A stretch of 64,000 nt of DNA from Dyella dinghuensis (lineage in GTDB: Bacteria; Pseudomonadota; Gammaproteobacteria; Xanthomonadales; Rhodanobacteraceae): assembly GCF_003977615.1 (NCBI RefSeq), contig NZ_RYZR01000004.1:1-64000 (forward strand). The letters run 5' to 3'. The position numbers were made by a program, and so were the translations under genes. Each line of letters opens with the position of its first letter. Position 1 is the first letter of the stretch. Positions 1 through 64,000 of the stretch are shown in pieces. The notes below the pieces were generated by a model. It made no database searches. It saw only the letters and a list, made by a program, of their open reading frames with translations, and was not told the DNA's origin.

Positions 1-1
1 T

Positions 2-445
2 AGCAACGCCATCGAGTCGTTGCTTGCGCGCCATGGCCTGACGCTCGTTTACGTCGCGGATGGCGTACCGATCCCGGGCAGCTTCTGGGGCGAAGACGAA
101 GCCGGCATCATCGGCAATACCGTGTATGCCCGCAGCGATACGCCCGTCCATTCGCTCTTGCACGAAGCCGGTCACCTGATCGTGCTGCCGCCGGAGCGTC
201 GGGAAGAGGTTCACACCGACGCCACAGATTCCATCGCCGAAGAAGACGCCGTCTGTTATTTGCAGATCGTGCTGGGCGACACCCTTCCCGGTGTGGGGCG
301 CCAACGCATCATGTCCGACATGGATGCCTGGGGTTATTCCTTCCGGCTTGGGTCCGCCCGCGCCTGGTTCGAACAGGACGCCGAAAACGCGCGCGACTGG
401 TTAGTTGCGCGCGGTCTGCTTACCAAGGATGGCGAACCGGTATAG
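2..445 (+). CDS. zincin-like hypothetical protein (5' end outside window)
   Basis: The frame is open to the window edge, so the N terminus is missing; an internal TTG at 20 is only a chance start. The visible part has a HEAGH motif (HExxH zinc-binding type) preceded by hydrophobic residues, and an acidic EEDA stretch about 45 residues later that could supply a third ligand. This suggests a small soluble metallopeptidase-like protein, but no specific family is recognised and no substrate can be named. Its 3' end overlaps the start of the following glycosyltransferase gene by 17 bases, so the two are probably co-transcribed. Confidence 0.7.
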   Translation, partial: SNAIESLLARHGLTLVYVADGVPIPGSFWGEDEAGIIGNTVYARSDTPVHSLLHEAGHLIVLPPERREEVHTDATDSIAEEDAVCYLQIVLGDTLPGVGRQRIMSDMDAWGYSFRLGSARAWFEQDAENARDWLVARGLLTKDGEPV

Positions 446-1580
446 TCGCCCTCGCCCAACCGCCGCGAAACCCACTGTGCTGAAGAACACGCGCTACTAC
501 GACCCCATCAACGACTTTCGCCGTCGCGTTGCGCGGCGGCTGATGCGCCTTGTCTTCGGCAATCATGGGCAGCCCACTTCCGATCCGCTGCCGGCAAAAG
601 GCGTCTATCGCATTCTGGTTTGCCATGTCAGCCACAGCCTGGGCAACACGCTGTTGCTGACACCACTGCTGGCTGAGCTGGAAAAGGTCTACCCGGCGGC
701 AGAGATCGACATTCTTACGCGCAGCCCCATCGCGAAAGACGTTTACGGCCACTACTTCAGCGTGCAAAACATCTTCACGATGCCTGCGCATGGCGTGGGC
801 CATCCGTTTCAGTTCTTCGGCACACTCAAGCGCATGCGCAAGATTCGCTATGACCTGGCGATCGATGCAGACCCGCTGTCGCAAACCGGCCGCCTGCTGA
901 TGCTGTTGTCGAACTCGACCTACACGCTTGGCTTCAGCAGCCCGAAGAAGCACGGCGAAATCACGCATGCCGTGCCGCTGCCCTCCCATCTCGAAAGCAA
1001 GGGACGTCGCCCGGTCTATCTGCTGCGCAGCGCGATGGGCCGCGACACCGCAGCGGAATATCCCGTGCCGGATATCCGCCTGAGCGCGGTGGAACGCGAA
1101 CAGGGACGCGAAGCACTCACCCGGTCGCTGGCCGCCAGCGGTATCGAATCGCCGGGCCGCGGCATCATCGGCATCTTTGGCAATGCGACCGGCCCGAAGT
1201 TGCTGGGCGAAGCATGGTGGACGCGCTTCCTGCAGGTGCTGCAAGCCCAACACCCGGACTACAGTTTTGTCGAGATCGTTCCCGCCTCGGGCAAATCGAT
1301 GCTCAGCTCGAAATACCCCGCGTATTTTTCCAGCGACTTGCGCAAGCTGGCCAGCGTACTGTCCGGTTTGGCCGTCTATATCAGCGCGGACTGCGGCATC
1401 ATGCATCTGGCCTGTGCGTCGGATGTACCGACCATGGGCATCTTCACCGTCACCAACGGCGGCGAATGGGGTCCCTACGGCCGCGGCCGCCACACCATTG
1501 CCGCACATGGCATGGCACCCGAAGATGTGGCACAGATGATCGCCGCCATGCCCGAGTTCACGCCCGGCGGGAGCATTTGA
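429..1580 (+). CDS. glycosyltransferase family 9 (heptosyltransferase-like)
   Basis: The 383-residue product resembles the ADP-heptose:LPS heptosyltransferase family (GT9). It has an N-terminal Rossmann half (ILVCHVSHSLGNTLLLTP, a variant of the family's first glycine-rich segment) and a C-terminal half with the conserved SADCGIMHLA-like donor-site segment followed by a PTMGIF stretch. GT9 enzymes add heptose or related sugars to lipopolysaccharide core at the cytoplasmic face of the inner membrane. The acceptor cannot be told from sequence. ATG at 429 is chosen; upstream codons in the same frame from 405 lie inside the preceding gene. A later GTG at 478 is also possible. Confidence 0.8.
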   Translation: MANRYSRPRPTAAKPTVLKNTRYYDPINDFRRRVARRLMRLVFGNHGQPTSDPLPAKGVYRILVCHVSHSLGNTLLLTPLLAELEKVYPAAEIDILTRSPIAKDVYGHYFSVQNIFTMPAHGVGHPFQFFGTLKRMRKIRYDLAIDADPLSQTGRLLMLLSNSTYTLGFSSPKKHGEITHAVPLPSHLESKGRRPVYLLRSAMGRDTAAEYPVPDIRLSAVEREQGREALTRSLAASGIESPGRGIIGIFGNATGPKLLGEAWWTRFLQVLQAQHPDYSFVEIVPASGKSMLSSKYPAYFSSDLRKLASVLSGLAVYISADCGIMHLACASDVPTMGIFTVTNGGEWGPYGRGRHTIAAHGMAPEDVAQMIAAMPEFTPGGSI

Positions 1581-1617
1581 CCCGCCCCCACCGGCATCGG
1601 ATAGGATGCTGGCATGT

Positions 1618-1681
1618 GGGAGATGGCATGCCTCCCGTTCCATTGTGGAACAAACCACCGAAAGGTTGATGATGCCTGCAC
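1618..1681 (+). promoter_or_regulatory. fluoride riboswitch (crcB motif) aptamer
   Basis: The segment matches the crcB RNA pattern. A GGGAG/CTCCC stem closes a loop containing GATGGCAT. It is followed by an AAACCACC-GAAA-GGTTGATGATGCCTGC segment. The GGCAT of the loop (1624-1630 region) can pair with ATGCC at 1672-1676, as in the pseudoknot of known fluoride aptamers. A perfect extra hairpin (GTTCCA, TTG, TGGAAC; 1637-1651) is inserted where the family has variable length. It lies directly upstream of a fluoride channel gene, the usual target. Confidence 0.92.
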
Positions 1682-1748
1682 CACCGGATTCCGGCGGCGC
1701 AGGCGTGCCTGTTGCCGTGGAATGGGACCAAGGCAAACAGGAGGCAAC
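1672..1748 (+). promoter_or_regulatory. probable expression platform of the fluoride riboswitch
   Basis: GCCTGC (1674-1679), part of the aptamer pseudoknot arm, can instead pair with GCAGGC (1699-1704) to form a long hairpin around CCGG-ATT-CCGG. GCAGGC can also pair with GCCTG at 1707-1711. Downstream, GTTGCC (1711-1716) can pair with GGCAAC (1743-1748), which includes part of the crcB ribosome-binding site. No T-run follows any hairpin, so translational control or Rho-dependent control is more likely than intrinsic termination. This is inferred by eye from base pairing only. Confidence 0.5.
1739..1744 (+). promoter_or_regulatory. ribosome-binding site deciding the crcB start
   Basis: AGGAGG is a full-strength Shine-Dalgarno sequence nine bases before the GTG at 1754 and fifteen before the ATG at 1760. 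The spacing favours GTG 1754 as the start. Confidence 0.75.
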
Positions 1749-1753
1749 ACAAC

Positions 1754-2140
1754 GTGAGCATGACCGGATTTCTTGCCGTCGGTATCGGCGGCGCCTTCGG
1801 ATGTTGGCTGCGCTGGATACTCGGCGTACTGCTCAATCCCATCTTTCCCACCGTTCCGCTGGGTACGCTCGCGGCGAACCTGAGTGGCGGCCTGCTGATG
1901 GGCTGCATGATGGGTATCTTCGAGCATTTTCAGACCTTACCGCCGGAGCTGCGGCTGCTGATCATGACCGGCTTTCTCGGCGGCCTGACCACCTTCTCTA
2001 CCTTTTCCGCCGAAGCCGACACGCTGTTATTACGCGGGCAATACCTCTGGTTTGGTATGCATATCGCCGTGCATCTTTTCGGCAGTCTGGCCATGACCAT
2101 CCTGGGCATTTTCCTGACGCGCGGTTTGCTGCGTCATTGA
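1754..2140 (+). CDS. crcB: fluoride ion channel CrcB/FluC
   Basis: The 128-residue membrane protein exports cytoplasmic fluoride. Four hydrophobic segments are visible, with the family signatures G-x-x-G-C-W-L-R-W near the N terminus, GTLAANLSGG in the second helix and GFLGGLTTFSTFS in the third (the Phe-box and sodium-site region of Fluc channels). Length is typical; the active form is a dual-topology homodimer. The GTG start at 1754 has an AGGAGG nine bases upstream. It is the first gene after the fluoride riboswitch, so induction by fluoride is expected. The next gene starts 18 bases later. Confidence 0.95.
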   Translation: MSMTGFLAVGIGGAFGCWLRWILGVLLNPIFPTVPLGTLAANLSGGLLMGCMMGIFEHFQTLPPELRLLIMTGFLGGLTTFSTFSAEADTLLLRGQYLWFGMHIAVHLFGSLAMTILGIFLTRGLLRH

Positions 2141-2158
2141 AAGGGAGAGAGCAACGCC

Positions 2159-2521
2159 ATGAGCAACAACATCTCGCTCGACAGTCCCGCGGCCAACGGC
2201 GTCTTTCTCAGGTTCTACACACACGTCCACGCCAAGCACGACGGTCTGCTGGTGTCCGAATGGCTACTGGGCTTGGCCAAGCGCCTGAAGCTCGGCGGCG
2301 GCTCGGTATTCCGGGCGACGGCCGGGTACGGACGGCATGGCGTCATCCACCACGAAGCCTTTTTTGAACTCGCCGACGATCTTCCGCAAAAGATCGAGTT
2401 TCTGCTCAGCGAGCAAAATGCACAGACGTTGCTGGACCAGGTGCGTAACGCGGGCGTTGACCTCGTTTACGCATGGTCTCCGGTAAACTTCGGCCTACTG
2501 GGCAAGGGTCAACATGCATGA
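2159..2521 (+). CDS. DUF190 protein, CrcB-associated
   Basis: The 120-residue protein belongs to DUF190, a PII-like small-domain family often encoded beside crcB. Family features visible are the ATAGYGRHG segment (residues about 53-61) and the acidic run that follows. A role in fluoride response is assumed from neighbourhood; the biochemical function is unknown. A purine-rich GGGAGAG lies shortly upstream of the ATG. The stop overlaps the cfa start as ATGA, implying translational coupling. Confidence 0.85.
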   Translation: MSNNISLDSPAANGVFLRFYTHVHAKHDGLLVSEWLLGLAKRLKLGGGSVFRATAGYGRHGVIHHEAFFELADDLPQKIEFLLSEQNAQTLLDQVRNAGVDLVYAWSPVNFGLLGKGQHA

Positions 2522-3636
2522 ATCAGGATTCGCTGAGGCAGCGTGCCGCCGAACTCCTCGACATGGCCGGCGTGCATATCGATGGCAACGCACCCACCGA
2601 TATTCGCGTGCATGACGATCAGCTTTATGCACGCGTCTTTGCACACGGTTCGCTCGGCCTGGGCGAGGCATACATGGATGCATGGTGGGACGCCGAGGAT
2701 CTGCCCGGCTTCTTCACCAAAATTCTGACCACCCATCTGGACGAACACCTCAAGACGCTCGATACCCTGATCGCGCATCTGAAAGCACGCTTCATCAACA
2801 TGCAGCGCGGCGAGCATGCCTTCGACATCGGCAAGCTGCATTACGACCTTGGCAACGATCTATTCAAAGCCATGCTCGGCAAGTACATGGTGTATTCCTG
2901 CGGTTATTGGGCGCAAGCGAACAATCTGGACGACGCGCAGGAAGCCAAGCTCGATCTGATCTGCCGGAAATTGCAATTGAAGCCTGGCATGCGCGTGCTC
3001 GATATCGGCAGCGGCTGGGGCGAAGCGCTGAAGTTTGCGGCAGAACGTTATGGCGTAAGCGGCGTGGGCATTACCGTTTCGCACGAGCAGGCCGAACTGT
3101 CGCGTGAACTGTGCCACGGCTTGCCGATAGAGATTCGCTTGCAGGATTACCGGGAACTCGACGATTCGTTCGATGCGATCATGTCGATTGGCATGTTTGA
3201 GCACGTGGGCGGCAAGAATTATCGCGAGTACTTCGAAGTCGCACGCCGCTGCCTCAAAAGCGATGGTTTGTTCCTGTTGCATTGCATCGGCAGCAACCAG
3301 TCGCCGGGGCGTCCGGATCCGTGGATCGAAAAGTACATCTTCCCGAATTCGATGATTCCTGCGGCCAGTCAGGTGGCAGCAGCGCTGGAGGGTTTGTTCG
3401 TGGTGGAGGACTGGCACAATTTCGGTGCCGATTACGACCGCACACTTACCGCATGGCGCGCGAACTTCGACGCCGCGTGGCCATCGCTCTCAACCCGCTA
3501 TGACGAACGCTTCCGCCGGATGTGGCGGTTCTATCTCTCCGTATCGTCCGCCGTGTTCCGCAGCCGTCGCGATCAACTGTGGCAACTGACCTTGAGCCCG
3601 CACGGCGTCGCCGGAGGTTACCGTGTCCCTCGCTGA
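2518..3636 (+). CDS. cfa: cyclopropane-fatty-acyl-phospholipid synthase
   Basis: The 372-residue enzyme transfers a methylene group from S-adenosylmethionine to double bonds of membrane phospholipid acyl chains. It has the N-terminal GEAYMDAWWD segment, the HYDLGNDLF substrate loop, and the SAM-binding VLDIGSGWGEAL motif near residues 159-170. The ATG at 2518 is chosen over an earlier in-frame ATG at 2473 because known Cfa proteins begin shortly before the AELL-x-x-AG segment and because it forms an ATGA overlap with the DUF190 stop. It therefore sits in the run led by the fluoride riboswitch, an unusual context for cfa. Confidence 0.95.
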   Translation: MNQDSLRQRAAELLDMAGVHIDGNAPTDIRVHDDQLYARVFAHGSLGLGEAYMDAWWDAEDLPGFFTKILTTHLDEHLKTLDTLIAHLKARFINMQRGEHAFDIGKLHYDLGNDLFKAMLGKYMVYSCGYWAQANNLDDAQEAKLDLICRKLQLKPGMRVLDIGSGWGEALKFAAERYGVSGVGITVSHEQAELSRELCHGLPIEIRLQDYRELDDSFDAIMSIGMFEHVGGKNYREYFEVARRCLKSDGLFLLHCIGSNQSPGRPDPWIEKYIFPNSMIPAASQVAAALEGLFVVEDWHNFGADYDRTLTAWRANFDAAWPSLSTRYDERFRRMWRFYLSVSSAVFRSRRDQLWQLTLSPHGVAGGYRVPR

Positions 3637-4516
3637 GTCATTCATGCGCATCCATCATCGTTTGCTTGTTCTGCTGCCTTTCCTTTTTCTGCTGTGCGGC
3701 AACGCCTTCGCACACCCTGTTCTTTGGCAGGCAAAAATCGGCAACAGCACGATCTATCTCTTCGGCACCGTCCATCTGCTGCCCAGCGATACGAACTGGC
3801 GTTTCCCGGCGCTCGATCAAGCGCTTTCGCAAAGCAAGTCCCTCTATATCGAGCTGACGGATGACGATCAGGCATCCATCGCGCCACTGATACTGCGTTA
3901 CGGCCTGGATGCGGAACATCCGCTGTCCACACAACTGAGCCAGAACGAAAACGATGCGCTCGCCAAAGCCGCACAAGTAGCTGGCTTACCCGGCGGCGCG
4001 CAAACGCTGCAGCCGATGAAGCCCTGGCTGGCGGCGTTGACGTTGTCGGTGGCACCGTTGATGAAGGCCGGCATGGACCCGTCGCAAGGTGTGGACAAAC
4101 AACTGAAGACAGACATGAGTGCCGCAGGCAAGCCTGTATACGGATTGGAAACGGCAGAACAGCAAATTCAATTTCTCGCGAATCTGTCTTCGCCGATGCA
4201 ACTGGCCTTTTTGCGTGACACGCTGCGTGACGTCGACAAAAGCACCGAAGAACTTCGCTCACTCGTTAACGAGTGGAAACAGGGCAATGTCGCCGCCATC
4301 GCGAAGCTGGAGAACGACGAGCTCAAAACACGCGAGCCAGAGCTCTATCAACAGCTGATCGTCGAGCGCAACGAAAACTGGGCAGCGAAGATCAAGGACA
4401 TGATGATTCGGCAGCCCGGCACCATATTCATCGCCGTCGGCGCCGCGCATCTTGCAGGCCCAGACAGTGTCCAGGCGCAATTGGCCAAGCTGGGGGTTGT
4501 CGTGCAGCAGGATTAA
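3623..4516 (+). CDS. TraB/GumN family secreted protein
   Basis: The 297-residue protein has an N-terminal signal peptide (hydrophobic LLVLLPFLFLLCG, likely cleavage after NAFA). It has the two family hallmarks: LFGTVHLLP near residues 47-55 and a C-terminal IAVGAAHLAGPD. TraB/GumN proteins share a fold with Tiki-type metalloproteases; the catalytic role of bacterial members is not settled. GTG at 3623 has GGAGG five bases upstream and overlaps cfa by 14 bases. The alternative ATG at 3644 lacks a site. It appears to be the last gene of the crcB run. Confidence 0.82.
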   Translation: MSLAESFMRIHHRLLVLLPFLFLLCGNAFAHPVLWQAKIGNSTIYLFGTVHLLPSDTNWRFPALDQALSQSKSLYIELTDDDQASIAPLILRYGLDAEHPLSTQLSQNENDALAKAAQVAGLPGGAQTLQPMKPWLAALTLSVAPLMKAGMDPSQGVDKQLKTDMSAAGKPVYGLETAEQQIQFLANLSSPMQLAFLRDTLRDVDKSTEELRSLVNEWKQGNVAAIAKLENDELKTREPELYQQLIVERNENWAAKIKDMMIRQPGTIFIAVGAAHLAGPDSVQAQLAKLGVVVQQD

Positions 4517-4531
4517 TCTGCTGCGCCGCCA

Positions 4532-4996
4532 TCAAAAGTCCGCGGTGACTGCCTTGGGACTGAGTGGCAGACGGCGGATATGGAGGGTGTAGCTGTCCAT
4601 CTTGCCGAGATCGACGTAAGACGCCGTCACGGCCTTTCCGTCGAAGCCCGCCGTGATGCGATAAACATGACCTGCCTGTATGCCGCTCATCTTCAGCCAC
4701 GGACGGTTGATCAGGTGGTTGTTCGACAAGGTGAGCCGCACGACGCGATCGCCCGGCAACACGCGCACCCACGGTGTTTTGCCGCCGTCGTATTGGGTCC
4801 AGGTGCTCTTGTCGTCCACACCCGTGATGCCGCACAAGTACGCCGGCTCTTGCTCTGCGCAGACGATAAGTGCCGTGTCCGACTTGGGATGATTTTTATC
4901 CGAATAACCAAGTTCGGGGCGCCGGCCTCCGACCAGCGCGCATCCCGAGAACAGGACGCAGGCCACTGCAACTGCGATTGTGCGTTGAAATTGCAT
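4532..4996 (-). CDS. small lipoprotein of unknown function
   Basis: The 154-residue product starts MQFQRTIAV with a hydrophobic stretch and a clear lipobox (LFSGC, Cys at about residue 18), so it should be lipid-anchored. The mature part has several charged and Tyr-rich segments and at least two further Cys, but matches no family I recognise. A slightly longer start at 5014 is possible. It is convergent with the TraB/GumN gene, with 15 bases between the stops, and divergent from parC. Confidence 0.65.
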   Translation of the reverse strand: MQFQRTIAVAVACVLFSGCALVGGRRPELGYSDKNHPKSDTALIVCAEQEPAYLCGITGVDDKSTWTQYDGGKTPWVRVLPGDRVVRLTLSNNHLINRPWLKMSGIQAGHVYRITAGFDGKAVTASYVDLGKMDSYTLHIRRLPLSPKAVTADF

Positions 4997-5109
4997 TGGT
5001 TTTCGTCCAGTCATGGATGTTCGAGCCGTCGGGCATTCTAGCCTAAGGCGCCCGCCATCTGGCACCATCCTCCCCGCTATGGCGCCCCGCGCCTCCGAAG
5101 ATATTCCCC

Positions 5110-7350
5110 ATGAACTTGCAAGCCAATTACGAACAGATCCCGCTCAAGGAATACGCCGAGCGGGCTTACCTCGATTACTCGATGTACGTGGTGCTGGATC
5201 GCGCCCTGCCCTTCGTGGGCGACGGGCTGAAGCCGGTGCAACGCCGCATCATCTTCGCGATGAGCGAGCTTGGTCTGGCCGCCGGTGCCAAGCCAAAAAA
5301 ATCGGCGCGTACGGTCGGTGACGTGATCGGTAAGTTCCATCCGCACGGCGACAGCGCCTGCTACGAAGCGATGGTGCTCATGGCGCAGCCGTTCTCGTAT
5401 CGCTATCCGCTGATCGACGGTCAGGGCAACTTCGGCTCGCCCGATGATCCGAAAAGCTTCGCGGCCATGCGTTATACCGAGTCCAAGCTCAATCCGATTG
5501 CCGATGTGCTGCTGGGCGAGATCGGTCAAGGTACCGTGGACTGGGTGCCCAACTTCGACGGCACCCTGGAAGAACCCAGCTGGTTGCCTGCACGCCTGCC
5601 TCATGTGTTGCTCAATGGCTCGATGGGTATCGCGGTGGGCATGGCCACCGACATTCCGCCGCACAATCTGCGCGAAATCGTCAGCGCGTGCATCCGCCTG
5701 CTGGACGATCCGGACGCCACTATCGCAGATCTTTGCGAACACGTGCGCGGACCGGATTATCCGACTCAAGCGGAAATCATCACCCCGCGCAACGAACTGC
5801 TTGCGATGTACCACACGGGCGGCGGTTCGATCCGCGCCCGCGCAGTCTACGCGCGTGAAGACGGCAACATCGTGATCACGGCGCTGCCGCATCAGGTGAG
5901 CCCATCCAAGATCCTCGAGCAGATCGCCGCGCAGATGCGCGCGAAAAAACTGCCAATGATCGAAGACCTGCGCGACGAATCGGATCACGAAAATCCCATC
6001 CGTCTTGTTATCGTGCCGCGCTCGAACCGCGTTGATGCGGACGAAATGATGCAGCATCTTTTCGTCACCACGGATCTGGAAAAGAGCTTCCGCGTCAATC
6101 TCAACATGATCGGCCTGGATGGCCGTCCGCAGGTGAAGGATCTGAAGCGCATCCTCACCGAATGGCTGAACTTCCGTATCGATACGGTGACGCGCCGGCT
6201 CAATCATCGCCTCGCCAAAGTCGAGCGTCGCCTGCACCTCTTGGAAGGTTTGCGCATCGCTTACCTCAACCTCGACGAGGTGATCCGCATCGTCCGCACC
6301 GAGGACGAACCCAAACCGGTGCTGATGGCGCGCTTCAAACTCAGCGAAGAGCAAACCGATTACATCCTCGAAACCAAGCTGCGCCAGCTGGCGCGCCTGG
6401 AAGAGATGAAGATCAACGCCGAGCGCGATCAGCTCGAAGAAGAACGCGCCAAGATCAACGTGCTGCTGAAGTCGCCTGCCAAGCTCAAGGGTTTGATCAA
6501 GGAAGAACTACGCGCCGATGCTGCGAAGTACGGCGATGATCGCCGCTCGCCGCTGGTGCAGCGCGAAGCTGCGCAAGCGCTGGATGAAAGCGCGCTGGTC
6601 GCCAGCGAGCCGGTCACGGTCGTGCTGAGCCAGAAAGGCTGGATTCGCGCGGCGAAGGGGCACGACATCGATGCAGAAGGTTTGTCCTACCGCGAAGGCG
6701 ATGCCCTGCTTGCGACCGTAAAAACGCGCACGACGCAGCAAGTCGCCATCATCGACTCGACCGGACGCAGCTATTCCACGCCTGCGCACACGTTGCCTTC
6801 CGCGCGTGGCAACGGCGAACCGCTGACCGGTCGTTTCACGCCGCCTGCCGGCGCACGCTTCGACGCGATCACCGCGGGTGACAACGACACACGCTTGGTG
6901 CTGGCCACCGACTTCGGCTACGGCTTCGTCACGCGCTTCGAGGCGCTGACGGGCCGCAACAAGGCCGGCAAGCAGATCATCACGCTCGGTGACGATGCGC
7001 GTGTGCTCGCACCGCAAGTGACAGCCGATCCTGCGCGCGATCGCATCGTGGTCGTCACGACGGAAGGCCACCTGTTGATGTTCTCGGTGGCCGAACTGCC
7101 CGAGCTGGACAAGGGCAAAGGCAACAAGCTCATCGAAATTCCGAAAGCCAAGCTCGCCAGCGGCGATGAGCGCGTGGTGGGTGTGGCGGTGGTCGCCGAA
7201 GGCAAGGGTGAAATCACGCTGTTCGCAGGCCAGCGCAAGTTGACGCTGAAGTGGTCCGATCTGGTCGAGTACGGCGGCAATCGCGCTACCCGCGGCGGCG
7301 TGCTGCCACGCGGCCTGCGCCGCGTGGAACGCATCGAAACCACCGGTTGA
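5110..7350 (+). CDS. parC: DNA topoisomerase IV subunit A
   Basis: The 746-residue ATP-dependent type II topoisomerase subunit decatenates daughter chromosomes with ParE. The winged-helix breakage domain carries the catalytic Tyr at residue 122 (RYTESKL). The quinolone-resistance region [12 protein letters not shown] has Ser82 and Glu86, the residues found in sensitive strains. The coiled-coil and beta-pinwheel C-terminal region (from about residue 490) is present. The length is typical of ParC and shorter than GyrA. The ATG at 5110 matches the usual N terminus. parE is not in the window. Confidence 0.96.
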
Positions 7351-7455
7351 AAGGAACTTCCCCAGACCGCAGATCGTCCAATGGGCATGTGCACGGCGGG
7401 ACATCCCCGTGCGTTATGCGATCGATAACCCCGGCACCACGCCCCCGGAGCACGT

Positions 7456-7938
7456 ATGAACGTAAGAATCGCCACCGCCCTGGCGTCCTGCCTGCTGATG
7501 ACGGCTGCGTGGGCGCAAACGTCCAGTCAGCCGCTGAACCTGAAACTTCCGGCCAACAGCGTACCGGCCTCCAGTTCGACCGCTCCGCAACCGGCGAAGG
7601 CCAGCACCGCGCAACCCAATCCCAGCGCCAGCATGGTGACCATCAACGGCGCTCACCCGTCTTCCAAAGACTCGCCGGGTGTTTACTACGGCGATACCAG
7701 CGGCAAACCCGGGCGTGACGAAACCGCCAGCACCGCCTGCGACGATTCCACCTACAACAAGGCCCAGGTCCATGGCGACGTCAACATGGGCGTCGTCAGC
7801 GCCAGCCATGTCGGCACCGGAACGTACGAAGGCGGCAACGTGAACATCGTCCAGAATACCGGCAGCTGCGATCACCCCACCGGCGCCGTGGGTATTTCCA
7901 TCGGCGTGAGCAAATTCAACGGCTTCAACGGCCACTAA
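7456..7938 (+). CDS. secreted hypothetical protein
   Basis: The 160-residue product has a signal peptide (cleavage likely after AAWA, residue 20), then a low-complexity Ser/Ala/Pro/Thr linker (about 25-60). The C-terminal part is Gly/Asn/Val-rich (HGDVNMGVV, GGNVNIVQN) and has two Cys that could form a disulfide, looking beta-rich. No family is recognised. GGAG stands six bases before the ATG. It lies alone between parC and the esterase cluster. Confidence 0.7.
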   Translation: MNVRIATALASCLLMTAAWAQTSSQPLNLKLPANSVPASSSTAPQPAKASTAQPNPSASMVTINGAHPSSKDSPGVYYGDTSGKPGRDETASTACDDSTYNKAQVHGDVNMGVVSASHVGTGTYEGGNVNIVQNTGSCDHPTGAVGISIGVSKFNGFNGH

Positions 7939-8023
7939 TCGGACATCGAAAGCGGCTGGAAAGCCACTCTGCACGAGACTGTGGAGATTATTTCGCCCCG
8001 TCAGTGCCTTGCAGAGACCCTCA

Positions 8024-8866
8024 GTGATCCAAAACGTTGAATTTCGCCTCGAAGGTGGCCGTTGCGGCGTCCTGCTTATCCATGGACTCACCGGTACCCC
8101 TACCGAGATGCGCCTGGTCGGCAAAGGGCTGAATAACGCAGGTTTCAGCGTCTACGGCATGCAGTTGGCCGGACACTGCGGCGATGTGCAGGATCTGCTC
8201 GCGACCGGCTGGAAAGACTGGTACGCGAGCGTCGAAGCCGCCGCGGAAAAATACCGCCACGAAGTGGACCACCTGTTCGTGGCCGGCCTCTCCATGGGCG
8301 CGCTTCTCGCCTTGAAACTTGCCGCCGATCATCCGGACTGGGTACGCGGCGTGGGTGTGTACGGCGCAACCTTCCGCTACGACGGCTGGGCGATTCCGTG
8401 GTACAGCCGCTTCTCCGTCCTGCTTCCGCTGATGTTGAAGCTCGGCTTCTGGAAAAACGGCATCACTTACGAAACGGAGCCCTACGGGCTGCGTGACGAG
8501 CGCCTGCGCAAGCAGATCAGTCAGACGATGCTGCACTCGGGCGACAGCACCGCGGCGGGCCTTCCGGGCAACCCGTGGCCGTCGCTGGCGGAAATGCGCG
8601 CCATGGCCAAGGTGGTGAAACGCGAGTTGCCGAAGGTGACGGCGCCGTGTCTGGTTGCGCATGCGACCGAGGATGACGTCGCCAGCGTCGAAAATGCGTA
8701 TCTCGTTGCACGTAGCGTGTCCGGTCCGGTGGAAATGCTGTTGCTCGAAGACAGCTATCACATGATCACGATCGACCGTGAACGCCGCACGCTGATCCAC
8801 CGCACCGCCGAATATTTTTCGAAGGTTGCCTCAAGCTGCGCACCGGGTGCGCGCGCCATCGCCTGA
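8024..8866 (+). CDS. alpha/beta-hydrolase, carboxylesterase type
   Basis: The 280-residue protein has an alpha/beta-hydrolase fold: LLIHGLTGTP oxyanion segment (about 17-26), nucleophile elbow GLSMG with Ser90, an acidic residue in ATEDDVAS, and His in DSYHMITID near the C terminus. It resembles Est30-type carboxylesterases acting on short acyl esters or thioesters. No signal peptide is seen. GTG 8024 is chosen, with weak AGAGA upstream; a TTG at 8009 lacks any site. It leads directly into two small transporters, an ACP and a KAS gene, so it may hydrolyse an acyl intermediate of that pathway. That link is inference. Confidence 0.82.
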   Translation: MIQNVEFRLEGGRCGVLLIHGLTGTPTEMRLVGKGLNNAGFSVYGMQLAGHCGDVQDLLATGWKDWYASVEAAAEKYRHEVDHLFVAGLSMGALLALKLAADHPDWVRGVGVYGATFRYDGWAIPWYSRFSVLLPLMLKLGFWKNGITYETEPYGLRDERLRKQISQTMLHSGDSTAAGLPGNPWPSLAEMRAMAKVVKRELPKVTAPCLVAHATEDDVASVENAYLVARSVSGPVEMLLLEDSYHMITIDRERRTLIHRTAEYFSKVASSCAPGARAIA

Positions 8867-8876
8867 AAGGACTTCC

Positions 8877-9236
8877 GTGACTCCGCTTGTCGCCACGTTG
8901 TGGTTGGTCAGTGTGTCGCTGGAAACCGGCGGCCAGCTTCTGCTCAAGCGCGCCGCCAGCGATCCGCTGGCCGGAGACGGCGCTGCGCGCTGGCGCTATA
9001 TGGCGAGTCGTCCGTGGATGTGGCTGGGCATTCTCACTTACGTCGTCAAGATCCTCTTCTGGATCGCCTTCCTGTCGTTGGTGGATCTTTCTGAGGGCGT
9101 GCTACTTAGCTCGATCAATATCGTCGTGATCATGGTGGCGGGCTGGTTGTTGTTCCGCGAAAAACTCACACCCCTGCGCGTAGCGGGCATCCTGCTGGTC
9201 AGTACCGGCGTTGCCATCGTGGGGCTGGGCGCATGA
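8877..9236 (+). CDS. small multidrug-type/ArnE-like transporter subunit
   Basis: The 119-residue protein has four hydrophobic helices and a GGQLLLKRA segment in the first helix resembling the GQ-x-x-x-K feature of ArnE and other EamA/SMR proteins. Such four-helix proteins work as dimers; ArnE/ArnF flip lipid-linked sugar across the inner membrane. The GTG at 8877 follows AAAGGA; an upstream open frame from 8826 lies inside the esterase. It ends in an ATGA overlap with the next gene, which encodes a second such subunit, suggesting a heterodimer. Confidence 0.75.
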   Translation: MTPLVATLWLVSVSLETGGQLLLKRAASDPLAGDGAARWRYMASRPWMWLGILTYVVKILFWIAFLSLVDLSEGVLLSSINIVVIMVAGWLLFREKLTPLRVAGILLVSTGVAIVGLGA

Positions 9237-9682
9237 GCGGCAGCGGACGCACCTGGCGGTTTTATCTTTGCGGCTTTTTGTTGCTGCTCGCGTTCGACAC
9301 CATCGTGCAGCTTAGTTTCAAGAACACCGGCGTCCACGCATTCCCGCCCGAGGCAAACTGGGCATGGGTGCAACGCGTGTTCGGCCATCCGTGGATCTAC
9401 ATCGCGCTCGCCGCTTATCTGGGCAATTTCTTCACCTGGATGAGTTTGCTCAAGCACGCACCGATCGGCCCGGCCTTCGCGGCTACCCACCTGGACGTGG
9501 TCACCGTGATGTTTGCGTCGGCGTGGATATTCCATGAAGCACTGACACCGATGCGTCTTTTGGGCGCCGGCGTGATCGTGCTCGGCATCGTCTGCCTGGC
9601 ATTTGCCGAAAGCGGCGCGCATCCGGAAAACGATGCGCCCACCGAAGCCAAGGGCGCGCTGGGCGTGACCGCCGGAAGCTAA
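9233..9682 (+). CDS. ArnF-like/EamA small transporter subunit
   Basis: The 149-residue protein has four hydrophobic segments and the EamA-type C-terminal signature (WIFHEALTPMRLLGAGVIVLGI). The polar C-terminal tail is longer than in ArnF. It starts within the stop of the preceding four-helix gene (ATGA), as expected for paired subunits with fixed stoichiometry. The pair could translocate an acylated or lipid-linked product of the ACP/KAS genes downstream. The substrate is unknown. Confidence 0.75.
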   Translation: MSGSGRTWRFYLCGFLLLLAFDTIVQLSFKNTGVHAFPPEANWAWVQRVFGHPWIYIALAAYLGNFFTWMSLLKHAPIGPAFAATHLDVVTVMFASAWIFHEALTPMRLLGAGVIVLGIVCLAFAESGAHPENDAPTEAKGALGVTAGS

Positions 9683-9884
9683 ACGTTGCGCGTTCGTCGT
9701 CGGATCATCGCATCCGCCGAATTTGCAAACTGGCCAGTAGATATTCACGTTACGCATGCGCCGGCGACAAGGTTCGCGAAAGGCTGCGCGGAGACTATGA
9801 CGGCAAGAACCTACGCAGTTTTGTCTGGACAACACGCGGGCGCTTCGTCACGCTTGTGACAGGGGCCAAACAGGGAAACGATCC

Positions 9885-10136
9885 ATGAGCAACGTTCAGC
9901 AAGAAATTTTCGAAATTATTGCCAAGCAAGCCAAGATCGATATCGCCACGATCAAAGCCGACTCGACGCTCAAGGATCTCGGCGTCGCTTCGCTGGACGC
10001 CATCGAAGTGATTTTCGATATCGAAGAACACTTCAACATCAATCTACCCAACGAAGACACCGATTTCGAAGCGGGCACCGTCGGCCATCTGGTCGATGCT
10101 GTGCAGCGACAAATCACGCTGAAAGGCAATAGCTGA
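9885..10136 (+). CDS. acyl carrier protein (pathway-specific)
   Basis: The 83-residue acidic protein has the ACP signature with phosphopantetheine attachment at Ser36 (LGVASLDAIE), then helix III and a typical C-terminal helix. It is not the housekeeping AcpP, whose motif reads DSLD and whose gene lies beside fabG and fabF. The 202-base gap before it may hold its own promoter. The KAS gene starts five bases after its stop, a pairing similar in form to NodF/NodE. A strong GGGAAACG purine run precedes the ATG. Confidence 0.9.
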   Translation: MSNVQQEIFEIIAKQAKIDIATIKADSTLKDLGVASLDAIEVIFDIEEHFNINLPNEDTDFEAGTVGHLVDAVQRQITLKGNS

Positions 10137-10141
10137 AGTCC

Positions 10142-11347
10142 ATGCGCCGTATCGTGATTACCGGCATGGGTGCGATCTGCGCGCTCGGCCACAATGCCAC
10201 GGATACCTGGCAGGGGATGGTCGAAGGCCGCAGCGGCATCGACACGATTCATCATGTCGACGCCAGTCTGTTGCGCAACAATCCCGTCGCTGCAGAAGTC
10301 ACCGACTTCGACCCCACCCAGTACATCGATGAAGCGCGTCTGCCGTTTCTCGATCCCATGAGCCAGTACGCGCTGGTGGCGGCGAACGAAGCCATTGCAC
10401 AATCCGGACTGGATGTACGCAACGGACGCACGGCGGTTGTCACCGGCGTTGGCGTCGGCGGTGAAGAAACGCGCGAAGGCTTGTACAAGAAGCTCTACGC
10501 CGACAAAGCAGGACGTTTTCATCCGCTTGGCATCGTGCGCATCATGTCGAACGCGCCGGCCAGTCAGATCAGCATGGCGCACGGTATCACTGGCCCCACT
10601 TTTACGGTGGCCAGTGCATGCGCATCCTCCAACCACGCCATTGCCCAGGCGGCGCTGATGATGCGTGCCGGTATCGTCGATGCCGCGGTGGTGGGCGGTA
10701 CGGAAGCCTGCCTTACGCTCGGCCTCCTGCGCGCATGGGAAGCGATGCGCGTTCTGTCGCCCGATACATGCCGTCCTTTCAGCATCAATCGCCGCGGCAT
10801 CGTGCTTGGCGAAGGTTCGGCGATGTTTGTGCTGGAGACGCTGGAGAGCGCACAGGCGCGTGGCGCCACCATTCTTGCCGAGCTTGTTGGCGTCGGCATG
10901 AGTGCGGATGCGGGCGATATCGCGGCGCCATCGGAGATCGGTGCCGCCGCGGCAATCACCGCCGCGCTGCAGGACGCAAATATGCAGCCAGCGGAGGTGG
11001 ATTACATCAACGCGCACGGTACTGGCACGGCCGCGAACGACTGCACCGAAACAGCCGCCATCCATCGCGTATTTGGTGAGCACGCGCGCAAGCTGGCTAT
11101 TTCGTCGACCAAACCGATGCATGGTCATGCGTTGGGTGCGGCGGGTGCGCTGGAACTAATCGCCGTCATTGGCGCCCTGCGTCATGGCATCGTGCCGCCG
11201 ACGTTGAACTACCTTGGCCCCGATCCCGCCTGCGATCTGGATTACGTGCCACTGGATGCGCGCCGCATGCCCGTGAATGCTGCAGTCAGCAATTCATTTG
11301 CGTTTGGTGGATTGAATGCGGTTGTCGCGTTGCGCCGTGTGCCGTAA
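10142..11347 (+). CDS. beta-ketoacyl-ACP synthase, FabF-like
   Basis: The 401-residue condensing enzyme has catalytic Cys160 (VASACASS), His292 (NAHGTGT) and His329 in the KPMHGHALGAAGALE segment, so the Cys-His-His triad is intact. It extends acyl-ACP by decarboxylative condensation with malonyl-ACP. The usual TGH of FabF is HGH here and the segment around Cys160 is more like NodE or polyketide-type KAS. With the adjacent ACP it forms a minimal elongation module. No reductase, dehydratase or malonyltransferase is present locally, so these must be shared with primary fatty acid synthesis. Confidence 0.9.
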   Translation: MRRIVITGMGAICALGHNATDTWQGMVEGRSGIDTIHHVDASLLRNNPVAAEVTDFDPTQYIDEARLPFLDPMSQYALVAANEAIAQSGLDVRNGRTAVVTGVGVGGEETREGLYKKLYADKAGRFHPLGIVRIMSNAPASQISMAHGITGPTFTVASACASSNHAIAQAALMMRAGIVDAAVVGGTEACLTLGLLRAWEAMRVLSPDTCRPFSINRRGIVLGEGSAMFVLETLESAQARGATILAELVGVGMSADAGDIAAPSEIGAAAAITAALQDANMQPAEVDYINAHGTGTAANDCTETAAIHRVFGEHARKLAISSTKPMHGHALGAAGALELIAVIGALRHGIVPPTLNYLGPDPACDLDYVPLDARRMPVNAAVSNSFAFGGLNAVVALRRVP

Positions 11348-11386
11348 GAGTTACCCAGAAAACCGGACACGGCGTTGCTTTTTGCT

Positions 11387-11488
11387 CGTCATTCCGGCGC
11401 AGGCCGGAATCCAGCGGCGATAACGCTTATATGCTTCCTCACGAATCAAGGACGACGACACTGGATTCCGGCCTGCGCCGGAATGACG
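11387..11488. repeat. perfect 28-bp inverted repeat, REP/MITE-like
   Basis: The left arm (11387-11414) and right arm (11461-11488) are exact reverse complements over 28 bases, separated by 46 bases. Each arm contains an imperfect internal palindrome built on ATTCCGGC and GCCGGAAT. The core TCATTCCGGC...GGAATCCAG is a familiar dispersed intergenic motif in many proteobacterial genomes. It lies 3' to both the KAS gene and the convergent Nudix gene, where it could also act as a transcription-ending or mRNA-stabilising stem. Confidence 0.9.
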
Positions 11489-11572
11489 TGAGGGATCTTT
11501 ATCCCGTGGGATTGTGTGTAGCTCGATGGCTTCGCTGGAATCAGTAAACGAAAAAGACCGGAAACTTCGGTC

Positions 11573-12061
11573 TCAAAGCCGCGTAAACGACCACGACTGC
11601 ATGCGCCCATCCTTGTACGGCATCACGCCGTGGAATGGCCGCGGATCCTCGTCAAACACCAGCGGCAAAAAGTGGCGATCGCCCTCCCACATCGGCAGCG
11701 TCATCAGCTGATCGACATCGATCCACTCCAGCGTGCCCTCGGGGTTCTCCGTCAACGGCTCACCACGGAAGGTGTCGACGATGAAGATAAAGCCCAGCCA
11801 GTCTTCGCCCTGCTTGCCGAAACCGGGCCAGTTGAGCGTGCCGCGCAGATGCATGGTTTCGCATTCGATGGCCGCCTCTTCGCGAATTTCACGGCGCATG
11901 CATTCGGCAATGTCTTCGCCTGGCTCCATCTTGCCGCCCAGACCGTTGTATTTGCCCAGATGTTGATCATCCGGCCGCGCATTGCGGTGGATCATCAATA
12001 CTTTGCGCCGATCTGGCGAGAGCACATAACCGAGCGTGGCAACGATAGGCGTATAGGGCAT
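11573..12061 (-). CDS. Nudix hydrolase (MutT-like)
   Basis: The 162-residue protein contains a Nudix box (GGKMEPGEDIAECMRREIREE, about residues 42-62) with the REIREE metal-binding glutamates; the terminal glycine of the consensus is Ala. The preceding segment (IHRNARPDDQHLGKYNGLGGK) resembles MutT-type 8-oxo-dGTP diphosphatases (NUDT1/YtkD class). The likely role is hydrolysis of oxidised or other nucleoside triphosphates; the exact substrate is not determined by sequence. It is convergent with the KAS gene. Confidence 0.87.
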   Translation of the reverse strand: MPYTPIVATLGYVLSPDRRKVLMIHRNARPDDQHLGKYNGLGGKMEPGEDIAECMRREIREEAAIECETMHLRGTLNWPGFGKQGEDWLGFIFIVDTFRGEPLTENPEGTLEWIDVDQLMTLPMWEGDRHFLPLVFDEDPRPFHGVMPYKDGRMQSWSFTRL

Positions 12062-12155
12062 GAGGCGGTGCGCAGGAATGCAAAGCTGAAGTTTAAGCGC
12101 TAAAGCTCAACAAATGGTCTTGCATCCGCCACCTCGACCCGGCCACCATCTATCC

Positions 12156-12968
12156 ATGCGCCCGTTCTCGCCTCTCCAACGGCTGTGTCGCCGCCGGATA
12201 TCCTGCCTGCTCGCGCTGATCGGAGCGTGTTACGCGCTCACGGCCTGCAGCTACCAGGTCGATCCGATGGAAAGCCGCGAACTGAGCTACCAGGGCCAGG
12301 ATTACACCGTGGTGAAGCTGGATCTGCACCGCGAAACGTTGACCCTGCACTGGCACAATCCCGACAACGGCCAACCCTTCGGCGATATTCAAACACTGCG
12401 CGAATGGGGCGCCTCCAACGGCAAGCGATTGATGTTCGCAGCGAATGCGGGCATCTACGACCAGTCGTACTCGCCGCTGGGCCTGTATGTGGAAAACGGC
12501 AAGACGCTGGTACCGCTGAATCTTTTCCGTGGCAAAGCGTCCGCGGGCAATTTTTCGATTCAGCCCAATGGCGTGTTCGCGATCTATCCCGACGGTCATG
12601 CCGCGGTACGTACCAGCCTCGACTTCAAAGCGGACGGAAAGTCCGCCGATCTGGCGACGCAATCCGGACCGATGCTGGTCATCGATGGGCAGATCAACAA
12701 TCAATTCATCGATGATTCCGGCAGTCTGAAATGGCGCAGTGGCGTGTGCGCACACTCGCCGTACCAGGTGATTTTCGTGGTGAGCGAATCGCCGGTGAAT
12801 TTTCATACGTTTGCGCAGCTTTTCCGCGACGAACTCGGTTGCCGCGATGCGCTATATCTGGACGGCAGCATTTCGCAGTTCTACATCGACGGCACCGGCT
12901 ACTCGGGCGCTCCCACCTTCATGGTCAAGCCCTACGCGGGCATCTTCGCGGTGTTCGCCAATCAATGA
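12156..12968 (+). CDS. phosphodiester glycosidase-like lipoprotein (DUF2233 type)
   Basis: The 270-residue protein has an Arg-rich N terminus, a hydrophobic segment and lipobox LTACS, indicating a lipid anchor. The mature part carries FAANAGIYD, the PNGVFAI segment, a QSGPMLVIDG stretch and DALYLDGSISQFY, all characteristic of the NAGPA-like phosphodiester glycosidase family. The family removes sugar from phosphodiester-linked glycans; the bacterial substrate is unknown. ATG 12156 is favoured over ATG 12114 because it leaves a standard lipoprotein signal. Its stop overlaps the next start as ATGA. Confidence 0.8.
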   Translation: MRPFSPLQRLCRRRISCLLALIGACYALTACSYQVDPMESRELSYQGQDYTVVKLDLHRETLTLHWHNPDNGQPFGDIQTLREWGASNGKRLMFAANAGIYDQSYSPLGLYVENGKTLVPLNLFRGKASAGNFSIQPNGVFAIYPDGHAAVRTSLDFKADGKSADLATQSGPMLVIDGQINNQFIDDSGSLKWRSGVCAHSPYQVIFVVSESPVNFHTFAQLFRDELGCRDALYLDGSISQFYIDGTGYSGAPTFMVKPYAGIFAVFANQ

Positions 12969-15373
12969 AACGTCGCTTTCGGTGGTTCCGCGCGCTGATT
13001 ATTCTGATCCTGATCATGGTGATCGGTATCATCGCGACGGCTTGGTGGTTGCTGGCAGGTAGCCGTGCGCAACTGGATGGCGAACGGCGCGTAGCGGATA
13101 TCGGCCATGCCGTCACGATCAATCGCGATGCATTGGGTGTAGTCACGCTGACAGGTCAATCCCGCGACGACGTCGGCTATGCGCTTGGTTACGTACACGC
13201 GCAGGAACGTTTCTTCGAGATGGACCTGATGCGTCGCCTCTCCGCCGGCGAACTATCGGAACTGTTTGGTCCCGCAGCGTTGGATACCGACATCAATCAT
13301 CGTCGTCATCGCCTGCGTGCCGTCGCAGAAGCGGCCTATGCGGCCTTGACACCGGAAAAGAAACACACGCTCGACGTGTATCGCGATGGCGTTAATGCAG
13401 GCCTTGCGAACCTGCGCGAGAAACCGTGGGAGTACATGCTCACCGGCACGCAACCGCAACCGTGGCGATCGGAAGACACCATGCTGGTGATCGCCGCGAT
13501 GTATCTGGATCTCAACGGCGATGGCCGCGAAGAACGCAAACTCAATATTGCGCGTATGCGCGCCGCACTGCCCGATCCGCTGGTGGACTTCCTGATTTCG
13601 CCCGACCCGACGTGGGAAGCGCCGCTGAGCGGCCACGTATCGCAGTCACCTGTCGTACCCGACGCGGCGGCTTATGATCTTCGTCGAGCGGCAGTTAACG
13701 ATGGCGCTGCAAAAGTCGCCGCACTGTCGAACTTCTCGACGGACGAAACGTATCCCGGCAGCAACAACTTTGCTGTCGCCGGCAACCTCACGCATACCGG
13801 CGCGGCATTGCTCGCCAACGATATGCATCTGGCTTTGCGCGTGCCCAACATCTGGTTCCGCGCGCGACTGCGCTATCCCGACCCAACGGCGCCGAACGGC
13901 CAACGCGATGCGGTGGGTGTAACGCTACCGGGCACCCCAGCGCTCGTCGTCGGATCGAACGGACAGATCGCCTGGGGTTTCACGAACAGCTACGGCGACT
14001 GGTCGGACTGGGTTCGCGTGCTGCGCGATCCGCACGATTCCACTCGTTACAAAGTGCCTGAGGGTTGGGCAACGATCGAAAAGCATGAGGAAGTCATCCG
14101 CATCAAAGGCTCCGCCCCGCATACGCTGGAAGTGGAAGAAACGCGATGGGGACCGGTCATGGCGAAGGACACCGACGGTACGTCACTTGCCTTGTCGTGG
14201 ATTGGCGGCCAGCCTCACGCTTACAACTTGAACACGATGCTACTCGAGCACGCCAATCAAGTGTCTGCTGCATTGGACATTGCGCCCACGCTGGGCATGC
14301 CACCGCAAAATCTGGTCGTGGCGGATAGTGCCGGACATATTGGTTGGACCATCGCCGGCAACAGCATTCCGCTGCGCACCGGATTCGACCCGCTTCGCCC
14401 GGCGGACTGGTCACAACCCAATACCGGATGGACCGGCTGGGCCGCGCCCGCGCAATACCCGCGCATCGAGAACCCTGCCGAAGGACGATTGTGGACGGCC
14501 AACAATCGCACGGTGGGCGACACGGACTTCGCATTGCTTGGTAACGGCGGACAGGACCTCGGCGCGCGCGCGCAACAAATTCGCGATGATCTGCAGGCAC
14601 GCGCCGACTTTGCGCCGGCTAATCTATTAGACATACAGCTCGACGACCACGCGGTGTTTCTCACGCGCTGGCAGCAACTGCTGCAACAGACGCTGGCGGA
14701 TGCGCACGAACCCGCGCTCGATGCCTTGCGCCAACTCACGTCGACCTGGGGCAACGAAGCGACAACAGCCAGCGTGGATTACCGGCTGGTCCATGCCTTC
14801 CGCGACGAAGTACACAAGCTTGCACTTGCGCCATTCGCCGCACAGATCAAACAACGCTTCCCCGATTTCGACTGGCCCGGTCCCGGCAATCAGGAAGCGG
14901 CCGTGTGGGCAATGATCCAGACGCAACCGATCAATCTGCTCGACCCCGCCTACAAGGACTGGCATGCGCTACTCGTGCAGGCAGCACGAAATGTAAGCAA
15001 CACGCTTGGGCAGCAACCGGGTGGCCTTGCTGCGCGCACGTGGGGCGAGATCAACCGCGCACAAATCCGGCATCCGCTTTCGCGCGCATTGCCGGGTTTT
15101 GTCGGCCACTTTCTCGACATGCCCGCCGACGCGTTGCCGGGCGACAACAACATGCCGCGTGTCGGCGCACCGAGCTTTGGTGCTTCCGAGCGCATGGACG
15201 TTGCACCGGGCCACGAAGATCAAGGCATCATGGAAATGCCGGGTGGACAGAGCGACAACCCGCTATCGCCCTTCTACGGCGCAGGTCATGAGGATTGGGT
15301 ACAAGGTCATCCAACGCCGCTATTGCCCGGCGAGACCAAATACACGCTGGTGCTGGAGCCCGCTGCTGGCTGA
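12965..15373 (+). CDS. penicillin acylase family N-terminal-nucleophile hydrolase
   Basis: The 802-residue protein has an N-terminal signal anchor (LIILILIMVIGIIATAWW), an alpha-chain region with YALGYVHAQERFFEMDLMRR, and the autoproteolytic site with catalytic Ser266 (PGSNNFAVAG). Further beta-chain landmarks are NDMHL and WGFTNSYGDWSDW. The family cleaves amide bonds of penicillins, cyclic lipopeptides or acyl-homoserine lactones after periplasmic self-cleavage. The substrate is not predictable here. The start at 12965 forms an ATGA overlap with the preceding lipoprotein gene. Confidence 0.93.
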   Translation: MKRRFRWFRALIILILIMVIGIIATAWWLLAGSRAQLDGERRVADIGHAVTINRDALGVVTLTGQSRDDVGYALGYVHAQERFFEMDLMRRLSAGELSELFGPAALDTDINHRRHRLRAVAEAAYAALTPEKKHTLDVYRDGVNAGLANLREKPWEYMLTGTQPQPWRSEDTMLVIAAMYLDLNGDGREERKLNIARMRAALPDPLVDFLISPDPTWEAPLSGHVSQSPVVPDAAAYDLRRAAVNDGAAKVAALSNFSTDETYPGSNNFAVAGNLTHTGAALLANDMHLALRVPNIWFRARLRYPDPTAPNGQRDAVGVTLPGTPALVVGSNGQIAWGFTNSYGDWSDWVRVLRDPHDSTRYKVPEGWATIEKHEEVIRIKGSAPHTLEVEETRWGPVMAKDTDGTSLALSWIGGQPHAYNLNTMLLEHANQVSAALDIAPTLGMPPQNLVVADSAGHIGWTIAGNSIPLRTGFDPLRPADWSQPNTGWTGWAAPAQYPRIENPAEGRLWTANNRTVGDTDFALLGNGGQDLGARAQQIRDDLQARADFAPANLLDIQLDDHAVFLTRWQQLLQQTLADAHEPALDALRQLTSTWGNEATTASVDYRLVHAFRDEVHKLALAPFAAQIKQRFPDFDWPGPGNQEAAVWAMIQTQPINLLDPAYKDWHALLVQAARNVSNTLGQQPGGLAARTWGEINRAQIRHPLSRALPGFVGHFLDMPADALPGDNNMPRVGAPSFGASERMDVAPGHEDQGIMEMPGGQSDNPLSPFYGAGHEDWVQGHPTPLLPGETKYTLVLEPAAG

Positions 15374-15386
15374 CGCTAGCGTGTGA

Positions 15387-16538
15387 TCACTTCAGCAGCA
15401 TGCACTCGCAAATCGCCTGATAGAGATCGGGCAATCGCTCCAGATCTTTCACTGCCACGCATTCGTCCACCTTGTGGATCGTGGCGTTGACCGGGCCAAG
15501 CTCGATCACTTCCGCGCCCATGGGTGCAATGAAGCGTCCGTCCGACGTACCGCCGCCCGTGCTTTGTTCTGGTTCGACACCGCACAAATCACGGCACACG
15601 GAAACCACCACTTCGCGCAGATGGCCGCCGGGCGGCGTCAAAAACGCTTCGCCGGAAAGATTCCATTCCAGCGAGTAATCCACACCGTTATCGGCAAGAA
15701 TGGCTTCGGTGCGCTTGCGCAGAGCGTCGGCGGTGCTTGCGGTGCTGTAGCGGAAATTGATCAGCGCCTTGAGCGATCCCGGAATGACGTTGTTGGCGCC
15801 GGTTCCCGAGTGAATATTCGAAACCTGGAACGACGTCGGCGGGAAGTCCGCGTTGCCGGCATCCCACTTTTCCGTGGTCAGCGCGGTGAGTGCGGGCGCA
15901 AACGCGTGGATCGGATTCAGTGCTTTCTCGGGATAAGCCACATGTCCCTGCACGCCATGCACCGCCAGCGTGCCTGATAAGGATCCGCGCCGACCCACGC
16001 GAATCAAATCGCCAAGTCTTTCCTTGGCGGACGGCTCGCCGACGACACACCAGTTGATGCACTCGCCAATCTGGTGGAAATACTCGACGACACGACGCAC
16101 GCCATCGAGATTGGTGGGTCCTTCTTCGTCACTCGTCAACAGCAAGCCAACGCGACCTGGGTGGCCCGGATGCGCCGTAACGAAACGTTCGAGCGCCACG
16201 ACCATCGCGGCGACGGAGCCTTTCATATCGGCAGCACCGCGACCGTAAAGATGTCCATCGCGAATCGTGGGTTCGAATGGCGGACTGTTCCACGATTCTT
16301 CCGGACCGCTCGGCACAACATCCGTATGACCGAGGAAAGCAAGCAGCGGCCCCTGCCCCGGCGCATTGTTCGCGCCGTGCGTCGCCCAAAGATTGAGCAC
16401 TTCGCCGTAGAGCAAGTGCTCCACGCGAAAGCCCATTCGCGTGAGACGCTCGCCAATCAGTGGCAGGCAGCCCGCATCCTGTGGCGTCACCGAGCGACGG
16501 CGAATGAGGTCCGTGGCGAGATCGAGTACGTCAGACAT
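15387..16538 (-). CDS. dapE: succinyl-diaminopimelate desuccinylase
   Basis: The 383-residue dinuclear zinc peptidase-family enzyme releases succinate from N-succinyl-LL-diaminopimelate in lysine and peptidoglycan precursor synthesis. Visible motifs are [31 protein letters not shown] and the C-terminal [11 protein letters not shown] with the ATIHK histidine. ATG 16538 matches the family N terminus ([12 protein letters not shown]). It follows the ArsC-like gene after five bases; the same pair occurs in E. coli as yffB-dapE. It is convergent with the acylase gene. Confidence 0.96.
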
Positions 16539-16543
16539 CGCGT

Positions 16544-16903
16544 TCAACGTCCAAACAGTTTCTTGAAGCCATTGTCGGTAAAGCCCACGCTCACCGATCC
16601 GTCCGCCTGCACCACAACCGGCCGGCGGATCAGCGCAGGATACTCCTTCAACAGCAACGTCCATTCCGGATCGCTGCCCGGGCTCTTGCGCTGCGGCAGC
16701 AGGTTGCGCCATGTCGTGCCCGCTTTGTTGATCAGCTTTTCCCAGCCACCCAATTGTTCCGCCCAATTTTTGAGCGTAGCGGCGGGCACAGGATTCGCAC
16801 GGTAATCGACAAACTCGTGCGCCACATCAAAACGCTTGAGCCAGTTGCGGGCTTTTTTGCAGGTATCGCAATTGGGAAGGCCATACAGCGTAGCGACTGT
16901 CAT
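16544..16903 (-). CDS. ArsC/Spx-family protein (YffB-like)
   Basis: The 119-residue thioredoxin-fold protein starts with [16 protein letters not shown], the ArsC-family site with a CxxC arrangement, and ends with [10 protein letters not shown] and a GF segment typical of YffB. Function of this branch is unclear; it resembles glutathione-dependent arsenate reductase by fold only. It sits directly before dapE, with four bases separating it from the CREST-type gene, in an apparent operon dapD, CREST gene, this gene, dapE. Confidence 0.88.
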
Positions 16904-16907
16904 CGAT

Positions 16908-17672
16908 CTATTCCGTTTTCAGTTGTTGCCGCTGCAGCATGCGCAGGATGAAGAAGAACGCAAACGCTGCAGCCAGATGCTTGATGGTGTGCCCGCTAAT
17001 AATGCCGCCGGTCCAGCGAAATATCTGCCAGTCGAGCTTTTCGCAGACAAAGGCGACCGCGTAGGAAAGCAACGCGGGAAACAACAGGCGACGCTCGGTC
17101 CACGGCGTCGGCAGCATCGCCAGCGCAAGCAGGATGAGCAAGATGGCGCCGCCTTGCGCAATCAGATACGGCAAAAGGTTGCCGCTGAATTTCCAATACA
17201 CCACGCTGCCAATGCCCAGCAGCGTAAGAACGATCAAAGGCATATCCGAACGCCAGCGCAAGCGTTCTGCATAGGTCGCAGCGAGCAGCGGCATGAACAC
17301 CACCGTCATCGGCAAACGATCCCACACCAGTCGCTCATCGGACGGCGCCCAGTGGTAGTAACCGGAGCCGAACGCCGTGAAGATCAAGCCAACAAACATC
17401 AGCGCATAAGCGTGACGCGGCCCCGATTCCATCGCACGAATCGCAGGTTTCCGCATGGCGAACAGGCCAGCCAACCCAGCCGCCAGAAACATCACGTTCG
17501 ACGCAACATCGCCGTAGTTGGGAATGCCGAGCCATCCGCGCTTGTCCGCAAAGTCGTGATAACCCTGCGGCTGCGCGAACGGCGGGCATACGCACGCGAC
17601 GATCAACAGCACCGCGGCCAACCCGAACAGTGCGTAAGCCCGGCCTCGCACAGGGGTGACGACTGCTGTCAT
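16908..17672 (-). CDS. CREST-superfamily membrane hydrolase, alkaline ceramidase-like
   Basis: The 254-residue protein has about seven hydrophobic segments. It shows the CREST residue set: Ser103 and His107 in FGSGYYHW, Asp118 in VWDRLPM, and His228/His232 in SGHTIKHLAAA near the last helix. In alkaline ceramidases these bind zinc and hydrolyse an amide bond in the membrane. The bacterial substrate is unknown; Gram-negative bacteria with sphingolipids or ornithine lipids would be candidates. ATG 17672 has GAGGA upstream. It is inserted between dapD and the ArsC-like gene. Confidence 0.75.
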   Translation of the reverse strand: MTAVVTPVRGRAYALFGLAAVLLIVACVCPPFAQPQGYHDFADKRGWLGIPNYGDVASNVMFLAAGLAGLFAMRKPAIRAMESGPRHAYALMFVGLIFTAFGSGYYHWAPSDERLVWDRLPMTVVFMPLLAATYAERLRWRSDMPLIVLTLLGIGSVVYWKFSGNLLPYLIAQGGAILLILLALAMLPTPWTERRLLFPALLSYAVAFVCEKLDWQIFRWTGGIISGHTIKHLAAAFAFFFILRMLQRQQLKTE

Positions 17673-17682
17673 ACGTCCTCGC

Positions 17683-18510
17683 TTAATCGGCGCTGCGGAG
17701 CAGCTCGTTGATACCGGTCTTGCTGCGCGTCTTCTCGTCCACCTGTTTGACAATCACGGCCGCATAGAGGCTGTGGCTGCCATCTTTCGCAGGCAGATTA
17801 CCAGCAACGACGACGCTGCCCGCAGGAATGCGCCCGTAAGTCGTCTCACCGGTGGAGCGGTTGTAGATACGCGTGGATTGGCCGAGGAAAACGCCCATGC
17901 CGATCACGCTGCCCTTTTCCACCACCACGCCTTCGACCACTTCGGAACGTGCACCGATAAAGCAGTTGTCTTCGATGATGGTGGGATTGGCCTGCAGCGG
18001 CTCCAGCACGCCGCCAATGCCGACGCCACCGGAAAGATGCACGCCCGCACCGATCTGCGCGCAGGAACCGACCGTAGCCCATGTATCGACCATCGTTCCC
18101 GCGCCAACGTAAGCACCAATGTTTACGTAGCTCGGCATCAGCACGGCATCTTTGGCGATATGCGCACCGCGCCGCACCAGTGCACCCGGCACAACGCGCG
18201 CACCTAAACCTTGCAACTCACTATCGTGGCCGTGCGCGAAACGCAGTGGCACTTTGTCGAACGCCATCGCAGGGCCGCCATCGACAACGCGGTTACTGTT
18301 GATGCGGAAATAAAGCAGCACTGCTTTCTTGAGCCACTGATTGACGGTCCAGCCGCCGTTGCCATCCGGTTGCGCCACGCGCTGCTCGCCTGATTCGAGC
18401 AGATCGAGCACCTGACCGAGCGCCGGGCGCAGATGGGTTTCGATTTCGCTTTGGCTGAGATCGTTGCGGCGCTCGAAGGCATCGTCAATCAGGCTTTCTA
18501 TGGATTGCAT
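17683..18510 (-). CDS. dapD: tetrahydrodipicolinate N-succinyltransferase
   Basis: The 275-residue enzyme transfers succinyl from CoA to tetrahydrodipicolinate, the step leading to the DapE substrate. It has the N-terminal helical domain ([11 protein letters not shown]) and the left-handed parallel beta-helix of hexapeptide repeats (from about residue 105, [26 protein letters not shown]), and ends with [19 protein letters not shown] as in E. coli DapD. It is the first gene of an apparent minus-strand run with the CREST gene, the ArsC-like gene and dapE. Confidence 0.97.
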
Positions 18511-18594
18511 GAGGCAAGACTCGTCGTCGGTTCAAAGGCCAAGATTACATCGCCACGCGCACGCCTGACGTGTATGAATAAGCTGCCGCTTTCG

Positions 18595-19098
18595 TCAGAT
18601 AAGCGCGAGCACGATGGGGAGCACAACGCCAGCCAGCAGCAGAACACTGAGCAACGCCGGTTTGCGCGAATAACGATAGGCCATGTAGATGCCAAGTAGG
18701 GTCGACACGAACAGCCCGAGCGAAACGAACGCGAAGAAAATTTTCAACGGCAACGGATTTTTCTGCGGCGTGCGCGACACTTCCGGCGCGGCCTGCACGG
18801 GCGCGACGGCATTGGCGACCGGTCCCGATGCCGAACTGGCCACCGCGGGCTTCTGATTGTCCGCGTCCACTGGATGCGGCTTATGCGAAGGAACGACCGC
18901 AGTCTGCTTCTTGTGGACCTGCGCCAGCGTTACCAGCCATGCGGGTGGCTTGTAGTCACTGCCTCGGGTCGTCTCATGCAGGCTGAAAACCTGCAGGCCG
19001 CCCGTAAACGCAAAAAACAGCAGCGCTGGCGCGATAAAAACGCCAACGTAAAGATGAATCTGTCGAGCCAGCTTAAGGAATTGGTGGGACGCGGACAT
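18595..19098 (-). CDS. PepSY-associated-type membrane protein
   Basis: The 167-residue protein has an N-terminal helix (IHLYVGVFIAPALLFFAFTGGLQVF) resembling the first segment of PepSY-associated TM proteins. A periplasmic Pro/Ala-rich linker (about 60-110) follows, then two C-terminal helices. It is far shorter than full PepSY reductase-like proteins, so it may be a reduced form. ATG 19098 is chosen since the segment before it overlaps glnD. It lies between dapD and glnD, which are adjacent in E. coli. Function unknown. Confidence 0.65.
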   Translation of the reverse strand: MSASHQFLKLARQIHLYVGVFIAPALLFFAFTGGLQVFSLHETTRGSDYKPPAWLVTLAQVHKKQTAVVPSHKPHPVDADNQKPAVASSASGPVANAVAPVQAAPEVSRTPQKNPLPLKIFFAFVSLGLFVSTLLGIYMAYRYSRKPALLSVLLLAGVVLPIVLALI

Positions 19099-19187
19099 GG
19101 ATACACAGCCTTCTTGGCAAACGGGCCAATCTTGAGAATGAGGATTTTCGATGACAGGTTGCATAGCAACCCGGCGGGAAATCATTC

Positions 19188-21830
19188 CTAGGAAGGTCCG
19201 ATCCGCTCCACTAAAGCGTGCCACAGACGCTGTTGCTGTGTCTCGCCCAGCGGGTTATTACGACGGTCCGTGAGCTGGAAGAAGTCCTCCACCCGCTCGC
19301 CGAAGGTGGCGATGCGCGCGTCGTGCACGCGTACTTCGCAGGTCATCATCACCTGGGTGACGGCCGCGAGCAGCCCAGGGCGGTCGCTGCACACCAGCGC
19401 CATCTGGGTCCGGCCGTCGGCCTGCTGGAAATCGATGCGCGGTGCCATCTGAAAGTGCTTCAGATGGCGCGACATGCTGCGCCGTGGCGGCATGATCGGG
19501 GCGGACTGCGCCAGCGCGCGATGCAGCCGCTGATAGAGTTCGTCGGCGCGCTCAAGGCTCGCCGGTTTCTGGTTTTCCGCCTCGAGCAACAGGAACGTGT
19601 CCAGCGCCTTGCCATCGTTGGAGCTGAGTACACGTGCCTCCATCACCGAGAAGTGCAGCCGGTCGAGCATCGCCGTCACGTTGGCGAACAGACCATCGCG
19701 ATCGGGTGCGTAGACGAACAGTTCGGTGCTCCCGCGCACCGACATCGGATGCACGGCGATCAGCGGCAATTTTCCGTTCGCATCGAGAATGGCCGCCGTC
19801 TGCCACGCAACTTGTTGCGGATGGTGGCGAAGAAAACTCGATTCGGGGAATCCTGCCCAGACTTTCTCGATCGCCGCCGGATCGCGCCCTTCAGCCACCA
19901 ATTGCTCCATCGCCTTTTCGCGGCATGCCGAAATACGCGCCGACCTCCCGGCCGATGGCTTGGCTTCACGCCGCAACGCGTAGCGCGTCGACGTGTACAA
20001 ATCCGACAGCAGTCGGTCTTTCCACGCGTTCCACAAGCGCGGACTGGTGCCGATGATGTCGGCAATAGTCAGCAGGTAAAGCTGACCAAGGCGTTCGCGG
20101 CCACCTACCTTTTCCGCAAACCGATGCACGACATCCGGGTCGGTAATGTCTTGCCGTTGCGCCGTCGTGCTCATCAGCAGATGCCAGCGCACCAGCCACG
20201 CCACGCGCTCGATATCTTCGCTGGGCAAACCCAGCTTGTTGCCGAATTCGCGCGCATCGTCTTCGCCAAGCACCGAGTGGTCGCCACCGCGGCCTTTTGC
20301 GATGTCATGAAACAGCGCCGCCAACAGCATGATTTCAGGCTTCGGCAACGTCGGCCAGATTTCGCAAGCCAGCGGAAATTCGGAGTGCGTCGCGTTATCA
20401 GCAAAGCGTGCCATGTTGCGCAGCACGCGAACGGTGTGCTCATCCACCGTATAAACGTGGAAAAGATCGTATTGCATGCGGCCAAACACTTTGCCGAATG
20501 CTGGCAGGATGGCCGCAAGCAAACCGTGGCGGTTCATGCGCCACAGTGCTTCTACAGCAGGCGCACCACGTTTGAGCAATTGCAGAAACGCCGACAGCGC
20601 TTGCGGGTCGTCGGCGAGTTTCGTGCCTACGATCGCCGTCGCCTGATGGATGCGCCGCATTGTGTCGGCGGTGAATCCGATCAAACCTTTTTCATCGAGA
20701 CGTGCGATAAAAATTTCGACCATCGATGCGGGCCGGCGCATGAAAAGATCCGGATCGCGCACCGCAAGTCGCGAACCGTAGCGAATGAAGTCTTCGCCAA
20801 CGGGCTGCGCTGCGCACGGCGGCTCGAGCATTTCCTCAAAGCGATCGGCAATCTGGATACCAAGACGTTCGACCTGGCTGGCCGCGCGGTAGTAGCCCTG
20901 CATGAATTGCTCGACGCCAAGGTTTTTTTCATGTTCGTCTTCAAAACCGAGGCTTGTCGCGAGTGCGCGCTGATAGTCGAAAAGCAGGCGTTCCTCCGGA
21001 CGACGTGCTTCCAAGTGCAAGGCGAAGCGATAACGCCGTAAGGTTGCTTCGGCTTGCAGCAGCGTGTCGCACTCGGCGGGATCGAGCAGGCCTTCCGTCA
21101 CCATCTGCGGAAAATCGTTGGCATGCGCGAGGCGTTGTCCCAGCCAACGCAAGGAGTCGATGGTGCGTAGGCCGCCGGGACCATCTTTGAGATTGGGCTC
21201 GAGGTTGTAAGCGGTATCGTCAAATCGCGCATGACGCGCATCGCGATCCGCAAGACGCGCACGCAGGTACGCTTTCGGTGGCCACATGTCCGGCGCATCG
21301 ACAATGGCGCGCAACGTTGCATCCAGCGTGGCGTCGCCTGCGAGGCGCCGTGCATCGAGCAGGGTCGTAAACACGCTCGCGTCAGCAGCAGCGAGCGTTT
21401 TGCATTGGGTGGGCTCGCGCACGGCATGACCTACTTTCAGGCCGATATCCCACAATGTCGCGAAACACTGCTCGAGCGCGCGCAGACGCGATGTGTCGGA
21501 TCGCTCGATCAGCGCGAGCAAATCGATGTCCGAATACGGAAACAGCAACCCGCGGCCAAAACCGCCGATCGCAAACAGCGCGGCACCAGTCACTTCACCA
21601 AGACACGCCATCCAGACATGCGCGACGATGCGCGTCACCGAATCGCTGCGACGGCGCGCGAGCGCCACGGCGTCGGCACCGTCGCGGAAGGCGACGGCGA
21701 TACTGCGATCCAGATCGCCCAGCAACTGACGCAACGCACGACGCGCTTCGGACGACACGCCCGAACGCGGCACCGCGACAGGCAATCGCGGTATCGGTGG
21801 CAAGCTGACGGCGGTGACGGCCTCAGTCAT
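19188..21830 (-). CDS. glnD: [protein-PII] uridylyltransferase/uridylyl-removing enzyme
   Basis: The 880-residue bifunctional nitrogen sensor uridylylates and deuridylylates PII in response to glutamine. Domains in order are a nucleotidyltransferase domain (IGGFGRGLLFPYSDIDLL, near residues 87-104), a linker, an HD hydrolase domain with LFHDIAKGRGGDHS, and two C-terminal ACT domains (from about residues 700 and 805). The length is typical. It is transcribed away from map, whose minus-strand gene lies 68 bases upstream, so both may share transcripts. Confidence 0.96.
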   Translation of the reverse strand: MTEAVTAVSLPPIPRLPVAVPRSGVSSEARRALRQLLGDLDRSIAVAFRDGADAVALARRRSDSVTRIVAHVWMACLGEVTGAALFAIGGFGRGLLFPYSDIDLLALIERSDTSRLRALEQCFATLWDIGLKVGHAVREPTQCKTLAAADASVFTTLLDARRLAGDATLDATLRAIVDAPDMWPPKAYLRARLADRDARHARFDDTAYNLEPNLKDGPGGLRTIDSLRWLGQRLAHANDFPQMVTEGLLDPAECDTLLQAEATLRRYRFALHLEARRPEERLLFDYQRALATSLGFEDEHEKNLGVEQFMQGYYRAASQVERLGIQIADRFEEMLEPPCAAQPVGEDFIRYGSRLAVRDPDLFMRRPASMVEIFIARLDEKGLIGFTADTMRRIHQATAIVGTKLADDPQALSAFLQLLKRGAPAVEALWRMNRHGLLAAILPAFGKVFGRMQYDLFHVYTVDEHTVRVLRNMARFADNATHSEFPLACEIWPTLPKPEIMLLAALFHDIAKGRGGDHSVLGEDDAREFGNKLGLPSEDIERVAWLVRWHLLMSTTAQRQDITDPDVVHRFAEKVGGRERLGQLYLLTIADIIGTSPRLWNAWKDRLLSDLYTSTRYALRREAKPSAGRSARISACREKAMEQLVAEGRDPAAIEKVWAGFPESSFLRHHPQQVAWQTAAILDANGKLPLIAVHPMSVRGSTELFVYAPDRDGLFANVTAMLDRLHFSVMEARVLSSNDGKALDTFLLLEAENQKPASLERADELYQRLHRALAQSAPIMPPRRSMSRHLKHFQMAPRIDFQQADGRTQMALVCSDRPGLLAAVTQVMMTCEVRVHDARIATFGERVEDFFQLTDRRNNPLGETQQQRLWHALVERIGPS

Positions 21831-21898
21831 CTAGAAAACATCGCTGGAAGTTCAGCGATGAGCGTACCGCAGACGATGTGATGACTTGCAGCGTGCGC

Positions 21899-22663
21899 TC
21901 AGGCATCCGGCCATGGCGTAAGGATCTCGAAGCCATCGTCCGTCACCGCAATGGTGTGTTCCCACTGCGCGGACAAGGAATGATCCTTGGTCACCACCGT
22001 CCAGCCGTCGGGCAATTGCTTGGTTTGCGGCTTGCCCGCATTGACCATCGGTTCGACGGTAAAGGTCATGCCCTTTTGCAGCACGACGCCAGCACCAGGC
22101 TTGCCGTAGTGCAGAACTTGCGGTTCGTCGTGATAAACCTTGCCGATACCATGACCGCAATATTCGCGCACGATCGAGAAACCGGCCGCTTCGGCGTGCT
22201 TCTGGATCGCATGACCGACGTCGCCGAGCGTCGCGCCGGGACGCACGGCCTCGATGCCACGCATCATCGCTTCGTGAGTGGTTTCCACCAGACGCTTGGC
22301 GAGCACGCCGGGTGCACCGACGTAGTACATGCGGCTGGTATCGCCGTGCCAGCCGTCTTTGATCACGGTGACATCGAGATTGATGATGTCGCCGTCCTTG
22401 AGCAGCTTGCCGGGGCTCGGAATGCCATGGCAGATCACATGGTTGACCGAGGTGCACAGGGTCTTGGGGAACCCGTGGTAACCCACGTTCGCCGGGATGG
22501 CCTTCTGCACGTTCACGATGTGCTCGTAGGCCAGGCGGTCCAGGTCTTCCGTGGTCACACCCGGCTTGACGTGGTCCTTGAGCATGGCCAGCACCTCGGC
22601 CGCCAGCTGGCCGGCGACACGCATGCCTTCGAGGTCTTGGGCTGATTTAAGAGTAATTGCCAT
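21899..22663 (-). CDS. map: methionine aminopeptidase, type I
   Basis: The 254-residue enzyme removes initiator methionine from nascent proteins. The five metal ligands fall at Asp97, Asp108, His171, Glu204 and Glu235, the same numbering as E. coli. The substrate-site His is in NVGYHGFPKT. The ATG at 22663 gives the usual MAITLKSAQDLE N terminus; the long open frame upstream of it runs through the rpsB promoter region and is not coding. The gene is divergent from rpsB. Confidence 0.97.
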   Translation of the reverse strand: MAITLKSAQDLEGMRVAGQLAAEVLAMLKDHVKPGVTTEDLDRLAYEHIVNVQKAIPANVGYHGFPKTLCTSVNHVICHGIPSPGKLLKDGDIINLDVTVIKDGWHGDTSRMYYVGAPGVLAKRLVETTHEAMMRGIEAVRPGATLGDVGHAIQKHAEAAGFSIVREYCGHGIGKVYHDEPQVLHYGKPGAGVVLQKGMTFTVEPMVNAGKPQTKQLPDGWTVVTKDHSLSAQWEHTIAVTDDGFEILTPWPDA

Positions 22664-22707
22664 GATTTCACTGTCATGTGGTGGCAAAGTCCCCAAAAAC
22701 CAGTGAC

Positions 22708-22737
22708 TTGCCGCGAAGTCTCGACCCCGGCTATAAT
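22708..22737 (+). promoter_or_regulatory. sigma-70 promoter for rpsB-tsf
   Basis: TTGCCG (22708-22713) and a consensus TATAAT (22732-22737) are separated by 18 bases and lie about 235 bases before rpsB. A GC-rich stretch follows, then a TTTTG. It is the best promoter-like sequence in the map/rpsB divergent region. Confidence 0.72.
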
Positions 22738-22744
22738 TTCCGGG

Positions 22745-22971
22745 TTTTGCAGACCCCATCGAAGCCTTTGCGGGCTCGAGCGGCGCAAAACTGAAGAGGG
22801 ATTGTAACCGCCTAGCGCTACAAGCCCAACCAACGCCACACACGTATCGGCACCGTCTTCGGGGTGCTGCGGTCGTCCTTCCCAACAACGGACATCGCGG
22901 TCGAAGCTGGGGATACGTGGAGGTACCAACCCCCCGGGCCACAAAAAAAGGCCCATTGCAGGAGTAACACC
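22745..22971 (+). promoter_or_regulatory. long 5' leader of rpsB
   Basis: About 225 bases separate the likely transcription start from the rpsB ATG, consistent with an autoregulatory S2 leader as known for gammaproteobacterial rpsB. The end of the leader has GGGG...CCCC pairing across a GGAGG decoy (near 22919) and a small hairpin GGGCC/GGCCC (22936-22940 with 22950-22954) closed by an A-rich loop. It sits just before the GGAG ribosome-binding site at 22961. Structure was judged by eye only; binding of S2 is inferred from the family. Confidence 0.45.
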
Positions 22972-23865
<894 letters not shown>

Positions 23866-23877
23866 GTCGTAAACATG

Positions 23878-23907
23878 CTGCCGGGGCTTCTTATCGACGC
23901 CCCGGCA
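23878..23907 (+). terminator. rpsB-tsf intergenic hairpin, possible attenuator
   Basis: TGCCGGGGC and GCCCCGGCA form a perfect nine-pair stem with an eleven-base loop, 12 bases after the rpsB stop. No T-run follows, so it is not a standard terminator. It could reduce read-through or protect the upstream mRNA; an attenuator between rpsB and tsf is known in E. coli. Confidence 0.6.
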
Positions 23908-23931
23908 CTCTCCAGAATTTCCGAGGAAGCC

Positions 23932-24813
23932 ATGAGCAATATTTCCGCACAACTGGTCAAGGAACTGCGTGAGCGTTCCGGTGCCGGCATGATGGAGTGC
24001 AAGAAAGCGCTGGTCGAAAACAGTGGCGACATCGAAGTCGCCATGGAATGGCTGCGCAAGTCGGGCTTGGCCAAAGCCGACAAGAAGGCCGGCCGCGTGG
24101 CCGCCGAAGGCCGTGTCGTGGCCGCCCAGGGCGCTGATAGCGCCGTGCTGGTCGAAGTGAACAGCGAAACGGACTTCGTCGCCAAGGACGCCAGCTTCGT
24201 GAAGTTCAGCGACACCGTCGCCGACGTCGCGCTGAAGTCCGGCGCCAACGATGTGGACGCCCTGAAGGCCGCCGCCTACCCGGACGCTGCGTCCGTGGAA
24301 GAAGCCGCCAAGGCGCTGGTCGCCACCATCGGCGAAAACATCCAGGTCCGACGCATGGCCCGCGTGTCGAACAACGGCACGATCGGCAGCTACGTGCACG
24401 GCGGCCGCATCGGCGTGCTGGTTGCGCTCAAGGGCGGCAACGAAGAACTCGCCAAGGGTATCGCCATGCACGTTGCGGCGATGAACCCCGCCTACGTGCG
24501 CGCTGAAGACGTACCGGCCGACTTCCTGGCGAAGGAAAAAGAAATCGCGCTGAGCCAGATGTCCGACAAGGAAAAGGCCAAGCCGGCCGAAATCCTTGAG
24601 AAGATCATCGGCGGCAAGGTCAACAAGATCGTCTCCGAAGTCACCCTGCTCGGCCAGCCCTACGTGTTGGACACCAACACCTCGGTGGCTGACGTGCTGA
24701 AGAAGGAAGGTGCAGACGTGATCTCTGTCGTTCGTCTCGCCGTCGGCGAAGGCATCGAGAAAGTTCAGGACGACTTCGCTGCCGAAGTGATGAAGCAGGC
24801 AGGCCTGGCGTAA
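23932..24813 (+). CDS. tsf: translation elongation factor Ts
   Basis: The 293-residue guanine nucleotide exchange factor recycles EF-Tu. The N-terminal UBA-like domain has [16 protein letters not shown] and the conserved TDFVAK-type motif is present ([13 protein letters not shown]). The remaining dimerisation and core regions are collinear with the family. The ATG at 23932 follows GAGGAAG. It is the second gene of the rpsB operon and is closed by an intrinsic terminator. Confidence 0.97.
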
Positions 24814-24833
24814 TTCGCCAACGCTTGAATGCG

Positions 24834-24864
24834 CAAAAGGCCACGGGAAACCGTGGCCTTTTTG
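24834..24864 (+). terminator. intrinsic terminator after tsf
   Basis: AAAGGCCACGG and CCGTGGCCTTT pair perfectly around a GAAA tetraloop and run into TTTTTG. The stem is symmetric with an A-run on the other side, so it may also stop the convergent VOC gene. Confidence 0.92.
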
Positions 24865-24880
24865 TTTGCGCGATTCAAAA

Positions 24881-25306
24881 TCATCGATCGATCGGAATCA
24901 CATCCGCGGTGCGCTTTTTTGCAGGCTGCAGCAAATCCCAGCGATTGCCGTAGAGATCTTCGAACACCGCGACGGTGCCGTAGGACTCTTCGCGTGGCTG
25001 CTCCAAAAAACGCACGCCTCGTGAACGCATGATGTTGTAGCGGGCGTAAAAATCGTCGACGCGCAAAAACAGAAAGACGCGGCCGCCTGCCTGTTCGCCC
25101 ACGCAGATGTCCTGTTCGCTATTGCTCGCCAGGGCAAGCAGCAAGCGCGTTTCCTTCGCGCCTGGCGGGGATACCAGCACCCAACGCTTGCCCTTCCCTA
25201 GCGGGGTGTCTTCGACAAGTTCGAAATCCAGACAATTCGTATAAAACGCAATCGCCTCATCGTAATCGCGCACAAGTAGTGCAACGGCGGCGATGGCGTG
25301 TTCCAT
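24881..25306 (-). CDS. VOC-family (glyoxalase-like) protein
   Basis: The 141-residue protein shows the vicinal-oxygen-chelate fold pattern: a first half AIAAVALLVRDYDEAIAFYTNCLDFELVED and a second half ending VAVFEDLYGNRWDLLQP, with Glu in FEDLYGN as a probable metal ligand. The family includes glyoxalases, dioxygenases and resistance proteins; the substrate cannot be inferred. ATG 25306 has GGGAG upstream. It interrupts the usual tsf-pyrH adjacency on the opposite strand. Confidence 0.85.
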   Translation of the reverse strand: MEHAIAAVALLVRDYDEAIAFYTNCLDFELVEDTPLGKGKRWVLVSPPGAKETRLLLALASNSEQDICVGEQAGGRVFLFLRVDDFYARYNIMRSRGVRFLEQPREESYGTVAVFEDLYGNRWDLLQPAKKRTADVIPIDR

Positions 25307-25355
25307 GAGGGCTCCCAGCAGTGACTCCTGGGTGAAGCATAGACCGTGTGCCGCG

Positions 25356-25384
25356 CTGACGTCCGTAGCGGCGTCCGCTACAAT
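25356..25384 (+). promoter_or_regulatory. probable sigma-70 promoter for pyrH
   Basis: CTGACG (25356-25361) and TACAAT (25379-25384) are spaced by 17 bases, about 40 bases before the pyrH ATG. The intervening VOC gene points the other way, so pyrH needs its own promoter. A second TACAAT at 25403 lacks a -35. Confidence 0.6.
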
Positions 25385-25425
25385 GCACGCGTTTTGCACC
25401 ATACAATTCGTCATCCGGAGCCTCT

Positions 25426-26151
25426 ATGAGCGACCAGCTAAAGTACCGCCGCATTTTGCTCAAGCTCTCCGGCGAGGCACTGATGGGGGAGGCCGACTAC
25501 GGCATCGACCCCAAGGTCATCGGCCGACTGGCTGACGAGATCATCGAGGTACAGCAGGCTGGGGTGCAGATTGGCGTCGTCATCGGCGGCGGCAACATCT
25601 TCCGCGGCGCGGGCCTTGCCGCAGCTGGCATGGATCGCGTCACCGGCGATCACATGGGCATGCTCGCCACGGTCATGAACGCGCTGGCCATGCAGGACGC
25701 CATCGAAAAACGCGGCGGCTACGCCCGCGTGATGAGCGCCATCCAGATTCACGACGTAGCCGAGGATTTCATCCGCCGCCGCGCCATCCGCCACATCGAA
25801 AAAGGCCGCATCGCGCTGTTCGCGGCAGGCACTGGCAACCCCTTCTTCACCACCGATTCCGCGGCTGCGCTGCGTGCGGTGGAAATGAACGTCGACCTGC
25901 TACTGAAAGCCACCAAGGTCGATGGCGTCTACAACGCCGACCCTGCCAAGCACCACGATGCCAAGCGCTTCGAACAGCTGAGCTACGACGAGGTCATCGA
26001 ACGTAAGCTGGCCGTCATGGATACCGCGGCGATTGCGCTGTGCCGCGACCACCGCATGCCACTGCGCATTTACGACATGACGGTGCCGGGCAATCTGATG
26101 CGCATCATGCGCGGCGAAACGGTTGGCACACTGGTCGGCCCTACCGCCTGA
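25426..26151 (+). CDS. pyrH: uridylate kinase
   Basis: The 241-residue hexameric UMP kinase makes UDP in pyrimidine nucleotide synthesis and belongs to the amino acid kinase fold. Visible motifs are [24 protein letters not shown], the [12 protein letters not shown] segment and VDGVYNADP. The length equals that of E. coli PyrH. The ATG at 25426 is preceded by CGGAG. frr follows after 123 bases. Confidence 0.97.
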
Positions 26152-26173
26152 AACACCCCTGCCAGGTAGCGAC

Positions 26174-26197
26174 CGCGGCCGCGATAAAACGGCCGCG
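26174..26197 (+). terminator. hairpin between pyrH and frr
   Basis: CGCGGCCG and CGGCCGCG form a perfect eight-pair stem with loop CGATAAAA. No T-run follows, so termination would be partial; it may separate pyrH and frr transcript levels. Confidence 0.45.
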
Positions 26198-26233
26198 TGA
26201 ATTCTGCCTGCTAATCCGCCAGCGATAACCCCC

Positions 26234-26242
26234 TGCTATACT
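26234..26242 (+). promoter_or_regulatory. extended -10 promoter before frr
   Basis: TGCTATACT gives a TGn extension plus TATACT -10 hexamer about 33 bases before the frr ATG. No good -35 is seen. Confidence 0.45.
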
Positions 26243-26274
26243 TAACGGCTTGCACGCCACCGGGTGATTTCCTC

Positions 26275-26832
26275 ATGCTCAACGACATCAAGAACGATGC
26301 CCAGACCCGCATGGGCAAGAGCATCGATGCTCTCAAGCACGATTTGTCCCGCCTGCGCACAGGCCGCGCAAGCACGACGCTGGTGGACCACATCAAAGTG
26401 CCGTATTACGGCTCGGATATGCCGCTGAACCAGGTGGCTTCGGTGTCGCTGGCCGATGGCCGCTCGATCGTCATTACGCCGTTCGAAAAGAACATGGTCG
26501 CCCCGATCGAAAAAGCGATCCTGGGATCGGATATCGGCGTTACGCCGACCACCGCCGGCACGGTTATCCGCCTGAACATGCCGCCGCTCACAGAAGAACG
26601 TCGCCGCGAGCTGGCCAAGCATGTGTCGCACGAAGGCGAGAACGCCAAGATTGCCATCCGCAATGTGCGCCGCGATGCGCTTCAGCACGTCAAGGATCTT
26701 CTGAAAGAAAAGAAGATCACGGAAGACGAAGAGCGTCGTGCCGATGACGACATCCAGAAGCTGACGGACCGCTTTGTGAAAGAAGTGGATACGCTGGCAA
26801 AGGCGAAAGAAGAAGAATTGATGGCCATGTGA
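26275..26832 (+). CDS. frr: ribosome recycling factor
   Basis: The 185-residue protein splits post-termination ribosomes with EF-G. Conserved segments are the RTGRAS loop, PLNQVASV, the PPLTEERRRELAK segment and NVRRDALQHVKDL. Length equals E. coli RRF. The ATG at 26275 is preceded by weak purine spacing only. It begins a stretch leading, after an unusual 296-base gap, to uppS. Confidence 0.97.
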   Translation: MLNDIKNDAQTRMGKSIDALKHDLSRLRTGRASTTLVDHIKVPYYGSDMPLNQVASVSLADGRSIVITPFEKNMVAPIEKAILGSDIGVTPTTAGTVIRLNMPPLTEERRRELAKHVSHEGENAKIAIRNVRRDALQHVKDLLKEKKITEDEERRADDDIQKLTDRFVKEVDTLAKAKEEELMAM

Positions 26833-27128
26833 TCGGCCATCGATTGCGCGCGGTTGGAGCGGGACAGTTATCGCTCGACTCCATCGAATCTCGCGCAACG
26901 GATATACCCCTCTCATCTTCGGAGGGAGGGGCCATCGGTGAGGGGCATTGGGCAACATCGCCGTCAACGAACGAGCACCACGCAAACGCGTTGCGACATC
27001 CAGGCTCGGTCCCGTTTGCCCCGGCAAATGAGGCTCCCGAACGATCCCAGATGGCGAATCTCTGACAACCACTCCAAAGCAACGATTTCAGCGAGGCAAA
27101 CGGCGGCGCCAACGCTACTCTCCCGTCC
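26833..27128 (+). other. frr-uppS intergenic stretch with repeat-like GC-rich segment
   Basis: This 296-base gap holds no convincing gene. Around 26905-26945 there is CCCCTC...GGGAGGGG followed by GGTGAGGGGC, the same kind of sequence seen in the inverted repeat after accA (44261-44398). The rest shows no clear promoter or terminator. Confidence 0.5.
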
Positions 27129-27866
27129 ATGACCACGAACCACCCCAACTACGTACCTCGTCATATCGGCATCGTGATGGATGGGAATGGCCGCTGGGCG
27201 AAAGCGCGTCATCGTCCGCGCAGCTTCGGCCATAACGCCGGTCGCAAAGCGGTACGCGAAGTGGTGGAAGGTTGTTTGCGCCATGGCGTCGAAGCACTGA
27301 CGTTATTTGCCTTCTCCAGCGAGAACTGGCAACGCCCGCAGGATGAAGTCGGCGCGTTGATGGATCTGTTCGTGCGCGCGCTTGATAAAGAAGTCGATGA
27401 GCTGCACAGCAACGGCGTGCGATTGCGTTTCATCGGCGAGCTCGGCGCTTTTGACACGTCACTGCGCCAGGGCATGCTCGACGCGATGAAGCGCACCGAG
27501 CGCAACGACAAGTTGCAGATGAACGTCGCCGTCAATTACGGCGGCCGCTGGGACATCGTGCAGGCAGCCCAAAAGGCCGCCCTCGCCGTCGCGCGTGGCG
27601 AGCTGTCCGTGGAAGCCATCGACGAGTCCATGTTCGACCAATGGACCTGCCTTGGCGAGCTTCCACCCCTTGACCTTTTTATCCGCACCGGTGGCGATCG
27701 CCGCGTCAGCAACTTCCTTTTATGGCAGATGGCCTATGCGGAGCTCTATTTCACCGATACGCTTTGGCCGGACTTCAACCAGGTCTCGCTGAAACATGCC
27801 ATTGATGACTTTGCCCGCCGCGAACGCCGTTTTGGCCGCACCGGCGATCAGATCGCCCAAGCCTGA
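27129..27866 (+). CDS. uppS: undecaprenyl diphosphate synthase
   Basis: The 245-residue cis-prenyltransferase makes the C55 carrier lipid for peptidoglycan and LPS O-antigen from farnesyl and isopentenyl diphosphates. Catalytic Asp18 lies in IGIVMDGNGRWAK. Other landmarks are FAFSSENWQRP and the C-terminal DLFIRTGGDRRVSNFLLWQMAYAE. Family members usually read GGExRxSNFLLWQ; here Glu of GGE is Asp. cdsA follows after 16 bases. Confidence 0.96.
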   Translation: MTTNHPNYVPRHIGIVMDGNGRWAKARHRPRSFGHNAGRKAVREVVEGCLRHGVEALTLFAFSSENWQRPQDEVGALMDLFVRALDKEVDELHSNGVRLRFIGELGAFDTSLRQGMLDAMKRTERNDKLQMNVAVNYGGRWDIVQAAQKAALAVARGELSVEAIDESMFDQWTCLGELPPLDLFIRTGGDRRVSNFLLWQMAYAELYFTDTLWPDFNQVSLKHAIDDFARRERRFGRTGDQIAQA

Positions 27867-27882
27867 TCGCTAAGGAACGCTC

Positions 27883-28704
27883 ATGTTGCGCCAGCGCGTC
27901 CTCACTGCCCTGATTCTTGCTCCACTTGTCATCCTGCTGATTCTGTTTTTGCCGACGGATTTCTTCGCCGTCGCACTCGCCGCGGCCTTTCTCGCAGCGA
28001 CCTGGGAATGGTCGCGCCTCTCCGGCATGAAGAACCGCGTTAACCGGGGCATTTTGCTCGGCTTTGCCGCAGTGTTTTTTGTCGTGCTGTGGCTGCTGCG
28101 TAGTTCTGCGTTGCTGTGGCCCGCGGTGATTGCCGCCGGTGTCGCATGGTGGCTGCTGGCGTGCGTATGGCTTCGGCACTTCGCTTTTGGTGCTGCACCG
28201 ACCGCGGAAAATCGAAATCTCAAATTGCTGGCTGGCGCGTTCGTGATTTTCCCTGCATGGGTCGCAGGCGTGAATATTCATGCTGGCGAATCGCACGGCC
28301 ATGCGTGGGTCTTTCTCGCCATGCTGCTGGTGTGGGCCGCCGATACCGGCGCTTACTTTGCCGGCCGCTTCTTTGGCAAACGCAAACTAGCCCCCAACAT
28401 CAGCCCCGGCAAAACGTGGGCTGGCGTTTACGGCGCATTTGTCGCCAGCGCATTGGTGATTCTGGTGGGCGGCTGGTTGTTGGGAGTGCGCGATGCGCGA
28501 CTTATCGGCCTGGTGGTCGTGGCAATTGTGACCGTCGCCAGCTCTATCGTTGGCGATCTGGTGGAAAGCCTGATGAAGCGCCACGCCAGCGTGAAAGATT
28601 CCGGCGCACTATTCCCCGGCCACGGCGGCTTGCTGGACCGCCTCGACAGCGTGTTTGCCGCACTTCCCGTCTTCGCACTCGGAAAGCTGTTGCTCGGGCT
28701 TTGA
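27883..28704 (+). CDS. cdsA: phosphatidate cytidylyltransferase
   Basis: The 273-residue inner-membrane enzyme makes CDP-diacylglycerol from CTP and phosphatidate, the branch point of phospholipid synthesis. Multiple transmembrane helices are visible and the signature SxVGDLxESxxKRxxxxKDSGxxxPGHGGxLDRxDS is complete (residues about 222-258). A GTG or TTG start for the following DXR-like gene overlaps or abuts its stop. Confidence 0.96.
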   Translation: MLRQRVLTALILAPLVILLILFLPTDFFAVALAAAFLAATWEWSRLSGMKNRVNRGILLGFAAVFFVVLWLLRSSALLWPAVIAAGVAWWLLACVWLRHFAFGAAPTAENRNLKLLAGAFVIFPAWVAGVNIHAGESHGHAWVFLAMLLVWAADTGAYFAGRFFGKRKLAPNISPGKTWAGVYGAFVASALVILVGGWLLGVRDARLIGLVVVAIVTVASSIVGDLVESLMKRHASVKDSGALFPGHGGLLDRLDSVFAALPVFALGKLLLGL

Positions 28705-28709
28705 ATTGC

Positions 28710-29882
28710 GTGAGCGCGATCCGCAATGTCGCTGTGTTGGGGGCAACGGGTTCGGTCGGGAAACATACCCTCGATGCTGTAAGTGACGACCCGGATCGTC
28801 TTCGTGCCAGCGTGCTCGTTGCGCACAGCAACGTTGAAGCGCTTGTTGCGCTTTGTATTCGCCATCGGCCCGATCTGGCGATCATTGCAGATACGCAACT
28901 GGAAACCGATCTCGCACGGCGACTCGCCGCCGCAGGCGTTCGTTGCGATGTCGCCAGTGGCCACGAGGCCATCTGCTACGCGGCTGGATCGTCTCTGTGC
29001 GATGTCGTTGTATGCGCCATGACGGGCTTGGCATCGCTCGATGCTGCACTAACTGCGGCACGCGCCGGAAAACGGCTTGTGCTGGCGAATAACGAACCCG
29101 CCGTGATCGCGGGCTCGCTGTTGAGAAACGCAGCCGCCGAAAGTGGCGGTGAAGTAATCCCGTTAAGCACTGCGGCGCATGCGATCGCCCAATACGTCAG
29201 CAACACCCATGCCGATCTCAATCACGCCGATGTCAGGCGCCTGATCCTTACGTCATTCGGCGGCCCCTTCGCGGGACGCACGCGCGCCGACCTTATGACG
29301 GTTACGCCTGATGACCTCGGCGCAACCCCGGGCAAGCTCTCCGATCGCCAACGTGCCGTCGATTCGGCCACCCTGATGAACACGGGCCTGGAGGCCCTCG
29401 CTATCCATCATCTGTTCCTGGCGACCCCGCAGATTCAGGTACGGCTGACCACGCGAAGCATCGCACCCGCCATACTGGAGCGAGCCGACGGGTCAATCCA
29501 AGCGCTAGGGCGCTGGCTCGATGCGCGGTCGGCCATCGATTCGGCGCTTCACGGAGCCGAACTGCCCAACCGCCATCCGATCGGTGAGAGAGAGACCCTA
29601 TCCGCGCTTGCGGCACCCGATCCAGGCGCGTTCCGCTGCCTGACACTCGCACTGGCCGCCCTGCGTGAGGGCGGCGATGCGCCAGCGCTTCTGAATGCCG
29701 CTAACGAGGTCGCCGTAGCGGCCTTTCTGGCAGGGTCCCTACCCTTTCTTTCCATTGCCGACCTAATTGAGCAGGTCCTCACGGAACTGCCGCCGCAGCC
29801 TGTGGTCGATATCCAGACCCTACGCGAACGCGACCGGGCGGCCCGTGCTGCAGCCCGGCGGGTACTTCGCACCGCTTGCTGA
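28710..29882 (+). CDS. DXR-like protein lacking catalytic residues
   Basis: The 390-residue protein occupies the dxr position between cdsA and rseP and aligns end to end with 1-deoxy-D-xylulose 5-phosphate reductoisomerase (usual length about 395). The NADPH-binding GATGSVGKHTL is kept. Most active-site residues (E. coli numbering) are changed: Lys125 to Asn128, Asp150 to Ser153, Glu152 to Ala155, Ser186 to Phe183, His209 to Thr206, Ser222 to Ala216, Lys228 to Thr225. Asn227 and Glu231 remain (Asn224, Glu228). The frame is intact and the C-terminal LNAANEVAVAAFL is normal. It should not work as DXR; its present role is unknown. GTG 28710 is assumed; TTG 28701 is possible. Confidence 0.85.
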   Translation: MSAIRNVAVLGATGSVGKHTLDAVSDDPDRLRASVLVAHSNVEALVALCIRHRPDLAIIADTQLETDLARRLAAAGVRCDVASGHEAICYAAGSSLCDVVVCAMTGLASLDAALTAARAGKRLVLANNEPAVIAGSLLRNAAAESGGEVIPLSTAAHAIAQYVSNTHADLNHADVRRLILTSFGGPFAGRTRADLMTVTPDDLGATPGKLSDRQRAVDSATLMNTGLEALAIHHLFLATPQIQVRLTTRSIAPAILERADGSIQALGRWLDARSAIDSALHGAELPNRHPIGERETLSALAAPDPGAFRCLTLALAALREGGDAPALLNAANEVAVAAFLAGSLPFLSIADLIEQVLTELPPQPVVDIQTLRERDRAARAAARRVLRTAC

Positions 29883-29917
29883 TAAGCTTTGTGCTTCTTT
29901 AGAGACGTACTTGATTG

Positions 29918-31267
29918 ATGAATCCCTTTTTCGGCTCGGTGTTCTGGTTGCTGGTCACGCTCGGCGTGCTGGTGACTTTTCACGAATTCGGACACTACTG
30001 GGTCGCGCGGCGCTGCGGCGTGAAGGTTTTGCGCTTCTCCATCGGCTTCGGCAATGCGATCTGGAAGCGCATCGGCCGCGATGGCACCGAATACCAGATT
30101 GCGGCAATTCCACTGGGCGGCTACGTCAAAATGCTCGATGCGCGCGAAGGTGAAGTCGATCCCGCGCTGCTGCATCAGGAGTTCACCAATCAGTCGATCT
30201 GGAAGCGCATCGCCATCGTCGCTGCCGGTCCTGGCTTCAATATCATTTTCACGATCGCGGCGTTCTGGCTGATGTTCGTGATGGGTCGTACGGACTACGC
30301 ACCCATCGTTACGGCAGAACCGCAAAGTCTTGCTGCACAAGCCGGCATCAAACCGGGCGATCGCATTCTCAGCGTCGGCGGCGAAGCCGTCGTCACGTGG
30401 AGTGGTGCTACCGATGCCATTGCCAATGCATTGCTGGGCCGCTCGCCGCTCCCGGTGACGGTACGCGGCACCGATGGTACGCAGCGTTCCATCGTACTGC
30501 CGCTCAATCGGCTGCCGGCCGGCGAAGATGTCGGCCAGTACATGGACAAGCTCGGAATCCAACCGGCCTCTCCCCCGCCGATTGCCGCCATCGTGCAGCC
30601 GGGCTATCCGGCCGCTACGGCGGGGATGCAGGCGGGCGACCAGGTGGTGAGTGTCAACGGTGTCGCCGTAAAGACTTTCGAAGAGATCGGCAAGCAGATC
30701 ACCGCCGATGCGGTGAAGTCGCCGGTGATGTCGATCGCCATTCTGCGCAACGGCAAGCCGCTGCAGTTCACGTTGACGGCGCGCCTGGACTCCACGGACG
30801 CCAGCAAGCCGTACTGGGCGATTGGTATCGGCGCGCAGCCACCCGAAGCGGCCATCCAGCATTACGGCCCCTTCAAGGCCCTGACCGAATCGCTCGACCT
30901 GACCTGGCAACGGACCACCGAAACCTTCGGCATGGTTAGCAAGATGCTTACCGGCCAGGCATCCACGCGGAACCTCTCCGGCGTGATCGGCATCGCCCAG
31001 GTCGCCAATGCCGCGGCCTCGGCGGGGCTGGACCGATTCCTGGAATTCCTCGGCTTGGTGTCTCTCAGCCTGGCCATCGTCAACCTGTTGCCGATTCCAG
31101 TCTTGGACGGCGGGCACTTGCTGTATTACCTTATCGAGCTGGTCAAGGGCAGCCCGGTCAGTGAGCGGACCATGATCGCGGGTCAGTACGTGGGTCTCGC
31201 CTTGCTGTGCACACTGATGGTGTTGGCGTTTTACAACGACATCCATCGCATCATCCTGCCCTCGTGA
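29918..31267 (+). CDS. rseP: site-2 intramembrane protease RseP
   Basis: The 449-residue zinc metalloprotease cleaves anti-sigma factor RseA within the inner membrane to release the envelope stress sigma factor, and clears signal peptide remnants. The zinc site HEFGH is at residues 22-26 in the first helix, a tandem PDZ region spans about 115-300, and the third ligand Asp is in LLPIPVLDGGHLLYY. ATG 29918 is preferred to the TTG three bases upstream. bamA lies 224 bases downstream. Confidence 0.96.
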   Translation: MNPFFGSVFWLLVTLGVLVTFHEFGHYWVARRCGVKVLRFSIGFGNAIWKRIGRDGTEYQIAAIPLGGYVKMLDAREGEVDPALLHQEFTNQSIWKRIAIVAAGPGFNIIFTIAAFWLMFVMGRTDYAPIVTAEPQSLAAQAGIKPGDRILSVGGEAVVTWSGATDAIANALLGRSPLPVTVRGTDGTQRSIVLPLNRLPAGEDVGQYMDKLGIQPASPPPIAAIVQPGYPAATAGMQAGDQVVSVNGVAVKTFEEIGKQITADAVKSPVMSIAILRNGKPLQFTLTARLDSTDASKPYWAIGIGAQPPEAAIQHYGPFKALTESLDLTWQRTTETFGMVSKMLTGQASTRNLSGVIGIAQVANAAASAGLDRFLEFLGLVSLSLAIVNLLPIPVLDGGHLLYYLIELVKGSPVSERTMIAGQYVGLALLCTLMVLAFYNDIHRIILPS

Positions 31268-31491
31268 TACGGATGCGCGCCGCTGACAACCTCTGGTTGG
31301 ATGCTGGCCGCCGCTTCTGTGCCGCGTGGCAAATCACCCGCAACGTGCGGCTTCCCGGTGTAGTTCAGCCGGCCATGCCAAGCGCAAGTGCGGACAAAAC
31401 TTAAAGGATCGGGCTTGTCCCGGTTCGGGAAGAAAAATACAGCGCAGCGATCGAATGATCGCTTCGTCCGAATAACACAACGGAATCGACG

Positions 31492-33906
31492 ATGAAGCGT
31501 ATCGCCGCCCTGATCCTGCTTGCCTCCCTTTCAACGAGTGTGCTTGCACTCGAACCATTCGTCGTTTCTGACATCCGTATCGAAGGTCTCAGCCGCATCT
31601 CCGCGGGCACGGTATTCAACTACCTGCAGATCAACAAAGGCGATCGTCTTAGCAACGAAGAAGCCCAACAGGCTATTCGCGCCCTGTACAACACCAAGTT
31701 CTTCAGCGATGTGGAACTGGAACGCGATGGCGACATCCTGGTGGTGAAGGTGGTCGAGCGCCCCTCCATTGCCAAGCTCACCATCCGCGGCAACAACGAC
31801 ATCAAGACCGACGACTTGAAGAAGGGCCTGAAGGATATCGGCCTGACTGAAGGCGAAACCTTTGATCGCCTTTCGCTTGATCGCGTGCAGCAGGAACTGA
31901 TTCGTCAGTACTACAACCGCGGCAAATACAACGTATCGGTGATTCCGCACGTGACCGAGCTGGATCGCAATCGTGTCGCCATCGATATCGAAATCCGCGA
32001 AGGCAAGGTTGCCAAGATCAAGGAAGTGAACATCGTAGGCAACACGGCGTTCACCACTCGCGAGATCGAAAAAGATTTCGAATCCGGCACCACCAACTGG
32101 CTGTCCTGGTATTCGAAGAACGACCAGTATTCGCAGGAAAAACTCTCGGGCGACCTGAAGAAACTGCAGTCGTACTACATGGACCGCGGTTACGCCGACT
32201 TCGGCCTGGATTCCTCGCAGGTGACGATCTCGCCCGACAAACGCGCGATGTACATCGACGCGGATGTGGTCCAGGGCGACATCTACCATATCTCCGACAC
32301 GCATCTGCTCGGTCAGCTGATCCTGCCGGAAGCGACGCTGCGCCAGCTCGTGTTCGTGAAGAATGGCGACTTGTTCAATCGTCGCGCGATCGAAGCCACG
32401 TCCGATGCGATCAAGGCCACGCTGGCTAACATCGGTTACGCCTTTGCCAAGGTCAACTCGGTACCCAAGCTCGACAAGAGCGCCCACACCGCCGACATCA
32501 CCTGGTACATCCAGCCTGGCCCGCGCGTGTATGTGCGCCGAGTGATCTTCCAGGGCAATACGCGTACCGAAGACGATGTGCTGCGTCGTGAAATGCGTCA
32601 GCTGGAAGGCGCCTGGTATTCGCAAGCGGCGATCGACCGTTCCAAGATCCGCCTGCAACAGCTGGGCTACTTCAAGACGGTCACCATCGACAAACAGACC
32701 GTCCCCGGTAGCGACGATGAGGTCGATCTGACGGTGAAGGTGGAAGAACAGTCCGCCGGCAGCCTGACGTTTGGCGTGGGTTACTCGCAGTATTCGGGCA
32801 TCATCCTGTCGAGCTCGGTGTCGCAGAAAAACTTCCTCGGTACCGGCGATCAGTTCAGCGTCAGCGCAGAGCGCAGCGATTACCTCACGCAGATCAGCGC
32901 GAGTTACTACAACCCGTTCCTGACCGATAGCGGTGTCGGCATCGGCTACAACGCGTCGTTCTCGCGCGCCGATTACGCCGACCTGGGCAGCCAGTACGCA
33001 AGCTATTCGAACAGCACCAAGTCATTCTCGACCACGCTGGGTTTCCCGATCACCGACTTCGATAGTTTGAGAGGCAGTCTTGGTATCGGCAGCACCAAGC
33101 TCAACACGTACGTCGGCTACACCCCGCAGATCCTCGTTGACTACATCAACGCCTTGGGTCACGACACCATCCATTCGTGGACGGGCTCATTAAGCTGGGT
33201 GCACGACACGCGCAACTCGTATTGGGCACCTACTCACGGTGGCCAGCTGACTGCCACGGTCAACGTCGCATTGCCGGGTTCGACCGTGCAGTACTGGACG
33301 TTCAACGGCGAAGCCAATCATTACTGGCCGATCGGCAAGGGCTTCGTGCTCTATCTAGACGGCAAGGTTGGTTATGGCAACACGTACGGTAACCAGACGT
33401 ACGAATTCAATACGGCAGACGGTGAATACAAAGCTGGCCAGACGATTGCTTTCCCGTTCTGGATGAATTTCTACGCTGGCGGTGTGACCGACGTGCGTGG
33501 CTTCCAGGACAACACCCTTGGTCCGCGCGCGTGCGCGGGCCAAACGACTGCTGGCGGGCCGATCACACCGCAGTCGAACGGTTACTGCCCCGGCAGTACC
33601 TATTCCTATTCACAGCCGATCGGTGGTGCATTCAAGGTGCTCGGCACGGCGGAACTGTATCTGCCACTGCCGTTCCTGAAGGACATCAACACCGCTCGCG
33701 TAGCGTGGTTCGTCGACGTCGGCCAGGCCTTCCCAACCATCAGCGATTTCCGCACCAGCCAGCTCGATGCCTCCACCGGTGTGTCGCTGCACTGGCAGGC
33801 ACCGATCGGCCCGCTGATCATCAGCCTGGGCTTCCCGTTCCGCAAACAGCCGGGCGACAGCCAGTACACCGAACGCATTCAGTTCACCTTCGGCAGCCAG
33901 TTCTAA
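31492..33906 (+). CDS. bamA: outer membrane protein assembly factor BamA
   Basis: The 804-residue Omp85 protein inserts beta-barrel proteins in the outer membrane. It has a signal peptide (cleavage likely after SVLA, residue 19), five POTRA domains (about 22-425) and a C-terminal 16-strand barrel ending in FTFGSQF with terminal Phe. The conserved barrel VRGF motif is present (DVRGFQDNTLGP). The 224-base gap upstream probably holds its own promoter, though none is clear to me. An intrinsic terminator follows and skp is absent. Confidence 0.97.
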   Translation: MKRIAALILLASLSTSVLALEPFVVSDIRIEGLSRISAGTVFNYLQINKGDRLSNEEAQQAIRALYNTKFFSDVELERDGDILVVKVVERPSIAKLTIRGNNDIKTDDLKKGLKDIGLTEGETFDRLSLDRVQQELIRQYYNRGKYNVSVIPHVTELDRNRVAIDIEIREGKVAKIKEVNIVGNTAFTTREIEKDFESGTTNWLSWYSKNDQYSQEKLSGDLKKLQSYYMDRGYADFGLDSSQVTISPDKRAMYIDADVVQGDIYHISDTHLLGQLILPEATLRQLVFVKNGDLFNRRAIEATSDAIKATLANIGYAFAKVNSVPKLDKSAHTADITWYIQPGPRVYVRRVIFQGNTRTEDDVLRREMRQLEGAWYSQAAIDRSKIRLQQLGYFKTVTIDKQTVPGSDDEVDLTVKVEEQSAGSLTFGVGYSQYSGIILSSSVSQKNFLGTGDQFSVSAERSDYLTQISASYYNPFLTDSGVGIGYNASFSRADYADLGSQYASYSNSTKSFSTTLGFPITDFDSLRGSLGIGSTKLNTYVGYTPQILVDYINALGHDTIHSWTGSLSWVHDTRNSYWAPTHGGQLTATVNVALPGSTVQYWTFNGEANHYWPIGKGFVLYLDGKVGYGNTYGNQTYEFNTADGEYKAGQTIAFPFWMNFYAGGVTDVRGFQDNTLGPRACAGQTTAGGPITPQSNGYCPGSTYSYSQPIGGAFKVLGTAELYLPLPFLKDINTARVAWFVDVGQAFPTISDFRTSQLDASTGVSLHWQAPIGPLIISLGFPFRKQPGDSQYTERIQFTFGSQF

Positions 33907-33941
33907 TCGGACTGGTACCGTCGGGTCCGCAAGGACACGTC

Positions 33942-33973
33942 AAAGAAAGCGCGGCTATGCCGCGCTTTCTTTT
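33942..33973 (+). terminator. strong intrinsic terminator after bamA
   Basis: AAAGAAAGCGCGGC and its exact complement GCCGCGCTTTCTTT form a 14-pair stem around a TAT loop, ending in a T-rich tail. It separates bamA from lpxD transcriptionally. Confidence 0.93.
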
Positions 33974-34012
33974 GGATTCGTAGAAAAATGCGCGCGTAGT
34001 GGATTCAGCCCT

Positions 34013-34018
34013 TACAAT
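34013..34018 (+). promoter_or_regulatory. candidate -10 element for the lpxD operon
   Basis: TACAAT stands 25 bases before the lpxD ATG and after the bamA terminator, where a promoter is needed. No convincing -35 hexamer is found at 16-18 bases upstream. Confidence 0.35.
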
Positions 34019-34042
34019 GCGTCGCATGCTGGGGAAACTTGC

Positions 34043-35071
34043 ATGAGCACGATCCAATACAGAGTGAGCGAACTAGCCAAACGTTTTTCCCTTGAGTTCA
34101 AGGGTGACGGCGAACGCATCATCGATGGTGTCGGCACATTGTCAGGTGCCGGTCCCAGCCAGCTCAGCTTTCTGTCGAACAGCAAGTATTCGGCGCAACT
34201 GGCCACCACGCGTGCCGGCGTAGTCGTGCTGAACAGCGACGCTGTTGCAAGCTGTCCGACCGCTGCACTCGTTGCACGCGACCCTTATGTGGCATACGCG
34301 CATATTGCCGCGCTTTTCGAACATCTGCCTGCTGCCCCACACGGGATACATCCAAGCGCAGTGGTTGCAACGGGCGCACGTGTGAGCGCAACGGCAAGCA
34401 TAGGCCCGTGCTGCGTGATCGAAGACGGCGCCGTGGTCGAAGACGGGGCGGTGCTTGGCCCCCATTGCATCGTTGGCTCTCACTGCACCGTTGGTGCACA
34501 GTCGCGTCTGGTCGCCCGCGTAACCCTGGTCACCCGCGTCACGCTCGGCAAGCGCGTGCTCGTGCATCCGGGCGCGGTGATTGGCTCAGATGGGTTTGGC
34601 CTGGCTTTCGACCGCGATCACTGGGTGAAACTGCCGCAACTGGGTGGCGTTCGCATCGGCGACGACTGCGAAATCGGCGCCAATACCACCATCGATCGCG
34701 GCGCGCTGGATGACACGGTGCTGGAAGAAGACGTGCGCCTGGACAATCAGATCCAGATCGCCCACAACGTTCACGTCGGCGCCCATACGGCCATGGCAGG
34801 CTGTGCAGCGGTGGCCGGTAGTGCGAAAATTGGCCGCTATTGCATGATCGGCGGCAACGCCGGCGTGCTGGGGCATCTGGAAGTGGCTGACCGCGTTACC
34901 ATTACAGCCAAAAGCCTCGTAACCCATTCGATTCGGGAAGCTGGCGAGTATTCCTCTGGAATACCGCTGCAGGAAAACCGCCAGTGGCGTCGTAATGCTG
35001 CGCGTTTCAAGCACCTGGATGAGCTCGCGCGCCGAGTGTCGGCGCTGGAAAAGGATAAGACTGATGACTGA
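34043..35071 (+). CDS. lpxD: UDP-3-O-acyl-glucosamine N-acyltransferase
   Basis: The 342-residue trimeric enzyme adds the second hydroxyacyl chain in lipid A synthesis. The N-terminal uridine-binding domain (TLSGAGPSQLSFLSNSKY) is followed by a left-handed beta-helix of hexapeptide repeats and a C-terminal coiled segment. The catalytic His is in the QIAHNVHVG region (residue about 240). The stop overlaps the fabZ start by eight bases. It is the first gene of lpxD-fabZ-lpxA-lpxB. Confidence 0.96.
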   Translation: MSTIQYRVSELAKRFSLEFKGDGERIIDGVGTLSGAGPSQLSFLSNSKYSAQLATTRAGVVVLNSDAVASCPTAALVARDPYVAYAHIAALFEHLPAAPHGIHPSAVVATGARVSATASIGPCCVIEDGAVVEDGAVLGPHCIVGSHCTVGAQSRLVARVTLVTRVTLGKRVLVHPGAVIGSDGFGLAFDRDHWVKLPQLGGVRIGDDCEIGANTTIDRGALDDTVLEEDVRLDNQIQIAHNVHVGAHTAMAGCAAVAGSAKIGRYCMIGGNAGVLGHLEVADRVTITAKSLVTHSIREAGEYSSGIPLQENRQWRRNAARFKHLDELARRVSALEKDKTDD

Positions 35072-35537
35072 CAACACCGCTCCGATCACGCTGCCGGTGG
35101 GCGTGGAGCAGATTCAACAACTGCTGCCGCATCGCTACCCGTTCCTGCTGGTGGATCGGGTGATCGAGTTCGTGCCCGATCAGAGCGTCGTCACGATCAA
35201 GAACGTCACCATCAACGAACCGTTCTTCACCGGGCATTTCCCTGGCCACCCTGTTATGCCGGGCGTGTTGATCGTCGAGGCCATGGCGCAGTCGGCAGGT
35301 TTGCTGACGCAGCTCAGTGCTCGCTCGAAAGGCGGCTCGCCGAGTTCGCTTTTCTATCTCGCCAAAGTGGATAACGCGCGTTTCAATGCACCGGTCATTC
35401 CGGGCGATCAACTGCGCATGGAAGTTCGACTCAAGCGCCTGTTGCGCAACATGGGCATTTTCGAGGCGGCCACGTTGGTCGACGGCAAGGAAGTGGCCAG
35501 CTGCGAGCTGATGTGTGCGGCGAGGTCCGAAAAATGA
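35064..35537 (+). CDS. fabZ: 3-hydroxyacyl-ACP dehydratase FabZ
   Basis: The 157-residue hot-dog-fold enzyme dehydrates beta-hydroxyacyl-ACP, balancing fatty acid elongation against lipid A acyl supply. Signatures are [14 protein letters not shown] with the active-site His and [20 protein letters not shown] with the catalytic Glu. ATG 35064 overlaps lpxD; an open frame from 34995 is only extension into lpxD. Its stop overlaps lpxA as ATGA. Confidence 0.96.
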
Positions 35538-36307
35538 TTCACCCGACCGCGCAAATTGATCCATCTGCGGTTATCGGCGCAAATGTTCGCATTGGTGCCT
35601 ACACGGTTATTGGTGCGGACGTGCATATCGGTGATGGCACTGTCATCGGCCCGCATGTTGTCGTCGAAGGCCCCACGCGAATCGGCAAAGACAACCGCAT
35701 TGCGCAATTCGCGTCGCTGGGCGGCGATCCGCAAGACATGAAGTTCAGCGGCGAACGCACCGAGCTCGTTATCGGCGATCGCAACCTTATCCGCGAATTC
35801 GTCACCATCAATCGCGGCACCCCCGAAGGCGGTGGTGTTACGCGTATCGGTAACGACAACTGGCTGCTTGCTTACGTGCACGTCGCACACGATTGCACCG
35901 TCGGCAACCACACTATTTTCTCCAACTACTCTGCGCTGGCCGGTCACGTGGAAGTGGGCGACTGGACCGTGTTCTCCGGTTATTCCGGCGCGCATCAGTT
36001 CTGCAAGATCGGCGAACACGCCTTCATCGCGATGGGCTGCCTGCTCGGCGCCGACGTACCGCCTTTCCTGATGATGGCGAACGATCAAGGCGGACGTCCG
36101 CGTGGCTTGAACACCACCGGCCTGAAGCGCCGCGGTTTCGAACCGGAACGCATTACGGCCATCAAGCGCGCCTACCGCACACTCTATACCTCGGGTTTAT
36201 CGTTAGCCGAAGCACGCGAGCAACTGGTGGTACAAGCGAAGGACAGCGAGGACGTGCGCGCCATGCTCGATTTCCTCGATCGTAGCGAGCGCGGTCTGGC
36301 GCGTTGA
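35534..36307 (+). CDS. lpxA: UDP-N-acetylglucosamine acyltransferase
   Basis: The 257-residue enzyme performs the first committed step of lipid A synthesis, moving hydroxyacyl from ACP to the 3-OH of UDP-GlcNAc. It begins [20 protein letters not shown], has the beta-helix repeats and the catalytic His in [11 protein letters not shown]. The C-terminal helical part (from about 190) is present. The ATG at 35534 overlaps the fabZ stop. Confidence 0.96.
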
Positions 36308-36314
36308 TGTTGAC

Positions 36315-36339
36315 GTTGATATGCGTCTCGCATATCAAC
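36315..36339 (+). terminator. perfect hairpin between lpxA and lpxB
   Basis: GTTGATATGC and GCATATCAAC pair over ten bases around loop GTCTC, eight bases after the lpxA stop. It is AT-rich and has no T-run, so a processing or mRNA-stability element is as likely as termination. Confidence 0.5.
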
Positions 36340-36373
36340 AAATCAAATATGGGCTCTTGCCTGGGGTGCCCTT

Positions 36374-37591
36374 ATGCCTGACGACAAAGAAAGCCCCCTG
36401 ATCGCCATCATCGCCGGCGAAGAATCCGGCGATCAACTCGGCGCCGATCTCATCAATGCGCTGCGCCGCTTCTACCCCAACGCACGATTCGCCGGCATCG
36501 GCGGCACTCGCATGCAAGAACAGGGCTTCGAATCCTGGCACGACATGCGCCAGCTTTCGCTGTTCGGCTTCGCCGAAGTGGTCAGCCATTTGCCGCGTCT
36601 GCTGCGCCTGCGCAAGGAGCTCGTCGCACGACTGATCGCCGAGAAGCCGCTTGTCGTCATCGGCATTGACGCGCCGGACTTCAACCTCGGCGTCGAGCGA
36701 CGCTTGAAGGAAGCGGGCATTCTGACCGTGCATTACGTGAGCCCATCGATTTGGGCCTGGCGCGAAAACCGCGCGGAAAAGATTGGCCACAGCGCAAACA
36801 GGGTGCTGTGCCTATTCCCGATGGAACCGCCGATTTATGCCAAGCATGGCATCGATGCGCGATTTGTCGGCCATCCGCTGGCAGATCGTTTTCCGCTCGT
36901 ATCAGACCGCATTCCTGCGCGTCGCACGCTGCAATTACCATTGGATGTGCCGGTGCTCGCCGTGCTGCCCGGCAGCCGCGCCTCCGAACTGGAACGCATG
37001 GGCGCCATCTTCCTCGACGCCGCTCGCCGCGTTGCATCCGCGCTTCCGGGCTTGCGCATTGTGATCCCTGCCGCCAACACGCGAATGCTCGCGACGATGA
37101 AAACGCTGCTCGCGCGCGGCCCACATGACGAAATGATGCCGATCCTGATGGAGGGCCACGCTCACGACGCCATGCTCGCTGCAGACGTCGTGCTGCTCGC
37201 CTCGGGAACCGCAACGCTGGAAGCCATGCTCGCCAAACGCCCGATGGTTGTGGGCTATCGCGTTTCGCCCATCAGCTATCGCATTGCGCGCACGCTTAAG
37301 ATGCTGAAGACGGACGTCTATGCGCTGCCGAACATTCTTGCGCGAGCGTGCGGTATGGGCAGCAAGGTCATGCTCGTTCCCGAATTGATGCAGGACAACT
37401 GCACGGCCGGCAAACTCGCAGACGCCACGCTGTCGCTTTTCCGTGACAGCGAACGCCGCGGCGCTATCGTCGCGGCGTTCGAACAACTTCACGATATTCT
37501 GCGCGGCGATCTGCATGGGCATGCCGGCGATCACGCCGCTGCCGCCATCGCCGAACTGGTGGATGCAAAATCCGCTGCAGCGAAGCACTGA
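36374..37591 (+). CDS. lpxB: lipid-A-disaccharide synthase
   Basis: The 405-residue GT19 enzyme joins lipid X and UDP-diacylglucosamine to form the lipid A disaccharide. Landmarks are [61 protein letters not shown] and [11 protein letters not shown]. The ATG at 36374 is 66 bases after lpxA. Downstream rnhB follows after 14 bases. Confidence 0.96.
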
Positions 37592-37605
37592 ACGGCACCG
37601 CTTCG

Positions 37606-38253
37606 ATGAAACCCACTGCAACTGCTCGCACTCCGGTCGACAGACGACCATTCGACGACACGAATGCCAAGGGCATCCTCATCGCCGGTGTCGATGAAGC
37701 CGGACGTGGGCCACTCGCGGGCCCGGTGGTTGTCGCCGCCGTTGTGCTCAATCCACAACAGCCCGTCGACGGATTGGACGATTCCAAGAAACTCAGCGAA
37801 GCACGTCGCGAGAAACTCTTTCCGCTGATCATTGAACGCGCGCTGGCTTATTGCGTCGTCGTCGTCGAAAGGGATGAGATTGATCGCATCAATATCTTTC
37901 AGGCGACGATGACCGGTATGAGTCGTGCCGTTGCAGGCCTCACACCAGCGGCAGTCGAAGCGTGGGTCGACGGCAATCATCTACCGAAAGATCTGCCCTG
38001 CCCTGGACGCGCCATTATCGGTGGCGATGCACTGGTTCCTGCCATCAGCGCGGCATCCATTCTTGCAAAAGTCACGCGCGATCGACTGATGATGGCGATG
38101 GATACGGAACATCCCGGTTACGGATTCGCCGCACACAAAGGCTATTCAACGCCCGAGCATTTGGCCGCGTTGAAGCGACTGGGCCCTTGCCCGCAGCACC
38201 GGCACAGCTTTGCACCGGTGCGTCTGCTGCTCGATCAAGGCGAGCTTTTCTAA
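37606..38253 (+). CDS. rnhB: ribonuclease HII
   Basis: The 215-residue enzyme cuts RNA in RNA-DNA hybrids and removes misincorporated ribonucleotides. Acidic catalytic residues appear in [17 protein letters not shown] and in the later AWVDGNHLP segment. The [15 protein letters not shown] segment and [15 protein letters not shown] are conserved. An N-terminal extension of about 25 residues precedes the core; a later start is possible. The large palindromic repeat begins 17 bases after its stop. Confidence 0.95.
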
Positions 38254-38270
38254 GCCTTTTTGTGACGGAA

Positions 38271-38536
38271 GAGCCTGCTCACTATCTCCGCGTAGCCCTC
38301 GTTGTATGTGAGCGACTCTCAGACAGCAGCGCGTGGCGCAGCGCCAGACTGGCTGTCTGGTCAAGCCGCGCGCTGCTGTCTGAGAGTCGCTCACATACAA
38401 CCCGAAGGGCCGGGTCTGTTTGCCCGCATGCCTGCGTCCTCGCTCGGTTACGTATCGACATACGCGCCCTCACTCCTCCTTGGCTTGCGCGCAAACAGCT
38501 CCCGGCGAGGGCCACGCGGAGATAGTGAGCAGGCTC
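38271..38536. repeat. large nested inverted repeat (266 bp)
   Basis: The outer arms (38271-38301 and 38506-38536) are reverse complements over 31 bases with one mismatch. Immediately inside the left arm lies an inner pair: 38301-38333 and 38369-38401 are exact complements over 33 bases, with a 35-base centre that holds two further small hairpins (TGGCGC/GCGCCA and CCAGAC/GTCTGG). Between the inner right arm and the outer right arm are about 100 bases of unpaired sequence. Translated fragments of the outer arms give the same peptide words on both strands, as expected of a repeat and not a gene. It may be a MITE or a composite of two palindromic repeats. No transposase is nearby. Confidence 0.88.
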
Positions 38537-38746
38537 CAATAACCATCCACGTCTATAAAAATAGGCAACCTTTCCTATTGCGGCTGCATCCAAGCAGGTG
38601 TGGAATGGAATCGTAAGGTCATTGCGGCAGCTCGCATGCACTGTCGCAACGTCATCTCGCATGGACGCCCCCGTCAGCAGCCTGACGCAACGCGCGATGA
38701 GCACACGCTTGTCTCGCGCCAGCAGGCTATCAAGAGGATTTTCGTC

Positions 38747-38944
38747 ATGCGCTTGATCCGCCCTCACCCTGAATACCCTGCAACCTCGGCCGCAACGCTC
38801 ACTGCCGAAGCCGCCAAGCCGTCTGCAAAAGTCACGGATGCCCGAGAAAAGCACCTCGATTACAACCTTCAGCCGCTAAGCGTCGACAGCTTCTCGCACT
38901 ACATCGATGCCGTGGTGGATGTCGATTGTTTCCGCGTACGTTGA
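38747..38944 (+). CDS. small hypothetical protein (65 aa)
   Basis: The frame starting at ATG 38747 has a strong AAGAGGA ribosome-binding site nine bases upstream, better than most genes here. The product is polar and Ala/Pro-rich in the first half, with a C-terminal half rich in Asp, Val and aromatic residues and a single Cys near the end (VDCFRVR). There is no signal peptide, membrane segment or recognised family. It stands alone between the nested palindrome and the TlpA-like gene, and may be a lineage-specific small protein. Confidence 0.5.
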   Translation: MRLIRPHPEYPATSAATLTAEAAKPSAKVTDAREKHLDYNLQPLSVDSFSHYIDAVVDVDCFRVR

Positions 38945-39038
38945 TGCGGTTTTCTTGATCATTCTCCTGCTCCAGGCCAGCGCTGGTTCCTGACCACGCG
39001 ATCACGCTAACCTTGGCGAAATTCCAGGGGAAGCGGCC

Positions 39039-39569
39039 ATGCATCTGCGTCGGGCGTGTTTTTTCGCACTGCTTGTGCTTTTCAGTCACGTTGCCATGGC
39101 GACCACGCTGCCCGGCAGCGGTGATCCGGCGCCCAGCTATCTGGGGCGCGACGCCAACGACCACGATGTCCGCGTCGAGGATATGCACGGCAAAGTGGTC
39201 GTCGTGACCTTCTGGGCCTCCTGGTGCGGCTATTGCCTCAAGGAGCTACCCATCCTGGCCAACGTCCAGAAGCTTGCGGGCGCCAACCAGCTTCAAGTGG
39301 TCGCCATCTCTTACAAAGAGGATTACAACAACTTCCGGCAGATTCATCACAACCTGCGGAAAACCGACCTGCTGCTGACCTACGACACCAAAGCGGCCGC
39401 TTCCGCGGCCTACGGGGTCACCGGCATCCCGCACATGGTGATGATCGGCCGGGATGGGCGCATCGCCTACGTGCATGTCGGGTACGACGAATCCATGCTC
39501 GACACCATCGCCAGCGAGCTCAATACGCTGCTTGCAGCGCCGGTGCCCGCCGATACGCACGCGCCGTAA
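39039..39569 (+). CDS. TlpA/ResA-type thioredoxin-like protein
   Basis: The 176-residue protein has a signal peptide (cleavage likely after HVAMA) and a TlpA-like thioredoxin domain with active-site WASWCGYC (Cys pair near residues 67 and 70) and the cis-Pro in VTGIPHM. It likely acts in the periplasm as a thiol reductant for cytochrome c or other proteins. The position before dnaE is not usual for gammaproteobacteria, so it is probably an insertion in this lineage. Confidence 0.87.
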   Translation: MHLRRACFFALLVLFSHVAMATTLPGSGDPAPSYLGRDANDHDVRVEDMHGKVVVVTFWASWCGYCLKELPILANVQKLAGANQLQVVAISYKEDYNNFRQIHHNLRKTDLLLTYDTKAAASAAYGVTGIPHMVMIGRDGRIAYVHVGYDESMLDTIASELNTLLAAPVPADTHAP

Positions 39570-39653
39570 ACCGCAGCGCTGCGTCGCCGATTGTCAATTC
39601 TTGCCCGGCTCGAACCACACCGTTAGGCTGGGCCATTGATTCGCGTGCGAGCC

Positions 39654-42600
39654 ATGGCCCTCCGTTTCGCTCATCTGCATCTGCACAGCGAGTATTCGCT
39701 GGTCGACTCGACCATCCGCATCAAGGCGCTGGTCGAATCGTGCGTGCGCGAAGGTATCCCCGCCGTCGCGCTGACGGACGAATGCAACATGTTCGCGCTG
39801 GTGAAGTTCTACAAGGCGTGCACGGCGGCCGGCATCAAACCGATTGGCGGCTGCGATCTGTGGATCAGCGCGCCCGACGATCCGCGCCCGTGGCGTCTCA
39901 CGCTGATCTGCCAGAACCACGAGGGTTATCTCAACCTCTCGCGCCTGGTGTCGCGCGCATGGCGAGACGGACAGCAAGGTGGGCGCGCGCTGGTCGATGC
40001 GGCATGGCTCAACGTCGAAACGACGAAAGGCCTGATCGCGCTGATCGGCCGTGAAAGCGAGATTGGACGCATCGCCGTTCATCAAGGCACGGATCACGCA
40101 CGTTCACGCACCTACATGCTGGCTGCGCTTTTTCCGGATCGCCTGTATCTCGAACTGACACGTTGCGGCCGCGAAGGCGAAGAGGCATGGAACAACGCAG
40201 CGCTCGCGTTGGGCACCGAAGCCAATCTGCCGGTGATCGCCAGCAACGATGTGCGCTTCCTGAAGCAAACCGACTTTGAAGCGCACGAAGCGCGCGTGTG
40301 TATCAATCAAGGCCGCGTGCTGGCCGATCCCAAACGCCCGCGCGATTACAGCGAACAGCAATACCTGAAATCGCCGACGGAAATGGCCGAGTTGTTTGCG
40401 GACATTCCCGAAGCGCTGGAAAACACGGTCGAGCTCGCCAAGCGCTGCAATCTCGAACTCACCTTCGGCACGTACTACCTGCCCGACTTTCCGGTGCCGG
40501 AAGGCCACGACCTTGCCAGTTACATTCGCGAAATTGCGCGCGCAGGTCTGAAAGAACGTCTCGACATCGCACCGCTCGCCGACGGCTACTCGCTCGCCGA
40601 TTACGAAGCGCGCCTTGAGCGCGAGCTGGACGTCATCATCAAGATGGGCTTCCCCGGCTACTTCCTGATCGTGGCGGACTTCATCAACTGGGGTAAGCAG
40701 AACGGCATTCCGGTGGGGCCGGGGCGCGGCTCAGGTGCAGGCTCGCTCGTTGCGTGGGTGCTCAAGATTACGGATCTCGACCCGCTGCAGTTCAACCTGC
40801 TGTTCGAGCGCTTCCTAAATCCCGAACGCGTATCGATGCCGGACTTCGACATCGACTTCTGCATGGATCGCCGCGACGAGGTGATCGATTACGTCGCGCG
40901 CAAATACGGCCGCGATCACGTCAGCCAGATCATCACCTACGGTTCGATGGCCGCGAAGGCTGTGCTGCGCGATTCGGGCCGTGTGTTGGGCATGGGCTAC
41001 AACGCGGTCGATCGCATCGCCAAGCTGATTCCGCCGCGCCCACTCGATCTGACGTTGTCCGATGCATTGGGCCGTTCCGAAAAATCGCAGAAAGAAACCG
41101 ATCGTGTCGTCAAGGAATTCTGCGAGCTTTACGCGCAGGACGAAGAGGCGAAATCGCTGATCGATCTCGCGCTCAAGCTCGAAAACCTTACGCGTAACGC
41201 CGGCAAGCACGCTGGCGGCGTGGTGATCGGTCCGAAGCCGCTGACGGAATTCGCACCGCTGTACTGCGAACCGGGCGGTTCGGGCGTGGTGACGCAGTAC
41301 GACAAGGACGACGTTGAAGCGGTCGGTCTCGTCAAGTTCGACTTCCTGGGTCTGCGCACGCTCACGATCATCGATTGGGCGGTGAAGGCGATCAACGTGC
41401 GGCGCGCTCAAACCGGCGAAGCGCCGGTAGACATCGCGACGCTGCCGCTCGACGATCCCGCGCCCTACGAGCTGCTGAAAAAAGCGCAGACGGTAGCAGT
41501 ATTCCAGCTCGAATCCTCCGGCATGCAGCGCATGTTGAAGGATGCGAAGCCCGACCGTTTCGAAGACATCATCGCACTCGTCGCGCTGTATCGTCCCGGC
41601 CCGATGGACCTGATTCCCAGCTTCGTCGCGCGTAAACACGGCCGCGAAGAAGTGGAATATCCCGATCCGCGTGTCGAGCCGATCCTGAAAGAGACCTACG
41701 GCATCATGGTCTATCAGGAACAGGTCATGCAGATGGCGCAGATCGTCGGCGGTTACTCGCTCGGCGGCGCCGACCTGCTGCGTCGTGCGATGGGCAAAAA
41801 GAAACTCGAGGAAATGGCGAAGGAGCGCGCCAAATTCCGCGAAGGCGCTGCCAAAGACGGCCTCACCGGCGACAAAGCGGATTCCATCTTCGACTTGATG
41901 GAAAAGTTCGCCGGTTACGGCTTCAACAAATCGCACGCAGCTGCTTACGCGCTGGTGTCGTATCAGACCGCGTGGCTGAAAGCGCACTACCCCGCCGAAT
42001 TCATGGCGGCGACGATTTCGTCGGACATGGACAACACCGACAAGGTGGTCACCTTCCTCGACGAATCGCGCGCGATTGGGCTGAAGGTGCTTCCGCCCGA
42101 CGTGGATGCGTCGAAATTCATGTTCGTCGCGGTCGAACCCAAGGTCATTCGCTATGGCCTGGGCGCCATCAAAGGCGTGGGCCAAGGCGCGTGCGAAGCG
42201 ATTGCCGACGAACGCGCCAAAGGCGGCCCGTACAAGGATTTGGCGGACTTCTGCCGTCGTGTCGATCCGTCCAAACTCAATCGGCGTGTACTCGAAGCGC
42301 TGATTCTTTCCGGCGCGCTCGATAGGCTGGCACCTACGCGCGCCAGCTTGATGCTGCAGTTGCCCGATGCGATCAAAGCAGCCGAGCAACATCTGCGCGA
42401 CCGTCAATCCGGGCAGAACGATATGTTCGGTGCAGCGATGGGCGCCTCCGCGCAGGTTGTGCACGTGGATCTTCCCACCGCACCCGAATGGCCGCTCGAA
42501 CAGAAACTGCAGGGCGAGCGCGACACGCTGGGCCATTACCTCTCCGGCCATCCCACCGACCCGTGGCGCGAGGAGCTGGCGCAACTGGCTACCTGCCCGC

Positions 42601-43202
42601 TCGGCGAGATCGTCGATCGTTATCAGCCGCCCAAGCCACGCAAGAACGATGGCGACGACGGCAATCGTTTCCGTCGCGGCCCCGACACACCGTGGACCGT
42701 CGCCGGCATGGTCACCGCCGTGCGCAAACGCGGCGACAGCGACGCGTTCGTGCGGCTGGAAGACGGCACCGGCAGCATCGAAGTCAGCTTCTTCGGCGAG
42801 CTGTACCAGCAAGTCGCACCGTTGCTCACCCGCGATGAAATGCTCGTGGTCGAAGGTGGTTTGCGCATCGACGACTTCTCCGGCGGCGGCTTTCAGGTGC
42901 GCGCCCGCAGCGCGTACACCCTCGGCGACGCCTGCCGCCGCTTTGCGCGACTGCTGCGCGTCAAAATCAACGGCGTCGGACCGGATTTCATCCCGCAATT
43001 GCGCCAGGCGTTGGCGGGACATCGTGGCGGTCGTGCCAGTGTCGTCCTCAGCGGCTACCACAACGCCAACGCACAGGCCGACCTGGAACTGGGCGAGGAG
43101 TGGCATGTCAACGCTATCCCCGAGCTTCTGCGCGCCGTACGCGGCATGCCAGGGGTGGTGGGCGCAGGCGTGCGGCTGATCAAGACCGGAAACGGCGATT
43201 AG
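39654..43202 (+). CDS. dnaE: DNA polymerase III alpha subunit
   Basis: The 1182-residue replicative polymerase has an N-terminal PHP domain (FAHLHLHSEYSLVDST), palm with catalytic aspartates in SMPDFDIDFCMDRRDEV and further motifs such as GPGRGSGAGSLVAW and NAGKHAGGVV. It also carries the HhH region (GYGFNKSHAAAYA) and a C-terminal OB domain (about 1010-1090). ATG 39654 is chosen because the family starts immediately before the HLHSEYS motif; TTG 39636 is also in frame. accA follows after 90 bases. Confidence 0.97.
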   Translation: MALRFAHLHLHSEYSLVDSTIRIKALVESCVREGIPAVALTDECNMFALVKFYKACTAAGIKPIGGCDLWISAPDDPRPWRLTLICQNHEGYLNLSRLVSRAWRDGQQGGRALVDAAWLNVETTKGLIALIGRESEIGRIAVHQGTDHARSRTYMLAALFPDRLYLELTRCGREGEEAWNNAALALGTEANLPVIASNDVRFLKQTDFEAHEARVCINQGRVLADPKRPRDYSEQQYLKSPTEMAELFADIPEALENTVELAKRCNLELTFGTYYLPDFPVPEGHDLASYIREIARAGLKERLDIAPLADGYSLADYEARLERELDVIIKMGFPGYFLIVADFINWGKQNGIPVGPGRGSGAGSLVAWVLKITDLDPLQFNLLFERFLNPERVSMPDFDIDFCMDRRDEVIDYVARKYGRDHVSQIITYGSMAAKAVLRDSGRVLGMGYNAVDRIAKLIPPRPLDLTLSDALGRSEKSQKETDRVVKEFCELYAQDEEAKSLIDLALKLENLTRNAGKHAGGVVIGPKPLTEFAPLYCEPGGSGVVTQYDKDDVEAVGLVKFDFLGLRTLTIIDWAVKAINVRRAQTGEAPVDIATLPLDDPAPYELLKKAQTVAVFQLESSGMQRMLKDAKPDRFEDIIALVALYRPGPMDLIPSFVARKHGREEVEYPDPRVEPILKETYGIMVYQEQVMQMAQIVGGYSLGGADLLRRAMGKKKLEEMAKERAKFREGAAKDGLTGDKADSIFDLMEKFAGYGFNKSHAAAYALVSYQTAWLKAHYPAEFMAATISSDMDNTDKVVTFLDESRAIGLKVLPPDVDASKFMFVAVEPKVIRYGLGAIKGVGQGACEAIADERAKGGPYKDLADFCRRVDPSKLNRRVLEALILSGALDRLAPTRASLMLQLPDAIKAAEQHLRDRQSGQNDMFGAAMGASAQVVHVDLPTAPEWPLEQKLQGERDTLGHYLSGHPTDPWREELAQLATCPLGEIVDRYQPPKPRKNDGDDGNRFRRGPDTPWTVAGMVTAVRKRGDSDAFVRLEDGTGSIEVSFFGELYQQVAPLLTRDEMLVVEGGLRIDDFSGGGFQVRARSAYTLGDACRRFARLLRVKINGVGPDFIPQLRQALAGHRGGRASVVLSGYHNANAQADLELGEEWHVNAIPELLRAVRGMPGVVGAGVRLIKTGNGD

Positions 43203-43292
43203 CGACGCCGCGCACAGCCCCCATACGGCTCCGTTCCCGTCTTTTTGGCTGGCCCGGTATACTGCCCCGCTTCTGTGCCACCCCGTGCCCGA

Positions 43293-44249
43293 ATGAATCC
43301 CAACTTCCTCGATTTTGAACAACCGATTGCCGACCTGGAGGCCAAGATCGAGGAACTCCGGCACGCCAGTCATGGCCAGGCATTCAATATCGATGAGGAA
43401 GTCTCCCGCCTTCGCGAAAAGCTGAAGGTGAAGACTGCCGATATTTTCCGCACGCTGACGCCGTGGCAGATGACGCAGTTGTCACGTCATCCCGGCCGCC
43501 CGTACACGCTCGATTACATCAGCGTGATGTGCGACGAATTCCACGAGCTCGCTGGCGACCGCGCGTATTCGGACGACGCCGCCATCGTCGGCGGCGTGGG
43601 CCGCATCAACGGCCGCTCGGTGGTCATCATCGGTCATCAGAAGGCGCGCGATACGAAGGGCAAGGTGCGCCGCAATTTCGGTATGCCGCGTCCGGAGGGT
43701 TACCGTAAGGCGCTGCGTCTGATGAAGATGGCGGAACGTTTCAAACTGCCGCTGTTCACACTGATCGACACGCCAGGTGCGTATCCCGGCGTCGGCGCGG
43801 AAGAACGCGGGCAGAGCGAAGCGATCGCGCGCAACCTGATGGAAATGGCCGAACTGAAGGTGCCGATCATCTGCACCGTGATCGGCGAAGGCGGTTCAGG
43901 TGGCGCGCTCGCCATTGGCGTGGGCGACCGTACGATCATGTTGCAGTATTCGACCTATTCGGTGATCTCGCCGGAAGGCTGCGCGTCCATTCTCTGGAAG
44001 AGCGCCGACAAAGCCAAAGATGCAGCCGAAGCGCTGGGACTGATCGCCCCGCGCCTGCTCGAACTGGGCCTGGTCGACAAAGTCGTGCGCGAGCCGCTCG
44101 GCGGTGCGCATCGCAATCCGCGCTCGATGGCTGTGCGTCTCAAGGCCGTGCTGCTCAACCAGCTCGACGAACTCGAAGCCATACCGGTGCCGGAACTCCT
44201 GGAACAGCGCTACCACCGCCTGCGCGGTTACGGCGCCTACCACGAGTAA
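43293..44249 (+). CDS. accA: acetyl-CoA carboxylase carboxyltransferase alpha subunit
   Basis: The 318-residue subunit transfers carboxyl from biotin to acetyl-CoA, making malonyl-CoA. It begins [22 protein letters not shown] and has [22 protein letters not shown]-like and [22 protein letters not shown] motifs and the [15 protein letters not shown] oxyanion segment. A TATACT at 43258 just upstream could be its -10. The position after dnaE matches E. coli. Confidence 0.97.
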
Positions 44250-44260
44250 CTCCGCACATG

Positions 44261-44398
44261 CTCCCTCTCCCCTACGGGGAGAGGGCTGGGGTGAGGGGCC
44301 AATCTTGCGAAGATCAATAGTTCGAAGCCTGCTTCGAATGATGCTCAGCGCAAGAGAGTGCCCCCTCACCTCGATCCTCTCCCCGCAGGGGAGAGGAA
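44261..44398. repeat. inverted GC-rich repeat pair after accA
   Basis: The left module (44261-44300) contains CCCTCTCCCC-TAC-GGGGAGAGGG followed by TGGGGTGAGGGGC. The right module (about 44359-44398) has the same elements in reverse (GCCCCCTCACC, then CCTCTCCCC-GCA-GGGGAGAGG). Each module is itself a hairpin and the two can pair with each other. Similar sequence occurs in the frr-uppS gap, so it is likely a dispersed intergenic repeat. It fills most of the gap before the NYN gene. Confidence 0.82.
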
Positions 44399-44435
44399 GA
44401 TGTAGCCTTCGCGCGACATCCAAGGAAACAAGCCC

Positions 44436-45191
44436 ATGGCCAACGATCAAGCCACCAAACTCGCCGTGCTGATCGACGCCGACAACGCGCAGCCTTCCAT
44501 TGCGGAAGGTTTGCTGGCTGAAGTCGCCAAGTACGGCACGGCGCATGTAAAGCGCGCTTACGGCGACTGGACCAGCAATCATCTGCGCGGATGGAAGGAA
44601 CAGCTGCTCACGCAATCCATCCAGCCGATCCAGCAGTTCGGTTATACCAGCGGCAAGAACGCGACCGATTCGGCCATGATCATCGATGCGATGGACCTGC
44701 TTTATTCCGGACGCTTCGACGGCTTCTGCATCGTGTCGAGTGATAGCGACTTCACGCGCCTCGCAGCGCGCATTCGCGAATCAGGTTTGATCGTTTACGG
44801 TTTCGGCGAACGCAAGACACCGGAGCCCTTTCTTGCGGCATGCGACAAATTCATCTACACCGAAATCCTCGCGACGAAACCCGACGAAGAACAGCCGCTC
44901 AAACCGCGCGCGCCCGCACAGCTGAAAAAGGATGCGGGCCTGATCAACCTGCTGCGCAACGCGATCGATGCCGCATCCGACGACGAAGGCTGGGCAGGCT
45001 TAGGCGGCGTCGGTTCCATCATCACCAAGCAACGCCCCAACTTCGATTCACGCAGTTACGGCTACGGCAAATTGAGCGAGTTGATCGATGCCATCGACTT
45101 GTTCGAACTCGATCGCCGCAGCCCTGGCGATGGACGGCCAAAAGCCATATACGTGCGCAACAAAAAACCGGTGGCGCGTGAACAATCTTGA
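44436..45191 (+). CDS. NYN-domain protein with C-terminal OST-HTH/LOTUS-like region
   Basis: The 251-residue protein belongs to the NYN/LabA-DUF88 family of PIN-like nucleases. Acidic residues of the putative metal site are in VLIDADNAQPS, TDSAMIIDAMDLLY and VSSDSDFTRLAARI. The C-terminal part (about 163-245) resembles the OST-HTH/LOTUS RNA-binding fold (LINLLRNAIDAA...GWAGLGGVGSII...YGYGKLSELIDAI). A cytoplasmic RNA-related role is likely; the target is unknown. Its 3' end overlaps the tilS start by 14 bases, suggesting coupling with a tRNA modification gene. Confidence 0.85.
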   Translation: MANDQATKLAVLIDADNAQPSIAEGLLAEVAKYGTAHVKRAYGDWTSNHLRGWKEQLLTQSIQPIQQFGYTSGKNATDSAMIIDAMDLLYSGRFDGFCIVSSDSDFTRLAARIRESGLIVYGFGERKTPEPFLAACDKFIYTEILATKPDEEQPLKPRAPAQLKKDAGLINLLRNAIDAASDDEGWAGLGGVGSIITKQRPNFDSRSYGYGKLSELIDAIDLFELDRRSPGDGRPKAIYVRNKKPVAREQS

Positions 45192-46503
45192 GCCGCTGCT
45201 TCAAACCTTGCTTCACGGGCTTTGCACGCAACCGGACGGCTCACTCTGTGTCGCGTACAGCGGTGGCCCCGACTCCACCGCGTTACTGCATGCCTTGGCG
45301 CATTTGCCCGAGGCACGCAAACGCGGCCTGCGCGCGTTACATGTCGATCATGGGCTGAATCCGGACAGCGCAAAGTGGTCCGCGCACTGTCTGGCCGTGT
45401 GCGCATTGCTTGGCGTGCATTGCGACGTTAAATGCGCCTACGTTGACCGTTCCGGCGGCATTGGTTTGGAAGCGGCGGCACGTGAAGCACGCTATGCCGT
45501 TTTTATCGAGCAGTTGCACGACGGCGAGCGACTCGTACTAGGTCATCATCAAGATGACCAGGTGGAAACCGTCCTGCTGAAACTGTTGCGTGGTGCCGGG
45601 CCGGAAGGATTGGGCGGCATGCGTGAGCAACGTGTACTGGGTCGCGGCATGCTGTGGCGCCCACTGCTCGGTGTTCCGCGCGACGTATTGCGCGACTACG
45701 TTCGCGCGCATGCATTGCCGTATGTCGATGATCCGTCCAATGACGACACGCGTTTGGCGCGCAATCATCTGCGCCATCGGGTTCTTCCGCAATTGAAAGC
45801 GTACTGGCCGCAAGCCGCTGCATCGATCACGCATAGCGCGAGCTTGTCTCGAACGGCTGCCGATACGCTGCAGCACGATTGGTCCGCCGCGCTCGAGAAC
45901 TTGCGCGACGACGCCACTAACAGCCTCGATGTTGCCGGCTGGCTCGCATTACCGGACGCACTGCGCGAACCGCTGCTTGCACATTGGCTGCATGCGCAAG
46001 GCCTGCCCGCACCCACAACGGTGCAACGACATCAGATCGAACGCCAATGCACCGCGCAAGACGGTCAATTACCCTGCATTCGATGGCCGGGCGCCGAAGT
46101 GCACGTCTGGAAAAAACGAATGTGGGCCATGGTGCCGCGCAAACCTTCCACATGGACGGATGCACTGCCGTGGCAAGGCAAACCACTGCGTTTACCGGAT
46201 GGCGGCCTACTGACGCTGGAGCCTGCCACGACGCTTCCCGTGGCGCTCACCATTCGCTGCCGCCAGGGCGGCGAACGGATCAAACCGGCAGGCGATCGGC
46301 ACACGCGCGATTTGCGCTCGCTGTTCCAGACGGGAGCCATTCCACCGTGGCAACGCGACACCCTTCCGCTACTTTACGAAGACAACGTGCTGATTGCGGT
46401 GGCCGATCGGTGGTTGAGCGAGCGCGCCGAAACTATGTTCCGTCAGGCTGGCGCGCGTCCGCGATGGCAGTCCCCGCTGTCGAACCCGTTATCCGGCGAT
46501 TGA
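45178..46503 (+). CDS. tilS: tRNA(Ile)-lysidine synthase
   Basis: The 441-residue enzyme converts C34 of tRNA-Ile(CAU) to lysidine. The N-terminal P-loop-like motif is CVAYSGGPDSTALLHAL (residues about 19-35), then HVDHGLN and LGHHQDDQVETVLLKLLRGAG. The C-terminal TilS substrate-binding domain follows (IKPAGDRHTRDLRSLFQ). The GTG at 45178 overlaps the NYN gene; no ATG is available. Its last 71 bases overlap the convergent MFS gene. Confidence 0.94.
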   Translation: MNNLEPLLQTLLHGLCTQPDGSLCVAYSGGPDSTALLHALAHLPEARKRGLRALHVDHGLNPDSAKWSAHCLAVCALLGVHCDVKCAYVDRSGGIGLEAAAREARYAVFIEQLHDGERLVLGHHQDDQVETVLLKLLRGAGPEGLGGMREQRVLGRGMLWRPLLGVPRDVLRDYVRAHALPYVDDPSNDDTRLARNHLRHRVLPQLKAYWPQAAASITHSASLSRTAADTLQHDWSAALENLRDDATNSLDVAGWLALPDALREPLLAHWLHAQGLPAPTTVQRHQIERQCTAQDGQLPCIRWPGAEVHVWKKRMWAMVPRKPSTWTDALPWQGKPLRLPDGGLLTLEPATTLPVALTIRCRQGGERIKPAGDRHTRDLRSLFQTGAIPPWQRDTLPLLYEDNVLIAVADRWLSERAETMFRQAGARPRWQSPLSNPLSGD

Positions 46504-47722
46504 CGAAATACATCAGCAACAGCGATATCAGCGTGGTGCAGACCAACACGTCACCCAGCACATCGAAGTGCAGCAGCCGGCCGTCACCGGCCTGCACGAT
46601 CACCAGCCCACCCAACACGGCGGCAAGACCGCCCGATACCTGCTGCAAGGAAGAGCTGATCGACATATATGCGCCGCGATCGGACGGCTTGGGCAGCGCC
46701 GACATCAAGGCCGACGACGAAATGATGCGCGAGAAAATGCCAAGCTGAAGCAGCGCACTGACGCCAATCAGCGGCCACAAGGCCAGATAGGACAGGCGGG
46801 TGTAGATCACCACCATCACAATCGTCACCGCACAGCCAAAGGCAAACACACGGTACTTGCCGAATTTGTCGCTCGCACGACCGATCAACGGCCCGGTCAC
46901 CGCCGAGATCAACCCGGTTACCAAGTACACCAGCGTCAAATGATCCACCGAGATACCCACGTTATGCACCAGGAACAACGTGGAATAAGGCATCAGCAGA
47001 AAGCCGCCGATGGATAGCAACGCCGTGGCAACGAAACCGATCAGGTAACTGCGCGTGGACAAGGTGTGCAGCAAGTGATGCAGCGGATTCTTGTCCGGGC
47101 GTAACGCAAGATGCGCATTTACGGGGCGCAGCCGCCCGATGATTGCCCCGCCCACCACCGTGCACACCGTCACGATGAAGAAGAACGGCGCATTCCAGCC
47201 CCAGTGACTGGAGAGAAACAGACTCATCGGCAAGCCCAGCACGGAACTAGCCGCGAATGCCGTCTGGATAAAACCCATCACGCGCCCACGCATCGACAAC
47301 GGAAACAAATCGGTGACGATGGCCATGGATGCCGCGCCCACCACGCCGGCAAACAAGCCAGTCACCGAGCGCGCGATAAGCAAGCTCATGTAGCTATGCG
47401 CGAGTCCGCAAAGCAACGTGCCGAGCATGAAGCCGCTGTAGAAAACCAGCAGCAGTTTTTTCCGGTCGAAACGATCGGCAAAACCGGCCGCAAGAAGACC
47501 GGAAACGCCAGCCGCAAACGCATAAGCCGACACCACATCACCGAATTGCCCGGGCGTGATGTGCAAGGCCGGCACCACCAACGCGCCGAGCGGCGCCAGC
47601 AGCATGAAATCCAGCACGATGGTGAACTGCAGAAACGCCAGCACGGCCACCACGAATTTCTGATAGCCGGAGAAGCCCGTGCCGCCCGGCTCGGCGGCAT
47701 GCAATGACGAGGTATTGCTCAC
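46433..47722 (-). CDS. MFS transporter (drug/arabinose-efflux type)
   Basis: The 429-residue protein has twelve hydrophobic segments. The loop 2-3 motif GFADRFDRKKLLL matches the MFS A motif, and the second half repeats it (GRASDKFGKYRV). It resembles DHA1-type exporters; the substrate is unknown. The ATG at 47722 is preceded by a promoter region with an 18-base palindrome likely to be an operator. The 3' end overlaps tilS, so transcription of each may affect the other. Confidence 0.88.
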   Translation of the reverse strand: MSNTSSLHAAEPGGTGFSGYQKFVVAVLAFLQFTIVLDFMLLAPLGALVVPALHITPGQFGDVVSAYAFAAGVSGLLAAGFADRFDRKKLLLVFYSGFMLGTLLCGLAHSYMSLLIARSVTGLFAGVVGAASMAIVTDLFPLSMRGRVMGFIQTAFAASSVLGLPMSLFLSSHWGWNAPFFFIVTVCTVVGGAIIGRLRPVNAHLALRPDKNPLHHLLHTLSTRSYLIGFVATALLSIGGFLLMPYSTLFLVHNVGISVDHLTLVYLVTGLISAVTGPLIGRASDKFGKYRVFAFGCAVTIVMVVIYTRLSYLALWPLIGVSALLQLGIFSRIISSSALMSALPKPSDRGAYMSISSSLQQVSGGLAAVLGGLVIVQAGDGRLLHFDVLGDVLVCTTLISLLLMYFVNRRITGSTAGTAIADARQPDGT

Positions 47723-47775
47723 GAAGACTCCGTTAGGCGATTTTCGCCATATTCGTACGGTATGGGGTAGGTCGT

Positions 47776-47804
47776 AAGATATAATTTCGATATATCGAAA
47801 TCAA
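47776..47804 (-). promoter_or_regulatory. MFS gene promoter with palindromic operator
   Basis: Read on the minus strand, TTGATT (47799-47804) and TATCTT are spaced by about 17 bases. The 18-base perfect palindrome ATTTCGATATATCGAAAT (47784-47801) covers the spacer and part of the -35. A repressor of the ArsR, TetR or MarR type bound here would block transcription; no regulator gene is adjacent. The plus-strand TATAAT at 47780 could also serve xseB. Confidence 0.6.
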
Positions 47805-47917
47805 GTGCCGCCGGAGATCGATGTTGCCGGAGACTTCCATACGGGCATCTTGAATGCATCAACCAGACCTGCAGCGGCGATTGATTCCGTCATGACGCTG
47901 CGCTAGCGTTGCCGGCC

Positions 47918-48175
47918 ATGGCCAAGTCCTCCCCTGCACCTGCTGAAACCGCACCCGTCGCCGATTTCGAGCACTCGCTCGACGAACTGGAACAACTGGT
48001 GGCACGCATGGAAGGGGGCGATATGAGCCTGGACGAGTCGCTAGGCGCCTTCGAGCGCGGCATTGGCCTTTATCGCCACTGCCAACAGGCTCTCGACAAG
48101 GCCGAGCTGCGCGTTCGTCTGCTGCTCGATCCCGAAGCTCCCGACACCGCCGAACCATTTGAACCCGAAGCCTGA
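47918..48175 (+). CDS. xseB: exodeoxyribonuclease VII small subunit
   Basis: The 85-residue protein is the small subunit of the single-strand nuclease exonuclease VII. It contains [43 protein letters not shown], the full family signature, with an Ala/Pro-rich start and an acidic tail. ATG 47918 is favoured over TTG 47909. ispA overlaps its end, as in E. coli. Confidence 0.95.
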
Positions 48176-49043
48176 ACTGAGTGCGGCCCTTCGCGAACTG
48201 ATCGCCCGCGCCGAGCGCGCATTGGGCGACGTCTTGCCGCCCGACGACCAGGTTCCCGTCGATTTGCATCGCGCCATGCGCTACGCCGCGCTGGGCGGTG
48301 GCAAACGTTTGCGCCCGTTACTTACTTACGCAGCCGGTTTTGCGTTGGGTCACGACGGCACCGATCTCGACGCACCCGCATGCGCAGTCGAATTGATTCA
48401 CGCCTATTCGCTCGTACACGACGATTTGCCGGCCATGGATGACGACGACATGCGACGCGGTCGTCCCACCTGTCACATCGTGTTTGGGGAGGCGATGGCC
48501 ATTCTTGCGGGCGATGCCTTGCAAGCGCTCGCTTTCGAAATTCTCGCGCGCGGCAATCGCGCACGCGGCATGGAAATGCTGAGCACGCTCGGTTACGCAT
48601 GCGGCGCGGAAGGCATGGCCGGTGGTCAGGCGCTCGATCTCACCGCAACCGGACGCACGCTGACGCTGGCCGAACTGGAATACATGCACGCCTGCAAGAC
48701 CGGCGCACTGATCCGCGCAGCCGTGCGACTCGGTGCGCTTACGGCGGGTGCAGATAAACCATCGATGGAAGCATTGGATCGCTACGCCTCTGCCGTCGGC
48801 CTCGCTTTCCAGGTTCGCGACGACATCCTGGATGTCGAAGGCGCATCCGAAGTGCTCGGCAAAACGGCGGGCAAAGATGCGGTGCAGGGAAAATCCACGT
48901 TCCCATCGCTAATGGGTCTGGACGCTTCGCGTGCACGATTGGCGGAACTGACGCAGACCGCGCTCGACGCCATCGAATCGTTTGGCGCACGCGGCGAACT
49001 GCTGCGCGAGCTTGCGCTCTACGCAGCACATCGCCACCACTAA
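48159..49043 (+). CDS. ispA: farnesyl diphosphate synthase
   Basis: The 294-residue trans-prenyltransferase makes farnesyl diphosphate from IPP and DMAPP. Metal-binding aspartate motifs are [13 protein letters not shown] (first, DDxxD type) and FQVRDDILD (second). No ATG exists at the expected N terminus; TTG 48159 inside xseB gives a length and start similar to E. coli IspA. In many gammaproteobacteria dxs follows ispA; here a convergent unrelated gene ends five bases after the stop. Confidence 0.94.
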
Positions 49044-49047
49044 GGCG

Positions 49048-49485
49048 TTACTTGATGAACCGCAGCGCGAAGGGATAGCGGTAACGCACACCCTCGTTCG
49101 CCTTAACCGCGGCAATGATCGTCAGCACAAGCCATGCAACGCCGATGATCGCTCCCAGTGCTACCGCAATGGGAAAGCCAAGGCCGAACGTAATAATCGT
49201 CAGGACAATCAGCGCCAACGCCGCAATCGCCACGGTGATGTTGAAGTTCAATGCTTCTTTGGCCTGATCGGCGACGAAAGGCATGGTGTCCTTCTTGATC
49301 AGCCAAATCACCAACGGCCCAAGGAAGCATGCCCAGCCTCCGCCGAATGTCGAGGTAAGCAATGCGCCAAGGAATGCCGAAAGGTGCGCAAACATCGCCC
49401 ACGTACGTTCTTCAGCAGGAATGTCGCCGGCAGGTGCTTGCTCACTGGCCGGCGGCGGAACCACAGACTCGGGCGGAACGCTCAT
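49048..49485 (-). CDS. DUF4870 membrane protein
   Basis: The 145-residue protein has a Pro-rich N terminus followed by the DUF4870 pattern (EERTWAMFAHLSAFLG, WLIKKDTMPFVADQAKEALNFNI) and about three hydrophobic helices, with a conserved aromatic/basic end. The family is inner-membrane and of unknown function. ATG 49485 has AAGGAG six bases upstream; the ATG two codons earlier is too close to that site. Confidence 0.85.
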   Translation of the reverse strand: MSVPPESVVPPPASEQAPAGDIPAEERTWAMFAHLSAFLGALLTSTFGGGWACFLGPLVIWLIKKDTMPFVADQAKEALNFNITVAIAALALIVLTIITFGLGFPIAVALGAIIGVAWLVLTIIAAVKANEGVRYRYPFALRFIK

Positions 49486-49571
49486 ACGCATCTCCTTCAA
49501 GCCGTGCAAACCCCGGCTTTTTGCCGGTCGAAAGCATCCTAGCAGAGCGCAGGAACGTGCGGCGTGAAGCC

Positions 49572-50942
49572 TTACTCGCCGGCGATGGTCATCTGACCAA
49601 GCAAGATCGAACCGGTGAGCAGGTGTGATCGTTTGTCCACATCGGCCCCCACGGCCTGAATACCCGCGAACATGTCGCGCAGGTTAGCCGCAATGGTGAT
49701 CTCCTCCACGGGGTAGGCAATCTGGCCGTTCTCGACCCAGAAACCGGCTGCACCGCGGGAGTAATCGCCCGTGATGGTGTTGACGCCCTGACCCATCACC
49801 TCGGTCACCAATAGACCGGTGCCCAGACGCTTGAGCATGCCGTGGAAATCGTCTGCTTGGCCGCCATCAGCATGACCCGGTTCGACGACCATGTTGTGAA
49901 TGCCGCCCGCGTTGCCGGTCGACTCGATGCCCAGCTTGCGCGCGGAATAACTGCCGAGGACATAACGAGCCAGTACGCCGTTTTCGATCAGCGCACTGTC
50001 GCGCGTCGCGACGCCTTCGGCATCGAACGCACCCGAACCCTGACCACGCATGAGGTACGGACGCTCCACAATGTTCAACCACGACGGCATGATCTGCTTG
50101 CCTGCGTGGTCGACCAGGAAACTGGCACGGCGATACAACGCGCCACCGCTGACGGCACCGATCAAATGACCGATCAGGCCGCGCGCAATCTCGGGCGAGA
50201 ACATCACCGGACATTGGCGCGTCGACAAGCGCCGCGCACCGACGCGCGCCAGCGTGCGTTCGGCGGCTTTGTTGCCAAGCGCTTTCGCACTCATGAAATC
50301 CTGGGCACTGCGCACGCTGTCGTACCAGTAATCGCGCTGCATGCCCGCTTCATCACCGGCGATCAGCGACAACGACAAGGAATGACGGGTGCCACGCTCG
50401 CGGCCGACAAAGCCGTGCGAATTCGCGTAGACGGAAACACTTTCGCCCATCTGCACGCCGGCGCCTTCGGAATTGGTGATGCCCGCATGGGCGCGGCCGG
50501 CATCCTCGATGTCCTGTCCCAAGGCGATGGCATCGGCCGTATCGATGATCCACGGGTGCCACAGATCCAGATCGGGAAATTGCGTGGCCATGCGCGATGC
50601 ATCGGCCAGGCCCGAGGCCGGATCTTCTTCCGTGTAACGCGCGATAGCACAGGCCTGTTCCAGCGTGGCCTGGATCGAATCGGCATTCAGGTCGGCGGTG
50701 CTGGCCGAACCCTTGCGCTGGCCGAAGTACACCGTGAGGCCAAAACCACGATCGCGGGTGTGCTCAACCGTCTCCACTTCGCCCAGACGCACGTTCACAC
50801 TGAGGCCCGTATCGATGCTGGCCGACACCTCGGCCTGGCTGGCACCGGCGGCCCGGGCGCGACGGATCACGTCTTCGGCCAGGTGGGACAATCGGTCGAG
50901 TTCGCGCCGGCTGGCGTCCTGGCTGATGGCAACTTCGCTCAC
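49572..50942 (-). CDS. pmbA: metalloprotease-associated protein PmbA/TldE
   Basis: The 456-residue protein is the partner subunit of TldD; the heterodimer degrades unfolded peptides and matures microcin B17 and CcdA fragments. Family segments include GLSVNVRLGEVETVEHTRDRGFGLTVYFG and the C-terminal GFWVENGQIAYPVEEITIAANL. As expected it lacks the HExxxH of TldD. It is divergent from the DUF1653/darP pair, as pmbA and yjgA are in E. coli. Confidence 0.95.
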   Translation of the reverse strand: MSEVAISQDASRRELDRLSHLAEDVIRRARAAGASQAEVSASIDTGLSVNVRLGEVETVEHTRDRGFGLTVYFGQRKGSASTADLNADSIQATLEQACAIARYTEEDPASGLADASRMATQFPDLDLWHPWIIDTADAIALGQDIEDAGRAHAGITNSEGAGVQMGESVSVYANSHGFVGRERGTRHSLSLSLIAGDEAGMQRDYWYDSVRSAQDFMSAKALGNKAAERTLARVGARRLSTRQCPVMFSPEIARGLIGHLIGAVSGGALYRRASFLVDHAGKQIMPSWLNIVERPYLMRGQGSGAFDAEGVATRDSALIENGVLARYVLGSYSARKLGIESTGNAGGIHNMVVEPGHADGGQADDFHGMLKRLGTGLLVTEVMGQGVNTITGDYSRGAAGFWVENGQIAYPVEEITIAANLRDMFAGIQAVGADVDKRSHLLTGSILLGQMTIAGE

Positions 50943-51041
50943 GTAGGCTTCCTAGGGGACTGGCGGGTACAATGGGCAGACATGGGGCCTTTGAACCCCA
51001 TTGGCAATCCTTAGTCCGTCAAGGTTGCCACAGGAGCGACC

Positions 51042-51281
51042 ATGTCCATAGCCACCGGCATCTATCGTCACTACAAAGGCCAGAGCTATCGCGTGCTGGG
51101 CATTGCCTTGCACAGCGAAACGATGGAAGAACTGGTCGTTTATCAGGCTCTATACGGCGACCATGGCCTGTGGGTGCGGCCTGCCACGATGTTCGCCGAA
51201 TCCGTCGAGCTCGATGGCGAGCCGATTCCACGCTTCGCATTGATCGACGCCACGCCCAGTGAAACAAGACCGGGCACTTGA
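51042..51281 (+). CDS. DUF1653 protein
   Basis: The 79-residue protein starts IATGIYRHYKGQSYRVLGIALHSETMEELVVYQALYG, a complete DUF1653 domain with the conserved tyrosine-rich first half and WVRPATMFAESV second half. The fold is small and beta-rich; function is unknown. Its 3' end overlaps the darP GTG start by 23 bases. Confidence 0.9.
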   Translation: MSIATGIYRHYKGQSYRVLGIALHSETMEELVVYQALYGDHGLWVRPATMFAESVELDGEPIPRFALIDATPSETRPGT

Positions 51282-51837
51282 AGAACTGGAAACGTTAGTG
51301 AATCGCACGTACACCGACAATCCCGAGCACGACTACGGCCCGACCCGCACGCAGCAACGCCGCGACGCACTGGCTGTGTTGGCGCTCGCCATGCAATTGG
51401 TCGAACTGCCCCCGAGCAAACTCGCTCGGGCAAACCTGCCGGAAGATGTCGTGCGTGAAGTTGAAAACACGCGCCGCATCACCGCACATGTCGCGCGCAA
51501 GCGCCAGTTGGGCTTTCTCGCCAAGGTGATGCGTCGCCATGAAGACGACGCCTACGACGGCCTACGCACGTTGCTGGGTGAAAACCGCGAGCAATTGCGC
51601 AAGGAAACCGCCGCGATGCATCGTCTCGAAGCGTTGCGCGATCGACTGCTGCAGGATGAAAACGCATTGCAAGAACTGATCGATCAATATCCATCGATCG
51701 ATCGTCAACACGTGCGCTCGCTCGTTCGGCAGGCGCGCGTAGAGCGCGATGGCAACAAACCGCCGCGCGCGTATCGCGAAATTTTCCAGTTGCTGAAACA
51801 AGTCAGCGCAGAAACCGAGACCGACGAAGACGCTTGA
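51259..51837 (+). CDS. darP: ribosome-associated protein DarP (YjgA, DUF615)
   Basis: The 192-residue helical protein binds the large ribosomal subunit and assists late 50S assembly. The family segment RRDALAVLALAMQLVELPPSKLARANLPEDVVREVENTRR type is visible (residues about 34-75), followed by RQLGFLAKVMRR. The GTG at 51259 overlaps the DUF1653 gene. The 3' end forms one arm of a strong hairpin shared with the convergent tldD. Confidence 0.93.
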   Translation: MKQDRALEELETLVNRTYTDNPEHDYGPTRTQQRRDALAVLALAMQLVELPPSKLARANLPEDVVREVENTRRITAHVARKRQLGFLAKVMRRHEDDAYDGLRTLLGENREQLRKETAAMHRLEALRDRLLQDENALQELIDQYPSIDRQHVRSLVRQARVERDGNKPPRAYREIFQLLKQVSAETETDEDA

Positions 51838-51852
51838 TCGCAAGCGTCTTCG
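51825..51852. terminator. hairpin between convergent darP and tldD
   Basis: CGAAGACGCTTG and CAAGCGTCTTCG pair perfectly over 12 bases around ATCG; the darP stop codon lies inside. There is no T-run on either strand, so it is likely a bidirectional stop or mRNA 3'-end stem. Confidence 0.6.
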
Positions 51853-51858
51853 CAGCGG

Positions 51859-53298
51859 TCAGGAAGCGGTACCACCCACCGTCATCGCATCTACGCGCAG
51901 CGTAGGCTGACCGACACCCACCGGCACGCTCTGCCCTTCCTTGCCGCACACGCCAATGCCTTCGTCGAGGGCGAGATCGTTGCCGATCATCGACACGCGC
52001 GTGAGTACATCCGGGCCGCTACCGACGAGCGTGGCACCCTTCACGGGTGCAGTGATTTTGCCGTCTTCGATGAGATAGGCCTCGCTGGCGGAAAACACGA
52101 ACTTGCCGTTGGTGATATCCACCTGGCCACCGCCAAAGTTCACAGCGTAGAGACCGCGCTTCACCGAGCGAATGATGTCCTGCGGGTCGTGCTGACCGGC
52201 GAGCATGTAAGTGTTGGTCATGCGCGGCATCGGCAATTGCGCGAACGATTCGCGGCGGCCGTTACCTGTCGGCGCCATACCCATCAGTCGCGCGTTGAGC
52301 TTGTCCTGCATGTAGCCCTTGAGAATGCCGTCTTCGATCAGCGTGGTGCATTCGGTGGGCGTGCCTTCGTCATCCACCGTGAGCGAACCGCGGCGACCTT
52401 GCAGCGTGCCATCGTCGACCACCGTGACGCCCGGCGCGGCGACGCGTTGACCCATGCGTCCGGCGAATGCCGAACTGCCCTTGCGATTGAAGTCGCCTTC
52501 GAGCCCGTGACCGATGGCTTCGTGCAACAACACGCCCGGCCAACCGGGACCGAGTACGACAGTCATCGTGCCAGCTGGTGCATCGACGGAATCCAGATTG
52601 ACCAGCGCCTGACGCACGGCTTCATCCGCGAATGCCATCGCACGTCCGTTTTCCAGCAACTCACGATAGCCATAACGACCGCCACCGCCCGCGTAACCTT
52701 GCTCACGGCGACCGTTCTGCTCGGCAATCACCTGCACGCTCAAACGTACCAGCGGACGCACATCGGCCGCGAGCGTGCCATCCGAGCCGGCGACCAACAC
52801 GGTATCCAGTGTCGCACTGAGACTGACGATGACCTGCTTGACGCGCGGATCGCGCGCACGCGCATACGCATCGACTTCGCGTAACACAGCGATCTTGTCG
52901 GGATTAGGCAAGCTGTCGACCGGGTCGATCGCCGGATAAAGCTGCCTGGCGCCATGCAACGCCAGCGGCTTACCGGCGCCGTTGCCACCATGCGCAATGG
53001 CGCGGGCCGCCTTGGAGGCTTCCAGCAGCTGCGGCAAGACGATTTCATCCGAATACGCAAAGCCGGTTTTCTCGCCGCTCATCGCGCGAACGCCGACGCC
53101 TTGCTCGATCGAATGACTGCCGTCCTTGACGATGCCCTCTTCCAGCACCCAGGACTCGCTGCGCGAATGCTGGAAATAGAGATCGGCGGCGTCGATGGAG
53201 GGGCCCATCAGCTGCGTGAACACACGATCGAGGTCACCGGTACCCAGTCCACCCGGGGCAAGTAGGCGGCTCTCGGCCTGTGCGATAAGGGAGCTCAT
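51859..53298 (-). CDS. tldD: metalloprotease TldD
   Basis: The 479-residue zinc protease subunit pairs with PmbA. The zinc site is [13 protein letters not shown] (HExxxH), near residue 262. The C-terminal [22 protein letters not shown] segment is typical. The gene follows yhdP on the same strand, matching the E. coli order rng-yhdP-tldD, though maf is missing here. Confidence 0.96.
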
Positions 53299-53390
53299 GA
53301 TTTAAGACCAGCCTGATTAAACGGTGGGAATAATCTGGGGGCGAATCAGGTGAGTTAAACCCGCGCCCACAAGCGTTGGATGATATCGCG

Positions 53391-56300
53391 CTAGCGGCCT
53401 GAGGTTGTCGCAGGAGCCGGCACGGATGACGCAGTTGCCGGCAGCGCTACGGACGAAGCTGCCGCGGGTGCCGCTACCGTTTCTGTCATGCCCTTGGTCA
53501 TCACCGGCTTATCCCACGTGCCGCCGATGTGATAGTGCTGCACGGCGACGTGGTTGAGACCTTTGCCCAGGATGCCCTGCACGGCAAAACCCGCCGCGGC
53601 ACCCACAGGGCCTGCAACCACCGCGCCGACCATCGGCAAGCTGTTGCCGATATGCGGCACGATGGAAACTTGCTGGTCGTAATCTTTCGCACGCAGGCCG
53701 GTGCGGCCGGTAATGGTTATCTCCGCCGCGGGGCCATGAATCTTCAAGTTATCGGTGTAGGCATTGCCGTCGTGCAGACGGAAATCACCCGTGATCACGT
53801 CGAAACCAAAACCCTTGCCGAACACATCGCCAAAGTCGAGCGACAATCGTCGCGGAAAGTCCGCGATCGACGCCAGACCGAAGAAGCGACCGCGCAGTCC
53901 CGGCGACGCCTGCAGAATATGCCCGTCGGTGACGTTCACGTTGAGCGAGCCTTCCATGTTGTCCAGCTCGAACGCCCAGGGGCCGCCCGGCCACGTGGCG
54001 TTGAGTTGATCGTGCGTCTTGCCACCCTGGAAGATGCCCGAAAAACCGAACGCGTTGAGCATGTCGCCGAGATTCGCCGCATTGAAATCAACGCGCAGGC
54101 GCGTGCTGCTCTTGGTCGGCGTGCCGTTCCAGTCGCCGCTGCCGCTGACCTGCGCACTCTTCGATTGCGTGGATAGCTGATCGATATGCATGCCGTTGGA
54201 GGTGGGCCACGTTTCCAGACGCGCCTGCCCCAGCTTCGCGTCGTCCAGGCGCAAATCGCTCACCCAGATATGCAAGGGCGGCATGCCGGCGGGATCCATG
54301 CCCGTGTTGGCGGGATCGGTTTGCTGAACGACTGGCGCGCCGGGTTTCTTGCCCGGTTGCACCGGTTCCTTCAGCCAATAAAGGCGTTGCAAACGCGCGG
54401 TAATACCGCGCTTGGACATTTCCGTTTCCGGCACGCTGAAATGACCCGCCGCGGCTGCACTGTCGACATCGAGCTCCAGCGCATCACCCTTCGGCGCCGC
54501 CGTGATGTGCATCTGCTGGAAGTCGCGTCCGAACATTTGCGCGTGCTCGGTGGTGACGTCGATGGTTTCCAGCGCCAGGCCATTGCTTGCGGTACCTCCG
54601 GCAATGGATTGCTTCACCCAGCCGCTGACATCCAGTTGTGGCGCATCGCCACTGATGCGCATGCCTTTGACGGGTAGACTGTCGGGCATGGCCGTACCAA
54701 AGGCGAACGTTGCAGCGAGCGGCGCTTGATCACTCGGCGGAAGACGCATCCGGCCGCGCATCACATCGCCGACCGAAATCTCCACATTGCTGCCGGCTTC
54801 CGGCAGGCTCATCGCAAGGTGCAGCGGCAAGTCCCCATCGGCGGTCTTGCTCAACGGCACGGGGAAATTCAGTGCAATACCGGAGAGCGGCGAATCGATG
54901 ATCAGCATCTGTGCGTCAGACGTTCCATCTGCCGCATGCGCAATCTGATAGCCGACGCTGAATTGGCTACGGCCGTTGGCAACGTCGCTCAACCATTTCA
55001 GTTGCGGATAGTCCTGCAGCAATTCCGTGACGGTGTAGTTGCCGGTAATCGTGGCGGCCACCACTTTGTTCGGATCATTCGTCGCGCCGGCGATGGCCAG
55101 ATCCAGCTGCGAGGGTTCTCCATGGAAGCCTCCAGCCAACGGACCAGCGTGGAAACCATGCTGATCGAATGTCGCCGGACCGCCCATTTTGTCGAGCTGC
55201 AACTTGAATTGCGGTGCGCTGACGTCGACATCCTTCAACTGCGCAGTGCCGTTGAGCAGGAAGTCGTGCATGGCGTTCATCGGCAGCGACATATGGAAAT
55301 CAAACGTGCCCGTGCCGCCAAGCTTGAATTTCGAAAGGGTATCGGCCTGCTTTCTTGCAATGGGGCTGGTACCGACGAAGTTCAGCAGGTCCGATGCATT
55401 GCCATTGCCGCTGACGTTGAGATCCAGCACGGCATGCGCCAGCTCGGGAATAACTGCCACCGCGTTCGTCACTTTGACGTTGAGCGAATCGCCGGACGTG
55501 GCCTGCACCAGCATGCCTGCGTCGATAAAGTTTGCCGTCGCGTTGATGTGCTCCGCAACCGGCCAATCCTTGCCGTAACTCAAGGTGAGATCGCTGATAT
55601 CAGCGCGTCCTTCGAAACGGCCCTCGTTATGATGGAACGGCCAGTTCGCGAGACTTCCGCGCACGAACACTGCCGCATCGTCGATCTTGCCTGCCACGAA
55701 CGCCTGATCCAGCCATGAAATAGCAGGAGGCGCCATGGAATCGATGGGCCAAAACAGCTTTGCCGCAGAGATATCGGCATGCGTCAATGCGACATACACA
55801 TCGAGGAACGGGCGCCCCCCGTCATTGGGAAGTTGCACGTCGCCCTGCGCATTGCCGCCATATCCTTCGCCTTCGAAATCCATATTCGCGACACCGATGT
55901 GGAACGCATCGTCATCGCGCCAGAAAGCGAAATCGCCGACGAAGTTGCTCATCACGAAGGGTTTGCGGAAGGTGTGCGGAAAATTGATCGCGGTGGCCTG
56001 CGCCGGAATTTCCAGCGAGACCGCTTCTGCGTCGCCACGCACTTGTCCATGCAGATGATCCACACCCGGCAACTTGCCGACGGATGTGATACCCAGATTG
56101 TCGAAGCTGCCTTGCAGCGACTGAAGGCCCGATGCCGCTGTCCAATGCAACGCGGCGTGATCGATCTGCCCATGCGGCTCGCCCATAGCCAACCATGCCG
56201 CGAGTCCTGGCGACATACCCGGCTTCAATCCCAGCCACGGCAATAGGGGGCCGATCTGCAGATTGCTTGCAGCGACATCGATAGATGCTTGAGGCGTACC

Positions 56301-57269
56301 TAGCTGGTTGAGCTCCGCGAGCAACGCGCTGCCATCGTTGCCGGCCCAACGAGCGGTGTAATTTGTACCGCCGCGGCGCACTTCAGCGATACCGCTTATC
56401 GCCGATACGGATGCTTTGACGCCCGCGGGATTGGTCACCGCCGGATCGTGCAAATCGACCTGCACGAGATTGCGTACGATCTTGCCATCCTGCCAATCCA
56501 TCCACGCAGCCATGTCGCCATGACCGCTGTTGACGACATAGCCGCCCAGATCGATACCGGCGAGCATACCGTGCAAATCTGCGTTGTTCGTCGATATCCA
56601 GAACTTGCCGCTGCTGCCGTCATCACGGAAACGGCCTGCGCCTTGCAGCTCGCCGGTAGCGCCCAATCGATGCAGACGAGTTCCGACGCGAATGTGGCCG
56701 GCCTGATGCGTCAGACGCAGCTGATCGGCGAGCAAGGTGTAGTGCTCACCCAGACGCGCGTCGTTAATTTCAATGCGCAAGTCATCGAGCCACAACTCGA
56801 CCGAGAGATGGCCGAGCGAAATGTTTTGCCGCTGCGTGTTGCCCGTTTCGCCGATGCCGTTGATGTGCCAGCTACCGTCCGCGTCGCGACTCAGATCGAG
56901 TTCGAGTCCGCGCGCTTCGAGATTGATCAGGTGACGCGACGGAAATAGCCAGCCGCCGAAATCGAGCTTGAGATCGCCCTCGGGGATATGCAGCGGGCTT
57001 CCACCATTCTCGGGACCCACCGTGACATTGCGCATGATGAAGCGCGGCCCCGACGGTTCCCAATGACCGTCCAGCGACGTAAACGTTACTTGGCGATGAA
57101 GTCGATCACTGAGTTCCTTCGCAACCCATTCCGGATGTTTCGCGAGCAGCGGTGCCAAAACCTGCGCAATGGCTGCAGTCAGAGCAAGCGTGATGACCAA
57201 CACACCCACGACCCAGGCGGTCAGGCGTGTGATGCGATGCGCCACATGTTGCCATCGTGTGCTTACCAT
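53391..57269 (-). CDS. yhdP: YhdP-family envelope phospholipid-transport protein
   Basis: The 1292-residue AsmA-like protein has an N-terminal inner-membrane helix (about 16-38) and a very long periplasmic region predicted to form a hydrophobic groove bridging to the outer membrane; E. coli YhdP is 1266. The DUF3971/AsmA segments are spread over the protein. The last 30 residues are an Ala/Ser/Pro/Thr repeat-like tail not found in E. coli. It lies directly between rng and tldD. Confidence 0.92.
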   Translation of the reverse strand: MVSTRWQHVAHRITRLTAWVVGVLVITLALTAAIAQVLAPLLAKHPEWVAKELSDRLHRQVTFTSLDGHWEPSGPRFIMRNVTVGPENGGSPLHIPEGDLKLDFGGWLFPSRHLINLEARGLELDLSRDADGSWHINGIGETGNTQRQNISLGHLSVELWLDDLRIEINDARLGEHYTLLADQLRLTHQAGHIRVGTRLHRLGATGELQGAGRFRDDGSSGKFWISTNNADLHGMLAGIDLGGYVVNSGHGDMAAWMDWQDGKIVRNLVQVDLHDPAVTNPAGVKASVSAISGIAEVRRGGTNYTARWAGNDGSALLAELNQLGTPQASIDVAASNLQIGPLLPWLGLKPGMSPGLAAWLAMGEPHGQIDHAALHWTAASGLQSLQGSFDNLGITSVGKLPGVDHLHGQVRGDAEAVSLEIPAQATAINFPHTFRKPFVMSNFVGDFAFWRDDDAFHIGVANMDFEGEGYGGNAQGDVQLPNDGGRPFLDVYVALTHADISAAKLFWPIDSMAPPAISWLDQAFVAGKIDDAAVFVRGSLANWPFHHNEGRFEGRADISDLTLSYGKDWPVAEHINATANFIDAGMLVQATSGDSLNVKVTNAVAVIPELAHAVLDLNVSGNGNASDLLNFVGTSPIARKQADTLSKFKLGGTGTFDFHMSLPMNAMHDFLLNGTAQLKDVDVSAPQFKLQLDKMGGPATFDQHGFHAGPLAGGFHGEPSQLDLAIAGATNDPNKVVAATITGNYTVTELLQDYPQLKWLSDVANGRSQFSVGYQIAHAADGTSDAQMLIIDSPLSGIALNFPVPLSKTADGDLPLHLAMSLPEAGSNVEISVGDVMRGRMRLPPSDQAPLAATFAFGTAMPDSLPVKGMRISGDAPQLDVSGWVKQSIAGGTASNGLALETIDVTTEHAQMFGRDFQQMHITAAPKGDALELDVDSAAAAGHFSVPETEMSKRGITARLQRLYWLKEPVQPGKKPGAPVVQQTDPANTGMDPAGMPPLHIWVSDLRLDDAKLGQARLETWPTSNGMHIDQLSTQSKSAQVSGSGDWNGTPTKSSTRLRVDFNAANLGDMLNAFGFSGIFQGGKTHDQLNATWPGGPWAFELDNMEGSLNVNVTDGHILQASPGLRGRFFGLASIADFPRRLSLDFGDVFGKGFGFDVITGDFRLHDGNAYTDNLKIHGPAAEITITGRTGLRAKDYDQQVSIVPHIGNSLPMVGAVVAGPVGAAAGFAVQGILGKGLNHVAVQHYHIGGTWDKPVMTKGMTETVAAPAAASSVALPATASSVPAPATTSGR

Positions 57270-57278
57270 AAACCTGCG

Positions 57279-58763
57279 TCAAAGCAGTACGACATCGAAC
57301 TGTTCCTGCGAGTAATGCTCCTCAGGCTGGAAGCGTATGCTTTTGGAGATGAACTCTTCCAGTTCGGCGACCGCTGTGGACTCCTCTTCGAGGATGCGAT
57401 TTACGACTTTTGGGCTGGCCATCACTAAAAGTTTTTGCGCGTTGAACTGACGCACCGCCCGTGTGATCTCGCGGAAGATTTCGTACGTGACCGTCTCGGC
57501 CGTTTTCACCGTGCCACGCCCCATGCATGCCGGACACGGTTCGCACAATTGGCGTTCCAGGCTTTCGGTGGTGCGCTTGCGCGTCATCTCGACCAGGCCT
57601 AGCTGCGACATCGGATAGACCGTGGTCTTGGCATGATCGCGCGTGAGGCCCTTTTCGAGCATGCGGATAACCTGACGTTTGTGTTCTTCGTCGGTCATGT
57701 CGATGAAGTCGATGATGATAATGCCGCCAAGATTTCGCAGCCTTAACTGACGCGAAGCCGCCTGCGCCGCCTCCAGATTCGTCCGATAAACGGTTTCCTC
57801 CAGATTGCGTGTACCGAGGTAACCGCCGGTGTTCACGTCGATGGTGGTCATAGCCTCGGTCTGATCGACGATCAGATAGCCGCCGGACTTCAACGGCACT
57901 TCCTTGCGAAGCGCGCGCTGGATTTCGTCTTCGACGCCGTACAGATCGAAGATCGGGCGCTCGCCGGAATAGTGTTCGATACGATCGTCCAGGCTCGGCA
58001 TGAACTTGTGGACGAACTTCGCCACTTTCTCGAACGTCTCACGCGAATCGACGCGAACTTTTTCGATGTCGTCGTTGAGCAGATCGCGCAATGCGCGCAA
58101 CGGCAACGAAAGTTCTTCGTAGACGCGCTCGCCGACTTTGGCCTTGGCGATGTTTTCCTGTACCACACGCCAGACCTTGCCCAGATAGGTGACATCGAAG
58201 GCCAGCGATTCGGCGGACTGCTCTTCCGCGTTGGTGCGCACGATGTAGCCAAGCGGGTTTTCGCCAATGAGCGGCGTCAGCACGTCCTTCAGACGTTGCC
58301 GTTCGGCTTCCTCTTCAATGCGCGTGGAGATACCCAGCGTGCGCGCGTGCGGCAGCAGCACGAGATAGCGTGAGGGAATCGACAGATGCGTGGAAAGCCG
58401 CGCGCCCTTGGTACCGATGGGATCTTTCACCACCTGCACGACGATTTCCTGCCCTTCGTGCACCAGTTCGCTGATGGTGGGCATATGGCCGTTGCCATTG
58501 CCGCCCATGCCCAATTCGGTACCGTCCGGCAACGGCGGCCGGACGATGTCGGAGGCGTGCAGGAAGGCTGCTCGTTCCAGACCAATATCGACGAACACCG
58601 CCTGCATGCCGGGCATCACGCGCTGCACCCGTCCCTTGTAGACATTCCCGACATAGCCACGCCGGGACGTTCTTTCGACATGCAATTCCTGCAACATGCC
58701 ATTTTCCACCACGCCGACTCGCGTCTCGCGCGGGGTTACATTGATCAGAATTTCTTCACTCAC
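57279..58763 (-). CDS. rng: ribonuclease G
   Basis: The 494-residue endoribonuclease trims 16S rRNA 5' ends and some mRNAs. It has the S1 domain (RRGYVGNVYKGRVQRVMPGMQAVFVDIG), the catalytic DNase I-like domain with IIIDFIDM and the zinc-link CEPCPACMG. The GTG at 58763 matches E. coli Rng N terminus (SEEILINVTPRETRV). The yhdP gene starts nine bases after its stop. Confidence 0.95.
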   Translation of the reverse strand: MSEEILINVTPRETRVGVVENGMLQELHVERTSRRGYVGNVYKGRVQRVMPGMQAVFVDIGLERAAFLHASDIVRPPLPDGTELGMGGNGNGHMPTISELVHEGQEIVVQVVKDPIGTKGARLSTHLSIPSRYLVLLPHARTLGISTRIEEEAERQRLKDVLTPLIGENPLGYIVRTNAEEQSAESLAFDVTYLGKVWRVVQENIAKAKVGERVYEELSLPLRALRDLLNDDIEKVRVDSRETFEKVAKFVHKFMPSLDDRIEHYSGERPIFDLYGVEDEIQRALRKEVPLKSGGYLIVDQTEAMTTIDVNTGGYLGTRNLEETVYRTNLEAAQAASRQLRLRNLGGIIIIDFIDMTDEEHKRQVIRMLEKGLTRDHAKTTVYPMSQLGLVEMTRKRTTESLERQLCEPCPACMGRGTVKTAETVTYEIFREITRAVRQFNAQKLLVMASPKVVNRILEEESTAVAELEEFISKSIRFQPEEHYSQEQFDVVLL

Positions 58764-58867
58764 CGGCTTCCCCAATGCTTAGCGGCCTTTATAGCGGCTG
58801 CGCGCGAGAACTGTCGATGCAAAAAGCCCTTCTGCTCCTGTACTGCAGCGTTCGGTAAATTGAATCC

Positions 58868-59407
58868 ATGCCTTCCGCCCGCCAAAGCCTGCCTCGAGCT
58901 GACACCCCGATCCTGCCCGACGTACTGCGACACGGGCTGAGTCTGGTGTTTTGCGGTACCGCTGCGGGCAAGCGATCGGCCGTAGAAGGGGCTTATTACG
59001 CCCATCCGGGCAACTTTTTCTGGCGGGCACTGTTCCAGGCCGGGCTGACGCCGCGTCTATTGGCCCCGGCGGAATTCCCGCTGCTGCCGGACTTCGGCAT
59101 CGGGCTCACGGATCTGGCCAAACGGCATTCGGGCAACGACGATGAATTGCCCAAGGATGCGTTCGATGTGCCCGGCTTGCTCTCCAAGATCGAGAGGTAC
59201 TCGCCTGGCGCGCTGGCCTTCACCAGCAAGAATGCAGCACGGGCGGTATTGGGGACTGATCTTCACTATGGCCTGCAGCCACAGTCGCTCGGCACAACGC
59301 GTGTCTATGTGCTGCCCTCACCTTCGGGTCAGGCACGAGGTCACTGGAACCTTGCGCCATGGCAGGCGTTGTCGAAAGACATCCAGCCAACACGCCGGCA
59401 TGGATAA
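58868..59407 (+). CDS. mug: G/U mismatch-specific DNA glycosylase (Mug family)
   Basis: The 179-residue uracil-DNA-glycosylase-fold protein removes uracil or ethenocytosine opposite guanine. Motif 1 is LVFCGTAAGKRSA (the Mug counterpart reads GINPG) and motif 2 is VLPSPSGQARGHW. Both resemble the TDG/Mug branch but with the AAG form of motif 1. It is divergent from rng. Confidence 0.82.
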   Translation: MPSARQSLPRADTPILPDVLRHGLSLVFCGTAAGKRSAVEGAYYAHPGNFFWRALFQAGLTPRLLAPAEFPLLPDFGIGLTDLAKRHSGNDDELPKDAFDVPGLLSKIERYSPGALAFTSKNAARAVLGTDLHYGLQPQSLGTTRVYVLPSPSGQARGHWNLAPWQALSKDIQPTRRHG

Positions 59408-59625
59408 TTTGGCCATCCAAACGGCGGAATGCTACGCAAAAACTCGCGCGGCGTTGAAAACATAGGACTTTTCCGCTACTCGCAATTCCATGCGAAATCG
59501 TGCATTGCGTATGGCATATGGTTGCCGTCACGAAAATTGTCTAGGCTACTAATTCTCGACAACCCCAAAAGTCAGCCAGCTCGTGCTCGCATCGCAAACG
59601 CGTGGGCTGATGGAAATCTCCGGTT

Positions 59626-62600
59626 ATGTGGATCGTCAAAATCGCGCTTGAGCGACCGCTCACCTTTATCGTTCTCGCGCTGCTCCTACTGATCCTCGGT
59701 CCCCTGGCGATTCTGCGCACGCCGACCGATATTTTTCCGAACATCGATATTCCGGTCGTCTCGGTGGTGTGGCAGTACACCGGCCTGCCCGCCGACGATA
59801 TGAACAACCGTATCGTCTCCGGTTTCGAACGCTCGCTTACCACCACCGTCAACGATATCGAACATACCGAGACCAACTCGCTTAATGGCGTGGGCTTGGT
59901 CAAGATCTTCTTCCAGCCGAATGTGAAGATCGACATGGCCGTGGCGCAGGTCACGGCGATTTCGCAGACGCTGCTCAAGTCGATGCCCGCCGGCGAAACG
60001 CCGCCGCTCGTCCTGGTCTACAACGCATCGACCGTGCCGGTGCTGCAGTTCGCGCTGTCGTCGAAGTCATTGTCGGAAGCGACGATCTTCGACGACGCCA
60101 ACCAGATCGTGCGCACGTTCGTCACCTCCGTGCGTGGTGCAGCGACGCCCTATCCGTACGGCGGCAAACAGCGTCAGGTGCAGGTGGATATCAATCCGCA
60201 GGCGCTGCTTGCGCATGGTTTGGCGCCGTCCGATGTCGTCACGGCCATCGCCAACCAGAACCTGATTCTTCCGGCGGGCACGGAAAAAGTTGGCGACACC
60301 GAATACAGCATCCGTTTGAACGGCAGCCCGCTCAACGCGGAAGAACTCAACAACGCGCCGATCAAGACCGTCAACGGCATCACGACGTATATCCGCGACG
60401 TCGCGCATGTGCACGATGGCTCACCGCCGCAGACCAACGTAGTACGCGTGAACGGACAGCGCGCGGTGCTGATGTCGATCCTGAAGATCGGCGATGCGTC
60501 CACCCTGGATATCGTCGACAGTCTGCAAGGCATGTTGCCGTCGATTCGCGCCGCCATTCCAAAAGAACTGGAAATCAACTCGCTGTCGGATCAGTCGCTA
60601 TTCGTGCGCGCGGCGATTTCGGGCGTGATTCGCGAAGGCGCCATTGCCGCCGGCCTGACTGGCCTGATGATCCTTTTGTTCCTCGGCTCCTGGCGTTCCA
60701 CGCTGATCATCGCCATTTCGATTCCGCTGTCGATCCTCGCCTCGATCATCGCGTTGTCGGCACTGGGCGAGACGATCAACATCATGACGCTGGGCGGTCT
60801 CGCCTTGGCCGTGGGTATTCTCGTCGACGACGCCACGGTGACGATCGAGAACATCAACTCGCATCTTGAGGAAGGCAAAGAGGTCTACGACGCGATCATG
60901 GAGGGCGCGCATCAGATTGCCGTACCCGCGCTCGTGTCGACGCTATCGATCTGTATCGTGTTCGTGCCGATCTTCTTCCTCGGCGGCGTCGCCAAATACC
61001 TGTTCGCGCCACTGGCCGAAGCCGTCGTGTTCGCGATGCTGGCGTCCTATGTGTTGTCGCGAACGCTGGTGCCGACGCTGTCGCTGTACTGGCTTCAGAA
61101 GCACGATCATGATGCCAAGCCGACTGGCCCGCTTAGCCGCTTCCAGCATGGTTTCGAAAGCCGCTTCGAGCGTGTTCGCAACGGCTATCGTGGCGCGTTG
61201 GAAACCACGGAAAAGCATCGCGGCATCTTCGCCATCCTGTTCTTCGCCGCGTGTACGCTATCGGTGGGATTGCTGGTGCCCTGGCTGGGACGCGATTTCT
61301 TCCCGTACGTCGACGGCGGACAGATCAAGCTTCATTTCCGCGCGCCGACCGGCCTACGCATAGAAGAAACCGCACGGCTGGCCGATGGCATCGAAGGCGT
61401 CATCCGGCAGACGATTCCACAAAAGGAACTCACGAGCATCGTCGATACGCTCGGTCTGCCTTACAGCGGCATCAATCTTTCGTACAGCAACACCGGCGTG
61501 ATCGGTACGTCGGATGGCGATATCTTCGTGACGCTCAATGAAGATCATCACCCCACCATCGATTACGTGCGCAGCTTGCGCGATCAGCTCAAGCAGAAAT
61601 ACCCAAGCGTGGTGTTCTCATTCCTGCCCGCGGATATCGTGGGCCAGATTCTGAATTTCGGTGCCCCCGCGCCGATCGACGTGCAGGTTTCCAGTCACGA
61701 TCCCAATGCGTCGGTAAAGATCGCCAAGGAGTTGTATGGCGACCTGATCCATGTGCCGGGTTTGGTGGATGTGCGCATCCAACAGGCGCAGAACCTGCCG
61801 CAGATCAACGTCAATGTGGATCGCACGCGTGCCAGCATTGTCGGCCTGACGACGGATGACGTTGCCAGCAACCTGCTCACTGCGTTGGCAGGATCGACAC
61901 AGGTGAATCCGACGTTCTGGGTCGATCCGAAAACCGGCATCAGTTACAGCCTTGCCACGCAGGCGCCGCAATATCGGCTCGATACGCTGGAGGCGCTCAA
62001 GAATCTTCCTATCACCAGTTTGTCCGGCGCTTCTGCGGCGGCGGCGAGCACGGCCAGCAGCAATCCTGGCGCGCCAAGTCAGATTCTCGCGAACCTCGCG
62101 AGTTTTGGACGCAGCTTCGGCCCCGCCGTAGTCTCGCATTACAGCACGCGTCCGCTGATCGACATCTACGGTTCGGTCGACCGCACCGATCTGGGTAGTG
62201 TGGCCGCCGACGTGCAACGCATTGTCGATCAGCATTCCAAAAACCTTCCGCGCGATTTGAACATCGACATCCGCGGTCAGGTTAAGACGATGCAGGCTTC
62301 GTATGCGGGGCTGTTGGGCGGTCTGGCCTTCGCGATCATCCTGGTTTACCTGCTGATCGTGGTGAATTTCCAGAGCTGGCTCGATCCGCTGATCGTCATC
62401 GCTGCCCTGCCCGCCGCGCTTGCCGGATTGGTGTGGATGCTGTTCCTCACACATACGCCGTTGTCGGTGCCCGCATTGATGGGCGCGATCATGTGCATGG
62501 GCGTGGCGACGGCGAACTCGATTCTGGTGATCAGCTTCGCGCGCGAACGCCTGGATCACCACGATGATCCGGTGAAGGCAGCCCTCGAAGCGGGTTACCA

Positions 62601-62820
62601 GCGTTTCCGTCCTGTATTGATGACTGCATTGGCGATGATCATCGGCATGGTGCCGATGGCGCTGGGCTTGGGCGAAGGTGGCGAACAAAACGCACCGCTT
62701 GGCCGTGCCGTGATCGGCGGCCTGCTGCTGGCCACCGCCGCCACGCTGTTCTTCGTACCCACCTTCTTCAGTATGCTGCACCGGCGCCGCAAGGCTCGCC
62801 GCGATGCCGCTGCCGCGTGA
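59626..62820 (+). CDS. RND-family efflux permease
   Basis: The 1064-residue inner-membrane transporter has twelve predicted helices and two large periplasmic loops, typical of HAE1/heavy-metal-like RND pumps. The conserved proton-relay pair lies in LAVGILVDDATVTIENIN, near residue 405. TM1 and the following IFPNIDIPVVSVVWQYTGLPADDM segment are typical of the family. The substrate is unknown. It is followed nine bases later by its adaptor gene, an order opposite to acrAB. The 218-base upstream gap has a weak TTGCCG and no clear operator. Confidence 0.93.
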   Translation: MWIVKIALERPLTFIVLALLLLILGPLAILRTPTDIFPNIDIPVVSVVWQYTGLPADDMNNRIVSGFERSLTTTVNDIEHTETNSLNGVGLVKIFFQPNVKIDMAVAQVTAISQTLLKSMPAGETPPLVLVYNASTVPVLQFALSSKSLSEATIFDDANQIVRTFVTSVRGAATPYPYGGKQRQVQVDINPQALLAHGLAPSDVVTAIANQNLILPAGTEKVGDTEYSIRLNGSPLNAEELNNAPIKTVNGITTYIRDVAHVHDGSPPQTNVVRVNGQRAVLMSILKIGDASTLDIVDSLQGMLPSIRAAIPKELEINSLSDQSLFVRAAISGVIREGAIAAGLTGLMILLFLGSWRSTLIIAISIPLSILASIIALSALGETINIMTLGGLALAVGILVDDATVTIENINSHLEEGKEVYDAIMEGAHQIAVPALVSTLSICIVFVPIFFLGGVAKYLFAPLAEAVVFAMLASYVLSRTLVPTLSLYWLQKHDHDAKPTGPLSRFQHGFESRFERVRNGYRGALETTEKHRGIFAILFFAACTLSVGLLVPWLGRDFFPYVDGGQIKLHFRAPTGLRIEETARLADGIEGVIRQTIPQKELTSIVDTLGLPYSGINLSYSNTGVIGTSDGDIFVTLNEDHHPTIDYVRSLRDQLKQKYPSVVFSFLPADIVGQILNFGAPAPIDVQVSSHDPNASVKIAKELYGDLIHVPGLVDVRIQQAQNLPQINVNVDRTRASIVGLTTDDVASNLLTALAGSTQVNPTFWVDPKTGISYSLATQAPQYRLDTLEALKNLPITSLSGASAAAASTASSNPGAPSQILANLASFGRSFGPAVVSHYSTRPLIDIYGSVDRTDLGSVAADVQRIVDQHSKNLPRDLNIDIRGQVKTMQASYAGLLGGLAFAIILVYLLIVVNFQSWLDPLIVIAALPAALAGLVWMLFLTHTPLSVPALMGAIMCMGVATANSILVISFARERLDHHDDPVKAALEAGYQRFRPVLMTALAMIIGMVPMALGLGEGGEQNAPLGRAVIGGLLLATAATLFFVPTFFSMLHRRRKARRDAAAA

Positions 62821-62829
62821 GATCTCTCT

Positions 62830-64000
62830 ATGTCCAGCGCTAACGCAAATTCTCCGCTTCACTCCGGCAAACCGTCGCACGGTGCACGCCTTGTCCTTAT
62901 CGGACTGGGTGTCGCACTCGTGGCGCTGGCCGCTTACGGCGTCATCTCGCGCATCAGTGATCGCCATACGCTGACCAACGATACCAACCGCAACGCGGTC
63001 GCCACGGTCAACGTGATGACACCCAAAGCCGCGCCGAAGGATCAGCAGCTCACGCTGCCGGGTACCGTCGCCTCCTGGCAGGATGCGCAGATCTACGCGC
63101 GCACGACCGGCTATGTGGCGAAGTGGTATGTCGATATCGGTGCGCGCGTGAAGAAAGGTCAGCTGCTTGCCGATCTGGATACGCCCGACGTCGATAACCA
63201 ACTGCTGCAAGGCAAAGCGCAGATGCGGACCGACGAAGCGAACATGAATTTCGCCAAGATCACCGCGGATCGCTACGAAAAACTCGTCACGCAAGGCCTG
63301 GTCGCCACGCAGACGGGCGATCAGTTCGTCGCACAATACAAGGCGGACGTCGCCACGGTGCAGGCCGACGCTGCCAACGTCGCGCATTTGCAGAATCTGG
63401 AAGACTTCAAACACATCATTGCGCCGTTCGACGGCGTGATCACTCAACGCAATCTCGACATCGGCGCATTGATCGACGCCGGCTCGACGGGCAGCAACCT
63501 GTTCCTCATCGCTGACACCTCGCAGCTGCGTGTGTATGTGGACGTACCCGAAACCTTCGCCGGCAGCGTCAGCATTGGCATGCCCGCACAGGTAAGCCTG
63601 AATACCTACGGCGCCAAGCCAGTGACAGGCACCGTTGCGCGCACCGCCGACGCGCTTGATCCGACCACACGCACACTGCGCACGGAAATCGACATCGACA
63701 ATGCGAGTCAGGTGCTGGTGCCGGGCGTGTACGCAAACGTCAAACTCGGCGTGTCCACCTCGACGCATGACTACACCGTGCCCTCCAATACGTTGCTCTT
63801 CCGCAGCGAAGGTTTACGCGTGGCGTTGGTGGACAATCAACAGCATGTGCATCTGCAACCGGTCACGCTGGGTCGCGACTTCGGCAGCACGGTGGAAGTA
63901 ACGGAAGGTCTGCAGGACAATGACCGTATCGTGATCAGCCCGCCCGACTCGATGTATGAAGGGCAGCAGGTCAACATCGCTCAGAGCGACGACAAGTCGA
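62830..64000 (+). CDS. RND efflux periplasmic adaptor (3' end outside window)
   Basis: The open frame from ATG 62830 reaches the window edge (390 codons visible). It has an N-terminal signal anchor (LVLIGLGVALVALAAYGV), the lipoyl-type halves (GTVASWQDAQIYARTTGYVAKWYVDIG and IIAPFDGVITQRNLDIGALI), a coiled-coil hairpin between them and beta-barrel/MP domains after it. Such adaptors link the permease to an outer membrane channel. Stop codon and any third gene lie beyond the window. Confidence 0.9.
   Translation, partial: MSSANANSPLHSGKPSHGARLVLIGLGVALVALAAYGVISRISDRHTLTNDTNRNAVATVNVMTPKAAPKDQQLTLPGTVASWQDAQIYARTTGYVAKWYVDIGARVKKGQLLADLDTPDVDNQLLQGKAQMRTDEANMNFAKITADRYEKLVTQGLVATQTGDQFVAQYKADVATVQADAANVAHLQNLEDFKHIIAPFDGVITQRNLDIGALIDAGSTGSNLFLIADTSQLRVYVDVPETFAGSVSIGMPAQVSLNTYGAKPVTGTVARTADALDPTTRTLRTEIDIDNASQVLVPGVYANVKLGVSTSTHDYTVPSNTLLFRSEGLRVALVDNQQHVHLQPVTLGRDFGSTVEVTEGLQDNDRIVISPPDSMYEGQQVNIAQSDDKS

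Follow-up and report, generated by a model that had tools for sequence, protein, structure and literature searches.

Why does a gene that has very likely lost the DXR reaction still stand as an open frame at the dxr locus of Dyella dinghuensis? We analyzed the first 64,000 nucleotides of contig NZ_RYZR01000004.1 (assembly GCF_003977615.1; hereafter, the window), in which the frame lies in the following neighborhood.

Positions 27883 to 28704, + strand: cdsA, the upstream neighbor, named from an NF008635 match under the cut-off and from synteny with Escherichia coli.
Positions 28710 to 29882, + strand: the dxr-like open reading frame (ORF), 390 amino acids, a DXR homologue judged to be a catalytically dead relic.
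Positions 29918 to 31267, + strand: rseP, TIGR00054 over the cut-off, likely start codon ATG at 29918.
Positions 31492 to 33906, + strand: bamA, the downstream gene, named by synteny with E. coli.

The frame is open over 390 codons (28710 to 29882), starts with GTG, and begins 5 bases after the cdsA stop codon. Its product matches TIGR00243 end to end (model positions 2 to 388 of 389) with 239.5 bits, below the curated equivalog cut-off of 315.7 bits, and matches all three DXR domains (PF02670, PF08436, and PF13288), which bears out the full-length homology with DXR described in an initial annotation of this DNA. Solved DXR chains match the ORF as strongly as E = 5e-56. The AlphaFold2 prediction has a mean pLDDT of 88.5, with block means of 86 to 98 in codons 1 to 150 and 301 to 390 and of 61 to 93 between them. 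The NADPH motif (GATGSVG) is retained, as first described. A whole-genome check for a second dxr, which had been proposed, left the ORF as the sole DXR match in the 4.2-Mb genome, and a second dxr was rejected.

Key residues were mapped against E. coli DXR (from NC_000913); the set of ten and their roles as metal ligands or in substrate binding are assumed here, partly after the initial annotation. The ORF product carries K125N, D150S, S151T, E152A, S186F, H209T, and K228T and keeps Ser222, Asn227, and Glu231 (3/10). Nine of the ten positions (D150 to E231) lie inside the catalytic domain, and Lys125 aligns upstream, at 29091. Six of the seven substitutions named initially (K125N, D150S, E152A, S186F, H209T, and K228T) were recovered, and the seventh, Ser222 to Ala, was not: Ser222 is kept within VDSATLMN (position 29364), and the Ala in question aligns with Ser219, a three-residue alignment slip. 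The alignment also rejects the idea that the catalytic residues have moved elsewhere in the sequence. All ten residues are present in the four orthodox relatives of other genera that were tabulated. With metal- and substrate-binding residues changed, the DXR reaction has very likely been lost, in agreement with the initial annotation. That the ORF encodes a working DXR with unusual residues is barely credible: the retained Ser222, Asn227, and Glu231 speak for it, but two of the three metal ligands (D150 and E152) are changed, as are Lys228, His209, and Ser186, and the genome has no IspF, IspG, or IspH, with IspD not over the cut-off.

Isoprenoid genes were compared among 16 Dyella genomes (including that of D. 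dinghuensis, G000) and in a family sample of 197 Rhodanobacteraceae genomes. HMG-CoA reductase is present in 16/16 Dyella genomes and in 36/197 of the family sample. DXS is likewise found in 16/16 Dyella genomes, IspG and IspF in 0/16, and IspH in a single genome (G180); no IspD is over the cut-off in any of them, and the weak partial matches of 20 to 39 bits present in all 16 we take to be other nucleotidyltransferases. The mevalonate cluster of D. dinghuensis encodes IDI, a fused HMG-CoA reductase-mevalonate kinase, and MVD, all over NCBIfam cut-offs, together with a phosphomevalonate-kinase-like protein (TIGR01220, 74.9 bits versus a cut-off of 165.7); a motif scan found no HMG-CoA synthase in the approximately 100 kb at the cluster. 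Since IspF and IspG are absent and mevalonate genes are present, the MEP pathway is gone and the mevalonate cluster stands in its place, which agrees with the view of the initial annotation that IPP must come from elsewhere. DXP is needed for thiamine and vitamin B6, and DXS is presumably retained for these.

The mevalonate cluster is flanked (L072, 5223 to 7487 and 13424 to 16084) by genes for radical SAM proteins and glycosyltransferases, which we take to resemble hopanoid genes. G180, the sole genome of the 16 with IspH, also has the highest-scoring IspE (L098, G180:C222; L101); its IspH adjoins what we presume to be an lspA-like gene. This genome may represent an early stage of loss or contamination (4%). 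Elsewhere in the family, HMG-CoA reductase also occurs in five other genera, and nine genomes have no DXR match (G024, G042, G070, G083, G096, G107, G118, G128 [genus g24], and G130 [g26]); given these observations, the pathway swap may have occurred more than once in the family.

DXR matches were found in 169/197 genomes of the family sample and, within Dyella, in 7/16 (G000, G038, G154, G163, G135, G115, and G172). The number of key residues kept falls from 10/10 in G038 through 4 of the 9 readable in G172 (where DXR is in two pieces in different frames) to 3 in G000, 2 in G115, 1 each in G154 and G135, and 0 in G163. Frames without premature stops are found in G000, G154, G163, G135, and G115; that of G172 is broken, although its genome is 86% complete and the break could be an error. 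Replacements at the key positions differ between lineages and none is shared, which argues against a shared new active site in the dead copies, and that candidate was ruled out. Eight further genomes have a cdsA-rseP gap of 164 to 266 bases with no DXR frame; in four of these gene-less junctions, the final dxr codons, which are conserved 3' DNA, are matched weakly (E = 5e-4 to 8e-3). G180 has no DXR match and cdsA was not found in it either; it is excluded from the 15 readable junctions. In a neighbor-gene tree, six of the gene-less genomes group in a well-supported clade; the other two, G017 and G080, are weakly placed, and we estimate two to three losses of dxr.

G038 (L034 and L073) combines ten key residues and strong constraint with the absence of IspF, IspG, and IspH, and its DXR product has no obvious use. 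Genera g14 and g19 include fourteen genomes with two DXR matches each (L002 to L014 and L016); the DXR copy at these loci is followed by an unrelated gene, and rseP does not lie closely downstream.

For the analysis of selection, the frame was divided as follows.

Positions 28710 to 29159, + strand: NADPH-binding (N) domain, codons 1 to 150, protein constraint kept.
Positions 29160 to 29609, + strand: catalytic domain, codons 151 to 300, relaxed.
Positions 29610 to 29759, + strand: C-terminal helical (C) domain, codons 301 to 350, protein constraint with ordinary synonymous turnover.

A codon branch model over codons 1 to 350 gave omega values of 0.18 for the five dead branches, 0.083 for G038, 0.073 for the outgroups, and 1.2 on short inner branches; some parts of the branch tree have weak support, and with synonymous distances near saturation and some pairwise fits diverging, the omega contrasts are firmer than the values. 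An omega of 1 in the dead branches was rejected (2 dlnL, 281). Divided by domain (N/catalytic/C), omega was 0.12/0.32/0.07 in the dead branches and 0.10/0.06/0.04 in the outgroups, or 0.21/0.55/0.12 and 0.13/0.08/0.05 when branch lengths were capped at 2.5. A functional-then-neutral model with one fraction for all domains was rejected (2 dlnL, 101; 139 with the lower cap), and because a single death time does not fit all domains, selection acts on something more than a passive relic.

Counted over the five dead copies, invariant polar, Gly, and Pro residues are kept at 79/100 positions in the N domain, 79/217 (36%) in the catalytic domain, and 22/25 in the C domain, and hydrophobic residues at 224/240, 200/257 (78%), and 99/100, respectively. 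The neutral residue-retention simulation covered the catalytic domain only and yielded 40% (standard deviation [SD], 6) for the polar, Gly, and Pro class and 69% (SD, 6; maximum, 87%) for the hydrophobic class; the D. dinghuensis copy keeps 49% and 78% there. The new substrate suggested in the initial annotation would agree with the open frame, the retained NADPH motif, and the 49% of polar positions kept in this copy, somewhat above the neutral 40% (SD, 6). It is nonetheless very improbable, as the five dead lineages differ at the active site, with 0 to 3 of ten residues kept and no common replacement, and as the 36% kept over all five copies, versus 40% under neutrality, leaves the catalytic domain near free.

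The five dead full-length copies contain no stops, and their 12 internal gap events are all of whole codons (three at one shared position). Neutral drift simulated (200 runs) to a catalytic-domain divergence of 0.4 to 0.5 produced on average 4.1 to 5.5 stops, and 1.5% of runs stayed free of them; at a divergence of 0.2, the average was 1.9 stops, and 15.5% of runs had none. Wholly neutral drift of the dxr copies was ruled out by the omega test together with the stop simulation. The ORF has none of the ordinary marks of a pseudogene, neither stops or frameshifts nor loss of constraint over the whole gene. The earlier view that it is not decaying is thus right for the open frame and for two constrained domains and wrong for the catalytic domain, which is drifting.

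Two explanations of this pattern were weighed, each of them possible but doubtful and each compatible with a promoter function for the locus (below). In the first, the product is a retained pseudoenzyme with a noncatalytic job in its N and C domains, for example binding of NADPH or of a partner. The domain contrast in omega among dead branches and the rejection of a common death time point that way, as do the hydrophobic positions kept in all three domains, the five lineages without stops, and the constraint on G038 throughout its length though IspF, IspG, and IspH are absent. Such a job would have to be dispensable, since no DXR frame remains in eight genomes with a read junction and that of G172 is broken. 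The noncatalytic role proposed initially thereby gains some support from N- and C-domain constraint. In the second, the frame is kept for operon reasons, translation shielding the cdsA-rseP message from Rho, so that selection would purge stops and frameshifts whatever the amino acid sequence; this would suit the stop-free state of the five dead full-length copies, the 5-base distance from the cdsA stop codon, and the short gap (164 to 266 bases) left where the gene is lost. The amino acid constraint in the N and C domains is not predicted by shielding, and the frame break in G172 counts against it, with the reservation that this genome is 86% complete and the break a possible error.

The 3' end of the frame shows a different kind of constraint, which the initial annotation had overlooked along with the promoter-like element and leader found there. 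Four-fold divergence is 0.45 to 0.66 in 30-codon windows over codons 1 to 360 and 0.14 to 0.35 in 10-codon windows of codons 351 to 390; 10-codon windows between codons 281 and 350 show 35 to 75%, and neighboring genes 32 to 48%. The last 40 codons of dxr are conserved as DNA. Two elements were placed in and behind this part.

Positions 29783 to 29811, + strand: sigmaE/ECF-like promoter within the dxr frame, with rseP-bamA as its predicted target.
Positions 29859 to 29913, + strand: rseP leader, a predicted and weakly supported structure with an outer helix (29859 to 29865 paired with 29907 to 29913).

The promoter-like element consists of a -35 box (GGAACTG, 29783 to 29789), 15 nucleotides, and a -10 box (GTCGATA, 29805 to 29811), a spacing of GGAACTG and GTCGA that we take to be typical of sigmaE promoters. 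GGAACTG-N15-GTCGA recurs 123 to 136 nucleotides before the rseP ATG in 15/15 junctions, 8 of them without dxr, and ATGAATCC, which points to the likely rseP start, is found in 15/15. The pattern GGAACT-N14-17-GTCGATA, which was picked after the alignment had been seen, has one match in the 64-kb window (0.01 expected); a looser pattern, with 3 matches versus 1.7 expected in the window, is no rarer than chance. Across 23 Dyella stretches (336 kb; 671,836 bases on both strands), GGAAC-N16-18-GTCGA is confined to the 7 that hold the junction. Among 30 family loci, rseP lies close behind dxr in 16, and the motif is inside the orthodox dxr in 5 of these 16 and absent from 11; its presence in orthodox outgroup dxr genes means that the motif predates dxr loss. 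A sixth locus (L025), with a loose match downstream of dxr unlike the others, was left out of this count. The -35 box matches the sigmaE consensus well, and the -10 box (GTCGAT) differs from GTCAAA at two positions (consensus as given in PMC1804206). A sigma70 scan of positions 28600 to 30000 gave one terminator-like site (29732 to 29745; 1.2 expected) but nothing promoter-like (0.4 expected). We infer that 29783 to 29811 is an active promoter of rseP-bamA.

The leader of about 55 bases between promoter and rseP is nearly invariant, and within it an inner hairpin is predicted at 29874 to 29887, with the dxr stop codon in its loop. Every lettered cell of the alignment is paired in the proposed outer helix; changes are one-sided at three pairs and two-sided at none; sliding the helix partners by 1 to 3 columns reduced pairing to 14 to 54%. 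A shuffle control equaled the observed covariation in 500/500 cases, so covariation lends the helix no support, and four of the 15 leaders folded alone had z-scores of -0.45 to -1.74. The leader structure is offered as a proposal. Rfam returned two chance-level matches over 27800 to 31600 (13 to 14 bits; E = 3.7 and 4.1) and no matches up to E = 1 at the loci of three relatives.

The explanation that we consider probable is that the ORF is a relic of dxr held in place by its embedded promoter after the mevalonate route took over from the MEP pathway, possibly with a residual noncatalytic role. The genus would have exchanged one pathway for the other; as nothing then used the MEP route, DXR catalysis would have disappeared independently in several lineages, and others would have shed the gene altogether. 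The locus could not be wholly removed because its last 100 bases or so would form the sigmaE-like promoter and the start of the leader, DNA that every lineage read, with or without dxr, retains. We take rseP-bamA, by analogy with E. coli, and prs (below) to be essential. The frame may be held open because the message continues into essential genes, and selection may still act on the N and C domains at the protein level, whether for folding or for a noncatalytic task. The promoter accounts for the 3' end only and not for protein constraint in codons 1 to 150 and 301 to 350, and the G038 copy (10/10 residues; omega, approximately 0.08) is not predicted if DXR has had no use since the swap. Noncatalytic retention and shielding from Rho can both hold alongside the promoter-held relic, and the likelihoods given to the three are not additive. 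A stronger version, in which DXR became a pseudoenzyme whose N and C domains carry a selected noncatalytic role, its catalytic domain was freed to drift in parallel in at least five lineages, and the gene doubles as the rseP-bamA promoter, is put forward tentatively and is on balance unlikely.

A second MEP gene, ispE, probably took the same course before prs as dxr before rseP-bamA. In Dyella, a GNAT acetyltransferase domain opens the frame and ispE makes up its C-terminal part; in D. dinghuensis, this fusion lies at L103:3819-5198 (contig C8, - strand), and the decayed IspE part still passes TIGR00154 (179.5 bits versus a cut-off of 138.7) with its ATP loop lost (PRHVGLGDESST versus PMGGGLGGGSSN in E. 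coli). At the locus, 10/16 genomes have an IspE over the cut-off, G017 has a partial one, and 5 have none there; other GHMP kinases give weak IspE matches in all 16. In the five relatives without it, the GNAT part alone is followed by a promoter-like pair, a tRNA, and prs. This pair, TTGACACG...ACAATT, which we presume to be of sigma70 type, is found 347 to 602 bases before the prs match in 16/16 genomes, including the 5 without ispE. In D. dinghuensis, ispE and prs are separated by a tRNA-Gln, whose sequence is found upstream of prs in 15/16 genomes but not in G051. Four-fold divergence of ispE is approximately 0.3 in the last 130 codons versus 0.43 to 0.69 before them (six more decayed copies).

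One genus thus displays the dismantling of a pathway after its replacement, with copies that look intact, are damaged, are dead but open, are split, or are gone. Gene order is suggested to decide what lingers: two MEP genes that seem to hold the promoters of essential neighbors persist, and ispD, ispF, and ispG are found in 0/16 genomes. The dead copies amount to a natural experiment on the parts of an enzyme that selection still sees, and annotation pipelines and drug-target lists may label such a gene dxr. Among the matches listed in a search of literature titles, with subscription journals mostly outside it, none dealt with a mevalonate swap in Dyella, with an rseP promoter inside dxr, or with a DXR pseudoenzyme.

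Compared with orthodox DXR, the ORF has full-length homology, the cdsA-rseP-bamA neighbors, the NADPH motif, and a confidently predicted fold of the same length, but it lacks 7/10 key residues, scores below the curated cut-off, and belongs to a species from whose genome IspF, IspG, and IspH are absent. DXR-II (DRL), described as an alternative reductoisomerase in PMC3847144, likewise bypasses a loss of DXR but would be useless without IspF and IspG. A mevalonate pathway with no or an incomplete MEP pathway was counted in 541 of 4,400 species (PMC10663253). An incomplete MEP set beside a complete mevalonate pathway is reported for Listeria and some Streptococcus and Enterococcus species in PMC13001223; there, as in Dyella, mevalonate makes IPP and part of the MEP set lingers. 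For some of those species the remnant is discussed as a source of MEcDP, whereas in Dyella IspF is found in 0/16 genomes and most DXR copies (not that of G038) miss key residues. The sigmaE promoters of envelope-stress genes, given with -35 GGAACTTTT and -10 GTCAAA in PMC1804206, resemble the GGAACTG and GTCGA before rseP-bamA; unlike them, the putative Dyella promoter differs in its -10 box, lies within the coding frame of a metabolic gene that is dead, and outlives that gene.
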